Shown one piece after another: positions 1 to 64,000 of a DNA stretch of 64,000 nucleotides (within the stretch, counting starts at the first letter, position 1; each line of letters begins with the position of its first letter). The position numbers were made by a program, and so were the translations under genes. Under the pieces are notes generated by a model. The model was not told the origin of the DNA and ran no database searches. It saw only the letters and a program-made list of their open reading frames with translations. Source of the stretch: Paenibacillus protaetiae (lineage in GTDB: Bacteria > Bacillota > Bacilli > Paenibacillales > Paenibacillaceae); contig NZ_CP035492.1 in assembly GCF_004135365.1 (NCBI RefSeq), positions 558,001 through 622,000 on the forward strand. The letters run 5' to 3'.

Positions 1-741
1 TATCACCGTATCTTCACAGCAGACGACAAATTTATCCAATCGCTGAAAGTGACGTTCTGGTATGTGCTTGGATCGGTTCCGCTTAAGCTGATTGCCGCAT
101 TGCTTGTTGCGATTATTTTAAACAAGGCGGTTAAAGGCATCTCCGCATACCGCATTGCGATTTATTTCCCTTCGCTTATTGGCGGCAGTATCGCGGTGTC
201 GATGCTGTGGCGCAATATTTTTGGCGTAGACGGATCGTTTAACGATTTCCTTGGCTTGTTTGGAGTTCAAGGGACAGGCTGGATCAGCAATCCGAGCACA
301 GCGCTTTGGTCGCTAATTGTGCTGACGATTTGGCAGTTTGGTTCTTCGATGGTTATTTTCCTGGCTGGCCTCAAGCAAATTCCAAAAGATTTGTACGAAG
401 CTTCCAGCGTTGACGGGGCAAACCGGATTGTCCAGTTTTTCCGCATTACGCTGCCGATGCTTTCGCCGACCATTTATTTTAACTTCATTATGGGTGTTAT
501 CGGCGCCTTCCAAATGTTTACCTCCGCTTATGTCATTACAAACGGCGGCCCGATGAACTCTACGCTTGTATATGCGGTGTACTTGTACGAACGCGCTTTC
601 AGCCGCTATCAATTAGGATACGCTTCGGCGCTGGCATGGATTATGCTTATTATGATCGCAGTGGTTGCCGGACTTATCGCCCTCAGCTCCAAGTATTGGG
701 TGTTTTATGAAACCGACACTGGAAGGGGGAAACGCAAATGA
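1..741 (+). CDS. Sugar ABC transporter permease, MalF/UgpA-type (5' end outside window)
   Basis: Inner subunit of a carbohydrate ABC importer in the cytoplasmic membrane. The frame is open from base 1, so the gene starts upstream; the GTG at 49 is internal. About five hydrophobic segments are visible. The binding-protein-dependent permease (EAA) motif lies around EASSVDGANRIVQFFRITLP, which contacts the ATPase. The 3' end overlaps the next permease gene by four bases (ATGA), indicating translational coupling. No ATP-binding subunit is visible, as is usual for this family, which often uses a shared MsiK/MsmX-type ATPase. The substrate cannot be read from sequence; the YesM/YesN-type regulators downstream suggest a plant or host polysaccharide oligomer. 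Confidence 0.93.
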   Translation, partial: YHRIFTADDKFIQSLKVTFWYVLGSVPLKLIAALLVAIILNKAVKGISAYRIAIYFPSLIGGSIAVSMLWRNIFGVDGSFNDFLGLFGVQGTGWISNPSTALWSLIVLTIWQFGSSMVIFLAGLKQIPKDLYEASSVDGANRIVQFFRITLPMLSPTIYFNFIMGVIGAFQMFTSAYVITNGGPMNSTLVYAVYLYERAFSRYQLGYASALAWIMLIMIAVVAGLIALSSKYWVFYETDTGRGKRK

Positions 742-1589
742 GCTTTTCGGCGAAAAATGTAAGAGGCGGCATCCGCCACATTTTAATGATTTTGTTTTGC
801 CTGCTGATGGTGTATCCGGTGTTCTGGTGGATTGGCGCTTCCTTAAAATCGAATGAAGAGCTGACCTCCGCCAGCCTGTGGCCGGATCATCCGCTTTGGA
901 GCAACTTCAAGAACGGTTGGAATTCCGTGCCGGGACATTCGTTTACGGATTTTTATGTCAACACCTTTGGACTTGAAATTGCCGTATTGATTACGACGTT
1001 TGTATCTTGTACGCTTGTTGCTTTCGGGTTTGCAAGGCTGGACTTCCCGCTCAAAAACTTCTGGTTCAGCATTCTGATGCTGACCCTGATGCTGCCGGCA
1101 CAAGTGCTGATTATTCCGCAATATGCGATGTTCCACCAGTTCGGATGGGTTAACACGTATTTGCCGTTTATCGTTCCGCATTTGCTTGCTTCCGGCGCGG
1201 GCGGCACGTTCTTCGTCTTCCTGCTCATTCAATTCATTCGCGGCGTGCCGCGCGAGCTGGACGAATCGGCCAAAATCGACGGCTGCTCCTGGTTCGGGAT
1301 TTACTGGAGAATCGTCATGCCGCTTACCAAACCAGCCATCGTAACCGTAAGCATTTTCTGCTTCCTGTGGAACTGGGATGACTTTCTTGGCCATTTGCTG
1401 TATATTAATTCGGTCGACAAATATACGGTAGGGCTTGCTCTGAAAATGATTAATGACTCGCAATCCGGTACGCAGTGGGGACAAGTGCTAGCAATGTCGC
1501 TTGTATCCATCGTTCCGGCAACGATCGTATTCGCTTTCGCTCAGAAACAGCTGGTGGAAGGCGTTGCAACAACCGGTATTAAAGGCTAA
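738..1589 (+). CDS. Carbohydrate ABC transporter permease, MalG/AraQ-type
   Basis: Second membrane permease (283 aa) of the same sugar importer. The start overlaps the stop of the upstream permease (ATGA), with GGAAGGGGG just before it. About six transmembrane segments are visible. The EAA motif lies around residues 175-195 (ELDESAKIDGCSWFGIYW, then RIVMPLTKPAI). Length and ending (...GVATTGIKG) match the MalG-like family. It should pair with the first permease and with the lipoprotein at 3551. A strong hairpin follows at once, so the permease transcript probably ends or is attenuated before the kinase gene. Confidence 0.95.
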   Translation: MSFSAKNVRGGIRHILMILFCLLMVYPVFWWIGASLKSNEELTSASLWPDHPLWSNFKNGWNSVPGHSFTDFYVNTFGLEIAVLITTFVSCTLVAFGFARLDFPLKNFWFSILMLTLMLPAQVLIIPQYAMFHQFGWVNTYLPFIVPHLLASGAGGTFFVFLLIQFIRGVPRELDESAKIDGCSWFGIYWRIVMPLTKPAIVTVSIFCFLWNWDDFLGHLLYINSVDKYTVGLALKMINDSQSGTQWGQVLAMSLVSIVPATIVFAFAQKQLVEGVATTGIKG

Positions 1590-1622
1590 TATGAAACGGA
1601 CCGAAGTCCGTTATACCTATCT

Positions 1623-1654
1623 GAAAAGCGACGGCAACGTCGCTTTTCTATTTA
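1623..1654 (+). terminator. Rho-independent terminator after permease pair
   Basis: Perfect 11-bp stem (1623-1633 with 1638-1648), GCAA tetraloop, then a short T-rich stretch. It separates the permeases from the histidine kinase gene. Read-through is possible because the T run is imperfect. Confidence 0.75.
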
Positions 1655-1689
1655 TATCGAGGCGGTAAAAAAGGAGAAGGAAGCTGCTC

Positions 1690-3432
1690 ATGGTCAATCC
1701 ATTTAAACGTTATCGCATTGACTACTTGTTTTTTGGAAGCATTGCCGCATTAATTGTTGCGATATTGGGCTGCACCATTTGGGCCAGCTATGTATTGACC
1801 TCGAACGAAATGGTCAAAGCGACCTCCGACAACCAGCAGAAGCTGCTGGACCAGCTGAACAGTGAAATTGCGCTGCGGCTGGTGACCTTGGAGCAAATCT
1901 CGTTGTCCACCTCCCGGGATACGGCGCTGCTCAGCTTTTTGAACCGAAGCGAGGCGATGGACCAGTTCACCAGGCTGCAAAAATATAAAGAAGTTCAGCA
2001 GTCGCTAGCGAATTTGACTTATTCGATTCCGCTGATTCAAGGCATTGACTTGTATATGGACAATCCGTTTCAATCGGAACAAAACAGCTATATCCAGTTC
2101 CGTGATTTAAAGAAAGCCTCTTCGCAAAACTGGTATGCCGCAATGCAAAAAAACGATTCCTATTGGGCGGTAAAGCAAACGATCTCCACGTTTCAGGGCA
2201 ATGTGAATGTGATCAGCTTTGTCCGGTCCATTGAATATAACAATCATCTGCTTGGTTATTTGGTATTGCATGCCAAAGCGCAGACGATTGAGGAAATGCT
2301 GGCCGGCACTTCACAGGACGCCAACCGGATGATGCTGGATGAATCCGGCCAGCCGATTATTTCGATCGGCAGCGTACCGGATGCAAAGGAATGGGCTTCG
2401 TGGAAAAACAAGCTGAACGACAGCTCCGGCCTGCTTCATTTAAAAGGAGAGCACCGGGGAGAAGTGCTGCTGGTTTACTCCAAGACGAAGCAGTCCAACT
2501 GGACCATGGTAGAAGTGACCCCATGGTCTACGATTACGAAAGGCAGTCTCCGGCTCGCATTTGCGATCGGGCTGATCGGTGTTGCCGCCATCGTACTGGC
2601 GCTAATCCTTGCGCTTTGGGTAAGCCGGCAATTCACTTCACCGATCTATAAGCTAGTTTCAGTCATGAAGCGGTATACGCTGTCGGGCAAAAAGGAAGAA
2701 CTGCCGGAAGATTACCGCAATGAATTTGGATTTCTGTTTACGGGTTACCGGAAACAGATGGAGCGGATCGAGGAGCTGTACAAATCGCTGGAGATCCGCC
2801 ACGAGCAGCTGCGCAAAGCGGAACTTGAATCGCTGCAGGCGAATATTAATCCCCATTTTCTGTATAACACGCTGGATCAATTGAACTGGATGGCGATCGG
2901 CAGCGGTCAGCACGAAATGAGCCGCATACTAGAGCTGATGGGCCGCATGTTCCGTATCGGGCTTTCGAACGGCGAAAGCTTTATAACGATCGCGGATGAG
3001 CTGGAGCATATCGGATGTTATCTGGAAATTCAGCGGATTCGGCTGGGCCAAGGCCTGGAATACGAGATTGAAGCGGATGAGACGGTGCGCAGGCTGTTTA
3101 CGCCGAAAATGCTGCTGCAGCCTTTTGTCGAAAATTCCGTCATGCACGGGTTTCATGCAAGCGGGAAGGGTAAAATATGGATCAAGATGCGTATCCGGGA
3201 CGGACGTCTTGTCATTACGGTTGAGGATGACGGCATCGGGCTGAATCCGGAACCGAAGCCCCGGAAAATGAGCAAAACCGGAGGATACGGCGTACGCAAT
3301 GTGCGGGAGCGCATCCGGACGCATTTCGGCGAGCCGTACGATGTAGAGCTGCTGGCCCGGCCGGAAGGCGGCACTATTGTAGAGATTGTTATACCCGTAT
3401 TGCATAAACGGCCCGGCACCTTTTTGGAATAA
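1690..3432 (+). CDS. Sensor histidine kinase, YesM family
   Basis: Membrane kinase (580 aa) of a two-component system that probably senses the transported sugar and phosphorylates the AraC-type regulator at 4962. One N-terminal transmembrane helix (about 15-37), a large extracellular sensor region (about 40-290), a second helix (about 290-315), then HAMP. The His_kinase domain has phosphoacceptor H389 in NPHFLYNTLD, followed by an ATPase domain with N-box (PFVENSVMHG) and G-boxes (DDGIG, GGYGVRNVRER). The start has a strong SD (AAGGAGAAGG). The gene sits between the permeases and the binding protein, supporting co-regulation with transport. Confidence 0.95.
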   Translation: MVNPFKRYRIDYLFFGSIAALIVAILGCTIWASYVLTSNEMVKATSDNQQKLLDQLNSEIALRLVTLEQISLSTSRDTALLSFLNRSEAMDQFTRLQKYKEVQQSLANLTYSIPLIQGIDLYMDNPFQSEQNSYIQFRDLKKASSQNWYAAMQKNDSYWAVKQTISTFQGNVNVISFVRSIEYNNHLLGYLVLHAKAQTIEEMLAGTSQDANRMMLDESGQPIISIGSVPDAKEWASWKNKLNDSSGLLHLKGEHRGEVLLVYSKTKQSNWTMVEVTPWSTITKGSLRLAFAIGLIGVAAIVLALILALWVSRQFTSPIYKLVSVMKRYTLSGKKEELPEDYRNEFGFLFTGYRKQMERIEELYKSLEIRHEQLRKAELESLQANINPHFLYNTLDQLNWMAIGSGQHEMSRILELMGRMFRIGLSNGESFITIADELEHIGCYLEIQRIRLGQGLEYEIEADETVRRLFTPKMLLQPFVENSVMHGFHASGKGKIWIKMRIRDGRLVITVEDDGIGLNPEPKPRKMSKTGGYGVRNVRERIRTHFGEPYDVELLARPEGGTIVEIVIPVLHKRPGTFLE

Positions 3433-3550
3433 AGGTTCGGATTATTTTATAAAACATTGTGCATCTCTCTGCTATAAAAGAAAAATGGGTGTTGTTAATA
3501 TAGATACAGAAACAGATTTTTTGCAATTAAACTAGGGGAGATGAAGTAAA

Positions 3551-4867
3551 ATGGCATTTTGGAAGCGCTTCGCCGGAGTTTCGACTACCATTGTATTGGC
3601 GGCATCCCTTGCGGCTTGCGGGAGCAACAACTCGGGCAACAACAGTCAAGCGTCAGATGCGCCAGCAGCTAACGACAGCGGCGCGGCATCCGGCCAAAAA
3701 GTAAAGCTTCGCATTATGTGGTGGGGCGCGGAAGCGCGTCATCAAGCGACGCTGAACGCGTTGGACCTGTACACGAAAGAACATCCAAACGTGACCTTCG
3801 AGCCTGAATATTCGGGTATGGACGGATACCTGGACAAATTGTCCACACAAGCGGCTGCGAAAAACGCGCCGGATATTTTCCAAATTGACCCAAGCTGGGT
3901 GTCCGACTGGGCTTCCCGTGGTCAATTGGCAGAGCTGCCTAATGTAGATCTGTCTAACGTAGATGCTAAGCTTGTTAACGCTGGCAAATACGAAGACAAG
4001 CAAATTGCGGTTCCGCTCGGCTCCGCTGCGGAAGGCATGATTTACGACAAAGCGGCACTGGAAAAAATGGGGCTGACCGCTCCGCAAAACGGCTGGACTT
4101 GGGATGATTTCTTTGCGCTTGCCAAAGCATCAAAACCGAAACTGGCGCAAGGTCAATACTTTACAAAAGATTATGCAGGCGACTACTTCGCATACAGCGC
4201 ATACCAGTACGCTGCCGGCAAAGGTTTGCTTGTAACGGAAGACGGCAAATTCCATATCGACGAAGAAACGTTCCTGAAATGGACAACCCAGTTCCAGGAG
4301 CTGCGTGAGCAAGGCATCGTGCCTCCGGCTGACGTGAACGCTTCGGATAAAGAGTTTGACCCGACAGGCGACCTGATGGTGAAAGGCACGATCTTGTTCC
4401 GCCTTGGCTTCTCGAACAACTTTACATCTTGGAACAGCCTGAAGCCTGGCGCATATGCCATGATTACAATGCCTCGTAATGTAGAAGCAGGCGGCTGGCT
4501 GAAACCGGCGTTGTTCTTCGGCGTATCGGAGAACTCCGCACAGAAAGAAGAAGCTCAAAAATTCCTTGACTGGTTCACAAATGATCCGGAAGCGGTTAAA
4601 ATTTTGGGTACAACCCGCGGCAACCCGGTTAACGACAAAGTAGCGGCAGAGATTGCATCCAGCTTCTCCGATGCGGACAAAGTCGGCATTGATATGTACA
4701 ATGCAACTGCGGTTGACGGCCAACAATGGACAGCAGGCGCAAGCGGCTGGAGCAACTGGGTAGATAAAGACTGGGCGCTTGTACGCGACGAGCTGAGCTT
4801 CGGCAAAGTAGATCCGCAAGGCGCATTTGACGAACTGAAAAGCACGGCACAAGAATACGAAAACTAA
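3551..4867 (+). CDS. Extracellular sugar-binding lipoprotein (ABC solute-binding, family 1)
   Basis: Captures the sugar outside the cell and delivers it to the two permeases. The N-terminus is a lipoprotein signal with lipobox LAAC (Cys23), followed by a Ser/Asn/Gly-rich linker. The mature part (438 aa in total) has the usual type-1 binding-protein features (KLRIMWWGAEARHQ, APDIFQIDPSW, a C-terminal EAQKFLDWFTNDPEA block). The start is preceded by AGGGGAGATGAAG. It lies between the kinase and its response regulator, 118 bases from the first and 94 from the second. This gene normally needs higher expression than the permeases, and its separate leader may allow that. Confidence 0.95.
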   Translation: MAFWKRFAGVSTTIVLAASLAACGSNNSGNNSQASDAPAANDSGAASGQKVKLRIMWWGAEARHQATLNALDLYTKEHPNVTFEPEYSGMDGYLDKLSTQAAAKNAPDIFQIDPSWVSDWASRGQLAELPNVDLSNVDAKLVNAGKYEDKQIAVPLGSAAEGMIYDKAALEKMGLTAPQNGWTWDDFFALAKASKPKLAQGQYFTKDYAGDYFAYSAYQYAAGKGLLVTEDGKFHIDEETFLKWTTQFQELREQGIVPPADVNASDKEFDPTGDLMVKGTILFRLGFSNNFTSWNSLKPGAYAMITMPRNVEAGGWLKPALFFGVSENSAQKEEAQKFLDWFTNDPEAVKILGTTRGNPVNDKVAAEIASSFSDADKVGIDMYNATAVDGQQWTAGASGWSNWVDKDWALVRDELSFGKVDPQGAFDELKSTAQEYEN

Positions 4868-4878
4868 GCTGTAACGTT

Positions 4879-4915
4879 ATGCCCGGCATTCGCTTCCCGC
4901 GATAATGACGGGCAT
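4879..4915 (+). terminator. Hairpin after binding-protein gene, possible attenuator
   Basis: ATGCCCG at 4879-4885 pairs with CGGGCAT at 4909-4915 across a long loop, followed by ATATTGTAG rather than a real T run. It may protect the 3' end of the binding-protein mRNA or partly terminate before the response regulator. Confidence 0.4.
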
Positions 4916-4961
4916 ATTGTAGTATTCAAAGAAGAATGGCTTGGAAGGAGATCCTTACGAC

Positions 4962-6581
4962 ATGTGGAAAATTGCTATCATTGACGACGACCGCCAAGTT
5001 CTGCAAGGAATGAAAAACGCTATTCCGTGGGAAGAGCTTCATGCAGAATGGGCCGGCGAAGCGTTAAACGGCCAGGACGGTCTTGAGATGATCCGTGCAG
5101 AGAAGCCGGACATTGTCATTACCGATATATATATGCCGGTCATGAACGGCCTGGATATGATCGAGCAGCTTCGTTCGGACTGCTTTGAAGGGCGGATTAT
5201 CATTCTTAGCGGATATTCCGATTTTGAATATGCGAGACAGGCGCTCCGGTTAAACGTTAGCGATTACTTGTCGAAACCGATCAGCCTTCCGACATTAAAA
5301 GAAGTGCTTGGACAAACGATCAATGGGCTTATGGAAGATGAGGAACGGAAATTAAGGCAGGATGAATGGGAAGAACGGATTAAGCGGCTTGCGCCGATTA
5401 TGGAAAAAGAATGGATTAAAGGCGCGATTTCCGGCACGCTTGGAGAATTATATAAACAGGATGAAGATGTGGCGGTGCCATATCGCTATTGGACAAGCAC
5501 GCAGCATGCCGTCATCGGCATTGATATCGTGCGCAATGAACGCGTAGGGTCCGTATCCTTATCGGACCTCAATTTGTTCCGGTTTGCCGTGCGGAACATT
5601 GCCTGCGAAGTGGCGGCAGGTTTTTTTGCGCATTTTGAATATACGGAGCTGCACGGCACGCATTCCGCGCTGCTTGTGCACCCGGATCAGCATACGGATG
5701 TGAAAGCTGCTGAAGTCCAATTGCTTCAGTTGGGCAAACAAATTAAGGATGCCGTTGAAAGTTACTTGAAGCTGAAGCTGAAAATCGGGATCGGCGGCAT
5801 TAAATCTTGCTGGAAAGAAATTCCGGACTCTACGGAAGAAGCTTTTCGCGCGATAGACTGGAAGAGCCATCCGCTTGAGCCTGGTGCAGATATATACGGC
5901 ATCGGCAATACCGCTGAGAAGAAACAAACCCAGCTCATTCGCCCGGTCAAGTTTTATCAAGAGCTTGGCGCAGCTATTAAGGCCGGCCAAGAGACACTTG
6001 CCTGCCAGCTGGCTGATGATTTTGCCGGTCAGCTGTCTGGACCGGACGAACCGGACAGCGAATATTTGCAGCTGCTGGCGCGTGAAATCAGCGCAATTAT
6101 GGCGTACAGCATGTATGAGGTTGGCACTGTGCTGGATGAAATATGCCCAAGCGAGGTTCATGACCAGGAATGGGCCAGCATTGCCACTGTCCAGCAGCTG
6201 ACCTCTTGGCTGAAAGACAAAATTACATCCATTTGCAGCAGCCGGCAATGGAAAGGCAACGGCAAGCACCGGCAAGCTGTTGACTTTATGATCCAATATA
6301 TTCATGACCATTACCCGAAAGATATTACGCTGGCGGATTTGGCCGACAAGGTGTTTATTTCGCGCAACTATTTGTCCCACATATTCAAGAGCATAACGGG
6401 TGACTCATTTAATACGTATTTGACCCGCGTCCGGATGGAGAAAGCGAAAGAGCTGCTTATGGAGCGGAAAATGCTTGTTTATGAAGTGGCGGAGAAGGTG
6501 GGGTACCAGAATGTGCCATACTTCAGCACGTTATTCAAAAAGTACAGCGGCATGAATCCGACCGATCTTGTCAAATCTTAA
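4962..6581 (+). CDS. Response regulator with AraC-type DNA-binding domain (YesN family)
   Basis: Cytoplasmic transcription factor (539 aa), the likely partner of the kinase at 1690 and regulator of the transporter genes. An N-terminal receiver domain (about 1-120) has the acidic cluster DDD at 8-10, phosphoacceptor D55 in ITDIYMPVMNG and the conserved KP pair near 105. A long middle region of unknown role follows. The C-terminal two helix-turn-helix AraC domain covers about 435-539 (ITLADLADKVFISRNYLSHIFK and a VAEKVGYQNVPYFSTLFKKYSG stretch). I chose ATG 4962 because the open frame upstream begins with TTGGAAGGAG, which is the ribosome-binding site, and because MWKIAIIDDD is a normal receiver start. 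Confidence 0.94.
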   Translation: MWKIAIIDDDRQVLQGMKNAIPWEELHAEWAGEALNGQDGLEMIRAEKPDIVITDIYMPVMNGLDMIEQLRSDCFEGRIIILSGYSDFEYARQALRLNVSDYLSKPISLPTLKEVLGQTINGLMEDEERKLRQDEWEERIKRLAPIMEKEWIKGAISGTLGELYKQDEDVAVPYRYWTSTQHAVIGIDIVRNERVGSVSLSDLNLFRFAVRNIACEVAAGFFAHFEYTELHGTHSALLVHPDQHTDVKAAEVQLLQLGKQIKDAVESYLKLKLKIGIGGIKSCWKEIPDSTEEAFRAIDWKSHPLEPGADIYGIGNTAEKKQTQLIRPVKFYQELGAAIKAGQETLACQLADDFAGQLSGPDEPDSEYLQLLAREISAIMAYSMYEVGTVLDEICPSEVHDQEWASIATVQQLTSWLKDKITSICSSRQWKGNGKHRQAVDFMIQYIHDHYPKDITLADLADKVFISRNYLSHIFKSITGDSFNTYLTRVRMEKAKELLMERKMLVYEVAEKVGYQNVPYFSTLFKKYSGMNPTDLVKS

Positions 6582-6607
6582 ATTTCAACAAACTTTTAGT
6601 TAGTAAC

Positions 6608-6637
6608 TTGACATAGAGAATTACGTTCGGTTATGAT
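6608..6637 (+). promoter_or_regulatory. Sigma-A promoter for FMN reductase gene
   Basis: TTGACA (6608-6613), 18-base spacer, TATGAT (6632-6637). Transcription would start near 6644, giving a 115-base leader in which I see no riboswitch. Confidence 0.75.
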
Positions 6638-6758
6638 ACTAACGACTTCGATTTACAATAAAGGGTAAATCAGCCAATGGCTATCCGGTGCTTGATGCGG
6701 AGATGCGAGGGCAATACGAAGTAAGGAAAGCAGCGCCAATTAAAAGGAGGAAATAGGA

Positions 6759-7298
6759 ATGTCTAAGTTGAATATCGGCATTATTCTGGGCAGTACCCGT
6801 CAAGGACGCGTAAGCCCGCAAGTAGGTCAATGGGTTAAAAGCGTTGCAGATCAACGCGGCGACGCGAACTACGAAATTGTAGATATTGCAGACTATAAGC
6901 TCCCGCTGTTTGGCGAAGTGGACGCGTCGGAACAAGCGGCCGCTTGGAACGAAAAGCTCTCCACGCTTGACGGATTTGTTTTTATTGTCCAAGAGTACAA
7001 CCACAGCATTACCGCATCGCTCAAAAACGCGCTTGATTTTGCTCGTGATGCATGGAACAACAAAGCTGCCGGCATCGTCAGCTACGGTTCTGTAGGCGGC
7101 GCACGCGCTGCTGAACATCTTCGCGGCATTTTGGGCGAATTGTCCGTAGCGGACGTTCGCATTCATGCAGCTCTCTCGCTGTTTACCGATTTTGAGAACG
7201 GCTCGGTATTTAAGCCGGCTGACCTGCATTTGACGAACGTAAACGGCATGCTCGATCAAGTGCTTGCTTGGAGCGGCGCGCTGAAAACATTGCGTTAA
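6759..7298 (+). CDS. NADPH-dependent FMN reductase family oxidoreductase
   Basis: Soluble flavodoxin-like oxidoreductase (179 aa) that uses NAD(P)H to reduce FMN, quinones or azo compounds. The phosphate-binding loop GSTRQGRVS lies at about 11-19. The flavin-ring region FVFIVQEYNHSI and the SYGSVGGARAAEHLR segment are typical of the FMN_red family. The start follows a strong SD (AAAAGGAGG). It is a single-gene unit with its own promoter upstream and terminator downstream, not part of the sugar locus. The physiological substrate cannot be told from sequence. Confidence 0.9.
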   Translation: MSKLNIGIILGSTRQGRVSPQVGQWVKSVADQRGDANYEIVDIADYKLPLFGEVDASEQAAAWNEKLSTLDGFVFIVQEYNHSITASLKNALDFARDAWNNKAAGIVSYGSVGGARAAEHLRGILGELSVADVRIHAALSLFTDFENGSVFKPADLHLTNVNGMLDQVLAWSGALKTLR

Positions 7299-7337
7299 TT
7301 CCAGCACATCCATACTTACCATACATGCTGTACGAAG

Positions 7338-7366
7338 CGCTTCTCCTTGCGGAGAGGCGTTTTTTT
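7338..7366 (+). terminator. Rho-independent terminator
   Basis: CGCTTCTCC (7338-7346), TTGC loop, GGAGAGGCG (7351-7359), then seven T. It ends the FMN reductase transcript. Confidence 0.85.
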
Positions 7367-7515
7367 GTGTCGGGACAGCGGAGTCTGAATGGAGTTTCTA
7401 TAATCAAATATTGGCGAAAAAATAATGGAAGAGCAGGAATTTTGAGGATTTATGGCGAATGGGAGTATACCAAGTTATGGTATCGGAATATGAAACGACC
7501 CCGAAGGAGCGAAAT

Positions 7516-8667
7516 ATGCCAAACCCTGCTCAACTGTCTATGCCGGCCCGAAACAAATGGGCCGGGAAACACCCGTTTTCCAAAGTGAAGCGAAGCCGAA
7601 AAAGCTTGAAAAGCCTGTGTGCTGCAGCGATTCTGTTCCTGCTGCTTCAGCTGGTTCCCGGCTGGATCATTCATCCCAGCACGGTGTACCATTACCGGAT
7701 CAACTATCAGCTATTTTTAAACGACCCGGATTCCATAAACGTCGTGCTGGATAATATGAAGAAACGCATTAAACAGGACAAGCTGGACCGGTACATCCTT
7801 CTAATCGGCAACTCCGTTGCCTGGGGAACGAATGAAACGTCCGATCATTCACTGGGACGTTATTTGAATGATGAATTTGCGCATGACGGGGAGGTTGTTT
7901 TTAATTTGTCTTTGCCGTCCATCCAGCCCGGCGATGCGTATACATTGCTGCTTATGATGCGAAACAAAGGCATCCGGACGGACAATGTCATGCTTGGGGT
8001 AACCTATTCCGCCTTTACTAAATCGGTTTACGGCTCCAAGCCTGTGTTTTGGCTGATGGACGATCTGCGCCGCGTGGACAAGCAGGCATACCGGGATTTG
8101 CTGCCGCAAATGAGAACAAGCGGGTATAACGGCAGTGCCGGCATAATGCCGCTAAACAAGTGGCTGGATGAGCGGGTCAGCGACGGCGTACATGCGATTC
8201 CGATCGTCAAAGATAAAGAGATTTTGAAGGCGGAGTGGGCGCGGCATAAGGACAAGAGCGACCTGCTTGGCGACCCGCGCCCGTGGTATGAAAAAGGCAA
8301 TGTGGAGCAAAAACGTGAAAATCCGCAATATAAAAGCTTTTTTAATCCGGAGCCTTTTGATTTAAGCGTACATAATTGGGCGGTTTATTTTATGGAGCGG
8401 ATTTATAAGCTGCAGGAAGGGAAGCGGACGCTTGTGTTTGTTGCCGGAGGCAATGGTGAAATGTCCAAACCGGAAGTAACCAATCCCGGTTATGTGGCTA
8501 ATCTGCAGGCGCTGGACCGTTACTTTGCTGCCAAACCCGGATTGTACTTCGACTTGCAGGACCGTATTGCTCCCGGACAGTTTACGGATCATGTCCATTT
8601 GACGAATGACGGCAACCGGCAGCTGGCACACCTTCTATATGCAAGCTGGACCGGGAAGGGGGCGTAA
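7516..8667 (+). CDS. SGNH-hydrolase-like membrane-anchored protein, partner of MBOAT acyltransferase
   Basis: 383 aa with one N-terminal transmembrane helix (about 35-52) and an extracytoplasmic SGNH/GDSL-like domain. The candidate nucleophile is S100 in LIGNSVAWG, and the candidate Asp/His pair is D358 and H361 in DHVHLTNDGN, the layout found in AlgJ/AlgX/DltD-type acetylation partners. It lies six bases before an AlgI-like MBOAT gene. The two probably act together, moving acetyl groups across the membrane onto a cell-surface polymer. Start 7516 was chosen over the longer frame from 7459 because GAAGGAG is placed just before it. The acceptor polymer is unknown. Confidence 0.8.
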   Translation: MPNPAQLSMPARNKWAGKHPFSKVKRSRKSLKSLCAAAILFLLLQLVPGWIIHPSTVYHYRINYQLFLNDPDSINVVLDNMKKRIKQDKLDRYILLIGNSVAWGTNETSDHSLGRYLNDEFAHDGEVVFNLSLPSIQPGDAYTLLLMMRNKGIRTDNVMLGVTYSAFTKSVYGSKPVFWLMDDLRRVDKQAYRDLLPQMRTSGYNGSAGIMPLNKWLDERVSDGVHAIPIVKDKEILKAEWARHKDKSDLLGDPRPWYEKGNVEQKRENPQYKSFFNPEPFDLSVHNWAVYFMERIYKLQEGKRTLVFVAGGNGEMSKPEVTNPGYVANLQALDRYFAAKPGLYFDLQDRIAPGQFTDHVHLTNDGNRQLAHLLYASWTGKGA

Positions 8668-8673
8668 TAGCGG

Positions 8674-10098
8674 ATGCTGTTTAATTCATTGACGTTTCTC
8701 GTTTTTTTAACGGTTGTATTTGCAGCCTATTATTTGCTTCCCCGTGCCCGGATCGTGTGGATTGGCATCGCTAATGCCGTGTTTTACGCTTATGCGGGTA
8801 CCGGATATTTTGTATTGTTTGCATCGGTTGTAACAGTGGTGTACATATTGTCCAAGGCGCTAGGCGGACGTCTTCGCAAGCCGGCTTTGGCGGCAGGCTT
8901 GACGGTTGTGCTCGGCAATTTATTTTTTTTCAAATATTCGCTGTTTGCCGTTAGCAGCCTGGAGGACGCGTTTGGCTTTTCCATGCCGGGCGGATTTGGC
9001 GAGCATTCGCTTGTGCTGCCGATCGGCATTTCCTTTTATTCGTTTCAGCTCATCGCTTATCTCGTTGACGTATATAAAGGAAAGCTGCAGTCGAGCCGAT
9101 CCTGGCTGGAGTTTTGGGTGTTTATTTCGTTTTTTGCCCATTCGGCTGCAGGGCCGATTTTGCGGGGCGGCGATTTTTTGCCGCAGCTCCGGCGCATAAA
9201 CGGGAAAACATGGAACAGCGCCCGTTTTAAGCTTGGCCTGGCTTATTTGCTGATGGGGCTGGCCAAAAAGCTGGTCATTGTGGAACTGATTGTGCCCCAC
9301 GTCAACGAATATTACAAACATGCAGGTGCGCTAAACGGGGTGGAAGCGTGGTATGCGACGTATTTGTTTGCGTTTCAGATTTATTATGATTTTTCCGCGT
9401 ACAGCGAGATGGCGGTAGGCATCGGCTATTTGCTCGGGCTGCGGCTTGACCTTAACTTTAGAACGCCGTATTTAAGCGCAAATCCGACGGAATTTTGGCG
9501 GAGATGGCATATTACGTTATCCCAATGGATCCGCGATTATATTTATATCCCGCTTGGCGGATCGCGCGTGAAGGAATGGAGAATTTATTTCAATCTGATT
9601 GCGGCGATGACGATCTCGGGGTTATGGCATGGCGCAGCCTGGACATTTATATTGTGGGGGCTGTACCACGGCCTGCTTCAAGCGGTTCACCGGTATTATG
9701 CCAAGCTGGTCAAAAAATTCGGCTGGACCCGCCTTTATTCGTCCAAGCTGTATCGAGCTGCAGCAGTGGCGCTGTTTTTTCATATGACGGTAATCGGATG
9801 GGTATTTTTCCGTGCCGGCAGCTTGGCGGATGCGCTCCATATGATCAAGCAAATGCTGCTCTTTACCGGCGTGGAGCCATCGCCGAGAGTGTGGAAGTTT
9901 GTCCTCGTTGCCGGCTGCTTTTATCTGCTTCATTTTGCAGAGCATCTAATAGTCTCCTGGTTCAAGCGGCTGTCGCTTGCATGGCAGACGGGGATCCCTT
10001 TCTGGCTCAGAGGCGCAGTATACGCGGCCGTGGCTGCAGCGCTGCTGCTGCTGCTGACGAATGGAAAAGCAAGCAGCTTTATTTACTTTCAGTTTTAA
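8674..10098 (+). CDS. MBOAT family O-acyltransferase (AlgI-like)
   Basis: Polytopic membrane acyltransferase (474 aa, about ten hydrophobic segments) expected to pass acyl groups, typically acetyl, through the membrane for O-acylation of an exopolysaccharide or wall polymer. MBOAT signatures are FWRRWHITLSQWIRDYIYIPLGGSR near residues 276-300 and the catalytic histidine H319 in SGLWHGAAWTF. It is coupled to the SGNH-like gene upstream, the same pairing as AlgI/AlgJ and DltB/DltD. There are no dltA/dltC neighbours, so D-alanylation is unlikely and O-acetylation is preferred. Confidence 0.92.
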   Translation: MLFNSLTFLVFLTVVFAAYYLLPRARIVWIGIANAVFYAYAGTGYFVLFASVVTVVYILSKALGGRLRKPALAAGLTVVLGNLFFFKYSLFAVSSLEDAFGFSMPGGFGEHSLVLPIGISFYSFQLIAYLVDVYKGKLQSSRSWLEFWVFISFFAHSAAGPILRGGDFLPQLRRINGKTWNSARFKLGLAYLLMGLAKKLVIVELIVPHVNEYYKHAGALNGVEAWYATYLFAFQIYYDFSAYSEMAVGIGYLLGLRLDLNFRTPYLSANPTEFWRRWHITLSQWIRDYIYIPLGGSRVKEWRIYFNLIAAMTISGLWHGAAWTFILWGLYHGLLQAVHRYYAKLVKKFGWTRLYSSKLYRAAAVALFFHMTVIGWVFFRAGSLADALHMIKQMLLFTGVEPSPRVWKFVLVAGCFYLLHFAEHLIVSWFKRLSLAWQTGIPFWLRGAVYAAVAAALLLLLTNGKASSFIYFQF

Positions 10099-10130
10099 AG
10101 ACGAATTTAACCGTTCGGCAACCGCAGCTT

Positions 10131-10178
10131 AAAAAGGCCGCCTCCGAGGTCATTCGATGACCCTGGAGGCGGCTTTCT
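10131..10178. terminator. Bidirectional terminator between MBOAT gene and small minus-strand gene
   Basis: GGCCGCCTCC at 10136-10145 pairs with GGAGGCGGCT near 10165-10174 across an internal GGTCAT/ATGACC stem. An A run flanks the left side and a T-rich stretch the right side, so it can end transcripts from both directions. Confidence 0.8.
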
Positions 10179-10221
10179 TGATTGTCAGCTTATATGGCCC
10201 ATTTCGCAAAGGAAAGGAATA

Positions 10222-10329
10222 TTAGTGCTCTTTATCTTCCAGTTTGATAGCGCTCATGCCGCCTTTGACTAATACGATCATGCCGCCGATAAAGCAAGCC
10301 GATAACAAAATAATTGATGCCGTTGCCAT
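10222..10329 (-). CDS. Small membrane protein of unknown function (35 aa)
   Basis: I do not recognise this gene. It encodes MATASIILLSACFIGGMIVL followed by VKGGMSAIKLEDKEH: one hydrophobic helix (about 4-21) and a short charged tail. AAGGGAGG sits eight bases before the ATG at 10329; an in-frame ATG two codons upstream is too close to that SD. It faces the MBOAT gene and shares the bidirectional terminator. A clear SD, a plausible helix and a terminator make a real small protein likely. The 265 bases upstream, shared with the prenyltransferase gene, contain no obvious RNA gene. Confidence 0.6.
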   Translation of the reverse strand: MATASIILLSACFIGGMIVLVKGGMSAIKLEDKEH

Positions 10330-10552
10330 TTGCATAACCTCCCTTACGTTCACGCTTCAGCCGTTCTTGATGATACAGCGGGAATATCTTTATCTTTATC
10401 ATACTAGACGGAGCAGGACGATTGGAAGGGGAAGAAGAGCTGAAGAATTGAAAGGTTAGTGAACTTTCGCTCATCAATTGGCAATCATTCCCCTCTTGCG
10501 CTTTCACTTCCGGTTGACGAATGGTTTCGACAAATGTTTCAATAACTAAAGA

Positions 10553-10571
10553 GATTCTCATTATCATTAGC
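10553..10571. promoter_or_regulatory. Fur-box-like site upstream of prenyltransferase gene
   Basis: Read on the minus strand, GCTAATGATAATGAGAATC matches 15 of 19 positions of the classical Fur box. It lies about 40 bases before the start at 10610, where a repressor would block transcription. An exact Spo0A-box heptamer (TTCGACA) lies nearby at 10527-10533 but may be chance. Confidence 0.4.
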
Positions 10572-10609
10572 AGACAGATTGCTTAGCAGACAGGATGGTT
10601 GGGGAGTAC

Positions 10610-11536
10610 ATGAACATTTTTCAGCAATTTAAAAAGGCGTCCCGTATGAGCGTCATTATGGTCATACTAATTCCGATCGCGCTTGGTGCTGCAGGCGCAT
10701 ATGCGTGGACCGGGGAAATCCGCTGGATTCCGCTGCTGCTGTCCTTAATTGGCGGCGGGGCTGTCCATTTGTTTTCCAATATGATCAACGATTTATGGGA
10801 TTTTAAAAATGGCGCCGACGGTGCGGCCAAAGAAACGGAAGGCGCGATATCAACCAATTCCGGTTATTTGACGAACGGCGTCTGGTCCTACCGCCAATTT
10901 GCCGCAGTAACGTGGACGTTGTTTGGCATAGCCGCCGTCTGCGGCATTGCGCTTGTTTTTATGAGCGGTCCTCTTGTGTGGCTGTTCGCCGGGCTTGGAG
11001 CGCTAATTGCTTATTTTTATGTCGCTCCGCCGCTGAAGCTGGGGTATAGAGGCAAAGGCTACAGCGAGATCGCTATTTTGATAGCTTTCGGTTTTTTACC
11101 GGTTGCAGGCTCCTATTATGTGCAAACTTCCGAGATCGACTACCGGGCCGTATTGTTGTCATTGCCGATAGGTCTGCTTACAACCCTTATCTTGTTTAAC
11201 CATCATTTCCTCCATTGGAAAGCCGACCGGGCTGCCGGCAAGCGGACGCTTGTCGTAGTATGGGGTGAGCGCAGGGCGCTTCAGTTTTCACGGCTGCTGC
11301 TCCTTATCGCTTATATCTGCCTGATCGTATGTGTGCTGGCCGGAGCGCTGCCGCTCTATGCGCTGCTTGGCTTGCTCATGATCATTCCGATCTATGCCGT
11401 CTATAACAAGCTTGGCGCTACGAATGAATCGGTTAAATATTTGCCGCTTATGGGGGCAGCGGTCAAGTCTTCTACACGCTGCGGGCTGCTGATGGTTGCG
11501 GCGCTGTTGGTCCAAGGCTTAACGGAATGGCTGTAA
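10610..11536 (+). CDS. UbiA-family prenyltransferase (MenA-like)
   Basis: Membrane enzyme (308 aa, about eight helices) that attaches a polyprenyl chain to an aromatic acceptor. In this family the best-known member is MenA, which prenylates 1,4-dihydroxy-2-naphthoate for menaquinone. The first Asp-rich metal/diphosphate motif is NDLWDFKNGAD; the second is the DRAAGKRT region. Start choice is uncertain: ATG 10610 has GGGGAG three bases upstream, and ATG 10595 is also in frame. It stands alone, away from other men genes, so another aromatic acceptor is possible. A Fur-like site precedes it. Confidence 0.82.
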   Translation: MNIFQQFKKASRMSVIMVILIPIALGAAGAYAWTGEIRWIPLLLSLIGGGAVHLFSNMINDLWDFKNGADGAAKETEGAISTNSGYLTNGVWSYRQFAAVTWTLFGIAAVCGIALVFMSGPLVWLFAGLGALIAYFYVAPPLKLGYRGKGYSEIAILIAFGFLPVAGSYYVQTSEIDYRAVLLSLPIGLLTTLILFNHHFLHWKADRAAGKRTLVVVWGERRALQFSRLLLLIAYICLIVCVLAGALPLYALLGLLMIIPIYAVYNKLGATNESVKYLPLMGAAVKSSTRCGLLMVAALLVQGLTEWL

Positions 11537-11596
11537 CGTTTATGGAATGGCTGTACACTAACTGCAAATTACGTTTACAAAGGAGCAGCAGACATC

Positions 11597-12334
11597 ATGG
11601 ATAACAACGAACAACAATTTGTGCTGGGCGATTTCCACTCGATTTTGGAAGAAGGAAAAGTATGGAAGATAGGCGGCTTTCCGCTGCCGGACGGATCGTT
11701 CTGGGAATACCGCGAGCCGGAAGCGGTTGTCATTGTCCGCAACGGTATTTTGTATGTGCGCGCGAAGCTGAGCAAGCAAAACAATCACGTGCAAATTTTG
11801 GACAATGCCAAACATATGTATTTCTCCAATGAGCCGGTGAAGGTGCCGGAGAACGGCGAAATCAGCTTTGAGCTGCAGATGAGGGCACGGACGCAAGGTA
11901 CCGCTCCGGGAGATTTGTACGACGGTTTTGTTTCGCTCAACCTGCTTGATTTTACGACCGGCGCAGCGCTTGATTTTTTTGTGAGCAATGACAAATATGC
12001 CAGCGTATATGCCATTCTGCCGTTCCCGGGCGTACAAGTGCCGGATACGGGCAAAACGAAATATTTTTGTGTCTTTAAAGAAGAAACGGATTTTGAAGCG
12101 GGCGAATTTAATACGTACAAAATTACGTACAGCCAGGCGGAGGACGAAGCCGTCTTTTATTTGAACGGCCGCGAAGTGCGCCGCGAGAAAAATATCCCGA
12201 TGAAGTTTAATGAGTTCTACGTCTGCCTAGGCATTATGACGGAAAAAGATTTGTCGCCGTCAGGCAGCGTATCTGTGCACGGACAAACGGTTATCGCCGA
12301 GTATTCCCCGGTGACCGTGGAAATTAAAGCGTAA
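11597..12334 (+). CDS. Conserved protein of unknown function, possibly DUF6081 family
   Basis: 245-aa soluble protein with no signal peptide or membrane segment. The alternating aromatic/beta-rich composition (GSFWEYREPEAVVIVRNGIL, YGGF-like DLYDGFVSLNLLDF, FNTYKITYSQAEDEAVFYLN) suggests a beta-sandwich, perhaps concanavalin-like. I think it belongs to the DUF6081 group, but this is from memory and unverified. SD AAAGGAGC precedes the ATG. It follows the prenyltransferase by 60 bases with no terminator between, so the two may be co-transcribed. No catalytic residues can be named. Confidence 0.7.
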   Translation: MDNNEQQFVLGDFHSILEEGKVWKIGGFPLPDGSFWEYREPEAVVIVRNGILYVRAKLSKQNNHVQILDNAKHMYFSNEPVKVPENGEISFELQMRARTQGTAPGDLYDGFVSLNLLDFTTGAALDFFVSNDKYASVYAILPFPGVQVPDTGKTKYFCVFKEETDFEAGEFNTYKITYSQAEDEAVFYLNGREVRREKNIPMKFNEFYVCLGIMTEKDLSPSGSVSVHGQTVIAEYSPVTVEIKA

Positions 12335-12399
12335 TGTAATCGGCATCCCGGAAGCCGGTTTCTCAAAAATAACCGATTCCTCCTAACAGCAGGTCCTGC

Positions 12400-12438
12400 A
12401 ACCGGCCCAAGCTCCAACAGCTTGGGCCGGTTTTTTGT
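12400..12438 (+). terminator. Rho-independent terminator
   Basis: Perfect 14-bp stem AACCGGCCCAAGCT (12400-12413) with 12419-12432, CCAAC loop, then a T run. Ends the unit with the unknown protein. Confidence 0.92.
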
Positions 12439-12566
12439 GTATATTTTGCCGCACAAGCTCATAAGTATCTCTAGGCCAAATAAGACTGACATCCCCGGGA
12501 AGGTAGATGTGATGTTAACGCCCGGGAGACAGGAACAACAATAAGGAAAAGGAGGATTGCTGCACA

Positions 12567-13927
12567 ATGAAAGAAAACAACCTCATTCACGCGATTGAAA
12601 CGAACTGGGTCAGCTTGCTCATCTCCATTGTTGTCATTGGTGTTTTGTTTTACTTGGGCAGAAGGCGTCTCGGATTTGGTTACCGGGTGCTTATTGCATT
12701 AGGCCTTGGCATTGTAGTGGGCGTCATTCTGAATCAGTCCGATCTGGATGCAACAAGCATCGGAACGCTTGGAACGATTTATGTTAATTTGATCAAAATG
12801 CTGGTCATGCCGCTTGTCGCCGTATTGGTCATCTCCAGCATTACGTCGATTTCCAGCCTCGGGCAGCTCCGCGCCGTCGGTTCCAAGACAATTGCTTTAT
12901 TTCTGGTGACGACCGGCATTGCGGCGTTAATCGGGCTGATTGTTGCGCTTATTATCCATCCCGGACATAACTTCAGCCAGACTGCTGCAGACGGCTTTCA
13001 GGCTCGTGAAATACCAACCTTCTCGCAAGTCATCCTCGACCTCGTCCCCTCTAACCCGATAGGCGATATGGCTGGGGCAAGGTGGTGCCCGTACTTATTT
13101 TTGCGATCTTTGTGGCTGTCGCGATTGTTCATCTGGGCGGCAAAAAGCCGGAAGCGGTGGAGCCGGTCAAACGGCTGATCGACTCCTTGACGCAGGTCAT
13201 GCATCAGGTTACAAAATATATTATCCGATTGACGCCCTACGGCGTATATGCGCTGATCGGATCAATGGCGTCCCGCTACGGCTTTGACACGCTTAAGCCG
13301 TTAATCGCCCTTATTATATGTACGTACGTGGCGTTGATTCTTCATTTTGTGCTTACGTTTGGCGGTCTTGTCACCTTCGGGGCGAAAGTGAACCCGCTGA
13401 AATTTTTGCGTAAGGCTTATCCGACGATTGCTGTGGCGTTTACAACCAGAAGCAGCTACGCGACGCTGCCGGTTAACCTGGAAGTGCTGACGAAACGGTT
13501 GCGCGTATCGCCGCGTATTGCAAGTTTTGTCGCGCCGCTCGGCGCAACGATGAATATGAACGGCTGCGGCGGGGTATGGCCGGCGGTCGTGGCGATTTTT
13601 GTAGCCAACGTATACGGCATTGACCTTAGCTTCTCGCAATATGTGCTCATTGTTGTAGTCAGCATGTTCTCGTCGATAGGCGTAGCCGGCGTTCCTGGGC
13701 CGGCGTCGATCTCGACAACCGTTGTATTAACCGCGCTGGGCTTGCCGCTTGAAGGACTGGGGCTGGTGCTGGCGATTGATGCAATCGTCGACATGGGCCG
13801 CACGGCCGTCAACGCAACCGGGACGACGGTCTCCACGCTGCTGGTCGCCGTATCGGAAAAAGAATTCGACCGCGAGGCGTTCGACCGCAACGAGGAAGAC
13901 CCGCTTGAGCTGAACCCTGCTTCTTAA
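12567..13927 (+). pseudogene. Dicarboxylate/amino acid:cation symporter (DAACS/GltP family), frameshifted
   Basis: Membrane symporter for dicarboxylates or glutamate/aspartate driven by Na+ or H+. The first frame (12567-13178) covers the N-terminal helices; the second (to 13927) covers the rest, including the NMNGCGG loop and the helical hairpin region near GVPGPASISTTVV. The break is at the G run 13074-13077. One extra G there gives ...SNPIGDMAGGKVVPVLIF and a continuous protein of 453 aa, a normal length. SD AAGGAGG precedes the start. The gene is dispensable in most bacteria, so a real mutation cannot be excluded, but six similar lesions in this window point to sequence error. Confidence 0.85.
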
Positions 13928-13968
13928 CCGGCTGGCTGGCCAGCTGGCATCTATACAATAATGAGATG

Positions 13969-13996
13969 GAGCTGCCCGGAGCCGGGCAGCTCTGTT
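13969..13996 (+). terminator. Terminator-like hairpin after symporter
   Basis: Perfect 10-bp stem GAGCTGCCCG (13969-13978) with 13983-13992, GAGC loop, followed only by TGTTGT, so the T run is weak. Confidence 0.55.
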
Positions 13997-14114
13997 GTCG
14001 TTAGGCTCAAACCCGATGTCATTCGAAAAAAATAGCCGCCGGGTCTAAAAACAGGTACAATAAAATCCGATAATAATAGGAAATGATTTCAATTAGACCT
14101 CATGGGAGGGCATC

Positions 14115-14828
14115 ATGAATATTGATCCTCGAATCATAAGCAATATGCTTAAGCTGCAGCTGACGCCGGGCCTTAATTTGACTTCTTCGTCATCCGCCAG
14201 TGCGCTGGGTACGGAAACGGATGATAACGGAACTTCAATATTTGATATGCTTTTGTCGCAATATATGAATGCTGGGGCAAGCCCGTCGAGTATCGGGGCG
14301 CTCGATTTCGGAGAGGATAACTCTGCTGCCGGCGCCGGTTCAGCCGGTTCTTGGCCCGGCTTGCAGGGACTGAGCGATTTAAGCGGTTTGGGTGACTTGA
14401 GCGGATTAGGCGATTTAGCCGGGGCTGGAACGGATTACGACAGCCTCATCACGAACGCCGCCGCCAAATACGGCGTAGATCCGCAGCTGATCCGATCAGT
14501 GATCCAGACGGAATCCGGTTTTCGGCCGGACGCAGTTTCATCGGTTGGCGCAAAAGGGCTGATGCAGCTGATGGATTCAACTGCCCGTACGCTTGGCGTT
14601 ACGAACTCGTTTGACCCGGCCCAAAACATTAACGGCGGCACTCGTTATTTGTCCTATTTGCTGCGCAAATATAACGGCAACGACCAGGTCGCGGTAGCTG
14701 CTTATAATGCCGGTCCCGGGACCATTGACCGTCTCGGCATACAGACCAATGAGGAACTGCAGCAAAAACTAAGCCATTTGCCCGAAGAAACACGCAACTA
14801 TGTGGCAAAGGTATTAAATGTGCGGTAG
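14115..14828 (+). CDS. Lytic transglycosylase, SLT domain
   Basis: Peptidoglycan-cleaving enzyme (237 aa) with a C-terminal Slt/GEWL-like domain at about 110-230. The catalytic glutamate is E133 in VIQTESGF; GLMQLMDSTA and AVAAYNAGPG are the other family signatures. The N-terminal third is Gly/Ser/Asp-rich, with a short repeated LSGLGDL pattern. No classical signal peptide is visible, as in YjbJ-type Bacillus homologues, so export or localisation is unclear. SD GGGAGG precedes the ATG. It is followed by its own terminator. Confidence 0.9.
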   Translation: MNIDPRIISNMLKLQLTPGLNLTSSSSASALGTETDDNGTSIFDMLLSQYMNAGASPSSIGALDFGEDNSAAGAGSAGSWPGLQGLSDLSGLGDLSGLGDLAGAGTDYDSLITNAAAKYGVDPQLIRSVIQTESGFRPDAVSSVGAKGLMQLMDSTARTLGVTNSFDPAQNINGGTRYLSYLLRKYNGNDQVAVAAYNAGPGTIDRLGIQTNEELQQKLSHLPEETRNYVAKVLNVR

Positions 14829-14868
14829 ACTGGTTAAGGCAGTCTTCGTATTATAAAATGAGGTTATG

Positions 14869-14901
14869 AAAAGACTCCGGTATGGAGTTTTTTCATTTTT
14901 T
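14869..14901 (+). terminator. Terminator after lytic transglycosylase
   Basis: AAAAGACTCC (14869-14878), five-base loop, GGAGTTTTTT (14884-14893), then more T. It overlaps an upstream ATG (14866) that is in frame with the cysteine desulfurase, which argues against that ATG as its start. Confidence 0.8.
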
Positions 14902-14922
14902 AGGGAAGGTGTTTTGATAAAC

Positions 14923-16086
14923 ATGCTATATTTTGACCATTGCGCTTCAACACCTCCGTATGATGAAGTGATTCAGACACTGGCAGAGGTGATGAAGGCG
15001 CATTACGCCAATCCGTCGTCCATTCATGGCGCCGGCTTGCAGGCTGATAAGCTGGTGGAACGGTCAAGAACCGTTCTTGCTGGCGCAACGGGAACGAAGC
15101 CGGAAGAATGGCTGTTCACTTCGGGAGGAACGGAAAGCAATAACCTCGCTGTGAAGGGAGCGGCAAAATTTTACCGCAGCCGGGGCAATCATATTATTAC
15201 GACCGCTATTGAGCATGCTTCGGTCTATGATGCGTACAAGCAGCTGGAAGCGGAAGGCTTCCGGGTTACGTATTTGCCGGTCAATGTGACCGGCCATGTC
15301 GACCCGGGCGAGCTTCAGAAACAGTTGTCCGACGATACGATTCTGGTTAGCGTAATGCATGTGAACAACGAAACCGGCTCGGTACAGCCGATTGCCGAAA
15401 TCGGCAGGCTGCTGAAAGACCGGCCGAAGACGCTGTTCCATGTAGATGCGGTGCAAAGCATCGGCAAGCTGCCTGTAGATATAAAAGGCTGGGGAATCGA
15501 TCTGCTGACCGGTTCGGCCCATAAGCTGCGCGGCCCGAAAGGGGTCGGCTTCTTGTATGTGCGCGAAGGGTTGCGGCTGCAGCCGCTGCAGTCGGGCGGC
15601 TCACAGGAGCACGCGCTGCGGGCCGGCACGCAAAATGTGCCAGCCATCGTTGCGGCGGCCAAAGCGTTCCGGATGACGATGTCATCCGCAGAGGAGCGGG
15701 CGGAAGCAATGTATGCGCTGCGCAGCCAGCTGATTAAGGCGATTGAGTCTATTCCCGAGCTGAAGCTGAATGGCTCTGCCGACGCGATGGCGGCCGGCGC
15801 GCCGATGGCTCCGCATATCGTGAATGTGTCCTACCCGGGGATGAAACCGGAAGTGATGGTCCATATGCTGGAGGAGGCCGGCATTATTGCCAGCACCAAG
15901 TCCGCATGCTCCTCGAAGGATGACAAGCCAAGCCGCGTGCTGCTTGCCATGGGCTTAGAACGGGCGCAGGCATCTGGCGGCATTCGGATCAGCTTTGGAG
16001 ACGAGCATACACCGCAAGACATCAAGAAGCTGGAAGACGGCCTAAGAGCCGTCGTGAGGCGGCTGAAGCCGCTGGAGAGGGGTTAA
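14923..16086 (+). CDS. Cysteine desulfurase (NifS/IscS-like), sulfur donor for ThiI
   Basis: PLP enzyme (387 aa) that takes sulfur from cysteine as a protein persulfide. The PLP lysine is K201 in TGSAHKLRGPKG and the active-site cysteine is C329 in KSACSSKDD. HVDAVQS carries the PLP-contacting Asp. thiI follows after 10 bases, the same pairing as nifZ-thiI in Bacillus, so its main job is probably sulfur supply for 4-thiouridine in tRNA. Start 14923 (MLYFDHCASTPP) was chosen because that is the family N-terminus and the longer frame from 14866 crosses a terminator. AAGGTG is a rather distant SD. Confidence 0.92.
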   Translation: MLYFDHCASTPPYDEVIQTLAEVMKAHYANPSSIHGAGLQADKLVERSRTVLAGATGTKPEEWLFTSGGTESNNLAVKGAAKFYRSRGNHIITTAIEHASVYDAYKQLEAEGFRVTYLPVNVTGHVDPGELQKQLSDDTILVSVMHVNNETGSVQPIAEIGRLLKDRPKTLFHVDAVQSIGKLPVDIKGWGIDLLTGSAHKLRGPKGVGFLYVREGLRLQPLQSGGSQEHALRAGTQNVPAIVAAAKAFRMTMSSAEERAEAMYALRSQLIKAIESIPELKLNGSADAMAAGAPMAPHIVNVSYPGMKPEVMVHMLEEAGIIASTKSACSSKDDKPSRVLLAMGLERAQASGGIRISFGDEHTPQDIKKLEDGLRAVVRRLKPLERG

Positions 16087-16096
16087 GAAAGCGAAG

Positions 16097-17326
16097 ATGC
16101 GTTATGAAAGAATACTTGTCCGTTACGGCGATTTAACGTTAAAAGGAAGAAACCGCGGCCGTTTCGAACGGCAGATGGAGCAGCAGATCAAGCGGGCGCT
16201 GGCGCCGTTTACAGCGCTGACCTATACGAAAATTTACGGCCGGCTGTACATCCACCTTCACGAACAGGCCTACGAGCCTGTAGCGGAAAGGCTGAAGGAT
16301 GTATTCGGCATTATTTCGTTCAGCCCGGTGCTTGCGGCGAAACCGGAGCTGGAAGCGATCCGGGAGAAGGCGCTGGCGCTTATGCAGGAAGCGGTGAAGC
16401 AGCCGTCCACCTTTAAAGTATCGGCAAGAAGAACATGGAAGCCGTTTCCTCACGGCTCGCAGGAAATGAATCATCTGGTCGGTTCCCATGTGCTGCGGGC
16501 AATACCGGATTTGACGGTGGATGTGCGCAACCCCGATGTGCAGCTGAATATCGACATTCAGCAGGAAGCTGCTTATTTGTACAATGTCACTGTACCGGGC
16601 GCAGGAGGTTTTCCGTTTGGTACGAACGGCAAAGCGCTCTTGCTGCTGTCGGGTGGAATCGACAGTCCTGTAGCGGGCTATATGGGCCTTCGAAAAGGCC
16701 TTGAGCTGGAAGCGGTCCATTTTCACAGCTATCCGTTTACAAGCCAGCAGGCGAAAGATAAAGTGATCGAGCTGGCGAAGCGGCTTTCGTATTATGCTGG
16801 CGCGCCGTTTAAGCTGCATATGGTGTCGTTTACGGAAATGCAGACGGTGCTGGCGCAGCAAAAGCAGGACAATCTGATCATTACGATGATGCGCCGGGCG
16901 ATGCTTCGGATTACGGAGCAGCTGGCCGGCAAATATAAAGCGGGCGGCATTGTAACCGGCGAAAGCCTCGGCCAAGTGGCCAGCCAGACGCTGGGCAGCA
17001 TGAATGTGATCGGCAAAGCGTGCACGCTGCCGCTCATCAAGCCGCTCATTATGATGGACAAAAATGAAATTATTCATATCGCAGAGCAGATCGGCACATT
17101 TGAAACGTCGATTTTGCCTTATGAAGATTGCTGTACGCTGTTTTTGCCAAAGTCGCCCAGCACGAATCCGAATTTGGGCGTTGTCGAGAAGGTGGAAGCT
17201 TCCATCGAAAATTACGATCAGCTTCTTGCAGACGCTGTTGCTTCTACCGATACGATTGTGCTGACGCCGGACGAGCCTTTAAACGCTCCGGCAGGGGAAT
17301 CTTCCCCGGAGGACGACTGGTTCTGA
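16097..17326 (+). CDS. thiI: tRNA uracil 4-sulfurtransferase ThiI
   Basis: Cytosolic enzyme (409 aa) that makes 4-thiouridine at tRNA position 8. Ferredoxin-like and THUMP domains cover about 1-170. The PP-loop adenylation motif LLSGGIDSPVAGYM is near residue 185. The C-terminus lacks the rhodanese domain of the E. coli protein, as in other Firmicutes, so sulfur must come directly from the upstream desulfurase. Gene spacing (10 bases) supports co-expression. Confidence 0.96.
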   Translation: MRYERILVRYGDLTLKGRNRGRFERQMEQQIKRALAPFTALTYTKIYGRLYIHLHEQAYEPVAERLKDVFGIISFSPVLAAKPELEAIREKALALMQEAVKQPSTFKVSARRTWKPFPHGSQEMNHLVGSHVLRAIPDLTVDVRNPDVQLNIDIQQEAAYLYNVTVPGAGGFPFGTNGKALLLLSGGIDSPVAGYMGLRKGLELEAVHFHSYPFTSQQAKDKVIELAKRLSYYAGAPFKLHMVSFTEMQTVLAQQKQDNLIITMMRRAMLRITEQLAGKYKAGGIVTGESLGQVASQTLGSMNVIGKACTLPLIKPLIMMDKNEIIHIAEQIGTFETSILPYEDCCTLFLPKSPSTNPNLGVVEKVEASIENYDQLLADAVASTDTIVLTPDEPLNAPAGESSPEDDWF

Positions 17327-17365
17327 CCCGGCCTTGCCGTTCTTAGGAGTTAGGCCATCTACACA

Positions 17366-17408
17366 CAAAAAAGCAGGGAACCCGCTAGTGGGATTCTCTG
17401 CTTTTTTG
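17366..17408. terminator. Bidirectional terminator between thiI and terC
   Basis: AAAAAAGCAGGGAACCC pairs with GGGATTCTCTGCTTTTTT around a CGCTAGT loop. An A run on the left and a T run on the right serve both convergent genes. The terC stop codon (17385-17387) lies inside the hairpin. Confidence 0.9.
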
Positions 17409-18086
17409 TTGCAGCATTTTGCTGCGGTTTTGATTGTTTTTCCAAACGCCGGCCAATAAAATCAATACGATAATGACGGCAACGAATGACCAGTAGAGCA
17501 AGTCGTTTGAGGTGAAAAAATCGCCGAACGCTTTTTCGTGCGCAATCATTTTGGCTGACGTGTAACCTAATACTGCGGCGCCGATATAAGCGATCCAGCT
17601 GAATTTCTCGATCAGGCGGATAAATATTGTGCTGCCCCATACGACAACCGGAATACTGATTAACAGCCCGATAATGACAAGCAGATCGTCTCCGTGCGAA
17701 GCGCCGGCTACTGCCAGAACGTTATCAATGCCCATTGCCGCATCCGCGAGAATAATGGTGCGGATCGACTGGCCTAACGTATTGCCGGCTTTTATATCGT
17801 CGTGATTTTCCTCTTCCGTCAGAAGCTTATAAGCAATCCAGACGAGCAGAAGCCCGCCGATCAAATGCAGCCATGGCACGCCCAGCAGCTTGACAACAAT
17901 AAGCGTTGCGACAATCCGGATAATAACCGCGCCGGCTGTGCCGTAAATAACCGCTTTTTTTTGTTGGCTTTTTGGCAGGTTGCGGGCTGCCATGCCAATG
18001 ACAATGGCGTTATCGCCTGCCAGCATTAAATCGATAAATACAATGACGAGCAGAGCGGACCAAAAGTCAACTGTAAACAATTCCAT
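17385..18086 (-). CDS. TerC/YjbE family membrane protein, probable metal exporter
   Basis: 233-aa polytopic protein with about seven helices. The two TerC acidic motifs are LAGDNAIVIG (about 23-32) and the ADAAMGIDNVLAVAG region (about 114-128), thought to bind divalent metal. Related Bacillus proteins (YkoY, YceF) export Mn2+. SD GGAGGGG is placed before ATG 18086. It is divergent from a second TerC gene, sharing a 143-base region. I looked for a yybP-ykoY manganese riboswitch there and found none, so control differs or is absent. Confidence 0.9.
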   Translation of the reverse strand: MELFTVDFWSALLVIVFIDLMLAGDNAIVIGMAARNLPKSQQKKAVIYGTAGAVIIRIVATLIVVKLLGVPWLHLIGGLLLVWIAYKLLTEEENHDDIKAGNTLGQSIRTIILADAAMGIDNVLAVAGASHGDDLLVIIGLLISIPVVVWGSTIFIRLIEKFSWIAYIGAAVLGYTSAKMIAHEKAFGDFFTSNDLLYWSFVAVIIVLILLAGVWKNNQNRSKMLQQKSRESH

Positions 18087-18229
18087 TCGTTTGTCCCCTC
18101 CTTTTTGGCGGCTTGTTCCATCCTTAAAAGTCTACATTATATACGTTTGATTTTAAAGATGGGTTCATTTTTTAGGACATATTCTTTTTGGACAGGACAT
18201 ACAGGTGTAAGAGAGGAGGCGGAGAACCG

Positions 18230-18901
18230 GTGGATAACCTGATTATTTTTATTGAAATTGTATTGGTCAACGTGCTGTTAAGCGGCGATAATGCCGTTGT
18301 GATCGCGATGGCGAGCCAGCATTTGCCTCCCGTACAGCGGAAGCGGGCGATTTGGTGGGGAGCGCTGGCCGCTGTCGGCTTAAGATGCCTGCTTACATTC
18401 GCGGCGCTATCGCTGCTGGATACGCCTTATATACAGGCTGTTGGTGCCGTTCTGCTGCTGTATATTGCCATCAAGCTGCTGACGGATGCCGGCGAACCGG
18501 CCGGAGGGCATGCCGGCCCCAAAGCGAAGACGCTCGGACAGGCCATCCGCACGATTGTAGCGGCTGATTTCGTGATGAGCCTGGACAATGTGCTGGCAAT
18601 CGCCGCTGTTGCAGATGGCAAAGCTGTTCTTATTTTGCTCGGGATTGCGTTAAGCATACCTATGATTATTTGGGGCAGCCAGCTGATCGGCACGATGCTT
18701 CAGCGGTTCCCGGTTCTCGTTTATTTGGGTGCAGGCCTGCTTGGCTACACAGCGGGCGGGATGCTTGTGCATGACACCGGCGTCCGCGAGCTCATTCTTT
18801 CATTCAGCTGGGCCAAAACCGCGACCGAAGCGGTTCCGCTGTTCTGTGCGCCGCTGGTCATTGCGGCGGGAATTATGATCCGCCGGCGCAAAGGGATATA
18901 G
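18230..18901 (+). CDS. TerC/YjbE family membrane protein, probable metal exporter (second copy)
   Basis: 223-aa paralogue of the divergent gene at 18086, with the same acidic motifs (LSGDNAVVIAMAS and VAADFVMSLDNVLAIAAVAD). GTG 18230 was chosen because AGAGGAGG lies about ten bases upstream and the protein then begins VDNLIIFIEIVLVN, as in YjbE. The longer frame from TTG 18188 would translate through the SD. Its insert between helices (AGEPAGGHAGPKAKT) differs from the neighbour. The two may form a hetero-pair or serve different metals. Confidence 0.88.
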   Translation: MDNLIIFIEIVLVNVLLSGDNAVVIAMASQHLPPVQRKRAIWWGALAAVGLRCLLTFAALSLLDTPYIQAVGAVLLLYIAIKLLTDAGEPAGGHAGPKAKTLGQAIRTIVAADFVMSLDNVLAIAAVADGKAVLILLGIALSIPMIIWGSQLIGTMLQRFPVLVYLGAGLLGYTAGGMLVHDTGVRELILSFSWAKTATEAVPLFCAPLVIAAGIMIRRRKGI

Positions 18902-18925
18902 GCGGAAAGGACGGGTTTTGTTCCG

Positions 18926-18964
18926 ATACCGATTGCCTGCAACTTGGCTATCGGTATTTTTTTG
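18926..18964 (+). terminator. Rho-independent terminator
   Basis: ATACCGAT (18926-18933) pairs with ATCGGTAT (18950-18957), followed by seven T. Ends the second terC gene. Confidence 0.85.
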
Positions 18965-19080
18965 TAAGGAAGGTTACCTTTGCACTGGCATTTTCACTTC
19001 ACTTCCTTTAAACTAGTATAGATAAAAATTGTCGTCTTTCGTCAATTCTTGAGTGGGACGTTGTAAGGAGCGGAAGCGAG

Positions 19081-19563
19081 ATGCCGAATAACAAATATTC
19101 CGCTGGAATTATTTTGCTATTGGCTGGAATTGTCATACTTCTGGGCAAATGGGGGGTCTTTTCTTTTTTAGGGGCCATGTTTTGGCCGCTGCTGGTTTTA
19201 ATTCCAGGGATTCTGCTGCATGTACTTTATTTTGGCAGAATGCTTCCCGCTACTGTGCTGGTTCCGGGGGGCATGCTAATTGTTTATACGGTGTTGTTTA
19301 TTTTCTGCAACATTTTCGGCTGGAAAGTCATCCATTATTTATGGCCGGTATTTTTGCTTGGCATCGCCGTAGGACTATATGAATATTACTTGCTTGGCAA
19401 TTCCCGAACTCGTGCTATCTTGACGACGTCGCTTGGACTTGGCGGCGCCGCCATCATTTTGATCATCCTGTCGCTTGTATGGAGCTGGGGCATGTACGCT
19501 GTTGCGATCGTGCTTATCGCCGCAGGCGGATGGATGACGTTCGCCAAACGTTCGCGCTGGTGA
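19081..19563 (+). CDS. Small polytopic membrane protein (LiaI/LiaF transmembrane-like)
   Basis: 160-aa protein with five or six closely packed helices and little else. The opening helix-loop-helix (YSAGIILLLAGIVILLGKWG then MFWPLLVLIPGILL) resembles the repeated transmembrane unit of LiaI/LiaF-like and DUF5668 proteins, which often sit in envelope-stress modules. No soluble domain follows, and no liaRS genes are nearby. SD AAGGAGCGG precedes ATG 19081. Function cannot be assigned. Confidence 0.8.
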   Translation: MPNNKYSAGIILLLAGIVILLGKWGVFSFLGAMFWPLLVLIPGILLHVLYFGRMLPATVLVPGGMLIVYTVLFIFCNIFGWKVIHYLWPVFLLGIAVGLYEYYLLGNSRTRAILTTSLGLGGAAIILIILSLVWSWGMYAVAIVLIAAGGWMTFAKRSRW

Positions 19564-19618
19564 ATGAAGGACGCTTATTGTAATATATAAAAAAGAAAAT
19601 TGGAGTGGATTAGTAGTT

Positions 19619-21457
19619 ATGCATGCAAGAGAAAACATCCGCAATATCGCGATTATCGCCCACGTTGACCATGGTAAAACGACATTGGTCGACAAGCTGC
19701 TTCAACAATCTGGTACATTCCGTGAGCATGAAGCCGTTCAAGAGCGGGCGATGGACTCCAATGATTTGGAACGCGAACGCGGGATTACCATCCTGGCCAA
19801 AAATACGGCGATCACGTATAAAGAAAATCTGATCAACATCGTGGACACGCCAGGACACGCCGACTTTGGCGGCGAGGTTGAACGGATTATGAAAATGGTT
19901 GACGGCGTATTGCTTGTTGTCGACGCTTATGAAGGCTGCATGCCGCAAACGAAATTCGTGCTTCGCAAGGCGCTTGAGCATCAACTGACGCCAATCGTTG
20001 TCGTGAATAAAATCGACCGTCCGGCCGCTCGTCCGGCAGAAGTGATCGACGAAGTGCTGGATCTGTTCATTGAGCTTGGCGCGAACGACGACCAGCTGGA
20101 ATTCCCGGTTGTTTATGCTTCCGCATTGATGGGCACGTCCAGCCTCGATCCGGAGAAGCAGGATGAGAACATGGAGGCGCTCTACGAAACGATCGTCAGC
20201 CATATTCCGCATCCGACCGAAACGATGGATGAGCCGCTGCAATTCCTTGTTACGCTGCTCGACTACAACGAATACCTGGGCCGTATCGCGGTCGGCCGCG
20301 TTAACCGCGGTGTTATTCGCCAAGGCCAGCCGGTTGCCGTGATGACGCGCGAAGGCGCGGTTAAACAGGCCCGCATCGAGAAGCTGTTTGGCTTCCAGGG
20401 CTTGAAGCGGATTGAGATCGACGAAGCGGGAGCGGGCGATATTATCGCTGTTGCCGGCATTCGCGAAATCAACATCGGTGAAACGATTGCCGATTCTTCT
20501 AAACCGGAAGCACTGCCGGTGCTTAAAATTGACGAGCCTACGCTGCAAATGACGTTCCTCGTCAACAACAGCCCGTTCGCAGGACGCGAAGGCAAATGGG
20601 TTACCAGCCGCAAGCTGCGTGAGCGCTTGTTCAAAGAGCTGGAAACCGACGTTGCGCTGCGCGTGGATGAAACGGACAGCCCGGACGCATTTATCGTATC
20701 CGGACGCGGCGAGCTTCACCTCGGCATCCTGATCGAAAATATGCGCCGCGAAGGTTATGAGCTTCAAGTTTCCAAGCCGGAAGTTATCATCAAGGAAGAA
20801 GACGGCAAAAAACAAGAGCCGTACGAACGCCTTCTGATCGACGTGCCGGAAGAAAGCATGGGCGCGGTTATGGAAAGCCTTGGAACGCGCAAAGCGGAAA
20901 TGGTCAACATGATCAACAACGGCACCGGCCAGGTCCGTTTGGAGTTTATTATTCCGGCACGCGGCTTGATCGGCTACCGTACGCAATTTTTGACACTGAC
21001 TCGCGGCTACGGCATTATGAACCATGCGTTCGACAGCTACGGACCGCTTGCTACCGGTGTTGGCGGCCGTCACCAAGGCGTGCTCGTATCGAGCGAGACC
21101 GGAACGTCGACGTTCTACGGCATGCTGGGCGTTGAAGACCGCGGTATTCTGTTCGTAGAGCCAGGTACGGAAATTTATGAAGGCATGATCGTTGGCGAAC
21201 ATACACGCGACAACGACATTATCGTTAACATTTGTAAAGAGAAGCAGCTGACAAACGTCCGCTCTGCTACGAAAGACGATACGGTCAAGCTGAAAACGCC
21301 TCGCACCCACTCGCTGGAGCAGGCGCTGGAATACTTGAATGACGATGAATATTGCGAAATTACGCCAAAATCGGTCCGTCTGCGTAAAAAGATTTTGAAC
21401 AAAGGCGAACGCGAACGTGCGGAGAAACACCGCAAAACGTCGCAAGCCGGCGTTTAA
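19619..21457 (+). CDS. typA: Ribosome-associated GTPase TypA/BipA
   Basis: Translational GTPase (612 aa) acting in ribosome assembly and stress or cold adaptation. The G1 motif is AHVDHGKT near residue 14; G3 is [11 protein letters not shown]4 is NKID. EF-G-like domains II, III and V and the BipA-specific C-terminal domain ([16 protein letters not shown]) follow. Full length. It heads a typA-ylaH order as in Bacillus (ylaG-ylaH). The whole gene has an open antisense frame, which is a codon-bias shadow. Confidence 0.97.
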
Positions 21458-21549
21458 GGCCGCTTAAGTTCATAAAGGATGCCTTAGTTGCGCGCTGTCC
21501 ATGACGGCGCGCACGGCACCTGCAAGCACGCCATAAAGGGGGCTGCCGA

Positions 21550-21861
21550 ATGCAGCATTGGTTAAGCGAACATCATTTCGTTTCCTATGTGCTTATATTG
21601 GGATTTACGATTTATATTTTCAATACCGTTTTTCGGGCGCAGCAAAGACTGCCGATTTTGAAAGAAGTTCTCGTATACCTCCTGATGGCAATCGGCGCCT
21701 TTGTGCTTATGATTCTTCAAGTTGACAAGCTTCCCATTATTCAATGCATGGGAATTGCCGTCATTATGATGCTGATGCTCCGCGGCCGCCAGCTGTACGA
21801 CAAGTATAAGAAAAAAAAGGCGGAACGCGGCGCCGTGAACGAAGCGGAGCCAGGCCGGTAG
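21550..21861 (+). CDS. YlaH-like membrane protein
   Basis: 103-aa protein with three predicted helices (about 13-31, 40-57, 63-78) and a basic, lysine-rich C-terminal tail. Position directly after typA and general layout match Bacillus YlaH, whose role is unknown. AAAGGGG precedes the ATG. Confidence 0.82.
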   Translation: MQHWLSEHHFVSYVLILGFTIYIFNTVFRAQQRLPILKEVLVYLLMAIGAFVLMILQVDKLPIIQCMGIAVIMMLMLRGRQLYDKYKKKKAERGAVNEAEPGR

Positions 21862-21901
21862 GCCGGCTCCGTTAATCTTTTTGACGTGAGGGTGATTGCT
21901 T

Positions 21902-22936
21902 GTGTCACAAAATGCGTTGCCTCCAAGAGCTTCGGGCAAAACCGCTCCAAAATCCGGCAAGGGGAAAAAGAAAAAGCGGCCTGTGCTGCGTGTACTTTTA
22001 AGCTTGATGCTGGTTGTCCTCGTTGTTGTTGCGCTCTATTTGGGCAATATCGTGAAAAAAGCCGGCGATGCGCTTGATACGTCCAGCACGGTTGATAATG
22101 TTACGGTTCCTGCTGCCGAATCCGTCAAGAAAAAAGCAGTGGGCATTGTACTGCTAGGCATGGACACCCGTCCCAAAGGCGGGACAATGAATACGGACGT
22201 GATGATGGTTGCGGTATTTAACCCGAATACCAAAACGGCTACCGTTGTTTCGATGCCGCGCGATACGCTGATTGAACTGGACGGCTATAAGGAACGGAAA
22301 GCAAACAGCTATTATGCGAATTTTTACAATCAGGCGATTGAAGAAAAAGGCTTAAGCAAGGACGCGGCGAAAGAAGACGCGCGCCAAGCGATGAGCCGCA
22401 TGATGAGCAAATATTACGGCATTGACATTAAATATACCGGCATCATTAATTTCCAAGGTTTTGTCGATGTTGTAGATGCGCTTCACGGCATTAAAGCCGA
22501 TGTCGATATCAACATGAGGTATGTAGATACGGCTGACGGCACCAACATTAACTTGAAAAAAGGCGTGCAGACGCTGAACGGCCAGCAGACGCTGGATTTT
22601 GTCCGATATCGGAAATCGAATGACGGCTCCAACATGTCGAGCGATTTTGACCGGAACCAGCGGGAAAGCCAGGTGCTTAGCCTCATTACCGACAAGATGA
22701 AATCGTTAAACGGCGTAACGAAGCTGGGCGATGTGATTGAAGCGGTAGGCAAAAACTTCTCGATCGATATGCCTTCAAACGAAATGCAAAACATGCTGAA
22801 AACGTATTTTGGCATATCCAGCTCGGACATTACGCTTATTCAGCTTGAAGGAACATGGAAAAGTCCTTATGTGTATCTGGATGAATCCAAGCTCGATGAA
22901 GCCCGTGCGGCGCTTCAGGCAAAAATGGCGGAATGA
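21902..22936 (+). CDS. LytR-CpsA-Psr (LCP) family wall-polymer ligase
   Basis: 344-aa type II membrane enzyme that transfers polyprenyl-linked anionic polymers (teichoic acid or related glycopolymers) onto peptidoglycan. A basic cytoplasmic tail (PKSGKGKKKKRPV) is followed by one helix (about 32-52). The LCP domain has GIVLLGMDTRPKGG, the MPRDTLIEL arginine motif and LDFVRYRKSNDGSNMSSDFDR-type lipid phosphate contacts. GTG 21902 was chosen for its GAGGGTG SD eight bases upstream; TTG 21896 overlaps that spacing. The gene sits where Bacillus has small yla genes. Confidence 0.93.
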   Translation: MSQNALPPRASGKTAPKSGKGKKKKRPVLRVLLSLMLVVLVVVALYLGNIVKKAGDALDTSSTVDNVTVPAAESVKKKAVGIVLLGMDTRPKGGTMNTDVMMVAVFNPNTKTATVVSMPRDTLIELDGYKERKANSYYANFYNQAIEEKGLSKDAAKEDARQAMSRMMSKYYGIDIKYTGIINFQGFVDVVDALHGIKADVDINMRYVDTADGTNINLKKGVQTLNGQQTLDFVRYRKSNDGSNMSSDFDRNQRESQVLSLITDKMKSLNGVTKLGDVIEAVGKNFSIDMPSNEMQNMLKTYFGISSSDITLIQLEGTWKSPYVYLDESKLDEARAALQAKMAE

Positions 22937-22939
22937 CCA

Positions 22940-22968
22940 TAGACTGGCGGGGCTAATCTGTTTATAAT
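22940..22968 (+). promoter_or_regulatory. Sigma-A promoter for 52-aa small gene
   Basis: TAGACT (22940-22945, four of six matches), 17-base spacer, perfect TATAAT (22963-22968). It lies just after the LCP stop codon. Confidence 0.6.
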
Positions 22969-23019
22969 GGAACCATGGACGCTGCAGCATCCCATTTCCT
23001 CCAGAAGGAGATCATGCGA

Positions 23020-23178
23020 ATGACCCAAACCCATTTCATCGGACTATGGCCTGATGCAACAAAAGCGGCACCATGCGTTCTGATCAGCAAAGAGGATATG
23101 ACTTCCAAACCATATGCAATCGCCGCTGCTCGTCCTTGCGGACAAGTGTGCGCGGCGCATGACAAGAAAGCCTGGTGA
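23020..23178 (+). CDS. Small protein of unknown function (52 aa)
   Basis: I do not recognise it. The protein begins MTQTHFIGLWPDATKAAPCV and has two further cysteines near the end (ARPCGQVCAAH), so metal binding or a disulfide is conceivable. AGAAGGAG lies nine bases before ATG 23020; an in-frame ATG at 23014 is too close to the SD. It has its own TATAAT promoter and a 16-bp terminator stem that contains the stop codon. Complete expression signals around an ORF this short make a real gene likely, although coding bias cannot be judged. Confidence 0.6.
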   Translation: MTQTHFIGLWPDATKAAPCVLISKEDMTSKPYAIAAARPCGQVCAAHDKKAW

Positions 23179-23199
23179 CTCGTTCACCAGGCTTTCTTG
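23163..23199. terminator. Strong hairpin between convergent genes
   Basis: Perfect 16-bp stem (23163-23178 with 23184-23199) and a five-base loop. T-rich on the right (CTTTCTTGCTTG) and A-rich on the left. It can serve the 52-aa gene and the convergent lipoprotein gene. Confidence 0.75.
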
Positions 23200-23210
23200 C
23201 TTGTACCGCA

Positions 23211-23786
23211 TTAATGATGGTGATGATGCATTTGGTTGGTCTGAACAGGAGCAGGAGCGGCCGGAGCTTGCTGCTGCTGAACGTGGTCGTCGTCTTTAGG
23301 CATGACATCACGCGGAACCTGCGGGATAATGCGGCCCATAATATCGGCCATTTCCTCGGCAAAGCCGGTTACCGGCTTGCCCCGGCGAATGTCCGCGCCA
23401 AGCTCGGCAATCCGTTTCGAGAGATCCATGTCGGCCGTTACAAGCGCGTTAATGCCATAAGGGTCTTTATGGAAAGCTTCCGCAACCGAATATTTAATGG
23501 TTCCGACACGGGAACGGTCCAGATTGCCGTCAACATCAATGCCCACTACCGCCGTATTGCCCATCACTACTGCGTGAGCCTTTTTGACGCCGGGTACGGA
23601 GCGAGCCAGCTGCTCCAAATGGTTTGCAACATCTGCGGAACTGGCTTTTGCCGGCGCCCTCGGATCGGTCTGCTGCACCCGAACGTTTTTATTATTTTGG
23701 GGAGAGGGTGATGTTTCATTCCGCGCTACAGTACCGCAGCCTGCCGCAAGCAGCATGACGAGAACTGCAGCTATCAGCTTATACAT
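23211..23786 (-). CDS. YhcN/YlaJ family sporulation lipoprotein with His-rich tail
   Basis: 191-aa lipoprotein; lipobox LLAAGC with Cys17. The YhcN/YlaJ domain covers about 50-160 (HLEQLARSVPGVKKAHAVVMG, GTIKYSVAEAF). Family members are spore-associated lipoproteins linked to germination or cortex. The gene is in the ylaJ position between the typA group and phoH. The C-terminus is Gln/Ala/Pro-rich and ends in MHHHHH, a natural run of five histidines. A forespore-type promoter lies upstream. Confidence 0.9.
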   Translation of the reverse strand: MYKLIAAVLVMLLAAGCGTVARNETSPSPQNNKNVRVQQTDPRAPAKASSADVANHLEQLARSVPGVKKAHAVVMGNTAVVGIDVDGNLDRSRVGTIKYSVAEAFHKDPYGINALVTADMDLSKRIAELGADIRRGKPVTGFAEEMADIMGRIIPQVPRDVMPKDDDHVQQQQAPAAPAPVQTNQMHHHHH

Positions 23787-23822
23787 GTTGTGCCACCTCG
23801 CCTTTTTTCATCTATCCAGCAG

Positions 23823-23852
23823 TAGTGTATCCGCAATACAATGCGGCTATGT
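23823..23852 (-). promoter_or_regulatory. Forespore (sigma-F/G-like) promoter for YhcN/YlaJ gene
   Basis: On the minus strand: ACATA (23852-23848), 15-base spacer, GGATACACTA (23832-23823). The -10 fits the sigma-F pattern GGnnAnAHTR at every position; the -35 fits GYATA at four of five. The start codon is about 30 bases downstream. Confidence 0.5.
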
Positions 23853-23887
23853 ATGCCTATGAAATTCCGTCGCCGGGAGGGTTTTTC

Positions 23888-25237
23888 ATGAAAAAAATAT
23901 TCGTGCTCGATACCAATGTGCTGCTCCATGATCCGCAAGCGATATTTGCCTTCGATGACAATGAGGTCATCATACCTGCGGTGGTGTTGGAAGAAATCGA
24001 TTCGAAGAAGCGGCTGGCTGACGAGCTGGGAAGGAATGCGCGGTCCGTATCGCGGCTTTTGGATAAAATGCGGGGAGAAGGGCAGCTGCATGAAGGCATC
24101 CCGCTTCCGAAAGGCGGCGTACTGAAGGTCGAGCTGAATCATAAAAGTTTCATTAGGCTGCAAGAGATGTTTGGCGATGTAACCAACGATAACCGGATAC
24201 TGGCGGTTGCGCTGAATTACCGGCTGGAGCAGGAAGATCTGGCAGCAAGCGGCACGGTTACCGCCGCAAGGGAAGTTATCCTGGTCAGTAAAGACGTGCT
24301 GGTCCGGATTAAAGCAGACGTACTTGGCGTTCAAGCGCAAGATTATTTATCCGATCGCATTATTATGTCTTCGGACATCTATTCGGGTTATGTGACGTTA
24401 TTTGTCCATCCGGCAGTGATTGACGAATTTTATACTTATCGTTATCTTGCGGTTGAGGCGCTTCAGCTTCCTGTACAGCTGAATCCGAATGAATTTGTTA
24501 TATTACGCGATGAAATGGGCTCCTCGAAGTCCGCTTTGCTCCGGGTAAGCATGGATGGAGGGAAACTCGAGCCGCTTTATTTAAGCAACGACGCCGTGTG
24601 GGGCATTACGGCCCGCAACGCGCAGCAGCGGATGGCATTGGAGCTGCTCCTCAACGACGACATTCCTCTCGTGACGCTAAACGGCAAAGCCGGCACCGGC
24701 AAAACGCTGCTTGCGCTTGCTGCCGGTTTAATGAAAGTAGAGGATGAGCATAAATACAAAAAGCTTTTAATTGCGAGACCGGTTGTTCCGATGGGCAAAG
24801 ATATCGGCTATTTGCCGGGTGAAAAAGACGAGAAGCTGCGTCCGTGGATGCAGCCGATTTACGATAATCTGGAATTTTTGTTCGATACTAAAAAATCAGG
24901 AGACATTGATAAAATTTTGATGGGCCTTGGCAGCATCCAGGTGGAAGCATTGACCTATATTCGGGGCCGTTCCATTCCAGGCCAGTTCATTATTATCGAT
25001 GAAGCTCAAAATTTAACGAAACATGAAGTGAAAACAATCGTTTCCCGGGTTGGTGAAGGAAGTAAAATTGTACTGATGGGCGATCCCGAGCAAATCGATC
25101 ATCCGTATTTGGACTCCATCAGCAATGGCTTGACACATATTGTAGAGCGTTTCAAAGGGGAGTCAATCAGCGGCCATATGACGCTGGAAAAAGGCGAGCG
25201 TTCGAAGCTTGCCCAGCTGGCCGCAGACCTGCTCTAG
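23888..25237 (+). CDS. PhoH family protein with PIN domain (YlaK-like)
   Basis: 449-aa PhoH2-type protein: an N-terminal PIN nuclease domain (FVLDTNVLLHDP at the start, with its acidic residues, about 1-150) and a C-terminal PhoH ATPase/helicase domain with Walker A NGKAGTGKT near residue 265 and Walker B FIIIDEAQN. Homologues are thought to act on RNA. ATG 23888 was chosen because GGGAGGG lies just upstream and MKKIFVLDTNV is the family start; the longer frame from 23825 lacks an SD. Position matches Bacillus ylaK. Confidence 0.94.
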   Translation: MKKIFVLDTNVLLHDPQAIFAFDDNEVIIPAVVLEEIDSKKRLADELGRNARSVSRLLDKMRGEGQLHEGIPLPKGGVLKVELNHKSFIRLQEMFGDVTNDNRILAVALNYRLEQEDLAASGTVTAAREVILVSKDVLVRIKADVLGVQAQDYLSDRIIMSSDIYSGYVTLFVHPAVIDEFYTYRYLAVEALQLPVQLNPNEFVILRDEMGSSKSALLRVSMDGGKLEPLYLSNDAVWGITARNAQQRMALELLLNDDIPLVTLNGKAGTGKTLLALAAGLMKVEDEHKYKKLLIARPVVPMGKDIGYLPGEKDEKLRPWMQPIYDNLEFLFDTKKSGDIDKILMGLGSIQVEALTYIRGRSIPGQFIIIDEAQNLTKHEVKTIVSRVGEGSKIVLMGDPEQIDHPYLDSISNGLTHIVERFKGESISGHMTLEKGERSKLAQLAADLL

Positions 25238-25267
25238 TCCGGGCGACTGCCACGTATAAACAAGTAA

Positions 25268-25357
25268 TAAAAAACTGCATGGTTTCGGGAATTGGGGCTG
25301 CCCCTTGTCTCACAGACATAGGGCGCTCCCAGCTTTCCGTGCATGCAGTTTTTTTAT
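25268..25357 (+). terminator. Long-stem terminator after phoH
   Basis: AAAAACTGCATG near 25270-25281 pairs with CATGCAGTTTTT at 25342-25353. A GGGGCTG.../...GGGCGCTCCC inner structure lies between. Ends with seven T. Confidence 0.8.
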
Positions 25358-25418
25358 TTATACAGCATGAAAACTAGTACAATAGTTACAGGAGTGAGCC
25401 TTTCCTCTTAATAATATT

Positions 25419-25447
25419 TGGACAAAATAGGCAGAACTTGCTATTAT
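25419..25447 (+). promoter_or_regulatory. Sigma-A promoter for binding-protein-like gene
   Basis: TGGACA (25419-25424), 17-base spacer, TATTAT (25442-25447). Five of six matches in each box. Confidence 0.65.
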
Positions 25448-25481
25448 ATCTGATGAATGAAGCTGAACAGGAGGGATTACT

Positions 25482-26740
25482 CTGACAAGGCGGGTATGGA
25501 TTACCGCAGCTGTTGTGCTTTTCATACCTTTGTTATTATCGGTCACAGCGTTGCAGTCGGCTGAGGACGATAGTTTGCTTCATGTAAATGGCAAGTTACA
25601 AACGGAAGATTCCGAAGAAGATCCAGGAATGGAAGAGCCGGTTAACGTTTCTGTAACCGTTTCCATGACCTATGCGGAATTTGAAGGCCTTAAACAATAT
25701 ACAGATACTTTTATGACCCAATATCCCAACATTACCGTCTCGCTGTCCAATGATACGGAAGCCTCCGAGGCTAAATGGATGGATGAAGCCGAACTGGGCA
25801 GCGGCCCCGATGTTATGCTGCTGAACAGCAGCTCTGTAGGGCGTTTTGCGGGGCGCGGCCTGCTTAAGCCGGCCGAGACGCCTGGCATGTCCGAAGCTGG
25901 CTCTGAGCAGGCGGAAGCACTGGTGGAGCCGTTGAAATGGAATGGCTACACATGGGGCACGCCTAAGGATGCTGACCCGTATATATGGGTCTGGAGCGCC
26001 TCGCTGCTTTCTTCATTGGGCAGTGCACAGCCGCCTGACGATTGGGAGAGTTACAAGCTCTTAATGGAAGAATGGATTAAACAGGATGACGGCGTGCCTT
26101 ATATTTATTTAAGCGGCGGTGACGCCGGACAATCTGCTGCTTGGCTTGGCGCATTTGCGCAAGACGCCGCACAAGGGCAAGCCTCCCCCGCCGGCGGACA
26201 GCTCCGCCAGCAGGAAGAAGCGGCATTAAGCTGGCTGCAGGCGAATTGGAGCGGCGTCCAGACCCAGGGACTGGACAGCGGCGTGCAGCGTCTTGGCGCT
26301 TTGCTGCAGGACAAGCTGCTGTCCGCTTTTGTGCCGTGGTCCGTTTATTTGCAGTTAAGCGCATCCGAGCGAAGCAAGCTGATCGTTGATAAAGGGCCTG
26401 TTCGCGAACCATGGCTGGACGCCAGAAGTTTTGTTATTTCATCGCACAGCAAAGTGCCGGAAGAAGCGGCAAAATGGATTGAAGAGATGACCGGCCTGAA
26501 CAGCCAGCTGGAAGCTTACAGGATGTACGGCAAGCTTCCTTCGGTCAAAGCGCTGTATATGACCGCGAGCAGCGGCGGTTCGATAACGGAGTATCCGCCG
26601 AACTGGCTGCTGCAGCAGCTTCAATATGTGCCCCGGAACCGGAAGCAGACGAGTCACTGGCTCTTCATACCGATGAATGGGACAATAATTGGATCAAGCT
26701 TACAACGGAAATGGCAGAACAGCCGGATTCAAGCTCATAA
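25482..26740 (+). CDS. Extracellular solute-binding-like protein, C-terminus frameshifted
   Basis: Secreted protein like ABC sugar-binding proteins: signal-type N-terminus (TRRVWITAAVVLFIPLLLSV), then YTDTFMTQYPNITVSL, GPDVMLLNS and an EEAAKWIEEMTGL block. No lipobox is evident and no permease is adjacent. The best start is CTG 25482, six bases after AGGAGGGA; it completes the signal peptide, but CTG starts are rare. The alternative GTG 25515 has no SD. The frame shifts at the C run 26631-26634. One extra C yields ...QYVPPEPEADESLALHTDEW, ending at TAA 26738-26740 (419 aa) before two terminators. As written, the frame runs wrongly through those terminators to 26864. Confidence 0.75.
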
Positions 26741-26769
26741 TGTCATGCCAAGATCAGGATACAATAAAC

Positions 26770-26795
26770 AAACCCGCCGGCTACGGCGGGTTTTT
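26770..26795. terminator. Terminator, possibly bidirectional
   Basis: AAACCCGCCG (26770-26779), GCTA loop, CGGCGGGTTT (26784-26793), T run. On the minus strand it also ends in TTTGTTTATT, so it may serve the converging gene. Confidence 0.85.
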
Positions 26796-26805
26796 ATGCG
26801 ATTGG

Positions 26806-26829
26806 AGCGGCGGAAACGCCGCTTTTTTT
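26806..26829 (+). terminator. Second tandem terminator
   Basis: AGCGGCG, GAAA loop, CGCCGCT, then seven T. A backup for the preceding hairpin. Confidence 0.85.
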
Positions 26830-26852
26830 GGTTTTATTTTGGAGATGGATTG

Positions 26853-27977
26853 TCACAAACGTAAGCTGAGCTTTACGATCAGCTCGCCATTTGCCGTCTC
26901 CACGTCGGTAGCTTTAATGAACGAAGCAATGCTTCCCGGATAAAAGCCGAGATCGAACTTGTTTTCTAGCTCGGCGCGGGTCGTATCCGGCAATGCAAAT
27001 CCGTTAAACAGCAGTTCATCGACATGGAACAGCAGCTCGTTATCGGGATCGTTAATAATGGAATAATGACCGGTAATGCTTACGGAAATATCGTCTTTTT
27101 CGCCGGAGGCGATAATTTTTCCGTCCTTGAACTGGAACTGAAAATGCTGAAACCGGTCGTCCTGCTGCCTGAGGAAGGCATTTAAATCGGTGTCCGGCAG
27201 CCGGAGCGTATAATTGAATCCGTTCATCTCCAAATACTTCTTGTTGCCTTCAATGAAATCCGGCAGCTTCCGCATCGCTTTGTCCAATGCGTCAAAATAT
27301 TGCTCCACTTCATGCAAACCGGCAGTTTCCCAAAATGAATTCAGCTGCTCGATCATCATCTTCAGCTGCTCGGCATCGGGCCGGCTGCTCAACTGCTCGT
27401 CAACCTGCGACTGCAACGCCAATACGCGTTCGCGCTGTTTGGACAAATTGCTTTGAATACGGTCGAGTTCGGTTTGCTTCTCCTCCTGCTTCAAGTAACC
27501 TTCCTGCAGCTTGGCATATTGTTCTTTGTAGGCGTTTAACGCATGTTTGTCGCTTGTAAAAATCATCTGCACATAATCCCAGATGTTCAACAGCTTCTGC
27601 AAGGAGCCGGCGCGGAGCAGCGCGGTGTACAATATGTCGCGTTCACCCATATAGTAGGCGCGGATGACTTTGGATGCCTGCTCCTGCTTTTGTTTCATGA
27701 GCTGCTCTTGTTTCTTTAATTCGGCCGAGGTTGTTTCCATATCGGCAGCTAATGTTTGCTGCTGCTGCCGGATTCGGTCAATCTCCTTATCGATTTCCGT
27801 TATAGATAAGCTTTGCTCCAGCAGCTGATGCACATCGTCGCCGCTGCTGTCCGGCTGCTGCGCTGTTCCCGGGCTGTCCGCGCCCGGCGCAGCAGCCAAA
27901 GCTGCCGGCTGATAGCTTATAAGCAGCATGAACATAAATAAGGGCAAGGTTTTTTGAATGAAACGGTGAATGGCCAC
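26853..27977 (-). CDS. Secreted coiled-coil protein with CwlO/PcsB-like N-terminal region, no peptidase seen
   Basis: 374 aa. Signal peptide (to about residue 28, ...QPAALAAAPG), then a long Gln/Lys/Glu-rich coiled coil (about 50-230). The segment IRAYYMGERDILYTALLRAG, then LQKLLNIWDYVQMI and DKHALNAYKEQYAKL resembles the coiled coils of CwlO and PcsB, which the FtsEX complex controls. These normally carry a C-terminal hydrolase (NlpC/P60 or CHAP). Here the last 150 residues look beta-rich (NYTLRLPDTD, ISVSITGHYSIINDPDNELL) and contain no Cys. GTG 27977 was chosen because AAAGGAGG precedes it; ATG 28046 lies upstream of the likely transcript start. Function unknown; a non-enzymatic regulator is possible. 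Confidence 0.75.
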   Translation of the reverse strand: MAIHRFIQKTLPLFMFMLLISYQPAALAAAPGADSPGTAQQPDSSGDDVHQLLEQSLSITEIDKEIDRIRQQQQTLAADMETTSAELKKQEQLMKQKQEQASKVIRAYYMGERDILYTALLRAGSLQKLLNIWDYVQMIFTSDKHALNAYKEQYAKLQEGYLKQEEKQTELDRIQSNLSKQRERVLALQSQVDEQLSSRPDAEQLKMMIEQLNSFWETAGLHEVEQYFDALDKAMRKLPDFIEGNKKYLEMNGFNYTLRLPDTDLNAFLRQQDDRFQHFQFQFKDGKIIASGEKDDISVSITGHYSIINDPDNELLFHVDELLFNGFALPDTTRAELENKFDLGFYPGSIASFIKATDVETANGELIVKLSLRL

Positions 27978-28044
27978 TTCTTGCCTCCTTTCGCGGGCTT
28001 CCTTGCCGTTAAAAGGGATAAGCCCTATAACTGTTACAGCATTC

Positions 28045-28072
28045 ATTGTATGCGGGGCATGGCCTATTATTT
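28045..28072 (-). promoter_or_regulatory. Sigma-E-like promoter for coiled-coil gene
   Basis: On the minus strand: AAATAAT (28072-28066), 13-base spacer, CATACAAT (28052-28045). The -10 is a full match to the mother-cell sigma-E pattern CATACAHT; the -35 matches KMATATT at five of seven. Confidence 0.45.
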
Positions 28073-28099
28073 CTCGTTGGCGGGACTCGCTCCCCCCGC

Positions 28100-28132
28100 A
28101 ACAAAAAACGGCCCGGCCAGAAGGCCGAGCCG
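28100..28132 (-). terminator. Terminator of DUF2626 gene
   Basis: On the minus strand: CGGCTCGGCC, TTCT loop, GGCCGGGCCG, then TTTTTTGTTG. Confidence 0.88.
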
Positions 28133-28154
28133 CTGTGATCCGTTATGTATACCA

Positions 28155-28391
28155 TTAGAACGGATTACTGTATTCAAATACGGACCAATAGCTGAATCCG
28201 ACAAAAGCAATAATCATATATCCCCAAAACATTACAATGTATGTTCTTTCCGTAAACCTTAAATAACCAAGAAAAACGAACGCGACGGCTTGGGCGAAAA
28301 ACAGGATCGAAAATTCGATCTTATGGCCAGCAAAAGCCATCAGCGCGATAAGCAAGCAAAGGAAACCGAGTACCCGGTACATGCGTGCCAT
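28155..28391 (-). CDS. DUF2626 family small membrane protein (YqgY-like)
   Basis: 78 aa with three hydrophobic helices (about 5-22, 27-43, 50-70). The pattern MARMYRVLGF, FFAQAVAFVFLGYL, ERTYIVMFWGYM and GFSYWSVF matches DUF2626, a Bacillales protein of unknown role. SD AAAGGAGG lies eight bases before ATG 28391. It has a strong promoter and its own terminator, so it is a single-gene unit. Confidence 0.88.
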   Translation of the reverse strand: MARMYRVLGFLCLLIALMAFAGHKIEFSILFFAQAVAFVFLGYLRFTERTYIVMFWGYMIIAFVGFSYWSVFEYSNPF

Positions 28392-28435
28392 ACAAACATC
28401 CTCCTTTCCAGAAGAGCCGTTTTTTTCTAAAAATC

Positions 28436-28464
28436 ATTATAGCGTTTTCACGAATTGCTGTAAA
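28436..28464 (-). promoter_or_regulatory. Sigma-A promoter of DUF2626 gene
   Basis: On the minus strand: TTTACA (28464-28459), 17-base spacer, TATAAT (28441-28436). Eleven of twelve consensus matches. Confidence 0.8.
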
Positions 28465-28557
28465 CCTGAAAATAAACAAAATACAGTTGTATTTTATCAT
28501 TTTTTGGATGTAGCGGCTTGTTCTATGAGAAGTATGCGCATGTAAGCGATAAATTAT

Positions 28558-28587
28558 GTATGAGTGAATGTAAAAATGGATATACAA
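28558..28587 (+). promoter_or_regulatory. Sigma-F-like promoter upstream of rsfA-like gene
   Basis: GTATG (28558-28562), 15-base spacer, GGATATACAA (28578-28587). It fits the sigma-F pattern (GYATR, GGnnAnAHTR) except one -10 base. B. subtilis rsfA is a sigma-F target. Confidence 0.45.
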
Positions 28588-28668
28588 ATTAGTATCCAAT
28601 AGATTCTATGAACTCTACCAAGGGCATAGAGATAAGTAAGTGCCTTTACGTTAGGAGGTTTTGGCTTT

Positions 28669-29319
28669 ATGACAGCCGTCAGACAAGATGCCTGGAGTCC
28701 CGACGACGATTTGATTCTCGCCGAGGTCACCTTGCGGCATATTCGCGAGGGAAGCACGCAGCTCGCTGCGTTTGAGGAAGTAGGAGAACGGATCGGAAGG
28801 ACTTCTGCGGCCTGCGGATTTCGATGGAACAGCTGTGTCCGCAAAAGGTATGAAGATGCAATACAACTTGCCAAGCAACAACGGCAAAAAAGAAATTATT
28901 TAAAAAAACAGACGGTTGCTGCCCCGCATGTCTCGTCTTTATCCGTGTTTGAAACGGAGGAACGGCCATTTAAGACGACGGACGTGTCTATGACGGAGGA
29001 GGCATTGTCCATTGATACGGTGATCCGCTTTTTGCGTCAATGGAAGACGACCTACCAGGAATTGAACAGGCAAATCAAGACTCTTGAAAAAGAACTGAAA
29101 GAAAAAGAAGAGGATTTATACCGTTTGCAATCGGATAATGAGAGATTATCAAAAGAAGTAAACAACGTTCAGACTGATTACCGTGCTGTAAACGATGATT
29201 ACAAAACGCTGATTCAAATTATGGATCGCGCGCGCAGGCTTGCCGTGCTGAACCAGGATGAAGAGGCTAAACCCCGCTTCAAAATGGACGCGAACGGCAA
29301 CTTGGAACGAATTGAATAG
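28669..29319 (+). CDS. RsfA-family prespore transcriptional regulator (YlbO-like)
   Basis: 216-aa DNA-binding protein. The N-terminal Myb/SANT-like domain (WSPDDDLILAEVTLRHIREG, then RTSAACGFRWNSCVRKRYEDAI, about 8-70) is the RsfA signature; a long coiled coil follows (about 125-195, LKEKEEDLYRLQSDNERLSK). In B. subtilis RsfA tunes sigma-F-dependent genes in the forespore. The next gene is panE, matching ylbO-ylbQ order. SD TAGGAGG lies nine bases before the ATG. Whether it is the RsfA or the YlbO paralogue cannot be decided. Confidence 0.9.
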   Translation: MTAVRQDAWSPDDDLILAEVTLRHIREGSTQLAAFEEVGERIGRTSAACGFRWNSCVRKRYEDAIQLAKQQRQKRNYLKKQTVAAPHVSSLSVFETEERPFKTTDVSMTEEALSIDTVIRFLRQWKTTYQELNRQIKTLEKELKEKEEDLYRLQSDNERLSKEVNNVQTDYRAVNDDYKTLIQIMDRARRLAVLNQDEEAKPRFKMDANGNLERIE

Positions 29320-29322
29320 GCA

Positions 29323-29355
29323 CAAAAAAGGCTCGCCGGCGGCGGGCTTTTTTTA
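29323..29355 (+). terminator. Rho-independent terminator
   Basis: AAAAAAGGCTCGCC, short GGC loop, GGCGGGCTTTTTTT. Ends the rsfA-like transcript. Confidence 0.85.
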
Positions 29356-29455
29356 ATGGCCTGTTCCTGCAAATCTGGGCTCGCGGTAGCCGCTGCAAAT
29401 GCGGTTATGCCATAATGGAGATAAAATGAATCGTACAGCAGAGGTGTTATTTCAC

Positions 29456-30463
29456 ATGGAGATGGATGTCATTGGCGGAGGCTCGATCGGCTTGCTTTTT
29501 GCAGCCAAGCTGGCGCTTAGCGGCCAGAAAGTAAATGTATGGACCCGAACAGAGCGGCAGGCGGGTGAAATCAACAGCAGCGGTTTAACGCTGATCGGCG
29601 AGTCTGGACCGACTGCCTCGAATATACGGGTTGCATCATATCCTGTCCGTATATCCGGCCGGGACGGCGTATCCAGCGGCGAGCCGCGAATGGCGCTGCT
29701 AACGGTGAAACAAGCTGCGATTACGGAAGAGCTGATCCTGTTTTTGGGCGAGCTGCTCAGCCATCCGGGATCGGTTATCATTTGCTTGCAGAACGGCATT
29801 GGCCACTTGGAGAAGCTGGAAGCTTCCCTCCCGCATGCGGAGGTTCTTGCCGCCGTCACAACAGAAGGAGCGCGCCGGATAAACGGCTGCTCGGTTCAGC
29901 ATACAGGCCGCGGCGAGCTGTGGTTCGGGAAGGCTGCCCCCCATGGAGCGGAGAACGAAACCGGCAAGGGAGAAAATGTCGGAATGCGTCCGGACAATAG
30001 GCATATTTTGTTCCTTGACATTTTAAATGCAGCAGGATTCCGCAGCTTTCTGTCGAATGATATGAATAATCGGATTTTCCAAAAGCTGCTCATTAACGCG
30101 GTTATTAATCCTTTAACTGCGATTTATGATGTACGAAACGGAGAATTGCCGGAGCATCCGCTCCGTCTGCGGCTAATGGAGGCTTTGTACGAGGAGACAG
30201 CAGCTTTGCTGATGGCTTCGGGTTGGAAGCCGCAGGGGGATGGGTGGCAGAACATCATGGGCGTTTGCCGCGCAACCGCGGCGAATGTGTCCTCTATGCT
30301 GAGCGATGTAAGAGCTGGCCGCCCAACCGAAATCGAGTGGATTAACGGAGGGATTGTACGGCTGGCGGAGCGCCTTGGCTCGAAAGCCCCGCTGAATGAA
30401 GCGCTTTTGGCCATCGTGAAGAAGCTGCTGCCTGATGAATCCGGCAAACGATGCGAACCTTAA
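29456..30463 (+). CDS. panE: 2-dehydropantoate 2-reductase
   Basis: NADPH-dependent enzyme (335 aa) of pantothenate/CoA synthesis, converting ketopantoate to pantoate. The Rossmann motif GGGSIGLLFAAKLALSG lies near the N-terminus, the LLTVKQ loop around 80, and the catalytic lysine/Asn block NRIFQKLLINAVINPLTAIYD around 200. It is slightly longer than usual because of a hydrophilic insert (HGAENETGKGENVGMRPDNR). ATG 29456 was chosen for GAGGTG upstream and because it starts directly at the Rossmann fold. Confidence 0.93.
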   Translation: MEMDVIGGGSIGLLFAAKLALSGQKVNVWTRTERQAGEINSSGLTLIGESGPTASNIRVASYPVRISGRDGVSSGEPRMALLTVKQAAITEELILFLGELLSHPGSVIICLQNGIGHLEKLEASLPHAEVLAAVTTEGARRINGCSVQHTGRGELWFGKAAPHGAENETGKGENVGMRPDNRHILFLDILNAAGFRSFLSNDMNNRIFQKLLINAVINPLTAIYDVRNGELPEHPLRLRLMEALYEETAALLMASGWKPQGDGWQNIMGVCRATAANVSSMLSDVRAGRPTEIEWINGGIVRLAERLGSKAPLNEALLAIVKKLLPDESGKRCEP

Positions 30464-30480
30464 AAAGGGGCGAATCTTGC

Positions 30481-30879
30481 GTGCAAATGTTGTTGGATGG
30501 ACTGAAATCACTGTATGCCTATCTGGCCGTCATACCTGTCATCCCATTCCTTCTTATTTATTTCGGTTACCAATTCATTACCGAGGACCGGAAAAAAGCG
30601 TTTCGTCTCGCGATGGATGTGACAACCGTTTTTCTCATCGGCTGCGTGGCAATGCTGCTAAATAAGCTGTTTGACGGATCTTTTGGCATTTATACCATTT
30701 TACTGATTATGCTCCTTGGCGGCGGTCTTCTCGGCAATGTGCAGTTTCGGAAAAAAGGCGCCGTCGATGTCAAAAAAGTGTTCCGCGCCATTTGGCGGCT
30801 TAGTTTTTTTATGATGAGCGTGCTTTATGTGCTGCTGATGGTCATTGCAGCGAGCAAGGCGATTTTTTTTCAAGCTTAG
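30481..30879 (+). CDS. DUF3397 family membrane protein
   Basis: 132 aa with four hydrophobic helices. Family and location (between panE and bshC) match DUF3397 proteins of Bacillales; role unknown. GTG 30481 was chosen because AAAAAGGGGCG lies upstream; ATG 30487 is two codons later, and the longer frame from 30451 overlaps panE. A terminator follows, so it is probably co-transcribed with panE and not with bshC. Confidence 0.8.
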   Translation: MQMLLDGLKSLYAYLAVIPVIPFLLIYFGYQFITEDRKKAFRLAMDVTTVFLIGCVAMLLNKLFDGSFGIYTILLIMLLGGGLLGNVQFRKKGAVDVKKVFRAIWRLSFFMMSVLYVLLMVIAASKAIFFQA

Positions 30880-30892
30880 CCGCATTTGTGCG

Positions 30893-30920
30893 AAAACCTT
30901 CCTTTCGGGGAGGTTTTTTT
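30893..30920 (+). terminator. Rho-independent terminator
   Basis: AAAACCTTCC, TTTC loop, GGGGAGGTTTTTTT. Confidence 0.9.
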
Positions 30921-30977
30921 GCTGCTTTCGGCTTGCTTGCCGCTGCTGTAAAAATTGTAACTTTTTTAATTTCAGTT

Positions 30978-31007
30978 TTGACGGAAGGCTTATCCTTTGT
31001 GTACAAT
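30978..31007 (+). promoter_or_regulatory. Sigma-A promoter for bshC-ahcY
   Basis: TTGACG (30978-30983), 18-base spacer, TACAAT (31002-31007). Ten of twelve consensus matches. Confidence 0.75.
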
Positions 31008-31080
31008 CAAATCTGACGCCTTGTTCATAGAGCGGCAAGGACTAATGGGTTTATTCAAATTGGAGGTTGCAGGCAGCGCT

Positions 31081-32733
31081 ATGAAAACAGAAATTTACAT
31101 GATGCCAAGCGCTCAGCCTTTGACGGAAGCGTATATCCATCAAACGGATTCGAATGTGGATTCGTTATACGGATACCATCCGGAAAGGGATGAGGATTGG
31201 AGCAGAAGGCTTAAGCGCCTGCAGGATCATCCAGGCAGCAGAGCCGATGCTTCCGATGTAGCAAAGGTTCTCCGGACATATAACGAAAAACATCACGCAC
31301 ATCCCAATGCTATGCTTGCAATCAAATCGATTGCAGAAGGCGCCCCTGTTATTGTAGGCGGCCAGCAGGCCGGCTTGTGGACGGGTCCGATCATGGTTAT
31401 CCATAAAGCAATCACCATTATTCAGGCTGCCCGCTTCGCTTCTCAGAAGCTGGGGACAGCCGTTGTTCCGGTCTTCTGGATCGCGGGTGAGGATCATGAC
31501 TGGGATGAAGCCAATCACGCTTACGTGATGGCGGCTGACCAAAGTTTGCGCAAGCTGACCGTGCAGCGGCCGGAAGGCCCGAGAACGGCAGTGAGCCGTA
31601 CGGTGCTGGATGAGAGCAGCTGGGCGGCTGCGCTGGAAGAGCTGGAGCAGTCGCTGCCCCATTCCGAATTCAAGGAAGGCATGCTGCAGCAGCTGAAGCA
31701 AGCGGCGGAAGGCGCGAACACGCTTTCGGATAGCTTTGCGCGTATCCTCGGTTATTTGTTTGGCGAGCAAGGGCTTGTACTTATTGATGCGGATGATGCC
31801 GGATTGCGCAAGCTGGAGAGCCCGATGTTTACCCGGCTTATCGAACGGAACGATGAGCTGGAGCAGGCTTATGCCGGCACTGCTGAGCAAATGAAGCAGC
31901 TTGGTTATCCGCTGCAGGCGGACGTGGTGGCAGGCAGTGCCAATCTGTTTGTGTTTCAACAGGATAACGGCAATGAGCGGACCTTGCTTCATAAACGCGA
32001 CGGCTTGTTTCAAGACCGTAAAGGCGTTGTATCGTGGACGAAGGAGGAGCTGCTGGCGCTTGCGGCAGACCGTCCCGAGCAATTAAGCAACAATGTGCTG
32101 ACCCGTCCTCTGATGCAGGATTATGTGTTCCCGGTGCTGGCAACGGTGCTTGGTCCGGGCGAAATTGCTTATTGGGGCACAACCGGCGAGGCGTTCCGGA
32201 CGCTGGGCATGGAAATGCCGATTATTTTGCCGCGCCTGTCGTTTACGCTTGTGGAAGGCACGATTGATAAACATATGGCCAAATACGAACTGAGCTTCGA
32301 AGATGTGGTGAAACGGTTTGACGAGCGGAAGGAAGCTTGGCTGAAAGAACAGGACCAGCTGTCCATTGAAGAGAAGTTTGCCGCAGCCAAGCAGGCTTTT
32401 AACGACCTGTACGAACCGATTGTAAGCCTTGCTGCTTCGGTTCAACAAGGGCTTGCCAAGCTTGGGGAGACAAACCGGCAAAAGATTGTGGAGCAAATTG
32501 AATATTTGGAATCCAAAACAAAAGATGCATTCAGCAAGCAATACGAAGCGTCCATCCGGCAGCTGGACCGCATTTATTCGACTTTGTGTCCGGAGGGCAA
32601 GCCTCAGGAACGGGTAGTGAACTGCACGGTATATTGGAACCGGTTCGGACAAGATATCATTGGCAAGCTGCTGGAGCTGCCGTTTGACCGCAGCGGCACC
32701 CATCGAATCGTATATTTATCGCGGGAGGAATAA
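31081..32733 (+). CDS. bshC: Bacillithiol biosynthesis cysteine-adding enzyme BshC
   Basis: Last step of bacillithiol synthesis: adds cysteine to glucosaminyl malate. The protein has the Rossmann-like core ([26 protein letters not shown]) and a long coiled coil near 420-530. 551 aa from ATG 31081, close to the family length. The alternative ATG 31045 (in frame, AAGGACTA upstream) would add 12 residues; the SD before 31081 is GGAGG at an unusually long distance. Position before mraZ and after panE matches Bacillus. It is two bases upstream of ahcY, so both share a transcript. Confidence 0.92.
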
Positions 32734-32735
32734 TA

Positions 32736-33992
32736 TTGAACACGATAGACAAAAGCATTGTCCGGGACATGTCGCTTGCGGGCGAAGGCCATCTGAAAAT
32801 TGATTGGGCCAGCGCCCATATGCCGGTATTAAACCGGATTCGCGAGCAGTTTGAGAAGGAACAGCCGTTTAAAGGGCTGAAGGTTTCCATTTGCCTTCAC
32901 CTGGAGGCCAAAACCGCTTATCTTGCCAAAGTGGTGCAAGCAGGCGGAGCGGAAGTGACCATTACAGGCAGCAATCCGCTGTCGACGCAGGATGATGTGT
33001 GCGCGGCGCTTGTAGAAGACGGCATTACGGTATATGCCAAACATAATCCGGGCATGGACGAATTTAAACAGCTGATTGTCAAAGCGCTGGAAACGAAACC
33101 GGATCTCATCATTGACGACGGCTCGGATTTTGCGACCATTTTGCACGGCGAACGCCCGGAGCTGGCTGAAAATATTCGCGGAGGCGCAGAAGAAACGACA
33201 ACCGGCATCATTCGCCTGAAGGCGCTGCAAAAAGACGGCATCTTGAAATTCCCGATGGTTGCCGTCAATGACGCGTACTGCAAATATTTGTTCGACAACC
33301 GTTACGGTACCGGCCAGTCCGCTTGGGACGGCATTATCCGTACTACCAATCTGGTCGTATCGGGCAAAACGGTTGTTGTCGTCGGCTACGGCTGGGTCGG
33401 CAAAGGCATAGCGATGCGCGCCAAAGGGCTGGGCGCCAGCGTAGTGGTTACCGAAGTGGATCCGATCCGCGCAGTTGAAGCGTATATGGACGGATTTAAG
33501 GTGCTGCCGATGCTGGAAGCTGCGAAAATCGGTGAAATTTTCGTAGCAGCTACCGGCAATAAGAGCGTCATCAACGGCGAACATTATGCCGTCATGAAAA
33601 GCGGCGCTTTGCTTGCGAATGCGGGCCATTTTGACGTCGAGGTAAACAAGCCGGATCTTGCCGCGCTGGCGGCGGACATCCGTACGGTGCGCCGCAACAT
33701 TGAAGAATATCGTTTGAAGGATGGCCGGAGCTTGTATCTGCTTGCGGAAGGGCGCCTTGTCAATCTGGCTGCTGCAGACGGCCATCCCGCTGAAATTATG
33801 GATACAACGTTTGCTTTGCAGGCGCTTGGCTTGAAATACGTCAATGACAATTACAAAAACCTGTCGAAGCAGGTTGTGAATGTCCCTTACGAACTGGACG
33901 AACAAGTCGCCCGGTTTAAGCTGGAATCGCTTGGAGTTACAATCGATTCCTTATCCGATGAGCAGAAAGCTTATTTGGACAGCTGGAAATAA
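32736..33992 (+). CDS. ahcY: Adenosylhomocysteinase (SAH hydrolase)
   Basis: NAD-dependent enzyme (418 aa) that splits S-adenosylhomocysteine to adenosine and homocysteine in the methyl cycle. Substrate-binding blocks are [14 protein letters not shown] and EETTTGI; the NAD motif is [18 protein letters not shown]; then NAGHFDVEV. It is the short type without the eukaryotic insert and lacks the usual C-terminal YRY ending. TTG 32736 has GGGAGG upstream. Two bases after bshC. Many Bacilli use the Pfs/LuxS route instead, so this placement is notable: homocysteine can feed cysteine, the thiol source for BshC. Confidence 0.93.
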
Positions 33993-34011
33993 ATTATAAT
34001 TTATGCGGCAC

Positions 34012-34066
34012 GCCGCCTGTTACAGCAGCTATCTCGATGATGCTGCCGCAACAGGCGGTTTTTTTT
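34012..34066 (+). terminator. Rho-independent terminator after ahcY
   Basis: GCCGCCTGTT.CAGCAGC pairs with GCTGC.GCAACAGGCGGT, then eight T. Confidence 0.88.
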
Positions 34067-34143
34067 GTGGAGTAACAAGCTGTTGATGTCCGGCGTAGCA
34101 TAAGGGAAAGAGGGCCGCTTATGCAGGAAGGGGAGGACATCAA

Positions 34144-35055
34144 ATGCAGCGGGACATGGAAGTGTTGCTCGTTCCTTTCGGACAGGGTGCGGGCAGACCG
34201 GGCAGTGAATGGGGACCGGAGGCGTTAGTGAAAGCAGGGCTGCTGGAAAAGCTGGAAGCGCAAGGCTGCAAGGTGAACCGGAGCTGGGTGGTGCCGCCGG
34301 CTGGCAGCAGCGTCAGCTTGGAGAAGGTCTGCGCGGGTGAACAGATCGGGGCGATGAAGCATAGCTCATCTGTACGGGGCATGAACCGGCTGCTGGCGCA
34401 GCAAGCTTCGGCTGCTGTCCGGCGAGGACGTTTTCCTTTGCTCATAGGAGGAGATCACAGCCTTGCAATGGGCATGCTGGCCGGCATAAGCGAGCATTAC
34501 CGCCGTTTGGGCGTGATTTGGCTGGATGCGCATGCGGATATGAACACGGAAGCTACCAGCCCGTCCGGCAACATGCACGGCATACCGCTGGCGGTTGCTA
34601 TGCATGTTGCCGAGCTGAAGCTAGCCGATATTTGGCCCCGCGCCCAATCGATTGATCCGCGCCATTTGGCGCTTGTAGGAGCAAGAGATATTGATCCCGG
34701 TGAAAGCAGGCTGATGGAGGATCTGCATATCCGCTGCTTTTCACCTCAAGAAATAAAACATCGCGGCGCGGCCAATACGATGCTGGAAGCGCTTCAAATT
34801 GCACAGCGCGGAACGGATGGCATTCATTTGAGTTTTGATGTGGATAGTCTGGATCCGCAATATGTCCCGGGAACGGGTACGCCGGTGCAAGGCGGCCTCG
34901 TGCCAGGCGAGATAGCGGCCGCTTTTGGCGTTCTAAGGCGTTCCGGCAAGCTGACCTCGATGGACGTTGTAGAAGTGAATCCGCAGCTGGATCAGCCGGA
35001 CGGCAGAACAGCGAGGCTGGCCGCCGGACTGGTTGCTTCTTTGTTTAACCGTTGA
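34144..35055 (+). CDS. Arginase/ureohydrolase family enzyme
   Basis: 303-aa Mn2+-dependent hydrolase, most like arginase (arginine to ornithine and urea). Metal-binding motifs are GGDHSLAMG, DAHADMNTE with SPSGNMHG, and SFDVDSLDPQYVPGTGTP, all intact. SD GGGGAGG precedes the ATG. Flanked by terminators, so expressed alone; no rocDE genes are nearby. Agmatinase or another ureohydrolase cannot be excluded, but SPSGNMHG resembles the arginase type. Confidence 0.88.
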   Translation: MQRDMEVLLVPFGQGAGRPGSEWGPEALVKAGLLEKLEAQGCKVNRSWVVPPAGSSVSLEKVCAGEQIGAMKHSSSVRGMNRLLAQQASAAVRRGRFPLLIGGDHSLAMGMLAGISEHYRRLGVIWLDAHADMNTEATSPSGNMHGIPLAVAMHVAELKLADIWPRAQSIDPRHLALVGARDIDPGESRLMEDLHIRCFSPQEIKHRGAANTMLEALQIAQRGTDGIHLSFDVDSLDPQYVPGTGTPVQGGLVPGEIAAAFGVLRRSGKLTSMDVVEVNPQLDQPDGRTARLAAGLVASLFNR

Positions 35056-35088
35056 TGTGAATAATTTTTAATCACATGAAATAAATTC

Positions 35089-35121
35089 TAAAAATCCTTC
35101 TCATCGAGAAGGATTTTTATT
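35089..35121 (+). terminator. Terminator separating arginase from mraZ
   Basis: AAAAATCCTTCTC, ATC loop, GAGAAGGATTTTTATTTT. Isolates the dcw cluster from upstream transcription. Confidence 0.9.
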
Positions 35122-35145
35122 TTAGGTGGCGAACTAGTCTTAACA

Positions 35146-35170
35146 AGTGGGGAATAGTGGTGCAAAGTGG
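35146..35170 (+). promoter_or_regulatory. MraZ operator: three AGTGG repeats at 10-bp spacing
   Basis: AGTGG at 35146-35150, 35156-35160 and 35166-35170, exactly one helical turn apart, 30 bases before the mraZ start. MraZ proteins are known to bind direct GTGG-containing repeats in their own promoters, so this is probably the autorepression site of the dcw operon. A clear -35/-10 pair was not resolved. Confidence 0.7.
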
Positions 35171-35199
35171 TAGACTTGGGGGAAGGGTGGAACGGTTTA

Positions 35200-35637
35200 A
35201 TGTTCATGGGCGAATATCAGCATAGCATTGATGATAAAGGCCGCATCATTATACCGTCCAAATTCCGCGAGGAGCTTGGCGCTTCTTTTATTGCCACTAG
35301 AGGTCTTGATAACTGTTTATTTGTTTATCCGGCGAGTGAATGGGCAGTGCTGGAGCAAAAGCTGAAATCATTGCCGCTCATGAAATCGGATGCCCGCGCG
35401 TTTACCCGCTTTTTCTTCTCGGGTGCAACCGAATGCGAGCTCGATAAACAGGGAAGGGTAAATATACCTGGACATTTGAGAGAATATGCAAAGCTTGATA
35501 AGGACTGTATGGTGCTGGGCGTATCCGGCCGTGTGGAAATTTGGAGCAAAGAAACATGGAGCAGTTACTACGAACAGTCCGAGCAAGCCTTTAACGAAAT
35601 CGCAGAAAAACTGGTTGATTTCGATTTTAACTTCTAA
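35200..35637 (+). CDS. mraZ: Transcriptional regulator MraZ
   Basis: 145-aa AbrB/SpoVT-fold protein with two DXXXR-type halves ([17 protein letters not shown] and [20 protein letters not shown]). First gene of the division and cell wall cluster, whose promoter it controls. ATG 35200 (MFMGEYQH) was chosen as the family start with GGAAGGG upstream; the longer frame from 35167 runs through the operator repeats. Confidence 0.96.
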
Positions 35638-35674
35638 GCGAATGGCTGACAGAAAGAACGGGAGGCAATATAAC

Positions 35675-36625
35675 GTGTTTCAGCATATTACAGTGCTGCT
35701 GGAGGAAGCAGTTGAAGGTCTGGCAATAAAGCCGGACGGTATCTACGTCGATTGTACGCTTGGGGGAGCGGGACATAGTGAAAGGATCGCATCCAAGCTT
35801 GGCGATGGAGGACGGCTCATTGCTTTCGATCAGGACGATCTGGCGCTGGACAATGCGCGTGTGCGGCTGGCTCCCTATATGGATAAAGTCACATTAGTAA
35901 AAAGCAATTTTCGTTATCTCGAAGATGAGTTGAAAGGTTTGGGCGTTCCGATGAAAGACGGTTTGCCGCAAGTCGACGGCATACTGTTTGACCTTGGCGT
36001 ATCCAGCCCGCAGCTGGATGAAGCCGATCGCGGCTTTAGCTACAACCACGATGCGCCGCTGGATATGCGGATGGACCGCGATACCGATTTGACAGCGGCA
36101 GAAATCGTCAACGAATGGGAAGAGCGGGAAATTTCCCGCATTTTATCGGTATACGGGGAAGAGAAGTTTTCCCGGCAGATCGCCCGAAACATCGTGCAGG
36201 CGCGCGCTAAAGCGCCGATTGAAACAACAGGAGAACTGGTCGAGCTGATCAAAACTGCGATACCGGCAGCTGCAAGACGGACAGGCCCGCATCCGGCGAA
36301 ACGTTCGTTCCAAGCGCTCCGTATCGCGGTTAACGATGAACTTGGCGCAGAAGAAGATGCGCTGGAGCAGACGGTAAGATGCCTGGCCCCGGGCGGCAGA
36401 GCATCCGTCATTACATTTCATTCGCTGGAAGACCGCATTTGCAAGCAGGCATTTGCCAAGTACATTGAAAAATGCACATGCCCGCCTGATTTTCCGATGT
36501 GCGTCTGCGGTGCCAAAGGAACGCTTAAGCTGGTAAACCGCAAGCCGATTGTGCCAAGCGAGCAGGAATTGGAAATGAACCCGCGCGCGCGTTCCGCCAA
36601 GCTGCGCGTAGCGGAGAAACTATAA
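35675..36625 (+). CDS. rsmH: 16S rRNA (cytosine1402-N4)-methyltransferase RsmH
   Basis: SAM-dependent methyltransferase (316 aa) that modifies C1402 in the ribosomal decoding centre; also called MraW. SAM motif [17 protein letters not shown]; conserved [11 protein letters not shown] and [24 protein letters not shown] near the C-terminus. GTG 35675 ([11 protein letters not shown]) was chosen: GGGAGG lies ten bases upstream and the family begins here. Upstream in-frame ATG 35642 has no SD. A tandem repeat array follows. Confidence 0.95.
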
Positions 36626-36635
36626 CGGAGCGGGC

Positions 36636-36924
36636 AAATTGCTTGCGAAGCAGGCTTTTGCCCCGTACCTAATCCTTTAACGGATTAGGTATTACTTACA
36701 AAACCAAGCGAAATGCTTACGAAGCAGGCTTTTGTTCGTACCTAATCCTTTAACGGATTAGGTATTACTTACAAAACCAAGCAAAATGCTTACGAAGCAG
36801 GCTTTTGTTCGTACCTAATCCTTTAACGGATTAGGTATTACTTACAAAACCAAGCGAAATGCTTACGAAGCAGGCTTTTGTTCGTACCTAATCCTTTAAC
36901 GGATTAGGTATTACTTACAAAACC
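36636..36924 (+). repeat. Four tandem 73-bp repeats with internal hairpins between rsmH and ftsL
   Basis: The palindrome TACCTAATCC-N6-GGATTAGGTA recurs with the CCTAATCC element at 36668, 36741, 36814 and 36887, an exact 73-bp period. Copies 2-4 differ at about one base; copy 1 is diverged (36636-36710) and its own flanks GGGCAAA/TTTTGCCC can pair. Each unit therefore holds a perfect 10-bp stem with a six-base loop. The array ends 20 bases before the ftsL start, with the ftsL SD just after it. It accounts for almost the whole 319-base gap. No protein coding is supported. Confidence 0.95.
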
Positions 36925-36944
36925 TTAAGGAGGGTTATTAAACG

Positions 36945-37355
36945 ATGGCTTATACAACAAACGGGAATTTGGCGATGCAGCCGAAGAAGAAGCCGGAGCA
37001 GCAGCCGGTCTACCGTGAAACCAAAAAGATTGTTGTCAAAAAGAATCCGCTTCCGACACGTGAGAAGCTGCTTTGGCTGTTCACGATTGTCGTGCTTGTT
37101 GTTGTAGCGGGGACTATTATTTTTCGTTACGCTCAAATCTATAATACGAATCTCGAAATCAAGCAATTAAAAAATGAGTATAATGCAGTTAATTTAGATA
37201 TTAAAGAAATGCAAAAGCAAGTAGAGTCGCTTAGCGATCCGGACCGGATTACTGCTATTGCGAAATCGCAAGGAATGATCAGCTCGATGGACAGCGAGAT
37301 TACAGTCGATCCGGATAAAGGCGGGGCTTCAGCAGCCGCGACGGGCAGCAGGTGA
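36945..37355 (+). CDS. ftsL: Cell division protein FtsL
   Basis: 136-aa bitopic membrane protein of the FtsL-DivIC-DivIB complex at the septum. Basic cytoplasmic tail (1-44), one helix (about 45-64), then an extracellular leucine-zipper-like coiled coil (NTNLEIKQLKNEYNAVNLDI) and a short Ala/Gly tail. SD AAGGAGGG. The 3' end overlaps pbpB (GTGA). Confidence 0.92.
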   Translation: MAYTTNGNLAMQPKKKPEQQPVYRETKKIVVKKNPLPTREKLLWLFTIVVLVVVAGTIIFRYAQIYNTNLEIKQLKNEYNAVNLDIKEMQKQVESLSDPDRITAIAKSQGMISSMDSEITVDPDKGGASAAATGSR

Positions 37356-39721
37356 TTGGCATGGGAACGGGAAAACGAATTAGAATGCGCACGCTGCTTT
37401 TTGGAGGGATAATGACCCTCCTTTTTGCTGTTTTAATCGGCCGTATTTTTTGGGTGCAGGTTGTGCGCGGCGACTTCTGGCTGCATAAAGCGGAAGCGCG
37501 CTGGTCGGCATCGGAGACGCTTAAGGCCAAACGGGGCAATATTACGGACCGCGATGGCAATATTCTTGCGATGGATACGCTGGCTTATACCGTGGCGGTA
37601 GAGCCGGACCGGATAAACAAGCTGGGCGATCAAGAGGAAGTCATTCAAGGGCTGCACAATATATTAAATAAGCCTGAGAACGAGATTGAAGCGCTTGTAA
37701 CCGCCAAGGATGAGAACGGCAAATATTATGTGCAGCGTGAAGTGAGGCCGGAGGGCTGGAAGATCGACAAAACGACAGCCGACAAAATCACTGCTCTAAA
37801 CGATCAGATTAAGGAAAAGACCGGACAAAAGGACAACGGTATTCTTTTAATCAACGATGAGAAACGTTATTACCCGAAACAAACGATGGCTTCACAGCTG
37901 CTTGGCTACATGAGCAAGGAAGGCCAGCCGATGACGGGCATTGAATCGTATTTCAATGACCAGCTCAAGGGCGAAAACGGGGAGTTCAAATATATGAAGG
38001 ACGGCAAGCAGGTACAGCTGTCAAAAGGAGAGGTGGATTATACGCCGGCGAAGGACGGTCAAGATATTAAGCTTACGATCGACAGCATGATTCAGAACTA
38101 CGTGGAGGAAGCCATTAAGGAGGTTTATGATAAATACCAGCCCAAAAGCATAACGGCGATTGCAGCTGACCCCAATACGATGGAAATTTTGGCGATGGCG
38201 AATATGCCAACGTACAATCCTAATGATTATTGGAATTATGGATTTGAAAACTATTATAACCATGCGACCAAATCGTTGTACGAGCCAGGTTCAACGTTTA
38301 AAATCGTGACGCTGGCCGCTTCGGTACAGGAAGGCTTGTTTAACCCGAATGCAACCTATCCTTCTGGCAGCATTCAGATTCCCGGGTCTAAGCCAATCCG
38401 GGACATTAATCGTAACGGATGGGGAACGATTACGTACTTGGAAGGGCTCAAACGGTCCAGTAATGTGGCGTTTGTCCGTCTGGAGCAGGCGCTTGGCGCG
38501 CAAAAGCTTCATGATTATGTCATGAATTTTGGTTTCGGACAAAAGACTGGTATCGCGCTTGGCAGCGAACTGGCAGGTAACGCAAATTTTAATGCCAAAA
38601 ACGCTCGTGACAGCGCCTCTGCTGCGTTTGGCCAAGGCGTATCGGTTACGCCTATTCAGCAGGTCGCAGCAGTGGCTGCGGTCGCCAACGGCGGCAAGCT
38701 GCTGCAGCCGCAAATTGTGAAGGAAATTTATGACCCGAACACCAAAACAACGCAGAAATTTGAACCGAAGCTGGTGCGGCAGGTCATTTCGCCGGAAACG
38801 TCCAAGCAGGTGGGCGAATATTTGGAGCAGGTCGTGTCGGATGCAAAAATCGGCACAGGCCATGGCGCTTATATTGAGGGTTACCGGATTGCTGGCAAAA
38901 CAGGTACGGCGCAAAAAGCGGTTAAAGGCGGAGGTGGCTATTCCGCCGATAAGTTTGTCGTTTCCTTTATTGGCTACGCGCCGGTCGAAAATCCTAAAAT
39001 CGTCGTTTATATCGTCGTCGACGAGCCTAACGATTCAACGGCCGGCGGCGGTAAGGTGGCCGCTCCGGCTTTTCAGGAAATTATGTATAAAAGCTTGCGT
39101 TATATGGGGATAGCCCCAACAGTCACTCCAAATAAAGATGACGCCAATGCGAAGGAAGACAATATTACCGTTCCGGATGTATCGAATTTGACTGTTGCGA
39201 ATGCGGAATCGAGGCTGAAGGACAAATCGCTTACGTATGAAGCGGTTGGCAAAGGCGATAAAGTGCTGCGCCAAATACCTGCTGCAGGTTCAGCTGTTCA
39301 TGCTTCGCAAACGATTTATTTGATTACCGAGCAGCAGGATAAGCTGCAAATTCCGGATTTGAAGGGCGCTTCTTTGCGCGACGCAGTTGAAATGGCTTCC
39401 ATTTTGGGTATCCGGCTTGAAACGCAAGGAGAAGGTTATGTCGTCAGCCAATCGGAAGACACTCCGAACGGCCAGCGGGTGTTAAAGCTGGTGCTGCAGC
39501 CGCTGGGAGGTCCCGACGAAGAGGACGCAGACACGGATGAATCCGGCAGTGCCGCCGGTGAAGAAGGAGGCGCCTCGGACGGTTCTGCTTCCGCCGATAA
39601 CGGCGATTCCGGCAGTACAGGAGGATCTGCTGACAACGGCAGCTCCAGCAATGCCGACGGTACAGCCGATTCCGGGTCCTCCGGCAGCACGGCTGGCAAC
39701 ACAGCAGCGCCGCTAGACTAA
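37352..39721 (+). CDS. pbpB: Penicillin-binding protein 2B-type transpeptidase with two PASTA domains
   Basis: Class B PBP (789 aa) that cross-links septal peptidoglycan with its SEDS partner. N-terminal helix (about 12-32), dimerisation domain, transpeptidase with S314 in STFK, the SSN motif (KRSSNVAF) and KTGTA near 515. Two PASTA domains follow (VPDVSNLTVANAESRL and IPDLKGASLRDAVEMA). The last ~70 residues form a low-complexity Asp/Glu/Ser/Gly tail, which is unusual. GTG 37352 overlaps the ftsL stop; ATG 37361 is also possible. Confidence 0.94.
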   Translation: MIGMGTGKRIRMRTLLFGGIMTLLFAVLIGRIFWVQVVRGDFWLHKAEARWSASETLKAKRGNITDRDGNILAMDTLAYTVAVEPDRINKLGDQEEVIQGLHNILNKPENEIEALVTAKDENGKYYVQREVRPEGWKIDKTTADKITALNDQIKEKTGQKDNGILLINDEKRYYPKQTMASQLLGYMSKEGQPMTGIESYFNDQLKGENGEFKYMKDGKQVQLSKGEVDYTPAKDGQDIKLTIDSMIQNYVEEAIKEVYDKYQPKSITAIAADPNTMEILAMANMPTYNPNDYWNYGFENYYNHATKSLYEPGSTFKIVTLAASVQEGLFNPNATYPSGSIQIPGSKPIRDINRNGWGTITYLEGLKRSSNVAFVRLEQALGAQKLHDYVMNFGFGQKTGIALGSELAGNANFNAKNARDSASAAFGQGVSVTPIQQVAAVAAVANGGKLLQPQIVKEIYDPNTKTTQKFEPKLVRQVISPETSKQVGEYLEQVVSDAKIGTGHGAYIEGYRIAGKTGTAQKAVKGGGGYSADKFVVSFIGYAPVENPKIVVYIVVDEPNDSTAGGGKVAAPAFQEIMYKSLRYMGIAPTVTPNKDDANAKEDNITVPDVSNLTVANAESRLKDKSLTYEAVGKGDKVLRQIPAAGSAVHASQTIYLITEQQDKLQIPDLKGASLRDAVEMASILGIRLETQGEGYVVSQSEDTPNGQRVLKLVLQPLGGPDEEDADTDESGSAAGEEGGASDGSASADNGDSGSTGGSADNGSSSNADGTADSGSSGSTAGNTAAPLD

Positions 39722-39812
39722 TGCTTGTTCTATCCCCCTCTTGTCCCGAATAGGCTGAGATTAAGCGCGTCCACGCGCGCTCTACTGCAGCAGAAGGCAG
39801 AGGAGGGGGAGA

Positions 39813-41750
39813 ATGAAAGTTTCAGGTGTGACGGTGAGACGGCGGTTATTTGCCGCATTAATCATCGCGATAGTTGCGTTTCTTGCCTTAATCGTCCGGC
39901 TCGCCTATATTCAGCTTTGGCAAGGGGATGAAATATCGGCAAAAGCGGAGGATTCGTGGCGCAGGGATATTCCTTATATGGCCAAGCGCGGTGAAATTCA
40001 AGACCGCAATGGCGTCAAGCTTGCTTATAACGTCAGCTCGCCTACCGTTTGGGCGGTGACGGCGCAAATTAAGGACCGCCAGAAAACGGCGGCCGAGCTT
40101 GCTCCGATTTTGGACATGACTCCGGAAACCCTTCTAAAAAAAATAACGACCAAACAAATGCTTGTCGAGCTCAAGCCCGGAGGCCGCAAAATGACGCTCG
40201 CCAAAGCGCAGCAGGTAAAGAACCTTAATCTGCCCGGCATCGTTGTGGCGGAGGACAGCAAACGGTATTATCCGTTTGGCGATCTGGCTGCGCAGGTGCT
40301 TGGCTTTACCGGCATCGACAAAGGGCTCACCGGCGTAGAAGCTTCTTACAACAGCGAATTAACCGGTGTGCGCGGGAGTGTCTCCTTCCTGTCGGATGCC
40401 TCCGGCGGGACGATGCCGAATTCGTCCGATACGTATACGCCGCCCAAGGACGGCTTGACACTGCAGCTTACTCTGGACGAGAAAATCCAGGCTTCAATGG
40501 AGCGCGAGCTCGATCAGGCGATGACGGCGCTGCAGGCAGACGGGGCGATCGCCATTGCGATGGACCCGAACACCGGCGAAATATTGGGAATGGCCAGCCG
40601 GCCTACGTTTGACCCGGCCAATTATCAGGCTTCTCCACCCGAGGTCTACAACCGTGATTTGCCGATATGGATGACGTACGAGCCCGGTTCCACGTTCAAA
40701 ATTATTACGCTGGCCGCGGCACTTGAGGAAAAAAAGGTCGATCTGAAACATGAAATGTTTTTTGATCCCGGCTCGGTTGAGGTTGGCGGCGCCAAGCTCC
40801 GCTGCTGGAAAAAGGGGGGCCACGGCAGCCAGACGTTTTTGCAGGTGGTCGAGAACTCCTGCAACCCCGGCTTCGTCATGCTCGGTCAGCGGCTGGGCAA
40901 AGACAAGCTGTTCCAGTACATTAATGCGTTTGGCTTCGGCAAAAAAACCGGCATTGATCTGGGCGGCGAAGAAAACGGCATTTTGTTCAAGCCTAGCCAG
41001 GTAGGTCCGGTCGAGCTGGCCACAACGGCGTTTGGCCAAGGCGTATCGGTAACGCCTATTCAGCAAATCACGGCCGTGTCCGCTGCAATCAACGGTGGGA
41101 TCTTGTTTAAGCCTCACGTTGCCAAAGCGTTTATCAATCCCGACACTGGGGAGACGGTTAAGACGATTGAGCCCGAGGAGGTCCGGCAGGTCATCTCGGC
41201 GGATACGTCCAAGCAGGTCCGCGAAGCGCTGGAAAGCGTCGTCGCCAACGGGACCGGCGGCAATGCCTTTATCGACGGCTACCGTGTAGGCGGCAAAACC
41301 GGTACCGCGCAAAAGGTCATCAACGGCAGATATTCGCCGAACGAGCACATCGTATCGTTTATTGGATTTGCGCCGGCCAACGATCCGAAGGTCGTCATCT
41401 ACGTTGCGGTCGACAATCCGCAAGGCATCCAGTTCGGCGGCGTTGTGGCGGCCCCAATCGTCAAAAGCATGATGACCGATGCGCTGCAAGTATTGGGCGT
41501 GCCGAAACAGGCGAACCAGATCGACAAAAAATATAAGCTGGGCGAAGCGCCGTATGTGACTGTGCCTAATCTGGTAGGCAAAACCGTGTCCGATATTTAT
41601 GAGGATATGAACACGAATTTTAACTTGACAAGCGCAGGCTCCGGAGATACGGTTATTCGGCAAGCACCGGCGGCCGGGGAGCGTATGACGAAGGGTTCGA
41701 CGATACGCATCTATTTAGGCGCCGGCGATGATACAATGCATTCGCATTGA
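39813..41750 (+). CDS. spoVD: Stage V sporulation protein D, spore-cortex transpeptidase
   Basis: Class B PBP (645 aa, equal to B. subtilis SpoVD within a residue) needed for cortex peptidoglycan, working with SpoVE. N-terminal helix (about 10-30), S293 in STFK, VVENSCN, KTGTAQ, and one C-terminal PASTA domain (VPNLVGKTVSDIYEDM). SD AGAGGAGGGGG. In Bacillus the pbpB-spoVD pair occupies the same place; an ordinary vegetative role cannot be excluded from sequence alone. Confidence 0.93.
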   Translation: MKVSGVTVRRRLFAALIIAIVAFLALIVRLAYIQLWQGDEISAKAEDSWRRDIPYMAKRGEIQDRNGVKLAYNVSSPTVWAVTAQIKDRQKTAAELAPILDMTPETLLKKITTKQMLVELKPGGRKMTLAKAQQVKNLNLPGIVVAEDSKRYYPFGDLAAQVLGFTGIDKGLTGVEASYNSELTGVRGSVSFLSDASGGTMPNSSDTYTPPKDGLTLQLTLDEKIQASMERELDQAMTALQADGAIAIAMDPNTGEILGMASRPTFDPANYQASPPEVYNRDLPIWMTYEPGSTFKIITLAAALEEKKVDLKHEMFFDPGSVEVGGAKLRCWKKGGHGSQTFLQVVENSCNPGFVMLGQRLGKDKLFQYINAFGFGKKTGIDLGGEENGILFKPSQVGPVELATTAFGQGVSVTPIQQITAVSAAINGGILFKPHVAKAFINPDTGETVKTIEPEEVRQVISADTSKQVREALESVVANGTGGNAFIDGYRVGGKTGTAQKVINGRYSPNEHIVSFIGFAPANDPKVVIYVAVDNPQGIQFGGVVAAPIVKSMMTDALQVLGVPKQANQIDKKYKLGEAPYVTVPNLVGKTVSDIYEDMNTNFNLTSAGSGDTVIRQAPAAGERMTKGSTIRIYLGAGDDTMHSH

Positions 41751-41804
41751 CTATAATGGTAAGGAATGGAATGTGCCGTTTGATTTGAAGGAGGAAATAG
41801 GTTT

Positions 41805-43292
41805 ATGCAACTGAACGAACTGGCAAAGCTGCTCATTACGGCAAAATTAAAAGGCGACGGAGCTGTGTCCGTAACCGGCGTCGAAATCGACTCCCGCAAA
41901 GTGAAGCAGGGTGATCTGTTTATTTGCTTGCCCGGGCATACGGTAGACGGGCATGATTATGCGCCGCAGGCGATCGCAGGCGGAGCTGTCGCGCTTGTGA
42001 CGGAGCGGGATCTTGGCGTCAGCGTGCCGCAATTGATCGTTAAGAACGCCAGGCTCGCCATGGCGGTTGTTGCGGACCGCTTTTACGGGCATCCAAGCCA
42101 GCATGTAAAATTAATTGGCGTTACCGGAACAAACGGTAAAACGACCACTACATATTTGATCGAAAAAATGTTGAACGACAACGGCCGTCCGGCCGGCGTA
42201 ATCGGCACGATTGAAGCCCGTTACGCGGGTCAGGTGCTGCCGATGTCCGGCACGACGCCGGAAGCGCTTGGCCTGCAGCAGTATTTGTCGCTCATGCAGC
42301 AAGCGGGCACGGCATATTGCGCGATGGAGGTATCCTCTCATGCGCTGGAGCAAGGCCGTGTGAAAGGCTGCCGCTTCCGGACCGCGATCTTTACGAACCT
42401 GACGCAGGATCATCTGGATTACCACGGTACGATGGAAAAATATGCAGCGGCGAAGGAACTATTTTTCTCGCGGCTTGGCAATGATTATGCAGCCGATCCG
42501 GCTGAACGCTCTTACGCGGTGCTGAATGCGGATGATCCGGCGGCGGCTCAGTTTGCCCGGGCAACGGCGGCTGAAGTCATTACGTACGGCATTGACCATG
42601 AAGCGGACGTAAGTGCTGCCAACATCCGCATTACGGCGCAAGGCACTTCGTTTACGCTGCGCACGTTCCGCGGTGATACGGAACTGACGCTGCAAATGGT
42701 CGGCAAGTTTAACGTTTATAACGCGCTTGCTGCAATATGCGCTGCGCTGATTGAAGGCTTGCCGCTGGAACAAATCAAAGCGAGCCTCGAAGCCGTACCG
42801 GGCGTTCCGGGACGGGTGGAGTCGGTCAACGCCGGCCAGCCGTTTGCGGTCATCGTCGATTACGCCCATACGCCGGACGGCCTCGACAATGTGCTTAAAG
42901 CGGTGAAAGAGTTGTCTCCGAACCGGATATTGTGCGTCTTTGGCTGCGGCGGAGACCGCGACCGGACGAAACGGCCGCTAATGGGCAAAATCGCTGCCCG
43001 CTATTCGGATTACGTGCTTGTGACATCCGATAATCCGCGCACCGAAAACCCGGAGCTTATCCTGCAAGATATTAAAGCGGGTCTGGACGAAGACGGCGTC
43101 TCGGAAAATCGTTACGAGCTTATTGTGGACCGCCGCGCCGCAATTGAAAAAGCGGTTGAAATGGCAAGCCCGGGCGATGTAGTATTGATTGCGGGGAAAG
43201 GTCACGAAACATATCAAATTATCGGAACGGTAACGCATTCGTTTGATGATAGGCTTGTGGCGAAAGAAGCGATAAGGGGATTGTTACATTGA
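41805..43292 (+). CDS. murE: UDP-MurNAc-tripeptide synthetase MurE
   Basis: Cytosolic ATP-dependent ligase (495 aa) adding the third amino acid to UDP-MurNAc-dipeptide. ATP loop GVTGTNGKTTTTYL near 105; the DNPR motif (TSDNPRTENP) near 410 indicates meso-diaminopimelate as substrate. SD AAGGAGG. Its stop overlaps the murF start. Confidence 0.97.
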   Translation: MQLNELAKLLITAKLKGDGAVSVTGVEIDSRKVKQGDLFICLPGHTVDGHDYAPQAIAGGAVALVTERDLGVSVPQLIVKNARLAMAVVADRFYGHPSQHVKLIGVTGTNGKTTTTYLIEKMLNDNGRPAGVIGTIEARYAGQVLPMSGTTPEALGLQQYLSLMQQAGTAYCAMEVSSHALEQGRVKGCRFRTAIFTNLTQDHLDYHGTMEKYAAAKELFFSRLGNDYAADPAERSYAVLNADDPAAAQFARATAAEVITYGIDHEADVSAANIRITAQGTSFTLRTFRGDTELTLQMVGKFNVYNALAAICAALIEGLPLEQIKASLEAVPGVPGRVESVNAGQPFAVIVDYAHTPDGLDNVLKAVKELSPNRILCVFGCGGDRDRTKRPLMGKIAARYSDYVLVTSDNPRTENPELILQDIKAGLDEDGVSENRYELIVDRRAAIEKAVEMASPGDVVLIAGKGHETYQIIGTVTHSFDDRLVAKEAIRGLLH

Positions 43293-44704
43293 TTAAACGC
43301 CGATTGGGACAAATTGCCCGCATGTGCGGGGGACAATGCGATGCGGCTTTTGCCGATATCGAAATTGCCGGCGTAGGCAAAGATTCACGCCAGGTGGAGG
43401 CGGGATCGCTGTACGTACCGATTGTAGGCGAGCGCTTTGACGGGCATGATTATGCCGCAGGCGCGCTGGCTGACGGTGCGGCGGCTTCGTTATGGCAGCA
43501 GGACAAGGCGGTGCCGGAGGAGCTGAAGGAAGCTCCTCTTGTATTCGTGGATGATCCGCTTGCCGCGCTTCAGCGGCTGGCTGCCGCTTACCGGAACGAG
43601 CTGCCGGTCAAGGTGATCGGCATCACGGGCAGCAACGGCAAAACAACAACAAAAGATATGGTCGCGGCGGTGCTGTCGGCGAAGTTCCGCGTTCATAAAA
43701 CAGCCGGCAACCTGAACAACCATATCGGGCTGCCGCTTACGGTGCTTCAATTGGACGAGACGGTGGAGGCGGCTGTACTTGAGATGGGCATGAGCGGCTT
43801 CGGCGAAATCGAGCTGCTGACCCGGATTGCGCAGCCGGATATTGCGGTCATTACCAATATCGGCGACGCGCATCTGCTCCAGCTTGGTTCGCGCGAAGGC
43901 ATCACACAAGCGAAGCTGGAAATAACGGCCGGCCTGCGAGAAGACGGCCTGCTGCTGTTTAACGGCGATGAGCCGCTGCTTCATGCCGGCTTGCAGAAGA
44001 CGGTGCTGCCGCAAGGCGTCCGGACGGCCACTTTCGGTCTGTCGGAGCAAAATGACTGGTCGCCCGCACAAATTGAAGTGGAAGCTGCAGCCTCATCGTT
44101 CTCTGTACGCGAATCGGATAATTGGCATTATGCGCCTGCCGTTCACATTCCGGTGCCCGGCAAGCATAATGTATCGAATGCGCTGGCTGCGATAGCGGTC
44201 GCCCGGAGCCTTGGCGTCCCGGAGCCGGATATCGCCAAAGCGCTTCAAGCCGGCTTGACGCTGACCGGTATGCGCATTCAGCCGGTTGCCGCTTTCAACG
44301 GCGCCATGATTCTGAATGATGCCTATAACGCCAACCCTACGGCTGTCAGGGCTGCGGTTGATCTTGTCGGACAACTGTCCGGTTTCCGCCGCAAGTGGGT
44401 TGTGCTGGGCGATATGCTGGAGCTTGGCCCGGACGAAGATGCGCTGCACCGGGAAATCGGCGAATACGTTACGCCTGACAAAGCGGATGCGCTGCTGGCG
44501 TTCGGCCCATTGTCGAAGCATACCGCCGATGCGGCAAAACCGCTGTTTGCGGGCAAGGATCAGAGCCTGATCCGCCATTTCGAAGACCAGGAAGAGCTTG
44601 CAGGCTTTCTTCGCAGTGAGCTTCAAGCGGAAGATCTGGTTTTGGTGAAAGGCTCCCGCGGCATGCGGATGGAGAAAATTGTTCACGTTTTGGAAGCGAG
44701 GTAA
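43289..44704 (+). CDS. murF: UDP-MurNAc-tripeptide--D-Ala-D-Ala ligase MurF
   Basis: Adds D-Ala-D-Ala to complete the pentapeptide precursor (471 aa). ATP loop [14 protein letters not shown] near 110; [21 protein letters not shown] near 345. Starts at TTG 43289, overlapping the murE stop (TTGA), with AAGGGG upstream. In B. subtilis murF lies elsewhere, so its place inside the cluster is a lineage feature shared with many other bacteria. Confidence 0.96.
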
Positions 44705-45672
44705 TGAAAATGGACATGATGGTCATCTTTTTCTCAATCGGGGCTTCCTTCCTGCTAGCGGTATTGCTCGGACCATTGTTCATCCCGCTTCTAAGGCGGT
44801 TAAAGTTTGGTCAGCAAATTCGCACGGAAGGCCCGCAAAGCCATTTGAAGAAAAAAGGGACGCCAACGATGGGCGGCATTATTATTATGCTGGCCATGCT
44901 TGTGGCGTTTCTGAAATTTTCCGACAAGACGGACGACTTCTGGGTGCTGCTGATCGCTTCGCTTGGTTTTGGCCTTATCGGATTTTTGGACGATTATATT
45001 AAAATCGTATTTAAACGTTCGCTTGGGTTAACAGCCCGCCAAAAGCTGATCGGACAGCTCGTATTTTCGATTGCGGTATGCTGCCTTCTGTACAATATGC
45101 ACCACAGCACGGAAATTACGGTTCCCGGAACAAGCTACGGTTTTGACCTTGGCTGGCTCTATTATCCGTTTGTAGTTATCATTTTGTTTGCGACAAGCAA
45201 TGCCGTCAATTTTACGGATGGCGTGGACGGACTGTTGTCCGGTACAAGCGCGATTGCGTTTGGCGCCTTTGCCATTATTGCGCTGCATGTGTCGGCGAAC
45301 GAATCCGCCGTTTTCTCGGCGGCAATGATCGGCGCGGTGTTAGGGTTTCTCGTGTTCAACGCCCATCCCGCCAAAGTGTTTATGGGCGACACCGGTTCGC
45401 TTGGCATCGGCGGGGGTATTGCGGCGGTAGCGATTTTGACGAAAACGGAGCTGCTGCTCATTATAATCGGCGGGATATTCGTTCTGGAGATGTTATCTGT
45501 TATTTTGCAGGTCGGTTCGTTTAAGCTGAGAGGCAAGCGGATATTTAAAATGAGCCCGATTCATCACCATTTCGAAATTTCCGGCTGGTCCGAATGGCGT
45601 GTCGTTACGACATTCTGGTCGGTCGGCCTCGTATTTGCAGTCGTTGGCCTAGCCCTCGGCAAGTTTTTGTAA
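44704..45672 (+). CDS. mraY: Phospho-N-acetylmuramoyl-pentapeptide transferase MraY
   Basis: Membrane enzyme (322 aa, ten helices) making lipid I. Motifs [10 protein letters not shown] (near 50), FLDDYIK with the catalytic Asp pair, [19 protein letters not shown], and the C-terminal HHHFE. ATG 44704 overlaps the murF stop (TAATG) after GAGG. Confidence 0.97.
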
Positions 45673-45680
45673 GAACATGG

Positions 45681-45716
45681 GGAAGGGACAGCTTGGCACA
45701 CAAGCCTGTCCCTTCC
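45681..45716 (+). other. Long hairpin in the mraY-murD gap
   Basis: GGAAGGGACAGCTTG (45681-45695) pairs with CAAGCCTGTCCCTTCC (45701-45716) with one bulged base. No T run follows. The rest of the 270-base gap contains no gene I can support. It may be an mRNA processing or stability element or a weak attenuator. Confidence 0.6.
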
Positions 45717-45942
45717 GCTATGCCTGCCGCTATGCACAGCTGTATGGCCGGATGTGACAGCTTTCCAGGCATTCGCGCCGGCCAACGAACCGGCGGCATA
45801 AGCCCCATGCACGGGCTGTCGCCCCCCTGTTGAACCAAATGTCCTTTCCTGTCACGAAAATAAATGCAGGCGTTCTCCTCATCCGCTGTGACAGCGGTAC
45901 GCTTGTGAACCGAACAAGTATGCTTAGAAGGGGTTGTCCATC

Positions 45943-47373
45943 ATGAATCACCCGGCTTCCTACCGGAATAAACGCGTTGTAGTATTGGGTTTGGCAAGGA
46001 GCGGTGTCAGCGTAGCAAAGGTATTTCACGCTTTGGGCGCAGACGTCACCGTCAATGATAAAAAAGAACGTGAACAGTGTCCCGAAGCGGATGAACTTGT
46101 CGCTTTGGGCATTTCTGTACTATGCGGCTATCATCCGGACGATCTGGTTACCGCGGAAACGGCGCTGCTGGTGAAAAACCCCGGCATTCCGTATACGGCG
46201 GAGCCGGTACAGCAGGCGCTCCGCCACGGGGTGGAAATCGTTACGGAAGTAGAGGTTGCTTATCATCTGTCACCGGCGCCGATTATCGGCATTACCGGCT
46301 CCAACGGTAAAACAACGACCACGACCTGGACCGGCAAAATATTGGAAGAGGCCGGGCTGAACCCGATTGTCGCCGGCAATATCGGCCGCCCGCTTTGCGA
46401 AGCCGCACAGGAAGCAGACGCGTTGAACTGGATTGTCGCCGAGCTGAGCAGCTTCCAGTTAAAAGGGACAACCTTCTTCCGCCCGCGTGTCAGCGTGCTC
46501 TTGAACTTGGCGGAAACGCATCTCGACTATCACGGCGGCATGGACGATTATATCGCGTCCAAAGCGAAGCTGTTTGCCAATCAGACGGCGGAGGATACCG
46601 CCGTATTGAACTGGGACGACGCCGTATGCCGCCAGCTTGCAGGCAGCCTTGCGGCGAAGCTGTTCCCGTTCTCGTTGTACGAACGGCTGGAGCAGGGCGT
46701 CTTCATCGACCCGCCGTTCCCGGCACCGGGCACGGAAGATTCGCATCCGGATGCGGAACGCCGCATTGTAGTACGTGACAGAGGTTCAGAAACCGTTATG
46801 CTGCCGGTTCATAAGCTTGGCCTTCCGGGCCGCCACAACGCAGCGAATGCGATTGCGGCGATTGCGGCCTGTTACGCGGCGGGAGCCCAGCCGCAGCAAA
46901 TGCTGGATGCGCTTCGCGAATTCCGCGGCGTAGAGCACCGGCTTGAATTTGTAAGGGAGACGGGCGGCGTATCGTATTACAACGATTCGAAAGCGACGAA
47001 CGCAACGGCAACAACGATGTCTGTCGGCTCGCTGAAAGCCCCGATCGTGCTTGTCGCCGGCGGGCTGGACCGCGGCTCCGACTATATGGAGCTGCTGCCT
47101 GTATTCCAAAGCCGGGTCAAGGCGCTTGTCGCGCTTGGCCAAACCAGGGAGAAGCTGGCGAAGGTTGCGGCTCTGGCAGGTTTACAGCAGGTCGTTATCG
47201 TCGAACCTAAAGAGGACGCCGAAGCGACCTTGAAGGAAGCGGTACTGCAGGCTGCGCGTCTCGCGGAACCGGGAGATGCGGTACTGCTGTCACCGGCTTG
47301 CGCAAGCTGGGATATGTTTGAATCGTTTGAACAGCGGGGAAGCATTTTTAAGCAATCGGCGCATACCTTGTAA
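45943..47373 (+). CDS. murD: UDP-MurNAc-L-alanine--D-glutamate ligase MurD
   Basis: Adds D-glutamate to UDP-MurNAc-L-Ala (476 aa). N-terminal Rossmann domain (VVVLGLARSGVSVAKVF), ATP loop [14 protein letters not shown] near 115, ELSSFQL, HRLEFV and NDSKATN motifs. ATG 45943 has AGAAGGGG nine bases upstream; the longer frame starts at TTG 45934 inside that spacing. Confidence 0.96.
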   Translation: MNHPASYRNKRVVVLGLARSGVSVAKVFHALGADVTVNDKKEREQCPEADELVALGISVLCGYHPDDLVTAETALLVKNPGIPYTAEPVQQALRHGVEIVTEVEVAYHLSPAPIIGITGSNGKTTTTTWTGKILEEAGLNPIVAGNIGRPLCEAAQEADALNWIVAELSSFQLKGTTFFRPRVSVLLNLAETHLDYHGGMDDYIASKAKLFANQTAEDTAVLNWDDAVCRQLAGSLAAKLFPFSLYERLEQGVFIDPPFPAPGTEDSHPDAERRIVVRDRGSETVMLPVHKLGLPGRHNAANAIAAIAACYAAGAQPQQMLDALREFRGVEHRLEFVRETGGVSYYNDSKATNATATTMSVGSLKAPIVLVAGGLDRGSDYMELLPVFQSRVKALVALGQTREKLAKVAALAGLQQVVIVEPKEDAEATLKEAVLQAARLAEPGDAVLLSPACASWDMFESFEQRGSIFKQSAHTL

Positions 47374-47421
47374 GTAGGGGGCTTGTCCCTACTTTGCAAC
47401 GCTTAAAGAGGTGTGTTTGCT

Positions 47422-48518
47422 ATGGCCAAAGGCAGGTCCGCCCGGACGTGTGGATGCTGGTTTCGATCGGATTAATACTTGCGATCGGGCTTATTATGGT
47501 TTACAGCGCAAGCGCTGTGCTTGCCTTTCATGATTACGGCGACCGGTTTTATTTTGTCAAAAGGCAGCTGCTGTTCGCCGGACTCGGCGTAGGCGCGCTG
47601 TTTTTTACGATGAATATCAGCTATACCGTCTGGCAAAAGTGGTCAAAGCTGTTCCTGATCATTTGCTTTGTTTTGCTTATCATCGTACTGATCCCCGGCA
47701 TCGGGGTTGTCCGGGGCGGCGCCCGGAGCTGGCTTGGGATCAGCTCCTTCGGAATTCAGCCGTCCGAATTTATGAAGCTGGCCATGGTGCTTTTTTTGTC
47801 CAAATGGCTGTCGGAGAAGCAGCAGAACATTACGCAGTTCACACGCGGGCTGCTGCCGCCGCTTGGCCTTGTGCTGCTGGCGTTTGGCCTTATCATGATG
47901 CAGCCGGACCTCGGCTCCGGCACGGTCATGGTAGGCGCTTCGCTTATATTGATCTATACGGCAGGCGCCCGGATACGCCATCTGGCTTCACTAGGGCTGC
48001 TAGGCGCTGCCGGTCTGGTTGGCCTGATATTAGCGGCTCCTTACCGGCTGAAGCGGATTACCGCCTTTCTGGACCCGTGGTCCGATCCGCTTGGCTCCGG
48101 CTATCAGATCATTCAATCGCTGTACGCGATTGGGCCGGGCGGGCTTGTCGGTCTGGGACTTGGCATGAGCCGGCAAAAGTACAGCTATTTGCCGGAGCCG
48201 CAAACGGACTTTATTTTTTCCATCGTGTCCGAAGAGCTTGGCTTTATCGGAGCTTCGGCGCTGATTCTATTATTTTTAATTTTAATATGGCGAGGCATCC
48301 GCACGGCGATTGCAGCTCCCGATACGTTCGGCAGCCTGCTGGCCGTAGGCATTACCGGCATTATCGGCGTACAGGTGCTGATTAATATAGGCGTGGTCAT
48401 CGGCATGATGCCGGTGACGGGCATTACGCTGCCGCTTGTCAGCTACGGCGGCTCTTCATTGACGCTGCTGCTGACTGCGCTTGGCATTTTATTGAACATA
48501 TCCCGCTACTCGAGGTGA
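47422..48518 (+). CDS. spoVE: SEDS glycosyltransferase SpoVE/FtsW, frameshifted near the start
   Basis: Polytopic SEDS-family peptidoglycan polymerase (ten helices) partnering a class B PBP. The continuous frame from about 47450 has GLIMVYSASAV, KLAMVLFLSKWL, YQIIQSLYAIGPGG and PLVSYGGSS. The natural start is ATG 47422, after AGAGGTG, in another frame: M-A-K-G-R-S-A then, after one extra C in the run 47441-47443, P-D-V-W-M-L-V. Restored length is 365 aa, as for SpoVE (about 366). As written, the in-frame start would be TTG 47394 with no SD and a nonsense N-terminus. It is the only SEDS gene in the cluster, so it may serve division as FtsW too. Confidence 0.9.
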
Positions 48519-48527
48519 CTTTTTTAC

Positions 48528-49648
48528 ATGCGTATCGTATTAACAGGCGGCGGCACAGGCGGGCATATTTATCCCGCCGTCGCCATCGGCAAACAGATGG
48601 CGAAGGACGAGCCTGGAACCGAGCTTTTATATATCGGCACGGAGAAAGGGCTGGAGAGCCGTATCGTGCCGCAGCTTGGCATTCCGTTTGAATCGATTCA
48701 TATTACGGGCTTCCGGCGGAAGCTTTCCTTTGAGAATGTCAAGACAGTCGCCCGTTTTCTGAAGGGCGTCCAGCGCTCCAAACGGCTGCTGGAGAAGTTT
48801 AAGCCGGATGTCGTTGTAGGAACCGGCGGTTATGTATGCGGCCCGGTCGTTTACGCTGCAGCGAAGCTGGGCATTCCGACTTTTATCCATGAGCAAAATG
48901 CGGTTCCAGGATTAACCAATCAATTTTTGGCCCGCTATGCCGATACAGTAGGGGTAAGCTTCCGCGAGGCGGAAACGTTGTTTCCGAAGGCGAAGCGGAC
49001 GGTGTTTACCGGCAATCCGGTTGCAACAGCGGTGATGAACGCCGCGTCTGGTAAAGGGAAGGGCCTTGCTTCGCTGGGATTGCCGGAAGGAAGCAAAGTA
49101 GTGCTCGCTGTCGGCGGAAGCCGGGGGCGAAAGCGATAAACGATGCGATGGTCGACATGGCGCCGAAGCTCGGCAGGCTGCCTGACGTCCATTTTGTGTT
49201 TGTTACGGGCGAATCCTACTATGAAGCGACCAAAGAACGGATTCGGCCATCCGGAGCACTGGAGTCGGAACAGCTGAAGCTTGTACCCTATTTGCACAAT
49301 ATGGCGGAAGTGCTGGTGGACAGCGAGCTGCTTGTCGGCCGCTCCGGCGCATCCTCGCTTGCAGAGGTGACGGCTATCGGGCTCCCGGCGATTCTTATTC
49401 CTTCTCCGAATGTAACCAACAACCACCAGGAGGCGAATGCCCGCAGTCTTGCGGCTGGCGGCGCAGCCGAAATTATTCTGGAGAAAGAGTTGTCCGGCGA
49501 GCTGCTGCTGGAACGCATCGGCGCGATCATGGGCGATGAAAGCCGCAAAAAACAGATGGGCGAAGCGGCATTGAGGCTGGGGATGCCGGACTCGGCCGAA
49601 GCCATCGCTGCGGAGCTGCGGCGGCTGACAGGCGGGCGTACCCGTTAA
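48528..49648 (+). CDS. murG: MurG, lipid II-forming GlcNAc transferase, frameshifted
   Basis: Membrane-associated enzyme that adds GlcNAc to lipid I. The first part (48528-49139) has [14 protein letters not shown] and [11 protein letters not shown]; the second (49148-49648) has [25 protein letters not shown] and NHQEANA. The frame breaks in the G run 49123-49127. One more G gives [16 protein letters not shown], the normal MurG linker, and a 373-aa protein. Since murG is essential and usually single-copy, a sequence error is far more likely than a real mutation. Confidence 0.93.
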
Positions 49649-49866
49649 AATCTGCTGTTTATGCGGATGAAGAGCATAACGGCGGAACACTTAGGCAGCT
49701 GTCACACACGATTCATGCAAGGCATAATATATCCCATAATCGTGGCCGTCACCCTACAGACGGTTGTTGCAGATGCTAACCCTGTTTGTTTCATGCTTTA
49801 CGCATCAGGCGAACAGGAGCGAATCCGTATCCGGATCGCACCAATAAGCAAAGGAGGTTCGACATT

Positions 49867-50770
49867 ATGGAACAACTAATAAGCGAGCTGCAGGAGGCAG
49901 GCATCGGCAAGGTGCTGCCAAATGAACCGCTTTCTACCTATACAACCTGGAAGATAGGCGGACCCGCTGATCTGCTGATCGTCCCTGACACCAAAGATGA
50001 ACTCGTGTCGGCCGTCCGGCTGCTGAACAAGCATGGCATTCCGTGGTTTAGTCTGGGCCGCGGGTCTAACATGCTGGTGAGCGACAAAGGGATTCGCGGC
50101 GTTGTCATCAAGCCTGGAGAGGGCTCGATTATGCTCGCTTTGAGGACACGGTCGTCCATGCTGGCGCATCGTACTCTTTCGTCAAGTTATCCGTCATGGC
50201 CGGTAGAGAAGGATTAACCGGGCTTGAATTCGCGGGGGAATTCCGGGTAATGTCGGCGGAGCGGTCTATATGAACGCAGGCGCGCACGGATCGGATGTGT
50301 CGCGTATATTCAGATCAGCTGAAGTTGTGCTGGAAACAGGTGAATTGGTTCGATACGAACGAGAGGATATGCATTTTTCCTATCGTCATTCCATTCTGCA
50401 GGAGCACAAAGGGATAGTCGTGGAAGCGACCTTTGAGCTGCAGCATGGGGACCGTAAGGAAATATCCGCTGCTATGGCTGCGCTCAAAGAGAGAAGGCTG
50501 CGTACGCAGCCGCTCAAGTCGGCGACCTGCGGCAGCGTGTTCCGCAATCCGCCGGGCGATTATGCCGCTAGATTAATTGAATCGGCAGAGTTGAAAGGGG
50601 TTCGTGTCGGAGGCGCAGAAGTTTCCGTGCAGCATGCCAATTTCATTGTAAACACCGGGCAAGCGACAGCTGAAGATGTTCTCGCTCTCATGTCCCATAT
50701 TCAAGGCACCGTATATGAACGATTCGGAATTAAGCTTGTGCCTGAAGTATTGGTGGTGGGTGAGCGGTAA
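49867..50770 (+). CDS. murB: UDP-N-acetylenolpyruvoylglucosamine reductase MurB, two frameshifts
   Basis: FAD enzyme making UDP-MurNAc. Frame 1 (49867-50123) has TTWKIGGPADLL and GRGSNMLVSD. The middle frame gives RFEDTVVHAGASYSFVKLSV and GLTGLEFAG. The last frame (to 50770) has MNAGAHGSDV, the RYSH-like FSYRHSIL and SGSVFRNP-like CGSVFRNPPG. Breaks lie at G runs 50121-50123 and 50234-50238. One extra G at each restores ...GEGLDYARF... and ...FAGGIPGNVGGAVYM..., total 301 aa, a normal type II MurB. SD AAGGAGG. An upstream 217-base gap holds no supported gene. Confidence 0.92.
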
Positions 50771-50785
50771 TTCGGAGGTGATACA

Positions 50786-52063
50786 TTGGACAAATTGGTG
50801 ATTGAAGGCGGGAAACCTCTCTCAGGAACCATTGTTATCCAAGGAGCGAAAAATGCCGCTTTGCCGATATTGGCTGCAAGCATGCTTGCTAATGGCACCG
50901 TGACAATTGATCATGTGCCCAAGCTGCTCGATATCGAGGTTATGCTGAACATTTTGCGCGAACTGGGATGCCGCGCCGAGCACATCGGCGAAACCGTCGT
51001 ATTGCATACGGATTCGGCTACTTCTTCTCATGTCCCGGAGTCGTTGATGAACAAGATGAGATCGTCGATCTTCCTGATGGGGCCGCTGCTGGCCCGATTT
51101 GGAGAGACGACGGTTTATCAGCCCGGGGGCTGTGCGATCGGCGAAAGAAAGATTGATCTTCATTTAGAAGGACTTAAGGCGCTTGGCGCAGAAATTGAAG
51201 AAACAGGCAACCGGATTGTATGCCGGGCAGCTAAGCTTCGGGGTGCGGATATCCATCTGAGCTTCCCAAGCGTCGGAGCCACCGAGAATATAATGATGGC
51301 AGCCGTGCTTGCAGAAGGCCGGACGACGATTACGAATGCTGCCAGAGAGCCGGAAATTCAAGATTTGCAGCGTTTTTTGAACACAATGGGAGCCAAAATT
51401 ATCGGAGCAGGAACGGATACGATCACTATTGACGGTGTTAAAAAGCTTCAGCCATGCCGCTATACGGTTATTCCCGACCGAATTGTGGCGGGGACCATTA
51501 TGGTCGCGGCTGCGGCAACACGCGGCAATGTTACTTTGCAGAACGTCAATCCCGGACATTTGTCTTCGCTTATTTATGTGCTCCGCAGAGCAGGTGTTCA
51601 AATAACAGCCAGCGATGATATAATTAAAGTCAGTCATGCAAGCAGGCCTAAAGCCATTGAAAGGCTTGTCACTTCTCCATATCCCGCATTTCCAACCGAT
51701 TTGCAGTCGCAGGTTATGGTGCTGCTTGCACTTTCCGACGGTGTCAGCATTTTGAAAGAGACGGTATTCGAAGGGCGCCTGAAGCATGTGGATGAACTGA
51801 CCCGAATGGGCGCCGATATTCGCGTCGATATGAATGCTGCATTTATAAAGGGAGTTCCCCGTTTGTACGGCGCTACGGTAGAAGCAACCGACTTGCGGGC
51901 AGGAGCGGCTCTCGTTATTGCCGGGCTTGCTGCCCAAGGCAAAACGATCGTCGAGCAGATTCACCATATCGACCGCGGCTATGACCGGATTGAATCGATG
52001 CTTTCGCGCCTTGGTGCGCGGATTACGAGATATTCCCCGGTGCCGAACAATACCATTCAATGA
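50786..52063 (+). CDS. murA: UDP-N-acetylglucosamine 1-carboxyvinyltransferase MurA
   Basis: First committed step of peptidoglycan synthesis (425 aa). IQGAKNAALPILAA near the start, the fosfomycin-target cysteine in QPGGCAIGERKIDLH near 115-120, and repeated inside-out alpha/beta units. TTG 50786 follows CGGAGGTGATACA. Located between murB and divIB, as in several Paenibacillaceae and Clostridia but not B. subtilis. Confidence 0.96.
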   Translation: MDKLVIEGGKPLSGTIVIQGAKNAALPILAASMLANGTVTIDHVPKLLDIEVMLNILRELGCRAEHIGETVVLHTDSATSSHVPESLMNKMRSSIFLMGPLLARFGETTVYQPGGCAIGERKIDLHLEGLKALGAEIEETGNRIVCRAAKLRGADIHLSFPSVGATENIMMAAVLAEGRTTITNAAREPEIQDLQRFLNTMGAKIIGAGTDTITIDGVKKLQPCRYTVIPDRIVAGTIMVAAAATRGNVTLQNVNPGHLSSLIYVLRRAGVQITASDDIIKVSHASRPKAIERLVTSPYPAFPTDLQSQVMVLLALSDGVSILKETVFEGRLKHVDELTRMGADIRVDMNAAFIKGVPRLYGATVEATDLRAGAALVIAGLAAQGKTIVEQIHHIDRGYDRIESMLSRLGARITRYSPVPNNTIQ

Positions 52064-52150
52064 AATGCCGGATAGGCGGCCGATTATACTTCCGGCTCCC
52101 TCCTCTCGGATGGGGGACCGGTTGTTTTTCAGAGGAGGAACGGACAAGCC

Positions 52151-52918
52151 ATGAGCACGACGATGCCTGTGTTGAAAGAGCCGGTCAAAAAACGCAAAAG
52201 CAGCCGTCGGCTGCTTACTGTGCTTTTTTTGCTGTTTATCGTGATTTTGTCGGTTCTATTCTTCAATTCTTCGATTAGCAAAATATCAGAGATTAAGATT
52301 ACAGGCGCAGTTTACGCCTCTACCGGAGACATCGGGCAGGCGGCGAATATTAAAATTGGGGATTCATTTTTTGGCACTTCGGCACACGCAATCGAGAACC
52401 GGATCGAAAAGCTGAGCCCGATTGAAAGCGTGACCGTCAGCAAAAAATTTCCCGGAAAAGTGAATATTGCGGTCGAAGAACATAAGGTGGTTGCATTCGA
52501 GTTGTCGGACCAGGGTGAAATGACTGCCATTTTGTCGAATGGAGCAGGCGTTAAAGCAGCTCCCGGCGAAAGCCTGGCAGACCGCCCGGTCTTAACCGGC
52601 TGGGACAAAGACAACCCGGTTCTTAGCCAGCTGACGAAGCAGCTTAGCGCCATCTCGCCAAGCGATTTGAATGACTTATCGGAAATTGTTCCATTTCCTT
52701 CCAAGGCTTACCCGGACCGCATAAAAATGTACACGCGCACCAAATTTGAGGTCGTGACGGCGGTTTCCGTTCTGCAAGAAAAAATTAAAGCCATCAATGC
52801 GGTTATCGAGACGCAGGAGCCGGGCAAGATTACGATGCTGCTAGCGGATACGTATGTTCCCTTTGATGTAGCAACGGCAGAAAACGAGAATTCATCGGAA
52901 AAAGACTCTACTCAATAG
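52151..52918 (+). CDS. divIB: Cell division protein DivIB/FtsQ
   Basis: 255-aa bitopic divisome protein. A basic cytoplasmic tail (KKRKSSRR), one helix (about 22-40), then a POTRA domain (ISEIKITGAVYASTGDIGQ) and the FtsQ/DivIB beta domain (VTVSKKFPGKVNIAVEEHKVVAF). Interacts with FtsL and DivIC. SD AGAGGAGG. Confidence 0.93.
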   Translation: MSTTMPVLKEPVKKRKSSRRLLTVLFLLFIVILSVLFFNSSISKISEIKITGAVYASTGDIGQAANIKIGDSFFGTSAHAIENRIEKLSPIESVTVSKKFPGKVNIAVEEHKVVAFELSDQGEMTAILSNGAGVKAAPGESLADRPVLTGWDKDNPVLSQLTKQLSAISPSDLNDLSEIVPFPSKAYPDRIKMYTRTKFEVVTAVSVLQEKIKAINAVIETQEPGKITMLLADTYVPFDVATAENENSSEKDSTQ

Positions 52919-53071
52919 TTAGAAAGAATGGTAGAATTTTAGGTACGGAATTAGGTGGATGAAATGTTATTTTTTTCGTTGCCAAATGGAATGGAACTTT
53001 ACTAGAACATGAGCAACAAGGAGATAAAAACGAACTTTTAGAAAAGAAAAATGAAAAATTTGTAGAAAAAA

Positions 53072-53099
53072 GAGGGATAATTTTACGCGCGTTGAATAA
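53072..53099 (+). promoter_or_regulatory. Sigma-H-like promoter upstream of ftsA
   Basis: GAGGGATAA (53072-53080) and GTTGAATAA (53091-53099) with a 10-base spacer resemble the sigma-H pattern (RnAGGAWWW, RnnGAATWW), but spacing is one base short and one key base differs. B. subtilis ftsAZ has a sigma-H promoter. The 256-base region is very AT-rich compared with its neighbours. Confidence 0.35.
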
Positions 53100-53117
53100 G
53101 TAGAAGGATGTTTAAAA

Positions 53118-53153
53118 AACGATTATTTCAAGAAGAACGATTATTTCAAGAAG
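53118..53153 (+). repeat. Exact 18-bp tandem duplication before ftsA
   Basis: AACGATTATTTCAAGAAG occurs twice back to back (53118-53135 and 53136-53153), ending six bases before the ftsA SD. Confidence 0.95.
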
Positions 53154-53174
53154 TTGGAACGGAGGTGCCGCGGG

Positions 53175-54415
53175 TTGAGCAGTAACGACATCATCGTAAG
53201 TTTGGACATCGGTACATCCAAAGTTCGTGCTATTATTGGCGAAGTGAATAACGGAACCATTAATATTATTGGAGTTGGATCTGCCGACTCGGAGGGTATT
53301 CGCAAGGGAGCTATTGTTGATATTGATCAGACCGTACAGTCGATCCGTAATGCGGTTGGGCATGCAGAACGTATGGTTGGCATTCAAATATCCGAGGTTT
53401 ATGTAGGCATTCAGGGCAACCACATTGCACTGCAGACTAACCATGGCGTCGTGGCAGTATCCAACGAGGACCGTGAAATAGGCGAAGAAGATATTGAGAG
53501 AGTGCTGCAAGCGGCCAAGGTTGTCGCGCTGCCCCGGAGAGGGAAATTATCAATCTCGTACCTAAGCAATATTTGGTAGACGGGCTGGAAGGGATCTCGG
53601 ACCCTCGCGGCATGATAGGCGTAAGGCTTGAAGTGGAAGCAACGATTGTAACAGGCGGCAAGACGGCGATACATAACTTGATGCGCTGCGTGGAAAAAGC
53701 CGGTCTCCGCATATCTGGCGTCATTCTGATGTCGCTTGCTTCGGGCGTGATGTCGCTGACGAAGGACGAGAAGGTATCCGGTACGGTATTAACCGATATC
53801 GGAGCAGGCTCGACGACTGTGACGATCTTCCAGCAAGGCGGTTTGGCTGCGATATCTACGCTGCCGGTTGGCGGCGAGCATGTCACGAATGATATTGCAT
53901 ACGGCCTTCGCACGCAAGGCGACCATGCGGAAAAAATCAAATTGAAATACGGCTGCGCGGTAGTAGATGACGCGGCTGATGATGTGAAATTTAAAGTGAT
54001 GCGAATGGGCAGCAATGTGGAGAAGGAATTTTCCCAGGTTGATCTGGCCAGCATTATCGAGCCGAGAATGCAGGAAATTTTCCATCTGGTCAAACAGGAA
54101 GTTTACCGCCTGGGATACGGCGACAAGGTGAACGGATACGTCCTGACCGGCGGAGCGGTAACACTGCCCGGCACACTCGAGCTTGGACAAGCTGAACTTG
54201 AATCATCCGTTCGTATCGCGCTTCCTGATTATATCGGCGTCAGAGATCCTGCGTTCAGCAGCGGCGTCGGCATGATCCAGTATGTCTCGAAGTACATGGG
54301 AGCGCGCGGGATAAGTACTGTAAAGAAGACGGCAAACCGAAAGGCGAGTTCCACCGTTTCAACGAAGCCCGGTATGTTCGAGCGCTTAAAAAATATGTTT
54401 AACGAATTTATTTGA
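53175..54415 (+). CDS. ftsA: Cell division protein FtsA, frameshifted
   Basis: Actin-like ATPase that tethers FtsZ to the membrane. Phosphate-1 motif SLDIGTSKVRAII, the SHS2 region (EGIRKGAIVDIDQT), adenosine motif LTGGAV near the end, and a C-terminal amphipathic membrane helix (MFERLKNMFNEFI). TTG 53175 follows GGAGGTG; the frame from 53154 starts inside the SD region. The frame breaks at the C run 53532-53535; one more C gives VALPPEREIINLVPKQYLVDGLEG and a 413-aa protein. Loss of ftsA with intact ftsZ downstream is improbable, so an error is preferred. Confidence 0.93.
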
Positions 54416-54430
54416 TCGGGGGAAGTGAAA

Positions 54431-55567
54431 ATGTTGGAGTTCGATTTCGAGCTGGAGCAGCTGGCTCAAATTAAAGTAATCGGCGTTGGCGGCGGCGGCA
54501 GCAATGCAGTCAACCGAATGATTGATAACGGTGTTAAAGGTGTAGAATTTATTACGGTGAATACGGATGCGCAAGCTCTTCACCTTGCCAAATCCGAGCA
54601 TAAGCTGCAAATCGGCGATAAACTTACGCGCGGACTTGGCGCAGGGGCCAATCCGGAAGTAGGCAAAAAAGCAGCTGAAGAATCCCGCGAAGCGATCATG
54701 AATCAGCTGAAAGGCGCGGACATGGTATTCGTAACAGCTGGCATGGGCGGCGGCACCGGTACAGGCGCAGCTCCTGTCATCGCTGAAATCGCACGCGAAT
54801 GCGGCGCATTGACGGTTGGGGTTGTCACCCGCCCGTTTACATTCGAAGGCCGCAAGCGTTCCACGCAAGCCGAACTTGGCATTGAAGCGCTGAAAGAGAA
54901 AGTCGACACGCTGATTGTCATTCCTAATGACCGGCTGCTTGAAATTGTAGACAAGAAAACGCCGATGCTGGAAGCGTTCCTGGAAGCCGACAACGTGCTT
55001 CGCCAGGCAGTCCAAGGCATTTCCGACCTGATTGCCGTTCCTGGCTTGATCAACCTTGACTTTGCCGATGTGAAAACAATCATGACGGAGCGCGGCTCCG
55101 CTTTGATGGGTATCGGCGTGGCAACAGGCGAGAATCGTGCGGCTGAAGCGGCACGCAAAGCAATCATGAGCCCGCTGCTCGAAACTTCGATCGACGGCGC
55201 TCGCGGCGTTATTATGAATATAACCGGCGGAACGAACCTTTCGCTGTATGAAGTGAACGAAGCGGCTGAAATTGTTATCTCGGCTTCCGATCCGGAAGTG
55301 AATATGATTTTTGGCGCTATCATTAACGAAGATTTAAAAGATGAGATCAAAGTAACGGTTATTGCGACAGGCTTCGAGAACAAGCCGGCGGCGAATGTTC
55401 GCCGTGCGCCAGCTGAGCAGCCGGAATCGCGCCAAGGAGCTTCCGCACCGGTCAACCCGGCGCCAAGCAGCGGTACGCCAAGCGTAAAACCGTTTGGCGC
55501 AGCGCCAACAAGCGATCAGCTGGAAATTCCGGCGTTTTTGCGCAATCGCCGCAACAATGACCGCTAA
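54431..55567 (+). CDS. ftsZ: Cell division protein FtsZ
   Basis: Tubulin-like GTPase (378 aa) forming the Z ring. [17 protein letters not shown], the tubulin signature [13 protein letters not shown]7 loop [11 protein letters not shown], a disordered linker, and the C-terminal FtsA/SepF-binding peptide ([11 protein letters not shown]). ATG 54431 (MLEF) was chosen: GGGGGAAG upstream and the family start; the frame from GTG 54425 adds two residues in the spacing region. Confidence 0.98.
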
Positions 55568-55585
55568 GCCAGACATATTGTGACA

Positions 55586-55635
55586 AAAAAGCTTTCCTGA
55601 AGCCGGTATGGCGACAGGAAAGCTTTTTATTTTTT
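55586..55635 (+). terminator. Terminator after ftsZ
   Basis: Perfect 14-bp stem (55586-55599 with 55615-55628) followed by ATTTTTTC. Ends the dcw cluster before the sporulation genes. Confidence 0.9.
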
Positions 55636-55730
55636 CGATATAAAGCGTTGTTTCACTCGAACGATCACCCGTAATCCAACTCCGCCCTTTTTGTATCCCC
55701 TTCAATTGGTTCTGATTCCCCTCGACAAAA

Positions 55731-55787
55731 AAAGAGTGTCCCCGGCGTCATGATTAGACAGACATCGAAATAGGATTTTAATATACT
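55731..55787 (+). promoter_or_regulatory. Spo0A-type promoter of spoIIGA-sigE
   Basis: TTAGACA (55754-55760) and TATACT (55782-55787) are 21-22 bases apart, the unusually long spacing known for B. subtilis spoIIG, where Spo0A~P compensates. A Spo0A-like box CTCGACA (6/7) lies at 55731-55737 and a weaker one (CATCGAA) inside the spacer. Confidence 0.6.
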
Positions 55788-55857
55788 GATGTCAAGCTTC
55801 CGGCGCTTGATGCAGAGACTGCTTCAGCCGCATACGGAGGCTGGAGGGGGATCGCCC

Positions 55858-56784
55858 TTGGCCGTCTATATTGATGTCGTGTTTTTGCAGGAACTGTTGA
55901 TCGACGGCGGCATATTGTTAACGACCGCATGGGTTCGCCACGTACGGGCCAATCCATGGCGCGTGCTGGCAGCAGCGTCGATCGGTGCATGTTACGTTGT
56001 TTTGATGTTATTCCCTCCGTTGTCATTTATGTACACTTTGGCTGTGAAAGTCGCATTATCTTTTCTTATTTTATGGGTAGCATTTGGTTTTGGGTCGCTG
56101 CAATTTTTTTCCCGGAACGTTGCCGCCTTTTATACGGTAAATTTTGTTGCGCTTGGAGCGGTGCTTGGATTTCATTATTTGCTGATGAAAGGCTCTGCCA
56201 GTGTATGGAAAACGATGACGCTAAACGGCAGCGGAGGCGTCGATATCGAAATGAGAATGGGCGCGGTGTATATGTTGGCGGCGCTCTCCATCGGCCTGTA
56301 TATTTACCGGGCTGTCTGGAGCCAAAAGCGAAAAGCGGCACAGGTGCAAAGCCATACGGCATCCGTGAAGGTAACGATTGGTGAAAGCGTACGCAGTTGT
56401 ATCGGGCTGGTGGATACCGGCAATCAGCTGTATGATCCGTTAAGCCGTTCGCCCGTTATGGTCATGGAAGCGGCGTTGTGGAACGATGCCCTGCCTGCTT
56501 CCTGGCTCGAAGGAATCAAGCATTCTCAGGTGGATCGTTTAATTGCAGATCTTGATGGGGAAACGTTCGAATGGCGCGATCGCCTTCGCCTTGTTCCTTA
56601 TCGGGGCATCAATCGCGGGACACAGTTCATGCTCGCTCTTAGACCCGATGCGGTAATCGTTGAACGGGAAGGACAAGTGTATGAATCCCGGAAAGTGCTA
56701 GTCGGCCTGGACGGCGGGAAGCTTGCGGCGGACGGGGCTTATCAAGCCATCATCCATCCTTCGCTTGTGCAGCAGGTCCAGTGA
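55858..56784 (+). CDS. spoIIGA: Sporulation sigma-E factor processing peptidase SpoIIGA
   Basis: Membrane aspartic protease that activates pro-sigma-E in the mother cell after a SpoIIR signal from the forespore. Five N-terminal helices, then a protease domain with the catalytic Asp in GLVDTGNQLYDPLS (near 183). TTG 55858 was chosen: GGAGG is about ten bases upstream and it gives 308 aa, matching B. subtilis (about 309). The longer frame from 55789 would start just past the -10 box. Confidence 0.94.
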   Translation: MAVYIDVVFLQELLIDGGILLTTAWVRHVRANPWRVLAAASIGACYVVLMLFPPLSFMYTLAVKVALSFLILWVAFGFGSLQFFSRNVAAFYTVNFVALGAVLGFHYLLMKGSASVWKTMTLNGSGGVDIEMRMGAVYMLAALSIGLYIYRAVWSQKRKAAQVQSHTASVKVTIGESVRSCIGLVDTGNQLYDPLSRSPVMVMEAALWNDALPASWLEGIKHSQVDRLIADLDGETFEWRDRLRLVPYRGINRGTQFMLALRPDAVIVEREGQVYESRKVLVGLDGGKLAADGAYQAIIHPSLVQQVQ

Positions 56785-56829
56785 CAGCAACATTAGGTTA
56801 TATTCACACATTTTCGGGAGGGGTAAACA

Positions 56830-57552
56830 ATGGTAGTCAAATGGAAACTGATCCTTCAGTTATATTATTATCGGCTTTTGTTTTTATTCGGATTAAAAAG
56901 CGATGAAATATATTATATCGGCGGCAGTGAAGCGCTGCCTCCTCCGCTTACGCGCGAGGAGGAGGAGTTTCTGCTGGAGAAGCTTCCGTCGGGCGACAGC
57001 GCGATCCGCGCGATGCTGATCGAACGGAACCTTCGCCTTGTCGTTTATATTGCGCGCAAGTTTGAGAACACGGGGATCCACATTGAAGATCTCGTGTCCA
57101 TCGGGGCAATCGGACTGATTAAAGCGGTGAATACGTTTGATCCGGAGAAAAAAATCAAGCTCGCCACGTATGCTTCCAGATGTATTGAAAATGAAATTTT
57201 GATGTATTTGAGGCGGAACAGCAAGACGCGCACCGAAGTGTCGTTCGACGAGCCGCTTAATATTGACTGGGACGGCAATGAGCTGTTGTTGTCGGACGTA
57301 TTAGGTACGGAAAATGATACGATCTACCGGAATATTGAAGAGCAGGTTGACCGCAAGCTGCTGCATAAAGCGCTCGACAAGCTGACGGAGCGTGAGCGGA
57401 TCATTATGGAGCTGCGCTTTGGGCTTGCGGACGGCGAAGAAAAAACACAAAAGGATGTTGCGGATTTGCTTGGCATTTCGCAGTCCTACATTTCAAGGCT
57501 GGAGAAGCGGATCATTAAACGGCTCCGCAAAGAATTTAATAAGATGGTGTAA
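56830..57552 (+). CDS. sigE: RNA polymerase sporulation sigma-E factor
   Basis: Mother-cell sigma factor (240 aa). The N-terminal ~30 residues are the membrane-binding pro-sequence removed by SpoIIGA. Region 2 ([39 protein letters not shown]) and region 4 ([32 protein letters not shown]) are intact. SD GGGAGGGG. Transcribed from the spoIIGA promoter. Confidence 0.97.
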
Positions 57553-57630
57553 CCGCTCCGAATCCGCGAATCACAACGATTGTGCCTGCTGCCGGCGGCT
57601 GACGGACATGTCGAACGGTGTCAGCTGAAG

Positions 57631-57659
57631 GAATAAAATAGGCCTTCAAGGAGATAATG
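57631..57659 (+). promoter_or_regulatory. Forespore promoter of sigG (sigma-F/G-type)
   Basis: GAATA (57631-57635), 14-base spacer, GGAGATAATG (57650-57659). The -10 fits GGnnAnAHTR fully; the spacer is one base shorter than the usual 15. Transcription would start near 57667, inside the hairpin described next. Confidence 0.5.
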
Positions 57660-57679
57660 TACATTAATGTTTCTCCTTG
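57647..57679 (+). promoter_or_regulatory. Hairpin next to the sigG ribosome-binding site
   Basis: CAAGGAGA (57647-57654) pairs perfectly with TCTCCTTG (57672-57679). The inner palindrome ACATTAATGT can extend it. The 3' arm ends on the first G of the SD (GGGAGG, 57679-57684). A read-through mRNA from spoIIGA carries both arms; an mRNA from the forespore promoter lacks the 5' arm. Confidence 0.65.
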
Positions 57680-57692
57680 GGAGGTAATCACG

Positions 57693-58475
57693 TTGACCCG
57701 AAACAAAGTTGAGATCTGTGGAGTAGATACCGCGAAACTGCCTGTTCTGACTAATGCCGAAATGCGGGAATTATTCACGGCGTTACAAACGAAAAATGAG
57801 TGGTCAGCAAGGGAGAAATTGGTTAATGGCAACCTGAGGCTGGTACTCAGTGTCATTCAGCGTTTCAATAACAGGGGAGAGTATGTGGACGACTTATTCC
57901 AGGTCGGCTGCATCGGGCTGATGAAAGCGATCGATAACTTCGATCTTGGCCAAAACGTTAAATTTTCGACCTATGCCGTTCCGATGATTATCGGTGAAAT
58001 CCGCCGTTACTTGCGAGATAACAACCCGATCCGCGTTTCCCGCAGCCTGCGGGATATTGCATACAAGGCACTGCAGGTCAGAGACAGCCTGACGAACAAA
58101 AATTCCCGCGAACCAACGATATTTGAAATATCGGAAGAGCTGAATGTGCCGAAAGAAGATATCGTATTCGCGCTGGATGCGATCCAGGATCCCGTATCCC
58201 TCTTTGAGCCGATCTACCACGACGGCGGCGATCCGATCTATGTGATGGATCAAATTAGCGACGACAAAAACAAGGATGTTTCCTGGATTGAAGAAATCGC
58301 GCTGCGGGAAGCGATGCACAAGCTGAACGACAGAGAAAAAATGATTTTGTCCATGCGTTTTTTTGAAGGCAAGACGCAAATGGAAGTTGCGGACGAAATC
58401 GGTATTTCACAGGCGCAAGTATCCCGGCTGGAGAAATCGGCCATTCTTCAAATGCAGAAGCATGTTAAAACGTAA
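57693..58475 (+). CDS. sigG: RNA polymerase sporulation sigma-G factor
   Basis: Late forespore sigma factor (260 aa, same as B. subtilis). NKVEICGVDTAKLPVLTN N-terminus; regions 2 (NLRLVLSVIQRFNNRGEYVD, DLFQVGCIGLMKAI) and 4 (MEVADEIGISQAQVSRLEKS) intact. TTG 57693 was chosen: GGGAGG lies nine bases upstream and the protein then starts exactly like its homologues. The frame from ATG 57657 would start inside the hairpin. Confidence 0.97.
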   Translation: MTRNKVEICGVDTAKLPVLTNAEMRELFTALQTKNEWSAREKLVNGNLRLVLSVIQRFNNRGEYVDDLFQVGCIGLMKAIDNFDLGQNVKFSTYAVPMIIGEIRRYLRDNNPIRVSRSLRDIAYKALQVRDSLTNKNSREPTIFEISEELNVPKEDIVFALDAIQDPVSLFEPIYHDGGDPIYVMDQISDDKNKDVSWIEEIALREAMHKLNDREKMILSMRFFEGKTQMEVADEIGISQAQVSRLEKSAILQMQKHVKT

Positions 58476-58514
58476 CAGCTTATCCCTTTCCCTTTGCACT
58501 TCATGAACGACGAT

Positions 58515-58557
58515 GCCCATACGGAGCCGGCAGGCTGCCTGTATGGGCTTTTATTTT
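58515..58557 (+). terminator. Terminator after sigG
   Basis: GCCCATAC (58515-58522) pairs with GTATGGGC (58541-58548), GC-rich inner stem, then TTTTATTTT. Confidence 0.85.
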
Positions 58558-58679
58558 GCCTGCAGGCCCTTTGTGCACGCAGGCGGCGCATTTTTCAAGT
58601 TAACAGTACATTTTGGGCTAAAGTCACATATAGTTAGTACTAGTAGATGTTTACTTCGCCGGAAGCGTGGTGATCGATA

Positions 58680-58964
58680 ATGAAAATATCGGATTTTCAA
58701 ACAAAGGACGTTATTAATATTGTGGACGGAAAGAAGCTGGGCCATATTACCGATCTGGAGCTTGATTTGCGCCAGGGGCGGATCGATTCCATTGTTGTGC
58801 CGCAGCTGACCCGGTTCAGAGGGATGTTTGGCGGCGGCGGCGGAGCCGAAGTAGTTATTCCATGGCGGAACATTGTCAAGATCGGAACGGATGTAGTGCT
58901 TGTCCGGATGGACGATGCCAAAGGATATAAACCGGAGGAAGAGGATTTGCACGTGCGGACGTAA
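58680..58964 (+). CDS. ylmC: YlmC/YmxH family PRC-barrel sporulation protein
   Basis: 94-aa protein with a PRC-barrel-like fold (LGHITDLELDLRQGRIDSIVV). The family is linked to sporulation, but no biochemical role is known. It begins the ylm cluster, as in Bacillus. GTGGTGATCG serves as a weak SD. Confidence 0.9.
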   Translation: MKISDFQTKDVINIVDGKKLGHITDLELDLRQGRIDSIVVPQLTRFRGMFGGGGGAEVVIPWRNIVKIGTDVVLVRMDDAKGYKPEEEDLHVRT

Positions 58965-58999
58965 CGCGGTAAACTGGCTGAAGAGGTGATCAGCAGAAG

Positions 59000-59848
59000 A
59001 TGGAAAGTTTTCAGCAGCATGCTACAGCGAAGGAACCTTCGCTTTTTTTGTTGTCTTCTTGGATGGAACAGGAGCCAGGGCTTACGGCCGGCTTTACCGG
59101 CAGAAGCGGCGGTGTAAGCGGCAGCCCCTGGACTTCGCTCAATATGGGGCTGCATGTCGGGGATGACGAGGAGACGGTTGCACGGAACCGGCGGCTGCTC
59201 GCGGAAGCGATAGGCTGGCCGTTCGAGGCGTTTACTTGCGGCGAGCAGGTGCATGGGTGCGCCGTATATAAGGTGACAGCATCCGACCGCGGCAAGGGCA
59301 GGCTGTCACGCGAGGACGCGGTCCCGGATACGGATGCCCTGATGACGAATGAGCCGGATACGCTGCTTGTATCCTTTTACGCGGACTGTGTGCCGCTATA
59401 TTTTTACGATGCGGAGCATCGGGCGATAGCGTTGGCGCACGCCGGCTGGAAAGGTACCGTGCAGCAGATAGCGGCCCGCACGCTGGAGGCGATGCATGAA
59501 GCGTACGGGACGCGGCCGGACGCGGTGCAGGCGGCCATCGGCCCCTCCATCGGAGACTGCTGCTACGAGGTGGACAATTATGTCATCGACCGGCTTATGC
59601 CGGTCATCGACTCGTTTGAAGCCGGGGATGAAGCGGTTCAGCGGATGCTGAGGCCTGTTCCGGATGGAAAAGCAATGGTAAACTTGAAAGAAATAAACCG
59701 ACAGATTATGATAAAAGCAGGAATTTTGCCGATCCATATCGAAATGTCCAAGTGGTGCACCGGCTGTAACCGGGATTTGTTTTTTTCGCACCGGATGGAA
59801 GGCGGCCGAACGGGTCGGATGGCCAGTTGGATCGGCATTCGGAAATGA
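59000..59848 (+). CDS. pgeF: PgeF/YlmD multicopper-like (DUF152) enzyme
   Basis: 282-aa laccase-domain protein of the YfiH/PgeF family, reported to remove wrong amino acids from peptidoglycan precursors or to act on purine nucleosides. FYADCVPLYFYD, HAGWKGTV and IGPSIGDCCYEVD carry the conserved Cys/His metal ligands. SD GAGGTGATC is somewhat distant from ATG 59000. Confidence 0.93.
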   Translation: MESFQQHATAKEPSLFLLSSWMEQEPGLTAGFTGRSGGVSGSPWTSLNMGLHVGDDEETVARNRRLLAEAIGWPFEAFTCGEQVHGCAVYKVTASDRGKGRLSREDAVPDTDALMTNEPDTLLVSFYADCVPLYFYDAEHRAIALAHAGWKGTVQQIAARTLEAMHEAYGTRPDAVQAAIGPSIGDCCYEVDNYVIDRLMPVIDSFEAGDEAVQRMLRPVPDGKAMVNLKEINRQIMIKAGILPIHIEMSKWCTGCNRDLFFSHRMEGGRTGRMASWIGIRK

Positions 59849-59858
59849 GGTAACCAAA

Positions 59859-60572
59859 TTGTCATTATCAGATAGGATCGAAACAGTAGAGAAGCGGATT
59901 CAAGAAGCTTGCGGCAGAAGCGGCCGCAGCCGTGAAGAGGTACAAGTGATAGCGGTCACGAAATATGTGTCGGCGGATACCGCTCTAAAGGCCGTGGAGC
60001 TCGGCTTGCATCATCTGGGCGAGAACCGCTGGCAGGTCGCTCAGGACAAATGGAAGGCGATCAGCGGGGCGGTTCCGGAGGGAGCGGACAACCCGGTCGT
60101 ATGGCATTTTATCGGATCGCTGCAGTCGAACAAGGTGAAGGAAGTCATCGGGAAATTTACATATATTCATTCGCTGGACAGGCTGTCGCTTGCGAAAGAA
60201 ATTCAGAAGCAAGCTGAGCAGCATGGGCTTGTCGTTCCGTGTTTTATTCAAGTAAACGTTTCGGGCGAAGAAAGCAAACACGGCTTGCAGCCGGATCAGG
60301 TACTGCCTTTTCTGCGCGACCTTCGACAATTGAACGCCGTAAGGCCTGTTGGTCTTATGACGATGGCGCCGCTCGAGGCGGAAGCGGAAGCAACGAGGCC
60401 GGTATTCCGGGCTTTGCGGCAGCTGAGGGATGAGCTGAACAGATCGGGCGAACTCGATTTTCCGCTTACGGAGCTTTCCATGGGGATGTCAGGAGATTTT
60501 GAAGTGGCGATTGAAGAAGGAGCTACCTGGGTCAGACTTGGAACGATACTCGTGGGAAAAGAGGAGGAATAA
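59859..60572 (+). CDS. ylmE: YggS/YlmE family PLP-binding protein
   Basis: 237-aa alanine-racemase-fold protein involved in PLP homeostasis. The PLP lysine is in [12 protein letters not shown] (near 36); [10 protein letters not shown], and [23 protein letters not shown] near the end. TTG 59859 follows GAGGTAAC. Confidence 0.95.
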
Positions 60573-60574
60573 CA

Positions 60575-61033
60575 ATGAGCGTTATGAACAAGTTTCTGAA
60601 CTTTATCGGACTCCAGGAAGAAGAAGAGGTTATCGAGCGGGAGCGCGTTGATCAGCAGCATGCGACGGAAGAGCATGAAATTGAAACCACTCCTTTCGAA
60701 ACACGTAAACATACGAAGAGCAGCAATATCGTCAGCATCCATTCGCAGAAAAATGTCCGTTTCGTGCTAAGCGAGCCGCGTTCCTACGATGAAGCTCAGG
60801 AAATAGCCGACCATCTTCGTTCGCGCAAGCCGGTTGTCGTCAACCTGCAGCGCGTCCGTTACGATATTGCGATGCGCATTGTCGATTTTCTGAGCGGCAC
60901 CGTATACGCTTTGAACGGTACGATCTCGAAGCTCGGACCTAACATTTTTCTGTGTACGCCGGATACAGTAGAAATTCAAGGGACAATCACGGAAATGCTG
61001 GCAGAGGAGAACGATTACAATAGAATGAGGTGA
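60575..61033 (+). CDS. sepF: Cell division protein SepF
   Basis: 152-aa protein that bundles FtsZ and anchors it. An N-terminal amphipathic helix ([13 protein letters not shown]) binds membrane, an acidic linker follows, and the SepF core ([34 protein letters not shown]) covers about 65-145. Two bases after ylmE. Confidence 0.96.
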
Positions 61034-61040
61034 CCTTGGA

Positions 61041-61307
61041 TTGAGTATTGACGGACTGATTTACGGTTTGGAGCAGATTTATTCGATATTAATTATCGTC
61101 TACGTGCTGATGTCCTGGTTCCCGAATGCGCGGGAGAGCTTCATCGGCAATTTTCTCGCCAAAATCGTTGAACCGTATTTGAGCATCTTCCGCAGATTTA
61201 TTCCGTCTATCGGCGGTATGATTGATATTTCGCCAATCGTGGCTTTGTTCTGCTTGCGGTTTATCGCCGCGGGGCTGATCGCCGTGCTTGGGTTTATCGG
61301 CCTGTAA
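61041..61307 (+). CDS. ylmG: YggT family membrane protein (YlmG)
   Basis: 88 aa with two helices and the YggT motif (MSWFPNARES, DISPIVALFCLRF). Probable role in division or nucleoid organisation. TTG 61041 follows GAGGTGACC. Confidence 0.92.
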   Translation: MSIDGLIYGLEQIYSILIIVYVLMSWFPNARESFIGNFLAKIVEPYLSIFRRFIPSIGGMIDISPIVALFCLRFIAAGLIAVLGFIGL

Positions 61308-61345
61308 CGGACAGGCCAAGATTAGGCGCAAGGAAGGACAGAGAG

Positions 61346-62128
61346 ATGAAGACATCCTTATATGAGCATTTTCACCCGGAGGAGAAATCGTTTGTCGACC
61401 GGGCATGGGAATGGATTGAACGGTCCGCACAGCAGCATGAGCTGAAGCGGACCGATTTTTTGGATCCGAGACAGGCGCAAATCGTACAAATGCTGGCTAA
61501 TCGCGAACCCGATGTTCAGATTATGCTTGTCGGCGGTTATCCGGAAGCCGAGCGCCGGCGGGCGCTGATCGCCCCGGACTATCGAAATTTGGACGACGAG
61601 CCTGCCGGGCTGCTTGTGCTTGCCGTTCATGCGCAAGGCGGAGTGCAGCTTGAGCTTGACCATGGCGACTATTTAGGCGCATTGTTAGGGCTTGGCATCA
61701 AAAGAGACCGGATTGGCGATATCCATGTCCATGGCGATTTTTGCCATATTATTGTGGCAGAAGAAATTGCCGACTACTTGAACGTCCATTTGAGGCAGGT
61801 ACATCGAGCGTCGGTGCTGACGGACATTTTGCCGCTGGAACAGTTGCAGCCCGTTGTAGTGAAGCTGCAGGAGATGAGCTTGTCCGTTGCGTCCATGAGG
61901 CTTGACGGCATCGCCAGCGATGTTTACCGGGTCAGCCGGACGAAAATCGTCGATCCGATCCGGGCGGGACGGTGCCGGGTGAATTTCAAGACGGAAGAGG
62001 ATCCGTCCGAGCCGCTTAAGGCCGGAGACATCGTATCCATTAAAGGGCTTGGCCGGTTTAAGGTGCTTGAAACCGAAGGCGTTACAAAAAAAGGAAGAGT
62101 CCGCGTCAAAATTGGCAAATTTATTTAG
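61346..62128 (+). CDS. ylmH: S4-domain RNA-binding protein YlmH
   Basis: 260-aa protein with an N-terminal YlmH fold and a C-terminal S4 domain (about 185-245, MRLDGIASDVYRVSRTKI). YlmH is linked to ribosome quality control. SD AGGAAGG. Confidence 0.94.
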   Translation: MKTSLYEHFHPEEKSFVDRAWEWIERSAQQHELKRTDFLDPRQAQIVQMLANREPDVQIMLVGGYPEAERRRALIAPDYRNLDDEPAGLLVLAVHAQGGVQLELDHGDYLGALLGLGIKRDRIGDIHVHGDFCHIIVAEEIADYLNVHLRQVHRASVLTDILPLEQLQPVVVKLQEMSLSVASMRLDGIASDVYRVSRTKIVDPIRAGRCRVNFKTEEDPSEPLKAGDIVSIKGLGRFKVLETEGVTKKGRVRVKIGKFI

Positions 62129-62152
62129 GCCGTTGCAGGAATTTGGTGGCAG

Positions 62153-62174
62153 TTGTCGAATCTTTTCACGACAA
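62153..62174. promoter_or_regulatory. Inverted repeat with Spo0A-box core upstream of divIVA
   Basis: TTGTCG (62153-62158) and CGACAA (62169-62174) are inverted, ten bases apart. The left arm extends to an exact Spo0A heptamer TGTCGAA. Chance matches of a heptamer are common, but the symmetry is not. Confidence 0.35.
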
Positions 62175-62226
62175 ATGTTTCCAAGGCGGTAAGAGCCGGG
62201 AATCAGAACTTTAAGGAGGTGGACCA

Positions 62227-62724
62227 ATGCCGTTAACGCCATTGGACATACATAACAAAGAGTTCGGACGCCGATTGCGCGGTTATGACGAAGATGAAGT
62301 AAATGAATTTTTGGACCAGGTCATTAAAGACTACGAGTCCATCATTCGCGAAAACAAAGAGCTGCAAAATCAGGTTCTGTCGCTGCAGGAGAAGCTGAAT
62401 CACTTTGCCAATATTGAAGAGACGCTTAGCAAAACGATTATCGTTGCGCAGGAAGCGGCCGATGAAGTGCGGAACAATGCGAAGAAGGAAGGACAGCTGA
62501 TTCTGAAAGAAGCGGAGAAGAATGCTGACCGGATTATTAACGAAGCGCTCGCCAAGTCGCGTAAAGTATCGCTTGAGGTGGAAGAGCTGAAGAAACAAGC
62601 CTCCATCTACCGTGCGCGTTTCCGTACGCTGGTGGAAGCTCAGCTGGAACTGCTGTCGCAAGACGGCTGGGAGTCGCTTGAAGCGGCGGCAAGCGCGTCG
62701 GAGTATGAGCCTTTCTCACGTTAA
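62227..62724 (+). CDS. divIVA: Cell polarity protein DivIVA
   Basis: 165-aa coiled-coil protein that senses membrane curvature at septa and poles. The N-terminal lipid-binding domain (LDIHNKEFGRRLRGYDEDEV) is followed by two coiled-coil blocks. SD AAGGAGG. Ends the ylm group. Confidence 0.96.
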   Translation: MPLTPLDIHNKEFGRRLRGYDEDEVNEFLDQVIKDYESIIRENKELQNQVLSLQEKLNHFANIEETLSKTIIVAQEAADEVRNNAKKEGQLILKEAEKNADRIINEALAKSRKVSLEVEELKKQASIYRARFRTLVEAQLELLSQDGWESLEAAASASEYEPFSR

Positions 62725-62733
62725 CAGGCATGC

Positions 62734-62754
62734 AGGCGGTTCGTCGCCTATTTT
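62734..62754 (+). terminator. Short terminator after divIVA
   Basis: AGGCG, six-base loop, CGCCT, then ATTTT. The stem is only five base pairs. Confidence 0.45.
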
Positions 62755-62766
62755 CGCACGAATGAT

Positions 62767-62796
62767 TTGACAATGCGGTGCCGTATAAGCTATAAC
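62767..62796 (+). promoter_or_regulatory. Sigma-A promoter of ileS leader
   Basis: TTGACA (62767-62772), 18-base spacer, TATAAC (62791-62796). The transcript would begin near 62803, just before the T-box stem I. Confidence 0.8.
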
Positions 62797-62819
62797 TAAT
62801 ACTAATTCGACTACAATTT

Positions 62820-63180
62820 GTGCAATGAACTTCTGTGACGAGAACCAGTACGCTCCGCCGAGTCGTTCCCCAGAGAGCCGGACCAGCTGAAAACCGGCGT
62901 TCGACAGCGAGCCGAATATCATCTCCGAGAAGCGGAGCCGAAACGATGTTTGTCCGTAAAATTTTACGGGCGAAGCAGCCTATTAAGCGCCGACGGCAGT
63001 CCCCCGTTACAGGGAACCGCGAATGTTCTATTCGCGAGCGAAGGTGCCGCACGGCATGTTTGCTTTGGCTTTGCTCCATATGAGCAAAAGGTCAAGGACC
63101 AGACATTATTTTGTGCGGAACAAGGGTGGTAACGCGAGCATGCCTCGTCCCTTTTACAGGGGACGGGGCTTTATTTATTT
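62820..63180 (+). ncRNA. T-box leader (tRNA-Ile sensing) upstream of ileS
   Basis: Transcription antitermination riboswitch that lets ileS be expressed when uncharged tRNA-Ile binds. Stem I contains GACGAGAACCAGTACG, AGAGAGCCGG and GCTGAAAACCGG (AG bulge and distal loop), with specifier loop GAATATCATC offering ATC for Ile. The antiterminator has the T-box AAGGGTGGTAACGCG; its TGGT pairs with an ACCA tRNA end, as for tRNA-Ile. The competing terminator is GCCTCGTCCC (63142-63151) with GGGGACGGGGC (63159-63169) and TTTATTTATTTT. Confidence 0.93.
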
Positions 63181-63236
63181 TCACCAGCAATAAATGACGC
63201 TTGGCTCGGAATACGAATTTGGAAGGGGTATGAACC

Positions 63237-64000
63237 ATGCAGCGTGTAGACGTCAAAGAGCGCGCAAGAGCCCGTGAACTGCGGGTTCTGGACAAATGGA
63301 ACAAAGAAGGCACATTTAAAAAATCGATTGAAAATCGTGCGGGTAAACCGAACTACGTGTTTTATGAAGGGCCGCCAACCGCAAACGGCAAGCCGCATAT
63401 CGGCCATGTGCTGGGCCGCGTAATCAAAGACTTCGTTGGCCGTTACAAAACGATGTCCGGTTACCGCGTCGTCCGCAAAGCGGGCTGGGATACACATGGA
63501 CTGCCGGTTGAGCTTGGCGTGGAGAAGCAGCTGGGCATCTCCGGCAAGCAGGAAATCGAAAAGTACGGCGTTGAAGCATTTATTAAGAAATGCAAAGACA
63601 GCGTATTTGAGTATGAAAAGCAGTGGCGCGAGCTGACGGAAGGCATCGCATACTGGACCGATCTGGACGATCCGTACATCACGCTCAAAAACGAGTATAT
63701 CGAAAGCGTATGGCATATCCTTTCGACCATTCACAGCAAAGGGCTGCTGTACCGCGGCCACCGCGTCAGCCCATATTGTCCTTGCTGCCAAACGACGCTT
63801 AGCTCGCATGAGGTTGCACAAGGCTACAAAGATGTGAAAGACCTGAGCGCGACGGCGAAGTTCAAGCTGAAGGACAGCGGCGACTATGTGCTCGCCTGGA
63901 CGACAACACCTTGGACACTGCCGGCGAACGTTGCGCTTGCTGTTCATCCGGAGCTGGACTATGTGCGCGCGTCCAAAGACGGCGAGGTGTACATCGTAGC
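63237..64000 (+). CDS. ileS: Isoleucine--tRNA ligase (3' end outside window)
   Basis: Class I aminoacyl-tRNA synthetase charging tRNA-Ile. The frame is open from ATG 63237 to the window end (254 codons). [17 protein letters not shown] carries the HIGH motif near residue 57; [11 protein letters not shown]; the editing domain begins near [10 protein letters not shown] and [22 protein letters not shown]. The protein normally exceeds 1000 aa, so about three quarters is missing. Controlled by the T-box leader. Confidence 0.97.

Follow-up and report, generated by a model that had tools for sequence, protein, structure and literature searches.

The rsmH–ftsL Gap

The window (the whole 64-kb stretch of Paenibacillus protaetiae DNA analysed here) contains the genes rsmH (mraW; 35486..36625, + strand; PF01795, MraW/RsmH, E-value 7.5e-127) and ftsL (36945..37355, + strand; Pfam DivIC/FtsL-like, with an ATG at 36945), separated by a gap of 319 bases between the rsmH stop (36625) and the ftsL start codon; the rsmH coordinates are those of the open reading frame as listed, and its real start codon is probably internal. 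Repeat finding and a comparison of copies place a tandem array of 3.9 units of 73 bp in this gap (36639..36924, + strand). Tandem Repeats Finder reported it as the single 73-bp array of the window (36640–36924, 3.9 copies, 97% matches) with a score of 533, the runner-up array in the window scoring 72. Units 2, 3 and 4 contain the 12-base core ATGCTTACGAAG (36713..36724, 36786..36797 and 36859..36870, + strand, found by core search), and unit 1 has a degenerate core, TTGCTTGCGAAG, with two mismatches (36639..36650, + strand). Copies 2 and 3 differ in 1 of 73 bases, and copy 4, which is 66 bases long, matches both throughout that length; the divergent copy is copy 1, where, besides the degenerate core, GCCCC replaces GTTC and there is one additional base.

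Every copy contains the hairpin TACCTAATCC-TTTAAC-GGATTAGGTA, with a stem of 10 bp and a loop of six bases (36666..36691, 36739..36764, 36812..36837 and 36885..36910 in units 1 to 4, + strand), and it can be enclosed by an outer stem of the same unit, GGCTTTTGT / ACAAAACC. The last hairpin adjoins the Shine–Dalgarno sequence (SD) of ftsL, AAGGAGG (36927..36933, + strand), 2 nt past the array end. The preliminary description had listed four 73-bp repeats with perfect hairpins in this gap, copies 2–4 being nearly identical; both statements are confirmed, with one differing base among the latter copies, and the hairpins do lie where the ftsL mRNA leader would be, immediately 5' of its SD.

Folded as RNA, the array region has a z-score of −9.95 relative to dinucleotide shuffles. 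A scan of the array in the window revealed no promoter-like site and 0 terminator-like sites, the G+C-rich stem followed by a T run that characterises an intrinsic terminator or attenuator being absent. A simple assembly artefact is unlikely, since the host assembly consists of one contig of 4.23 Mb, copies 1 and 2 can be told apart by their bases and arrays of this kind are present in many other genomes.

The Core in the Host Genome

A search of the 4.23-Mb genome found the hairpin sequence of the ftsL array at that place only, which first suggested a private repeat of the ftsL gap; this was overturned by a search with the core, the first 12 bases of the unit, which the preliminary description had not mentioned. 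The search for the unit across the genome was thus negative for the hairpin and positive for the core. All 13 exact copies of the latter sit in four tandem arrays, each 5' of a same-strand gene: before a cation-efflux (cation exporter) gene after secF (42-bp period, 5 copies), before uvrA after uvrB (42-bp period, 3.8 copies), before an M20 amidohydrolase gene (67-bp period, 4.2 copies) and before ftsL (73-bp period). There were 0 exact cores on the opposite strand of the host genome, and the reversed control gave one chance match per strand. An rRNA partner for the core was sought in the first 40 kb of the genome, which contain no rRNA gene. A one-mismatch core scan of the same genome added a variant array before msrAB, with ATGCTTGCGAAG; it has one terminator-like site, the number expected from shuffles. 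In the secF, uvrA, amidohydrolase, msrAB and ftsL arrays the last unit adjoins the SD, and each of the host's arrays has its own hairpin.

Two earlier suggestions are affected. A role specific to ftsL and the septal PBP is not supported, the module being found also before at least four other host genes and, in other genomes, before functionally diverse genes. That the palindrome serves as a sequence-specific protein site is unlikely, its sequence at ftsL occurring at one place only and varying between arrays. A small coding repeat (ATG CTT ACG AAG, MLTK) was considered and rejected: the periods, 73, 67, 49, 41 and 40 among them, break the frame, the next codon is often, not always, a stop, and the ATG has no preceding SD.

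Structure and Covariation of the Unit

In its general layout, the unit consists of a linker RGY-NN and the core AUGCUUACGAAG, which a spacer of two bases separates from an AU-rich hairpin whose G-C pairs are close to the loop; a short tail rich in U then leads to the SD and the start codon. The ftsL-array unit is a long variant, its hairpin lying 15 nt past the core and nested in the outer stem. In an alignment of 36 equal-length units, 97.9% of stem cells are paired, with two-sided changes in seven of eight pairs, and the covariation score of the hairpin is 0.409, compared with 0.105 for shuffled alignments and a maximum of 0.116 for slid ones; the exact core search makes every core column of these alignments invariant. 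RNAalifold recovers the main hairpin unaided and adds a second, 3-bp helix between linker R-G-Y and core GCU. Over 150 arrays, the linker bases are A84/G14, G98 and C53/T33 percent, G-U wobbles being tolerated there. Compensatory change supports the module hairpin, as in a covarying structured leader.

The main stem itself shows no wobble excess, G-U (35) and A-C (40) mismatches being equally rare, although an excess of G-U would be expected of an RNA helix that had long been under selection; the stem may thus be of recent origin, homogenised among copies or maintained without mismatches by a process at the DNA level. The loop-adjacent pair is C-G in 311 of 373 units, and the outer pairs are mostly T-A. 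A genome-specific stem sequence was considered and dropped, its significance being due to one genome (p about 0.19 without that genome).

Position Relative to Neighbouring Genes

Position was assessed in a sample of 150 distinct arrays, with gene calls made by simple choices of open reading frame, so that the percentages are approximate. An SD follows the array in 145 of the 150, in 123 of these 20–28 nt past the last core, and a start codon stands at the right distance in 141. The downstream gene lies on the same strand in 90 of the 96 arrays with both neighbours called (about 94%), and the upstream gene in about four fifths of callable arrays against a baseline of 70%; operon gaps are therefore preferred only mildly, and about 16 of the 96 arrays have a divergent gene on their 5' side and hence no operon in which processing could take place. 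Single cores show the same hairpin–SD layout in 18 or 19 of 20 sampled in one genome (G089), and one of them lies in coding sequence.

Conservation and Copy-Number Turnover between atpA and atpG

The atpA–atpG gap was picked by gene and not by core, which avoids the circularity of an exact core search. In 33 of these orthologous gaps, from five genera, the core is kept 46–53 nt before the atpG start, in 21 exactly and in nine more with one change. By genus, it was found in 11 of 11 gaps in g7, 10 of 10 in g13, 8 of 10 in g18, 1 of 1 in g15 and 3 of 6 in g8, and AtpG identity goes down to about 72–76% across the genomes keeping it. The hairpins differ in the atpA–atpG gaps of the host genome and of the other genera checked. 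Gaps without the module (L312, L326, L345, L314, L316 and others) have another recurrent hairpin, often ACCAGGC...GCAACAAAGGCGGGTGA, and some hairpin seems always to precede atpG.

Within genus g7 the same gap contains from one to four cores, with changes of whole units, between genomes in which AtpG is 94–99% identical and the flanks are alignable; the unit–SD junction is always intact despite these changes. The recent or ongoing change in copy number that had been suspected for the ftsL array is thus borne out for this kind of array, as gain or loss of whole units between close relatives. Gaps that lack the module have the native atpG SD as well, which therefore did not come with the element.

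Over species, the recurring downstream genes include atpG (14 times), LiaF-like and PTS EIIC genes (five times each) and the cation-efflux gene after secF (four times, the host genome included). Recurrence of the same downstream gene amounts to 131 pairs, against about two expected for random placement over 5000 genes. Shared descent contributes to this recurrence; retention over genera still argues for a function.

Distribution

Tandem core pairs, defined by 20–50 nt separating the two cores, are present in 60 of 199 sampled Paenibacillaceae genomes and in 13 of 19 genera, and the reversed core pattern was found in tandem in 0 of 199 genomes of the same family. Public genomes yielded at least 120 matching stretches, nearly all labelled Paenibacillus or Paenibacillaceae; the exceptions among the matches listed are a MAG that seems to have been mis-binned and two entries labelled 'Bacillus sp.'. 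When the whole class was scanned for a core with an SD, 29 of 399 genomes were positive, 28 of which are Paenibacillaceae, and a search of viral contigs found no module. The number of exact cores per genome ranges from 84–144 (G146, G159, G136, G089 and G181) to about 1 (G001 and G007). A covariance model of core, hairpin and SD found 116–146 places per module-rich genome among at most 150 scored, 23 places in the host genome and 1–3 weak ones in two outgroups. The module is thus nearly restricted to one family, Paenibacillaceae, where it stands before many genes, singly or in tandem.

A very long array (L251; G146 C1:3003800-3008200) has at least 20 exact 49-nt units among degenerate ones, the latter with small core deletions (ATGCTTAGAAG, ATGCTTGAAG); it stands before one gene and has TATAAT just 5' of it. 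A single-copy module, ATGCTTACGAAG-AGGGTTTTGC..., is present in nearly all sampled genomes of genus g7 (L264–L279).

A MITE-like repeat of about 280 bp, with inverted ends near AAGAGGTTGTTYAAAAAGTCC / GGACTTTTTGAACAACC, occurs in G128, G066 and gut MAGs (loci L007:1215-1495, L213:1440-1760, L227:1400-1650, L371, L126, L145, L146 and L180) and contains one or two core–hairpin units and no SD. Two rsmH–ftsL gaps (L003, L009) contain short sequences resembling joined inverted ends of this repeat (GTGTTCAAAAAAAGTC...GGAACAACC; AGGTTGTTTGAACAACC), such as the loss of a copy might leave. The corresponding gap in genus g3 (L022, L023) has, before ftsL, a core-less hairpin, CATCCG-AYAA-CGGATG, whose tail is rich in A+T and which superficially resembles the GGATTAGG hairpin of the host.

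Rfam gave no credible match for the ftsL array or for 18 other loci, the weak miRNA matches being attributable to chance, and the open-access literature yielded no paper describing a core–hairpin module and no Paenibacillus 5'-end map; the core–hairpin–SD leader module is new to Rfam and to that literature as searched. Judged from its sequence, the ftsL array is one example of this family-wide leader module, a 12-letter core followed by a hairpin and then the SD, the copy number of which differs between close species.

Possible Function of the Module

The reading that we prefer, and to which we would give slightly less than an even chance, is that the array serves the downstream gene as a post-transcriptional leader module, i.e., an mRNA processing and stabilising site where an RNase Y cut would be followed by a protective hairpin. 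In the gapR/cggR and glnR leaders of S. aureus and B. subtilis, RNase Y cleaves after a G that lies 2–3 nt 5' of an AU-rich hairpin whose G-C pairs are close to the loop (PMC11321564); for cggR of B. subtilis, the hairpin behind the RNase Y cut mainly stabilises the downstream product (PMC11780869). The proposal draws on the position, strand, covariation, retention at atpA–atpG and recurrence of downstream genes described above, on the lack of promoter-like and terminator-like sites in the ftsL array and on the resemblance of the module to these sites and to the stabilising cggR hairpin: the core ends in GAAG, the stem starts 2 nt on, and the hairpin is AU-rich with G-C near the loop. The unit would act both in 5' leaders and between operon genes. 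The cut would be made by an endonuclease, most obviously RNase Y, in the unpaired end of the core after a G, 2–5 nt 5' of the hairpin; this hairpin would cap the fresh 5' end against a 5' exonuclease and leave the SD free, and the downstream gene would thereby get its own mRNA level; duplication or loss of whole units would make tandem copies that present several equivalent sites, and copy number could tune the effect. Sequence comparison, on which all statements about RNA are based here, shows the module itself, its placement and orientation, the covarying arms, its retention in orthologous gaps and the turnover of copies; for the array in the window, we infer its transcription, its cleavage, the enzyme and the effect on ftsL. 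Both the units without an SD in the MITE-like repeat and the arrays after divergent genes count against the processing model, as does the lack of wobble excess in the main stem.

RNase Y requires a weak motif only, so it leaves the twelve fixed bases of the core unexplained; this invariance, next to freely varying stems, would be better explained by a dedicated trans-acting factor of the family (an RNA-binding protein, a sequence-specific endoribonuclease of the EndoA/MazF kind or a small RNA) that binds the core. The modules would then form a post-transcriptional regulon, in which the hairpin would only present the core or keep the SD open. The wide variation in core counts (84–144 versus about 1 per genome) is as expected of a factor gained and lost, and single cores share the layout of arrays; yet the factor is hypothetical, with candidate classes only, and its target genes have no obvious common function, and we regard this explanation as unlikely. 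A perfectly paired small RNA, in particular, was set aside as unlikely, since the host genome has no exact complement of the core (0 reverse matches). A Paenibacillaceae-specific system of post-transcriptional control, with a dedicated factor that binds or cuts RNA and reads AUGCUUACGAAG in the leaders of tens to more than 100 genes per genome, and with tandem copy number as a fast-evolving expression dial for single operon genes, appears possible, if on the improbable side.

It is distinctly improbable that the units belong to, or descend from, a MITE or REP-like mobile element with insertion sites directly 5' of SDs, the arrays being neutral or nearly so. The 280-bp repeat with inverted ends that carries one or two units, one copy of which lies in the rsmH–ftsL gap of G128, would agree with such an origin, as would the patchy presence of the module across the family and the stems without wobble excess; moreover, the host array was gained, since the rsmH–ftsL gaps of most relatives are just 15–60 nt long. 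Units may travel inside the 280-bp repeat, and this gap may be a recurrent insertion site. However, an inverted-end-like motif lies within 300 nt of only 4 of the 150 arrays, terminal inverted repeats being a property of the separate 280-bp repeat; the module is kept at atpA–atpG over five genera, its distance to the SD is fixed, the atpG SD is native and found in module-free gaps too, and the viral contigs searched do not contain the module. The almost perfectly complementary arms and, again, the absence of wobble excess could also be read at the DNA level, with the hairpins acting as palindromes in a site for chromosome or transcription proteins or in a transcription attenuator. Strict orientation to the downstream gene and the fixed SD distance oppose this, the ftsL array has no terminator-like site and the U-tails are weak, and the G·U changes tolerated in the linker helix fit RNA and not a DNA-level element, all of which makes it very unlikely.

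If the module works as proposed for the preferred cut-and-protect mechanism, one bacterial family would use a repeated unit to control many genes, atpG, pfkA, uvrA and ftsL among them, and the copy number of a controlling module would vary within a genus. The arrays would then offer a natural countable series, from 1 to more than 20 units, in which to study the influence of leader hairpins on mRNA level inside operons, and the core would be a defined 12-base bait for finding a core-reading factor. The module sequences are also a ready set for a new RNA family.

Comparison with Known Systems

Enterobacterial REP/BIME elements have a palindrome sequence common to the copies and are found mostly after genes, in both orientations. 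The module resembles them in consisting of short palindromic units, single or arrayed, intergenic and many per genome, but its palindrome varies, the ftsL-array hairpin being unique in the genome and stems differing between arrays, whereas the core is fixed and the unit is oriented to, and adjoins, the SD of the next gene. The likeness to bacterial MITEs lies in the inverted-end repeat of about 280 bp that holds one or two units in some Paenibacillus genomes; nearly all arrays, in contrast, have no inverted ends. The hairpins that stabilise Bacillus mRNAs such as aprE from the 5' side are single and gene-specific and have no common core; like the module, they are located near the 5' end, not far from the SD, and they differ from it in that the module has a shared core. 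The RNase Y sites of cggR-gapA (gapR-gapA) and glnR-glnA share with the module the operon gap, an unpaired G 2–3 nt before an AU-rich hairpin and the position of this hairpin 5' of the next gene. Those sites are single, with a weak consensus, and occur in few operons, while the module has a fixed 12-base core, forms tandem arrays before many genes, also in 5' leaders, and belongs to one family, its cleavage being predicted.
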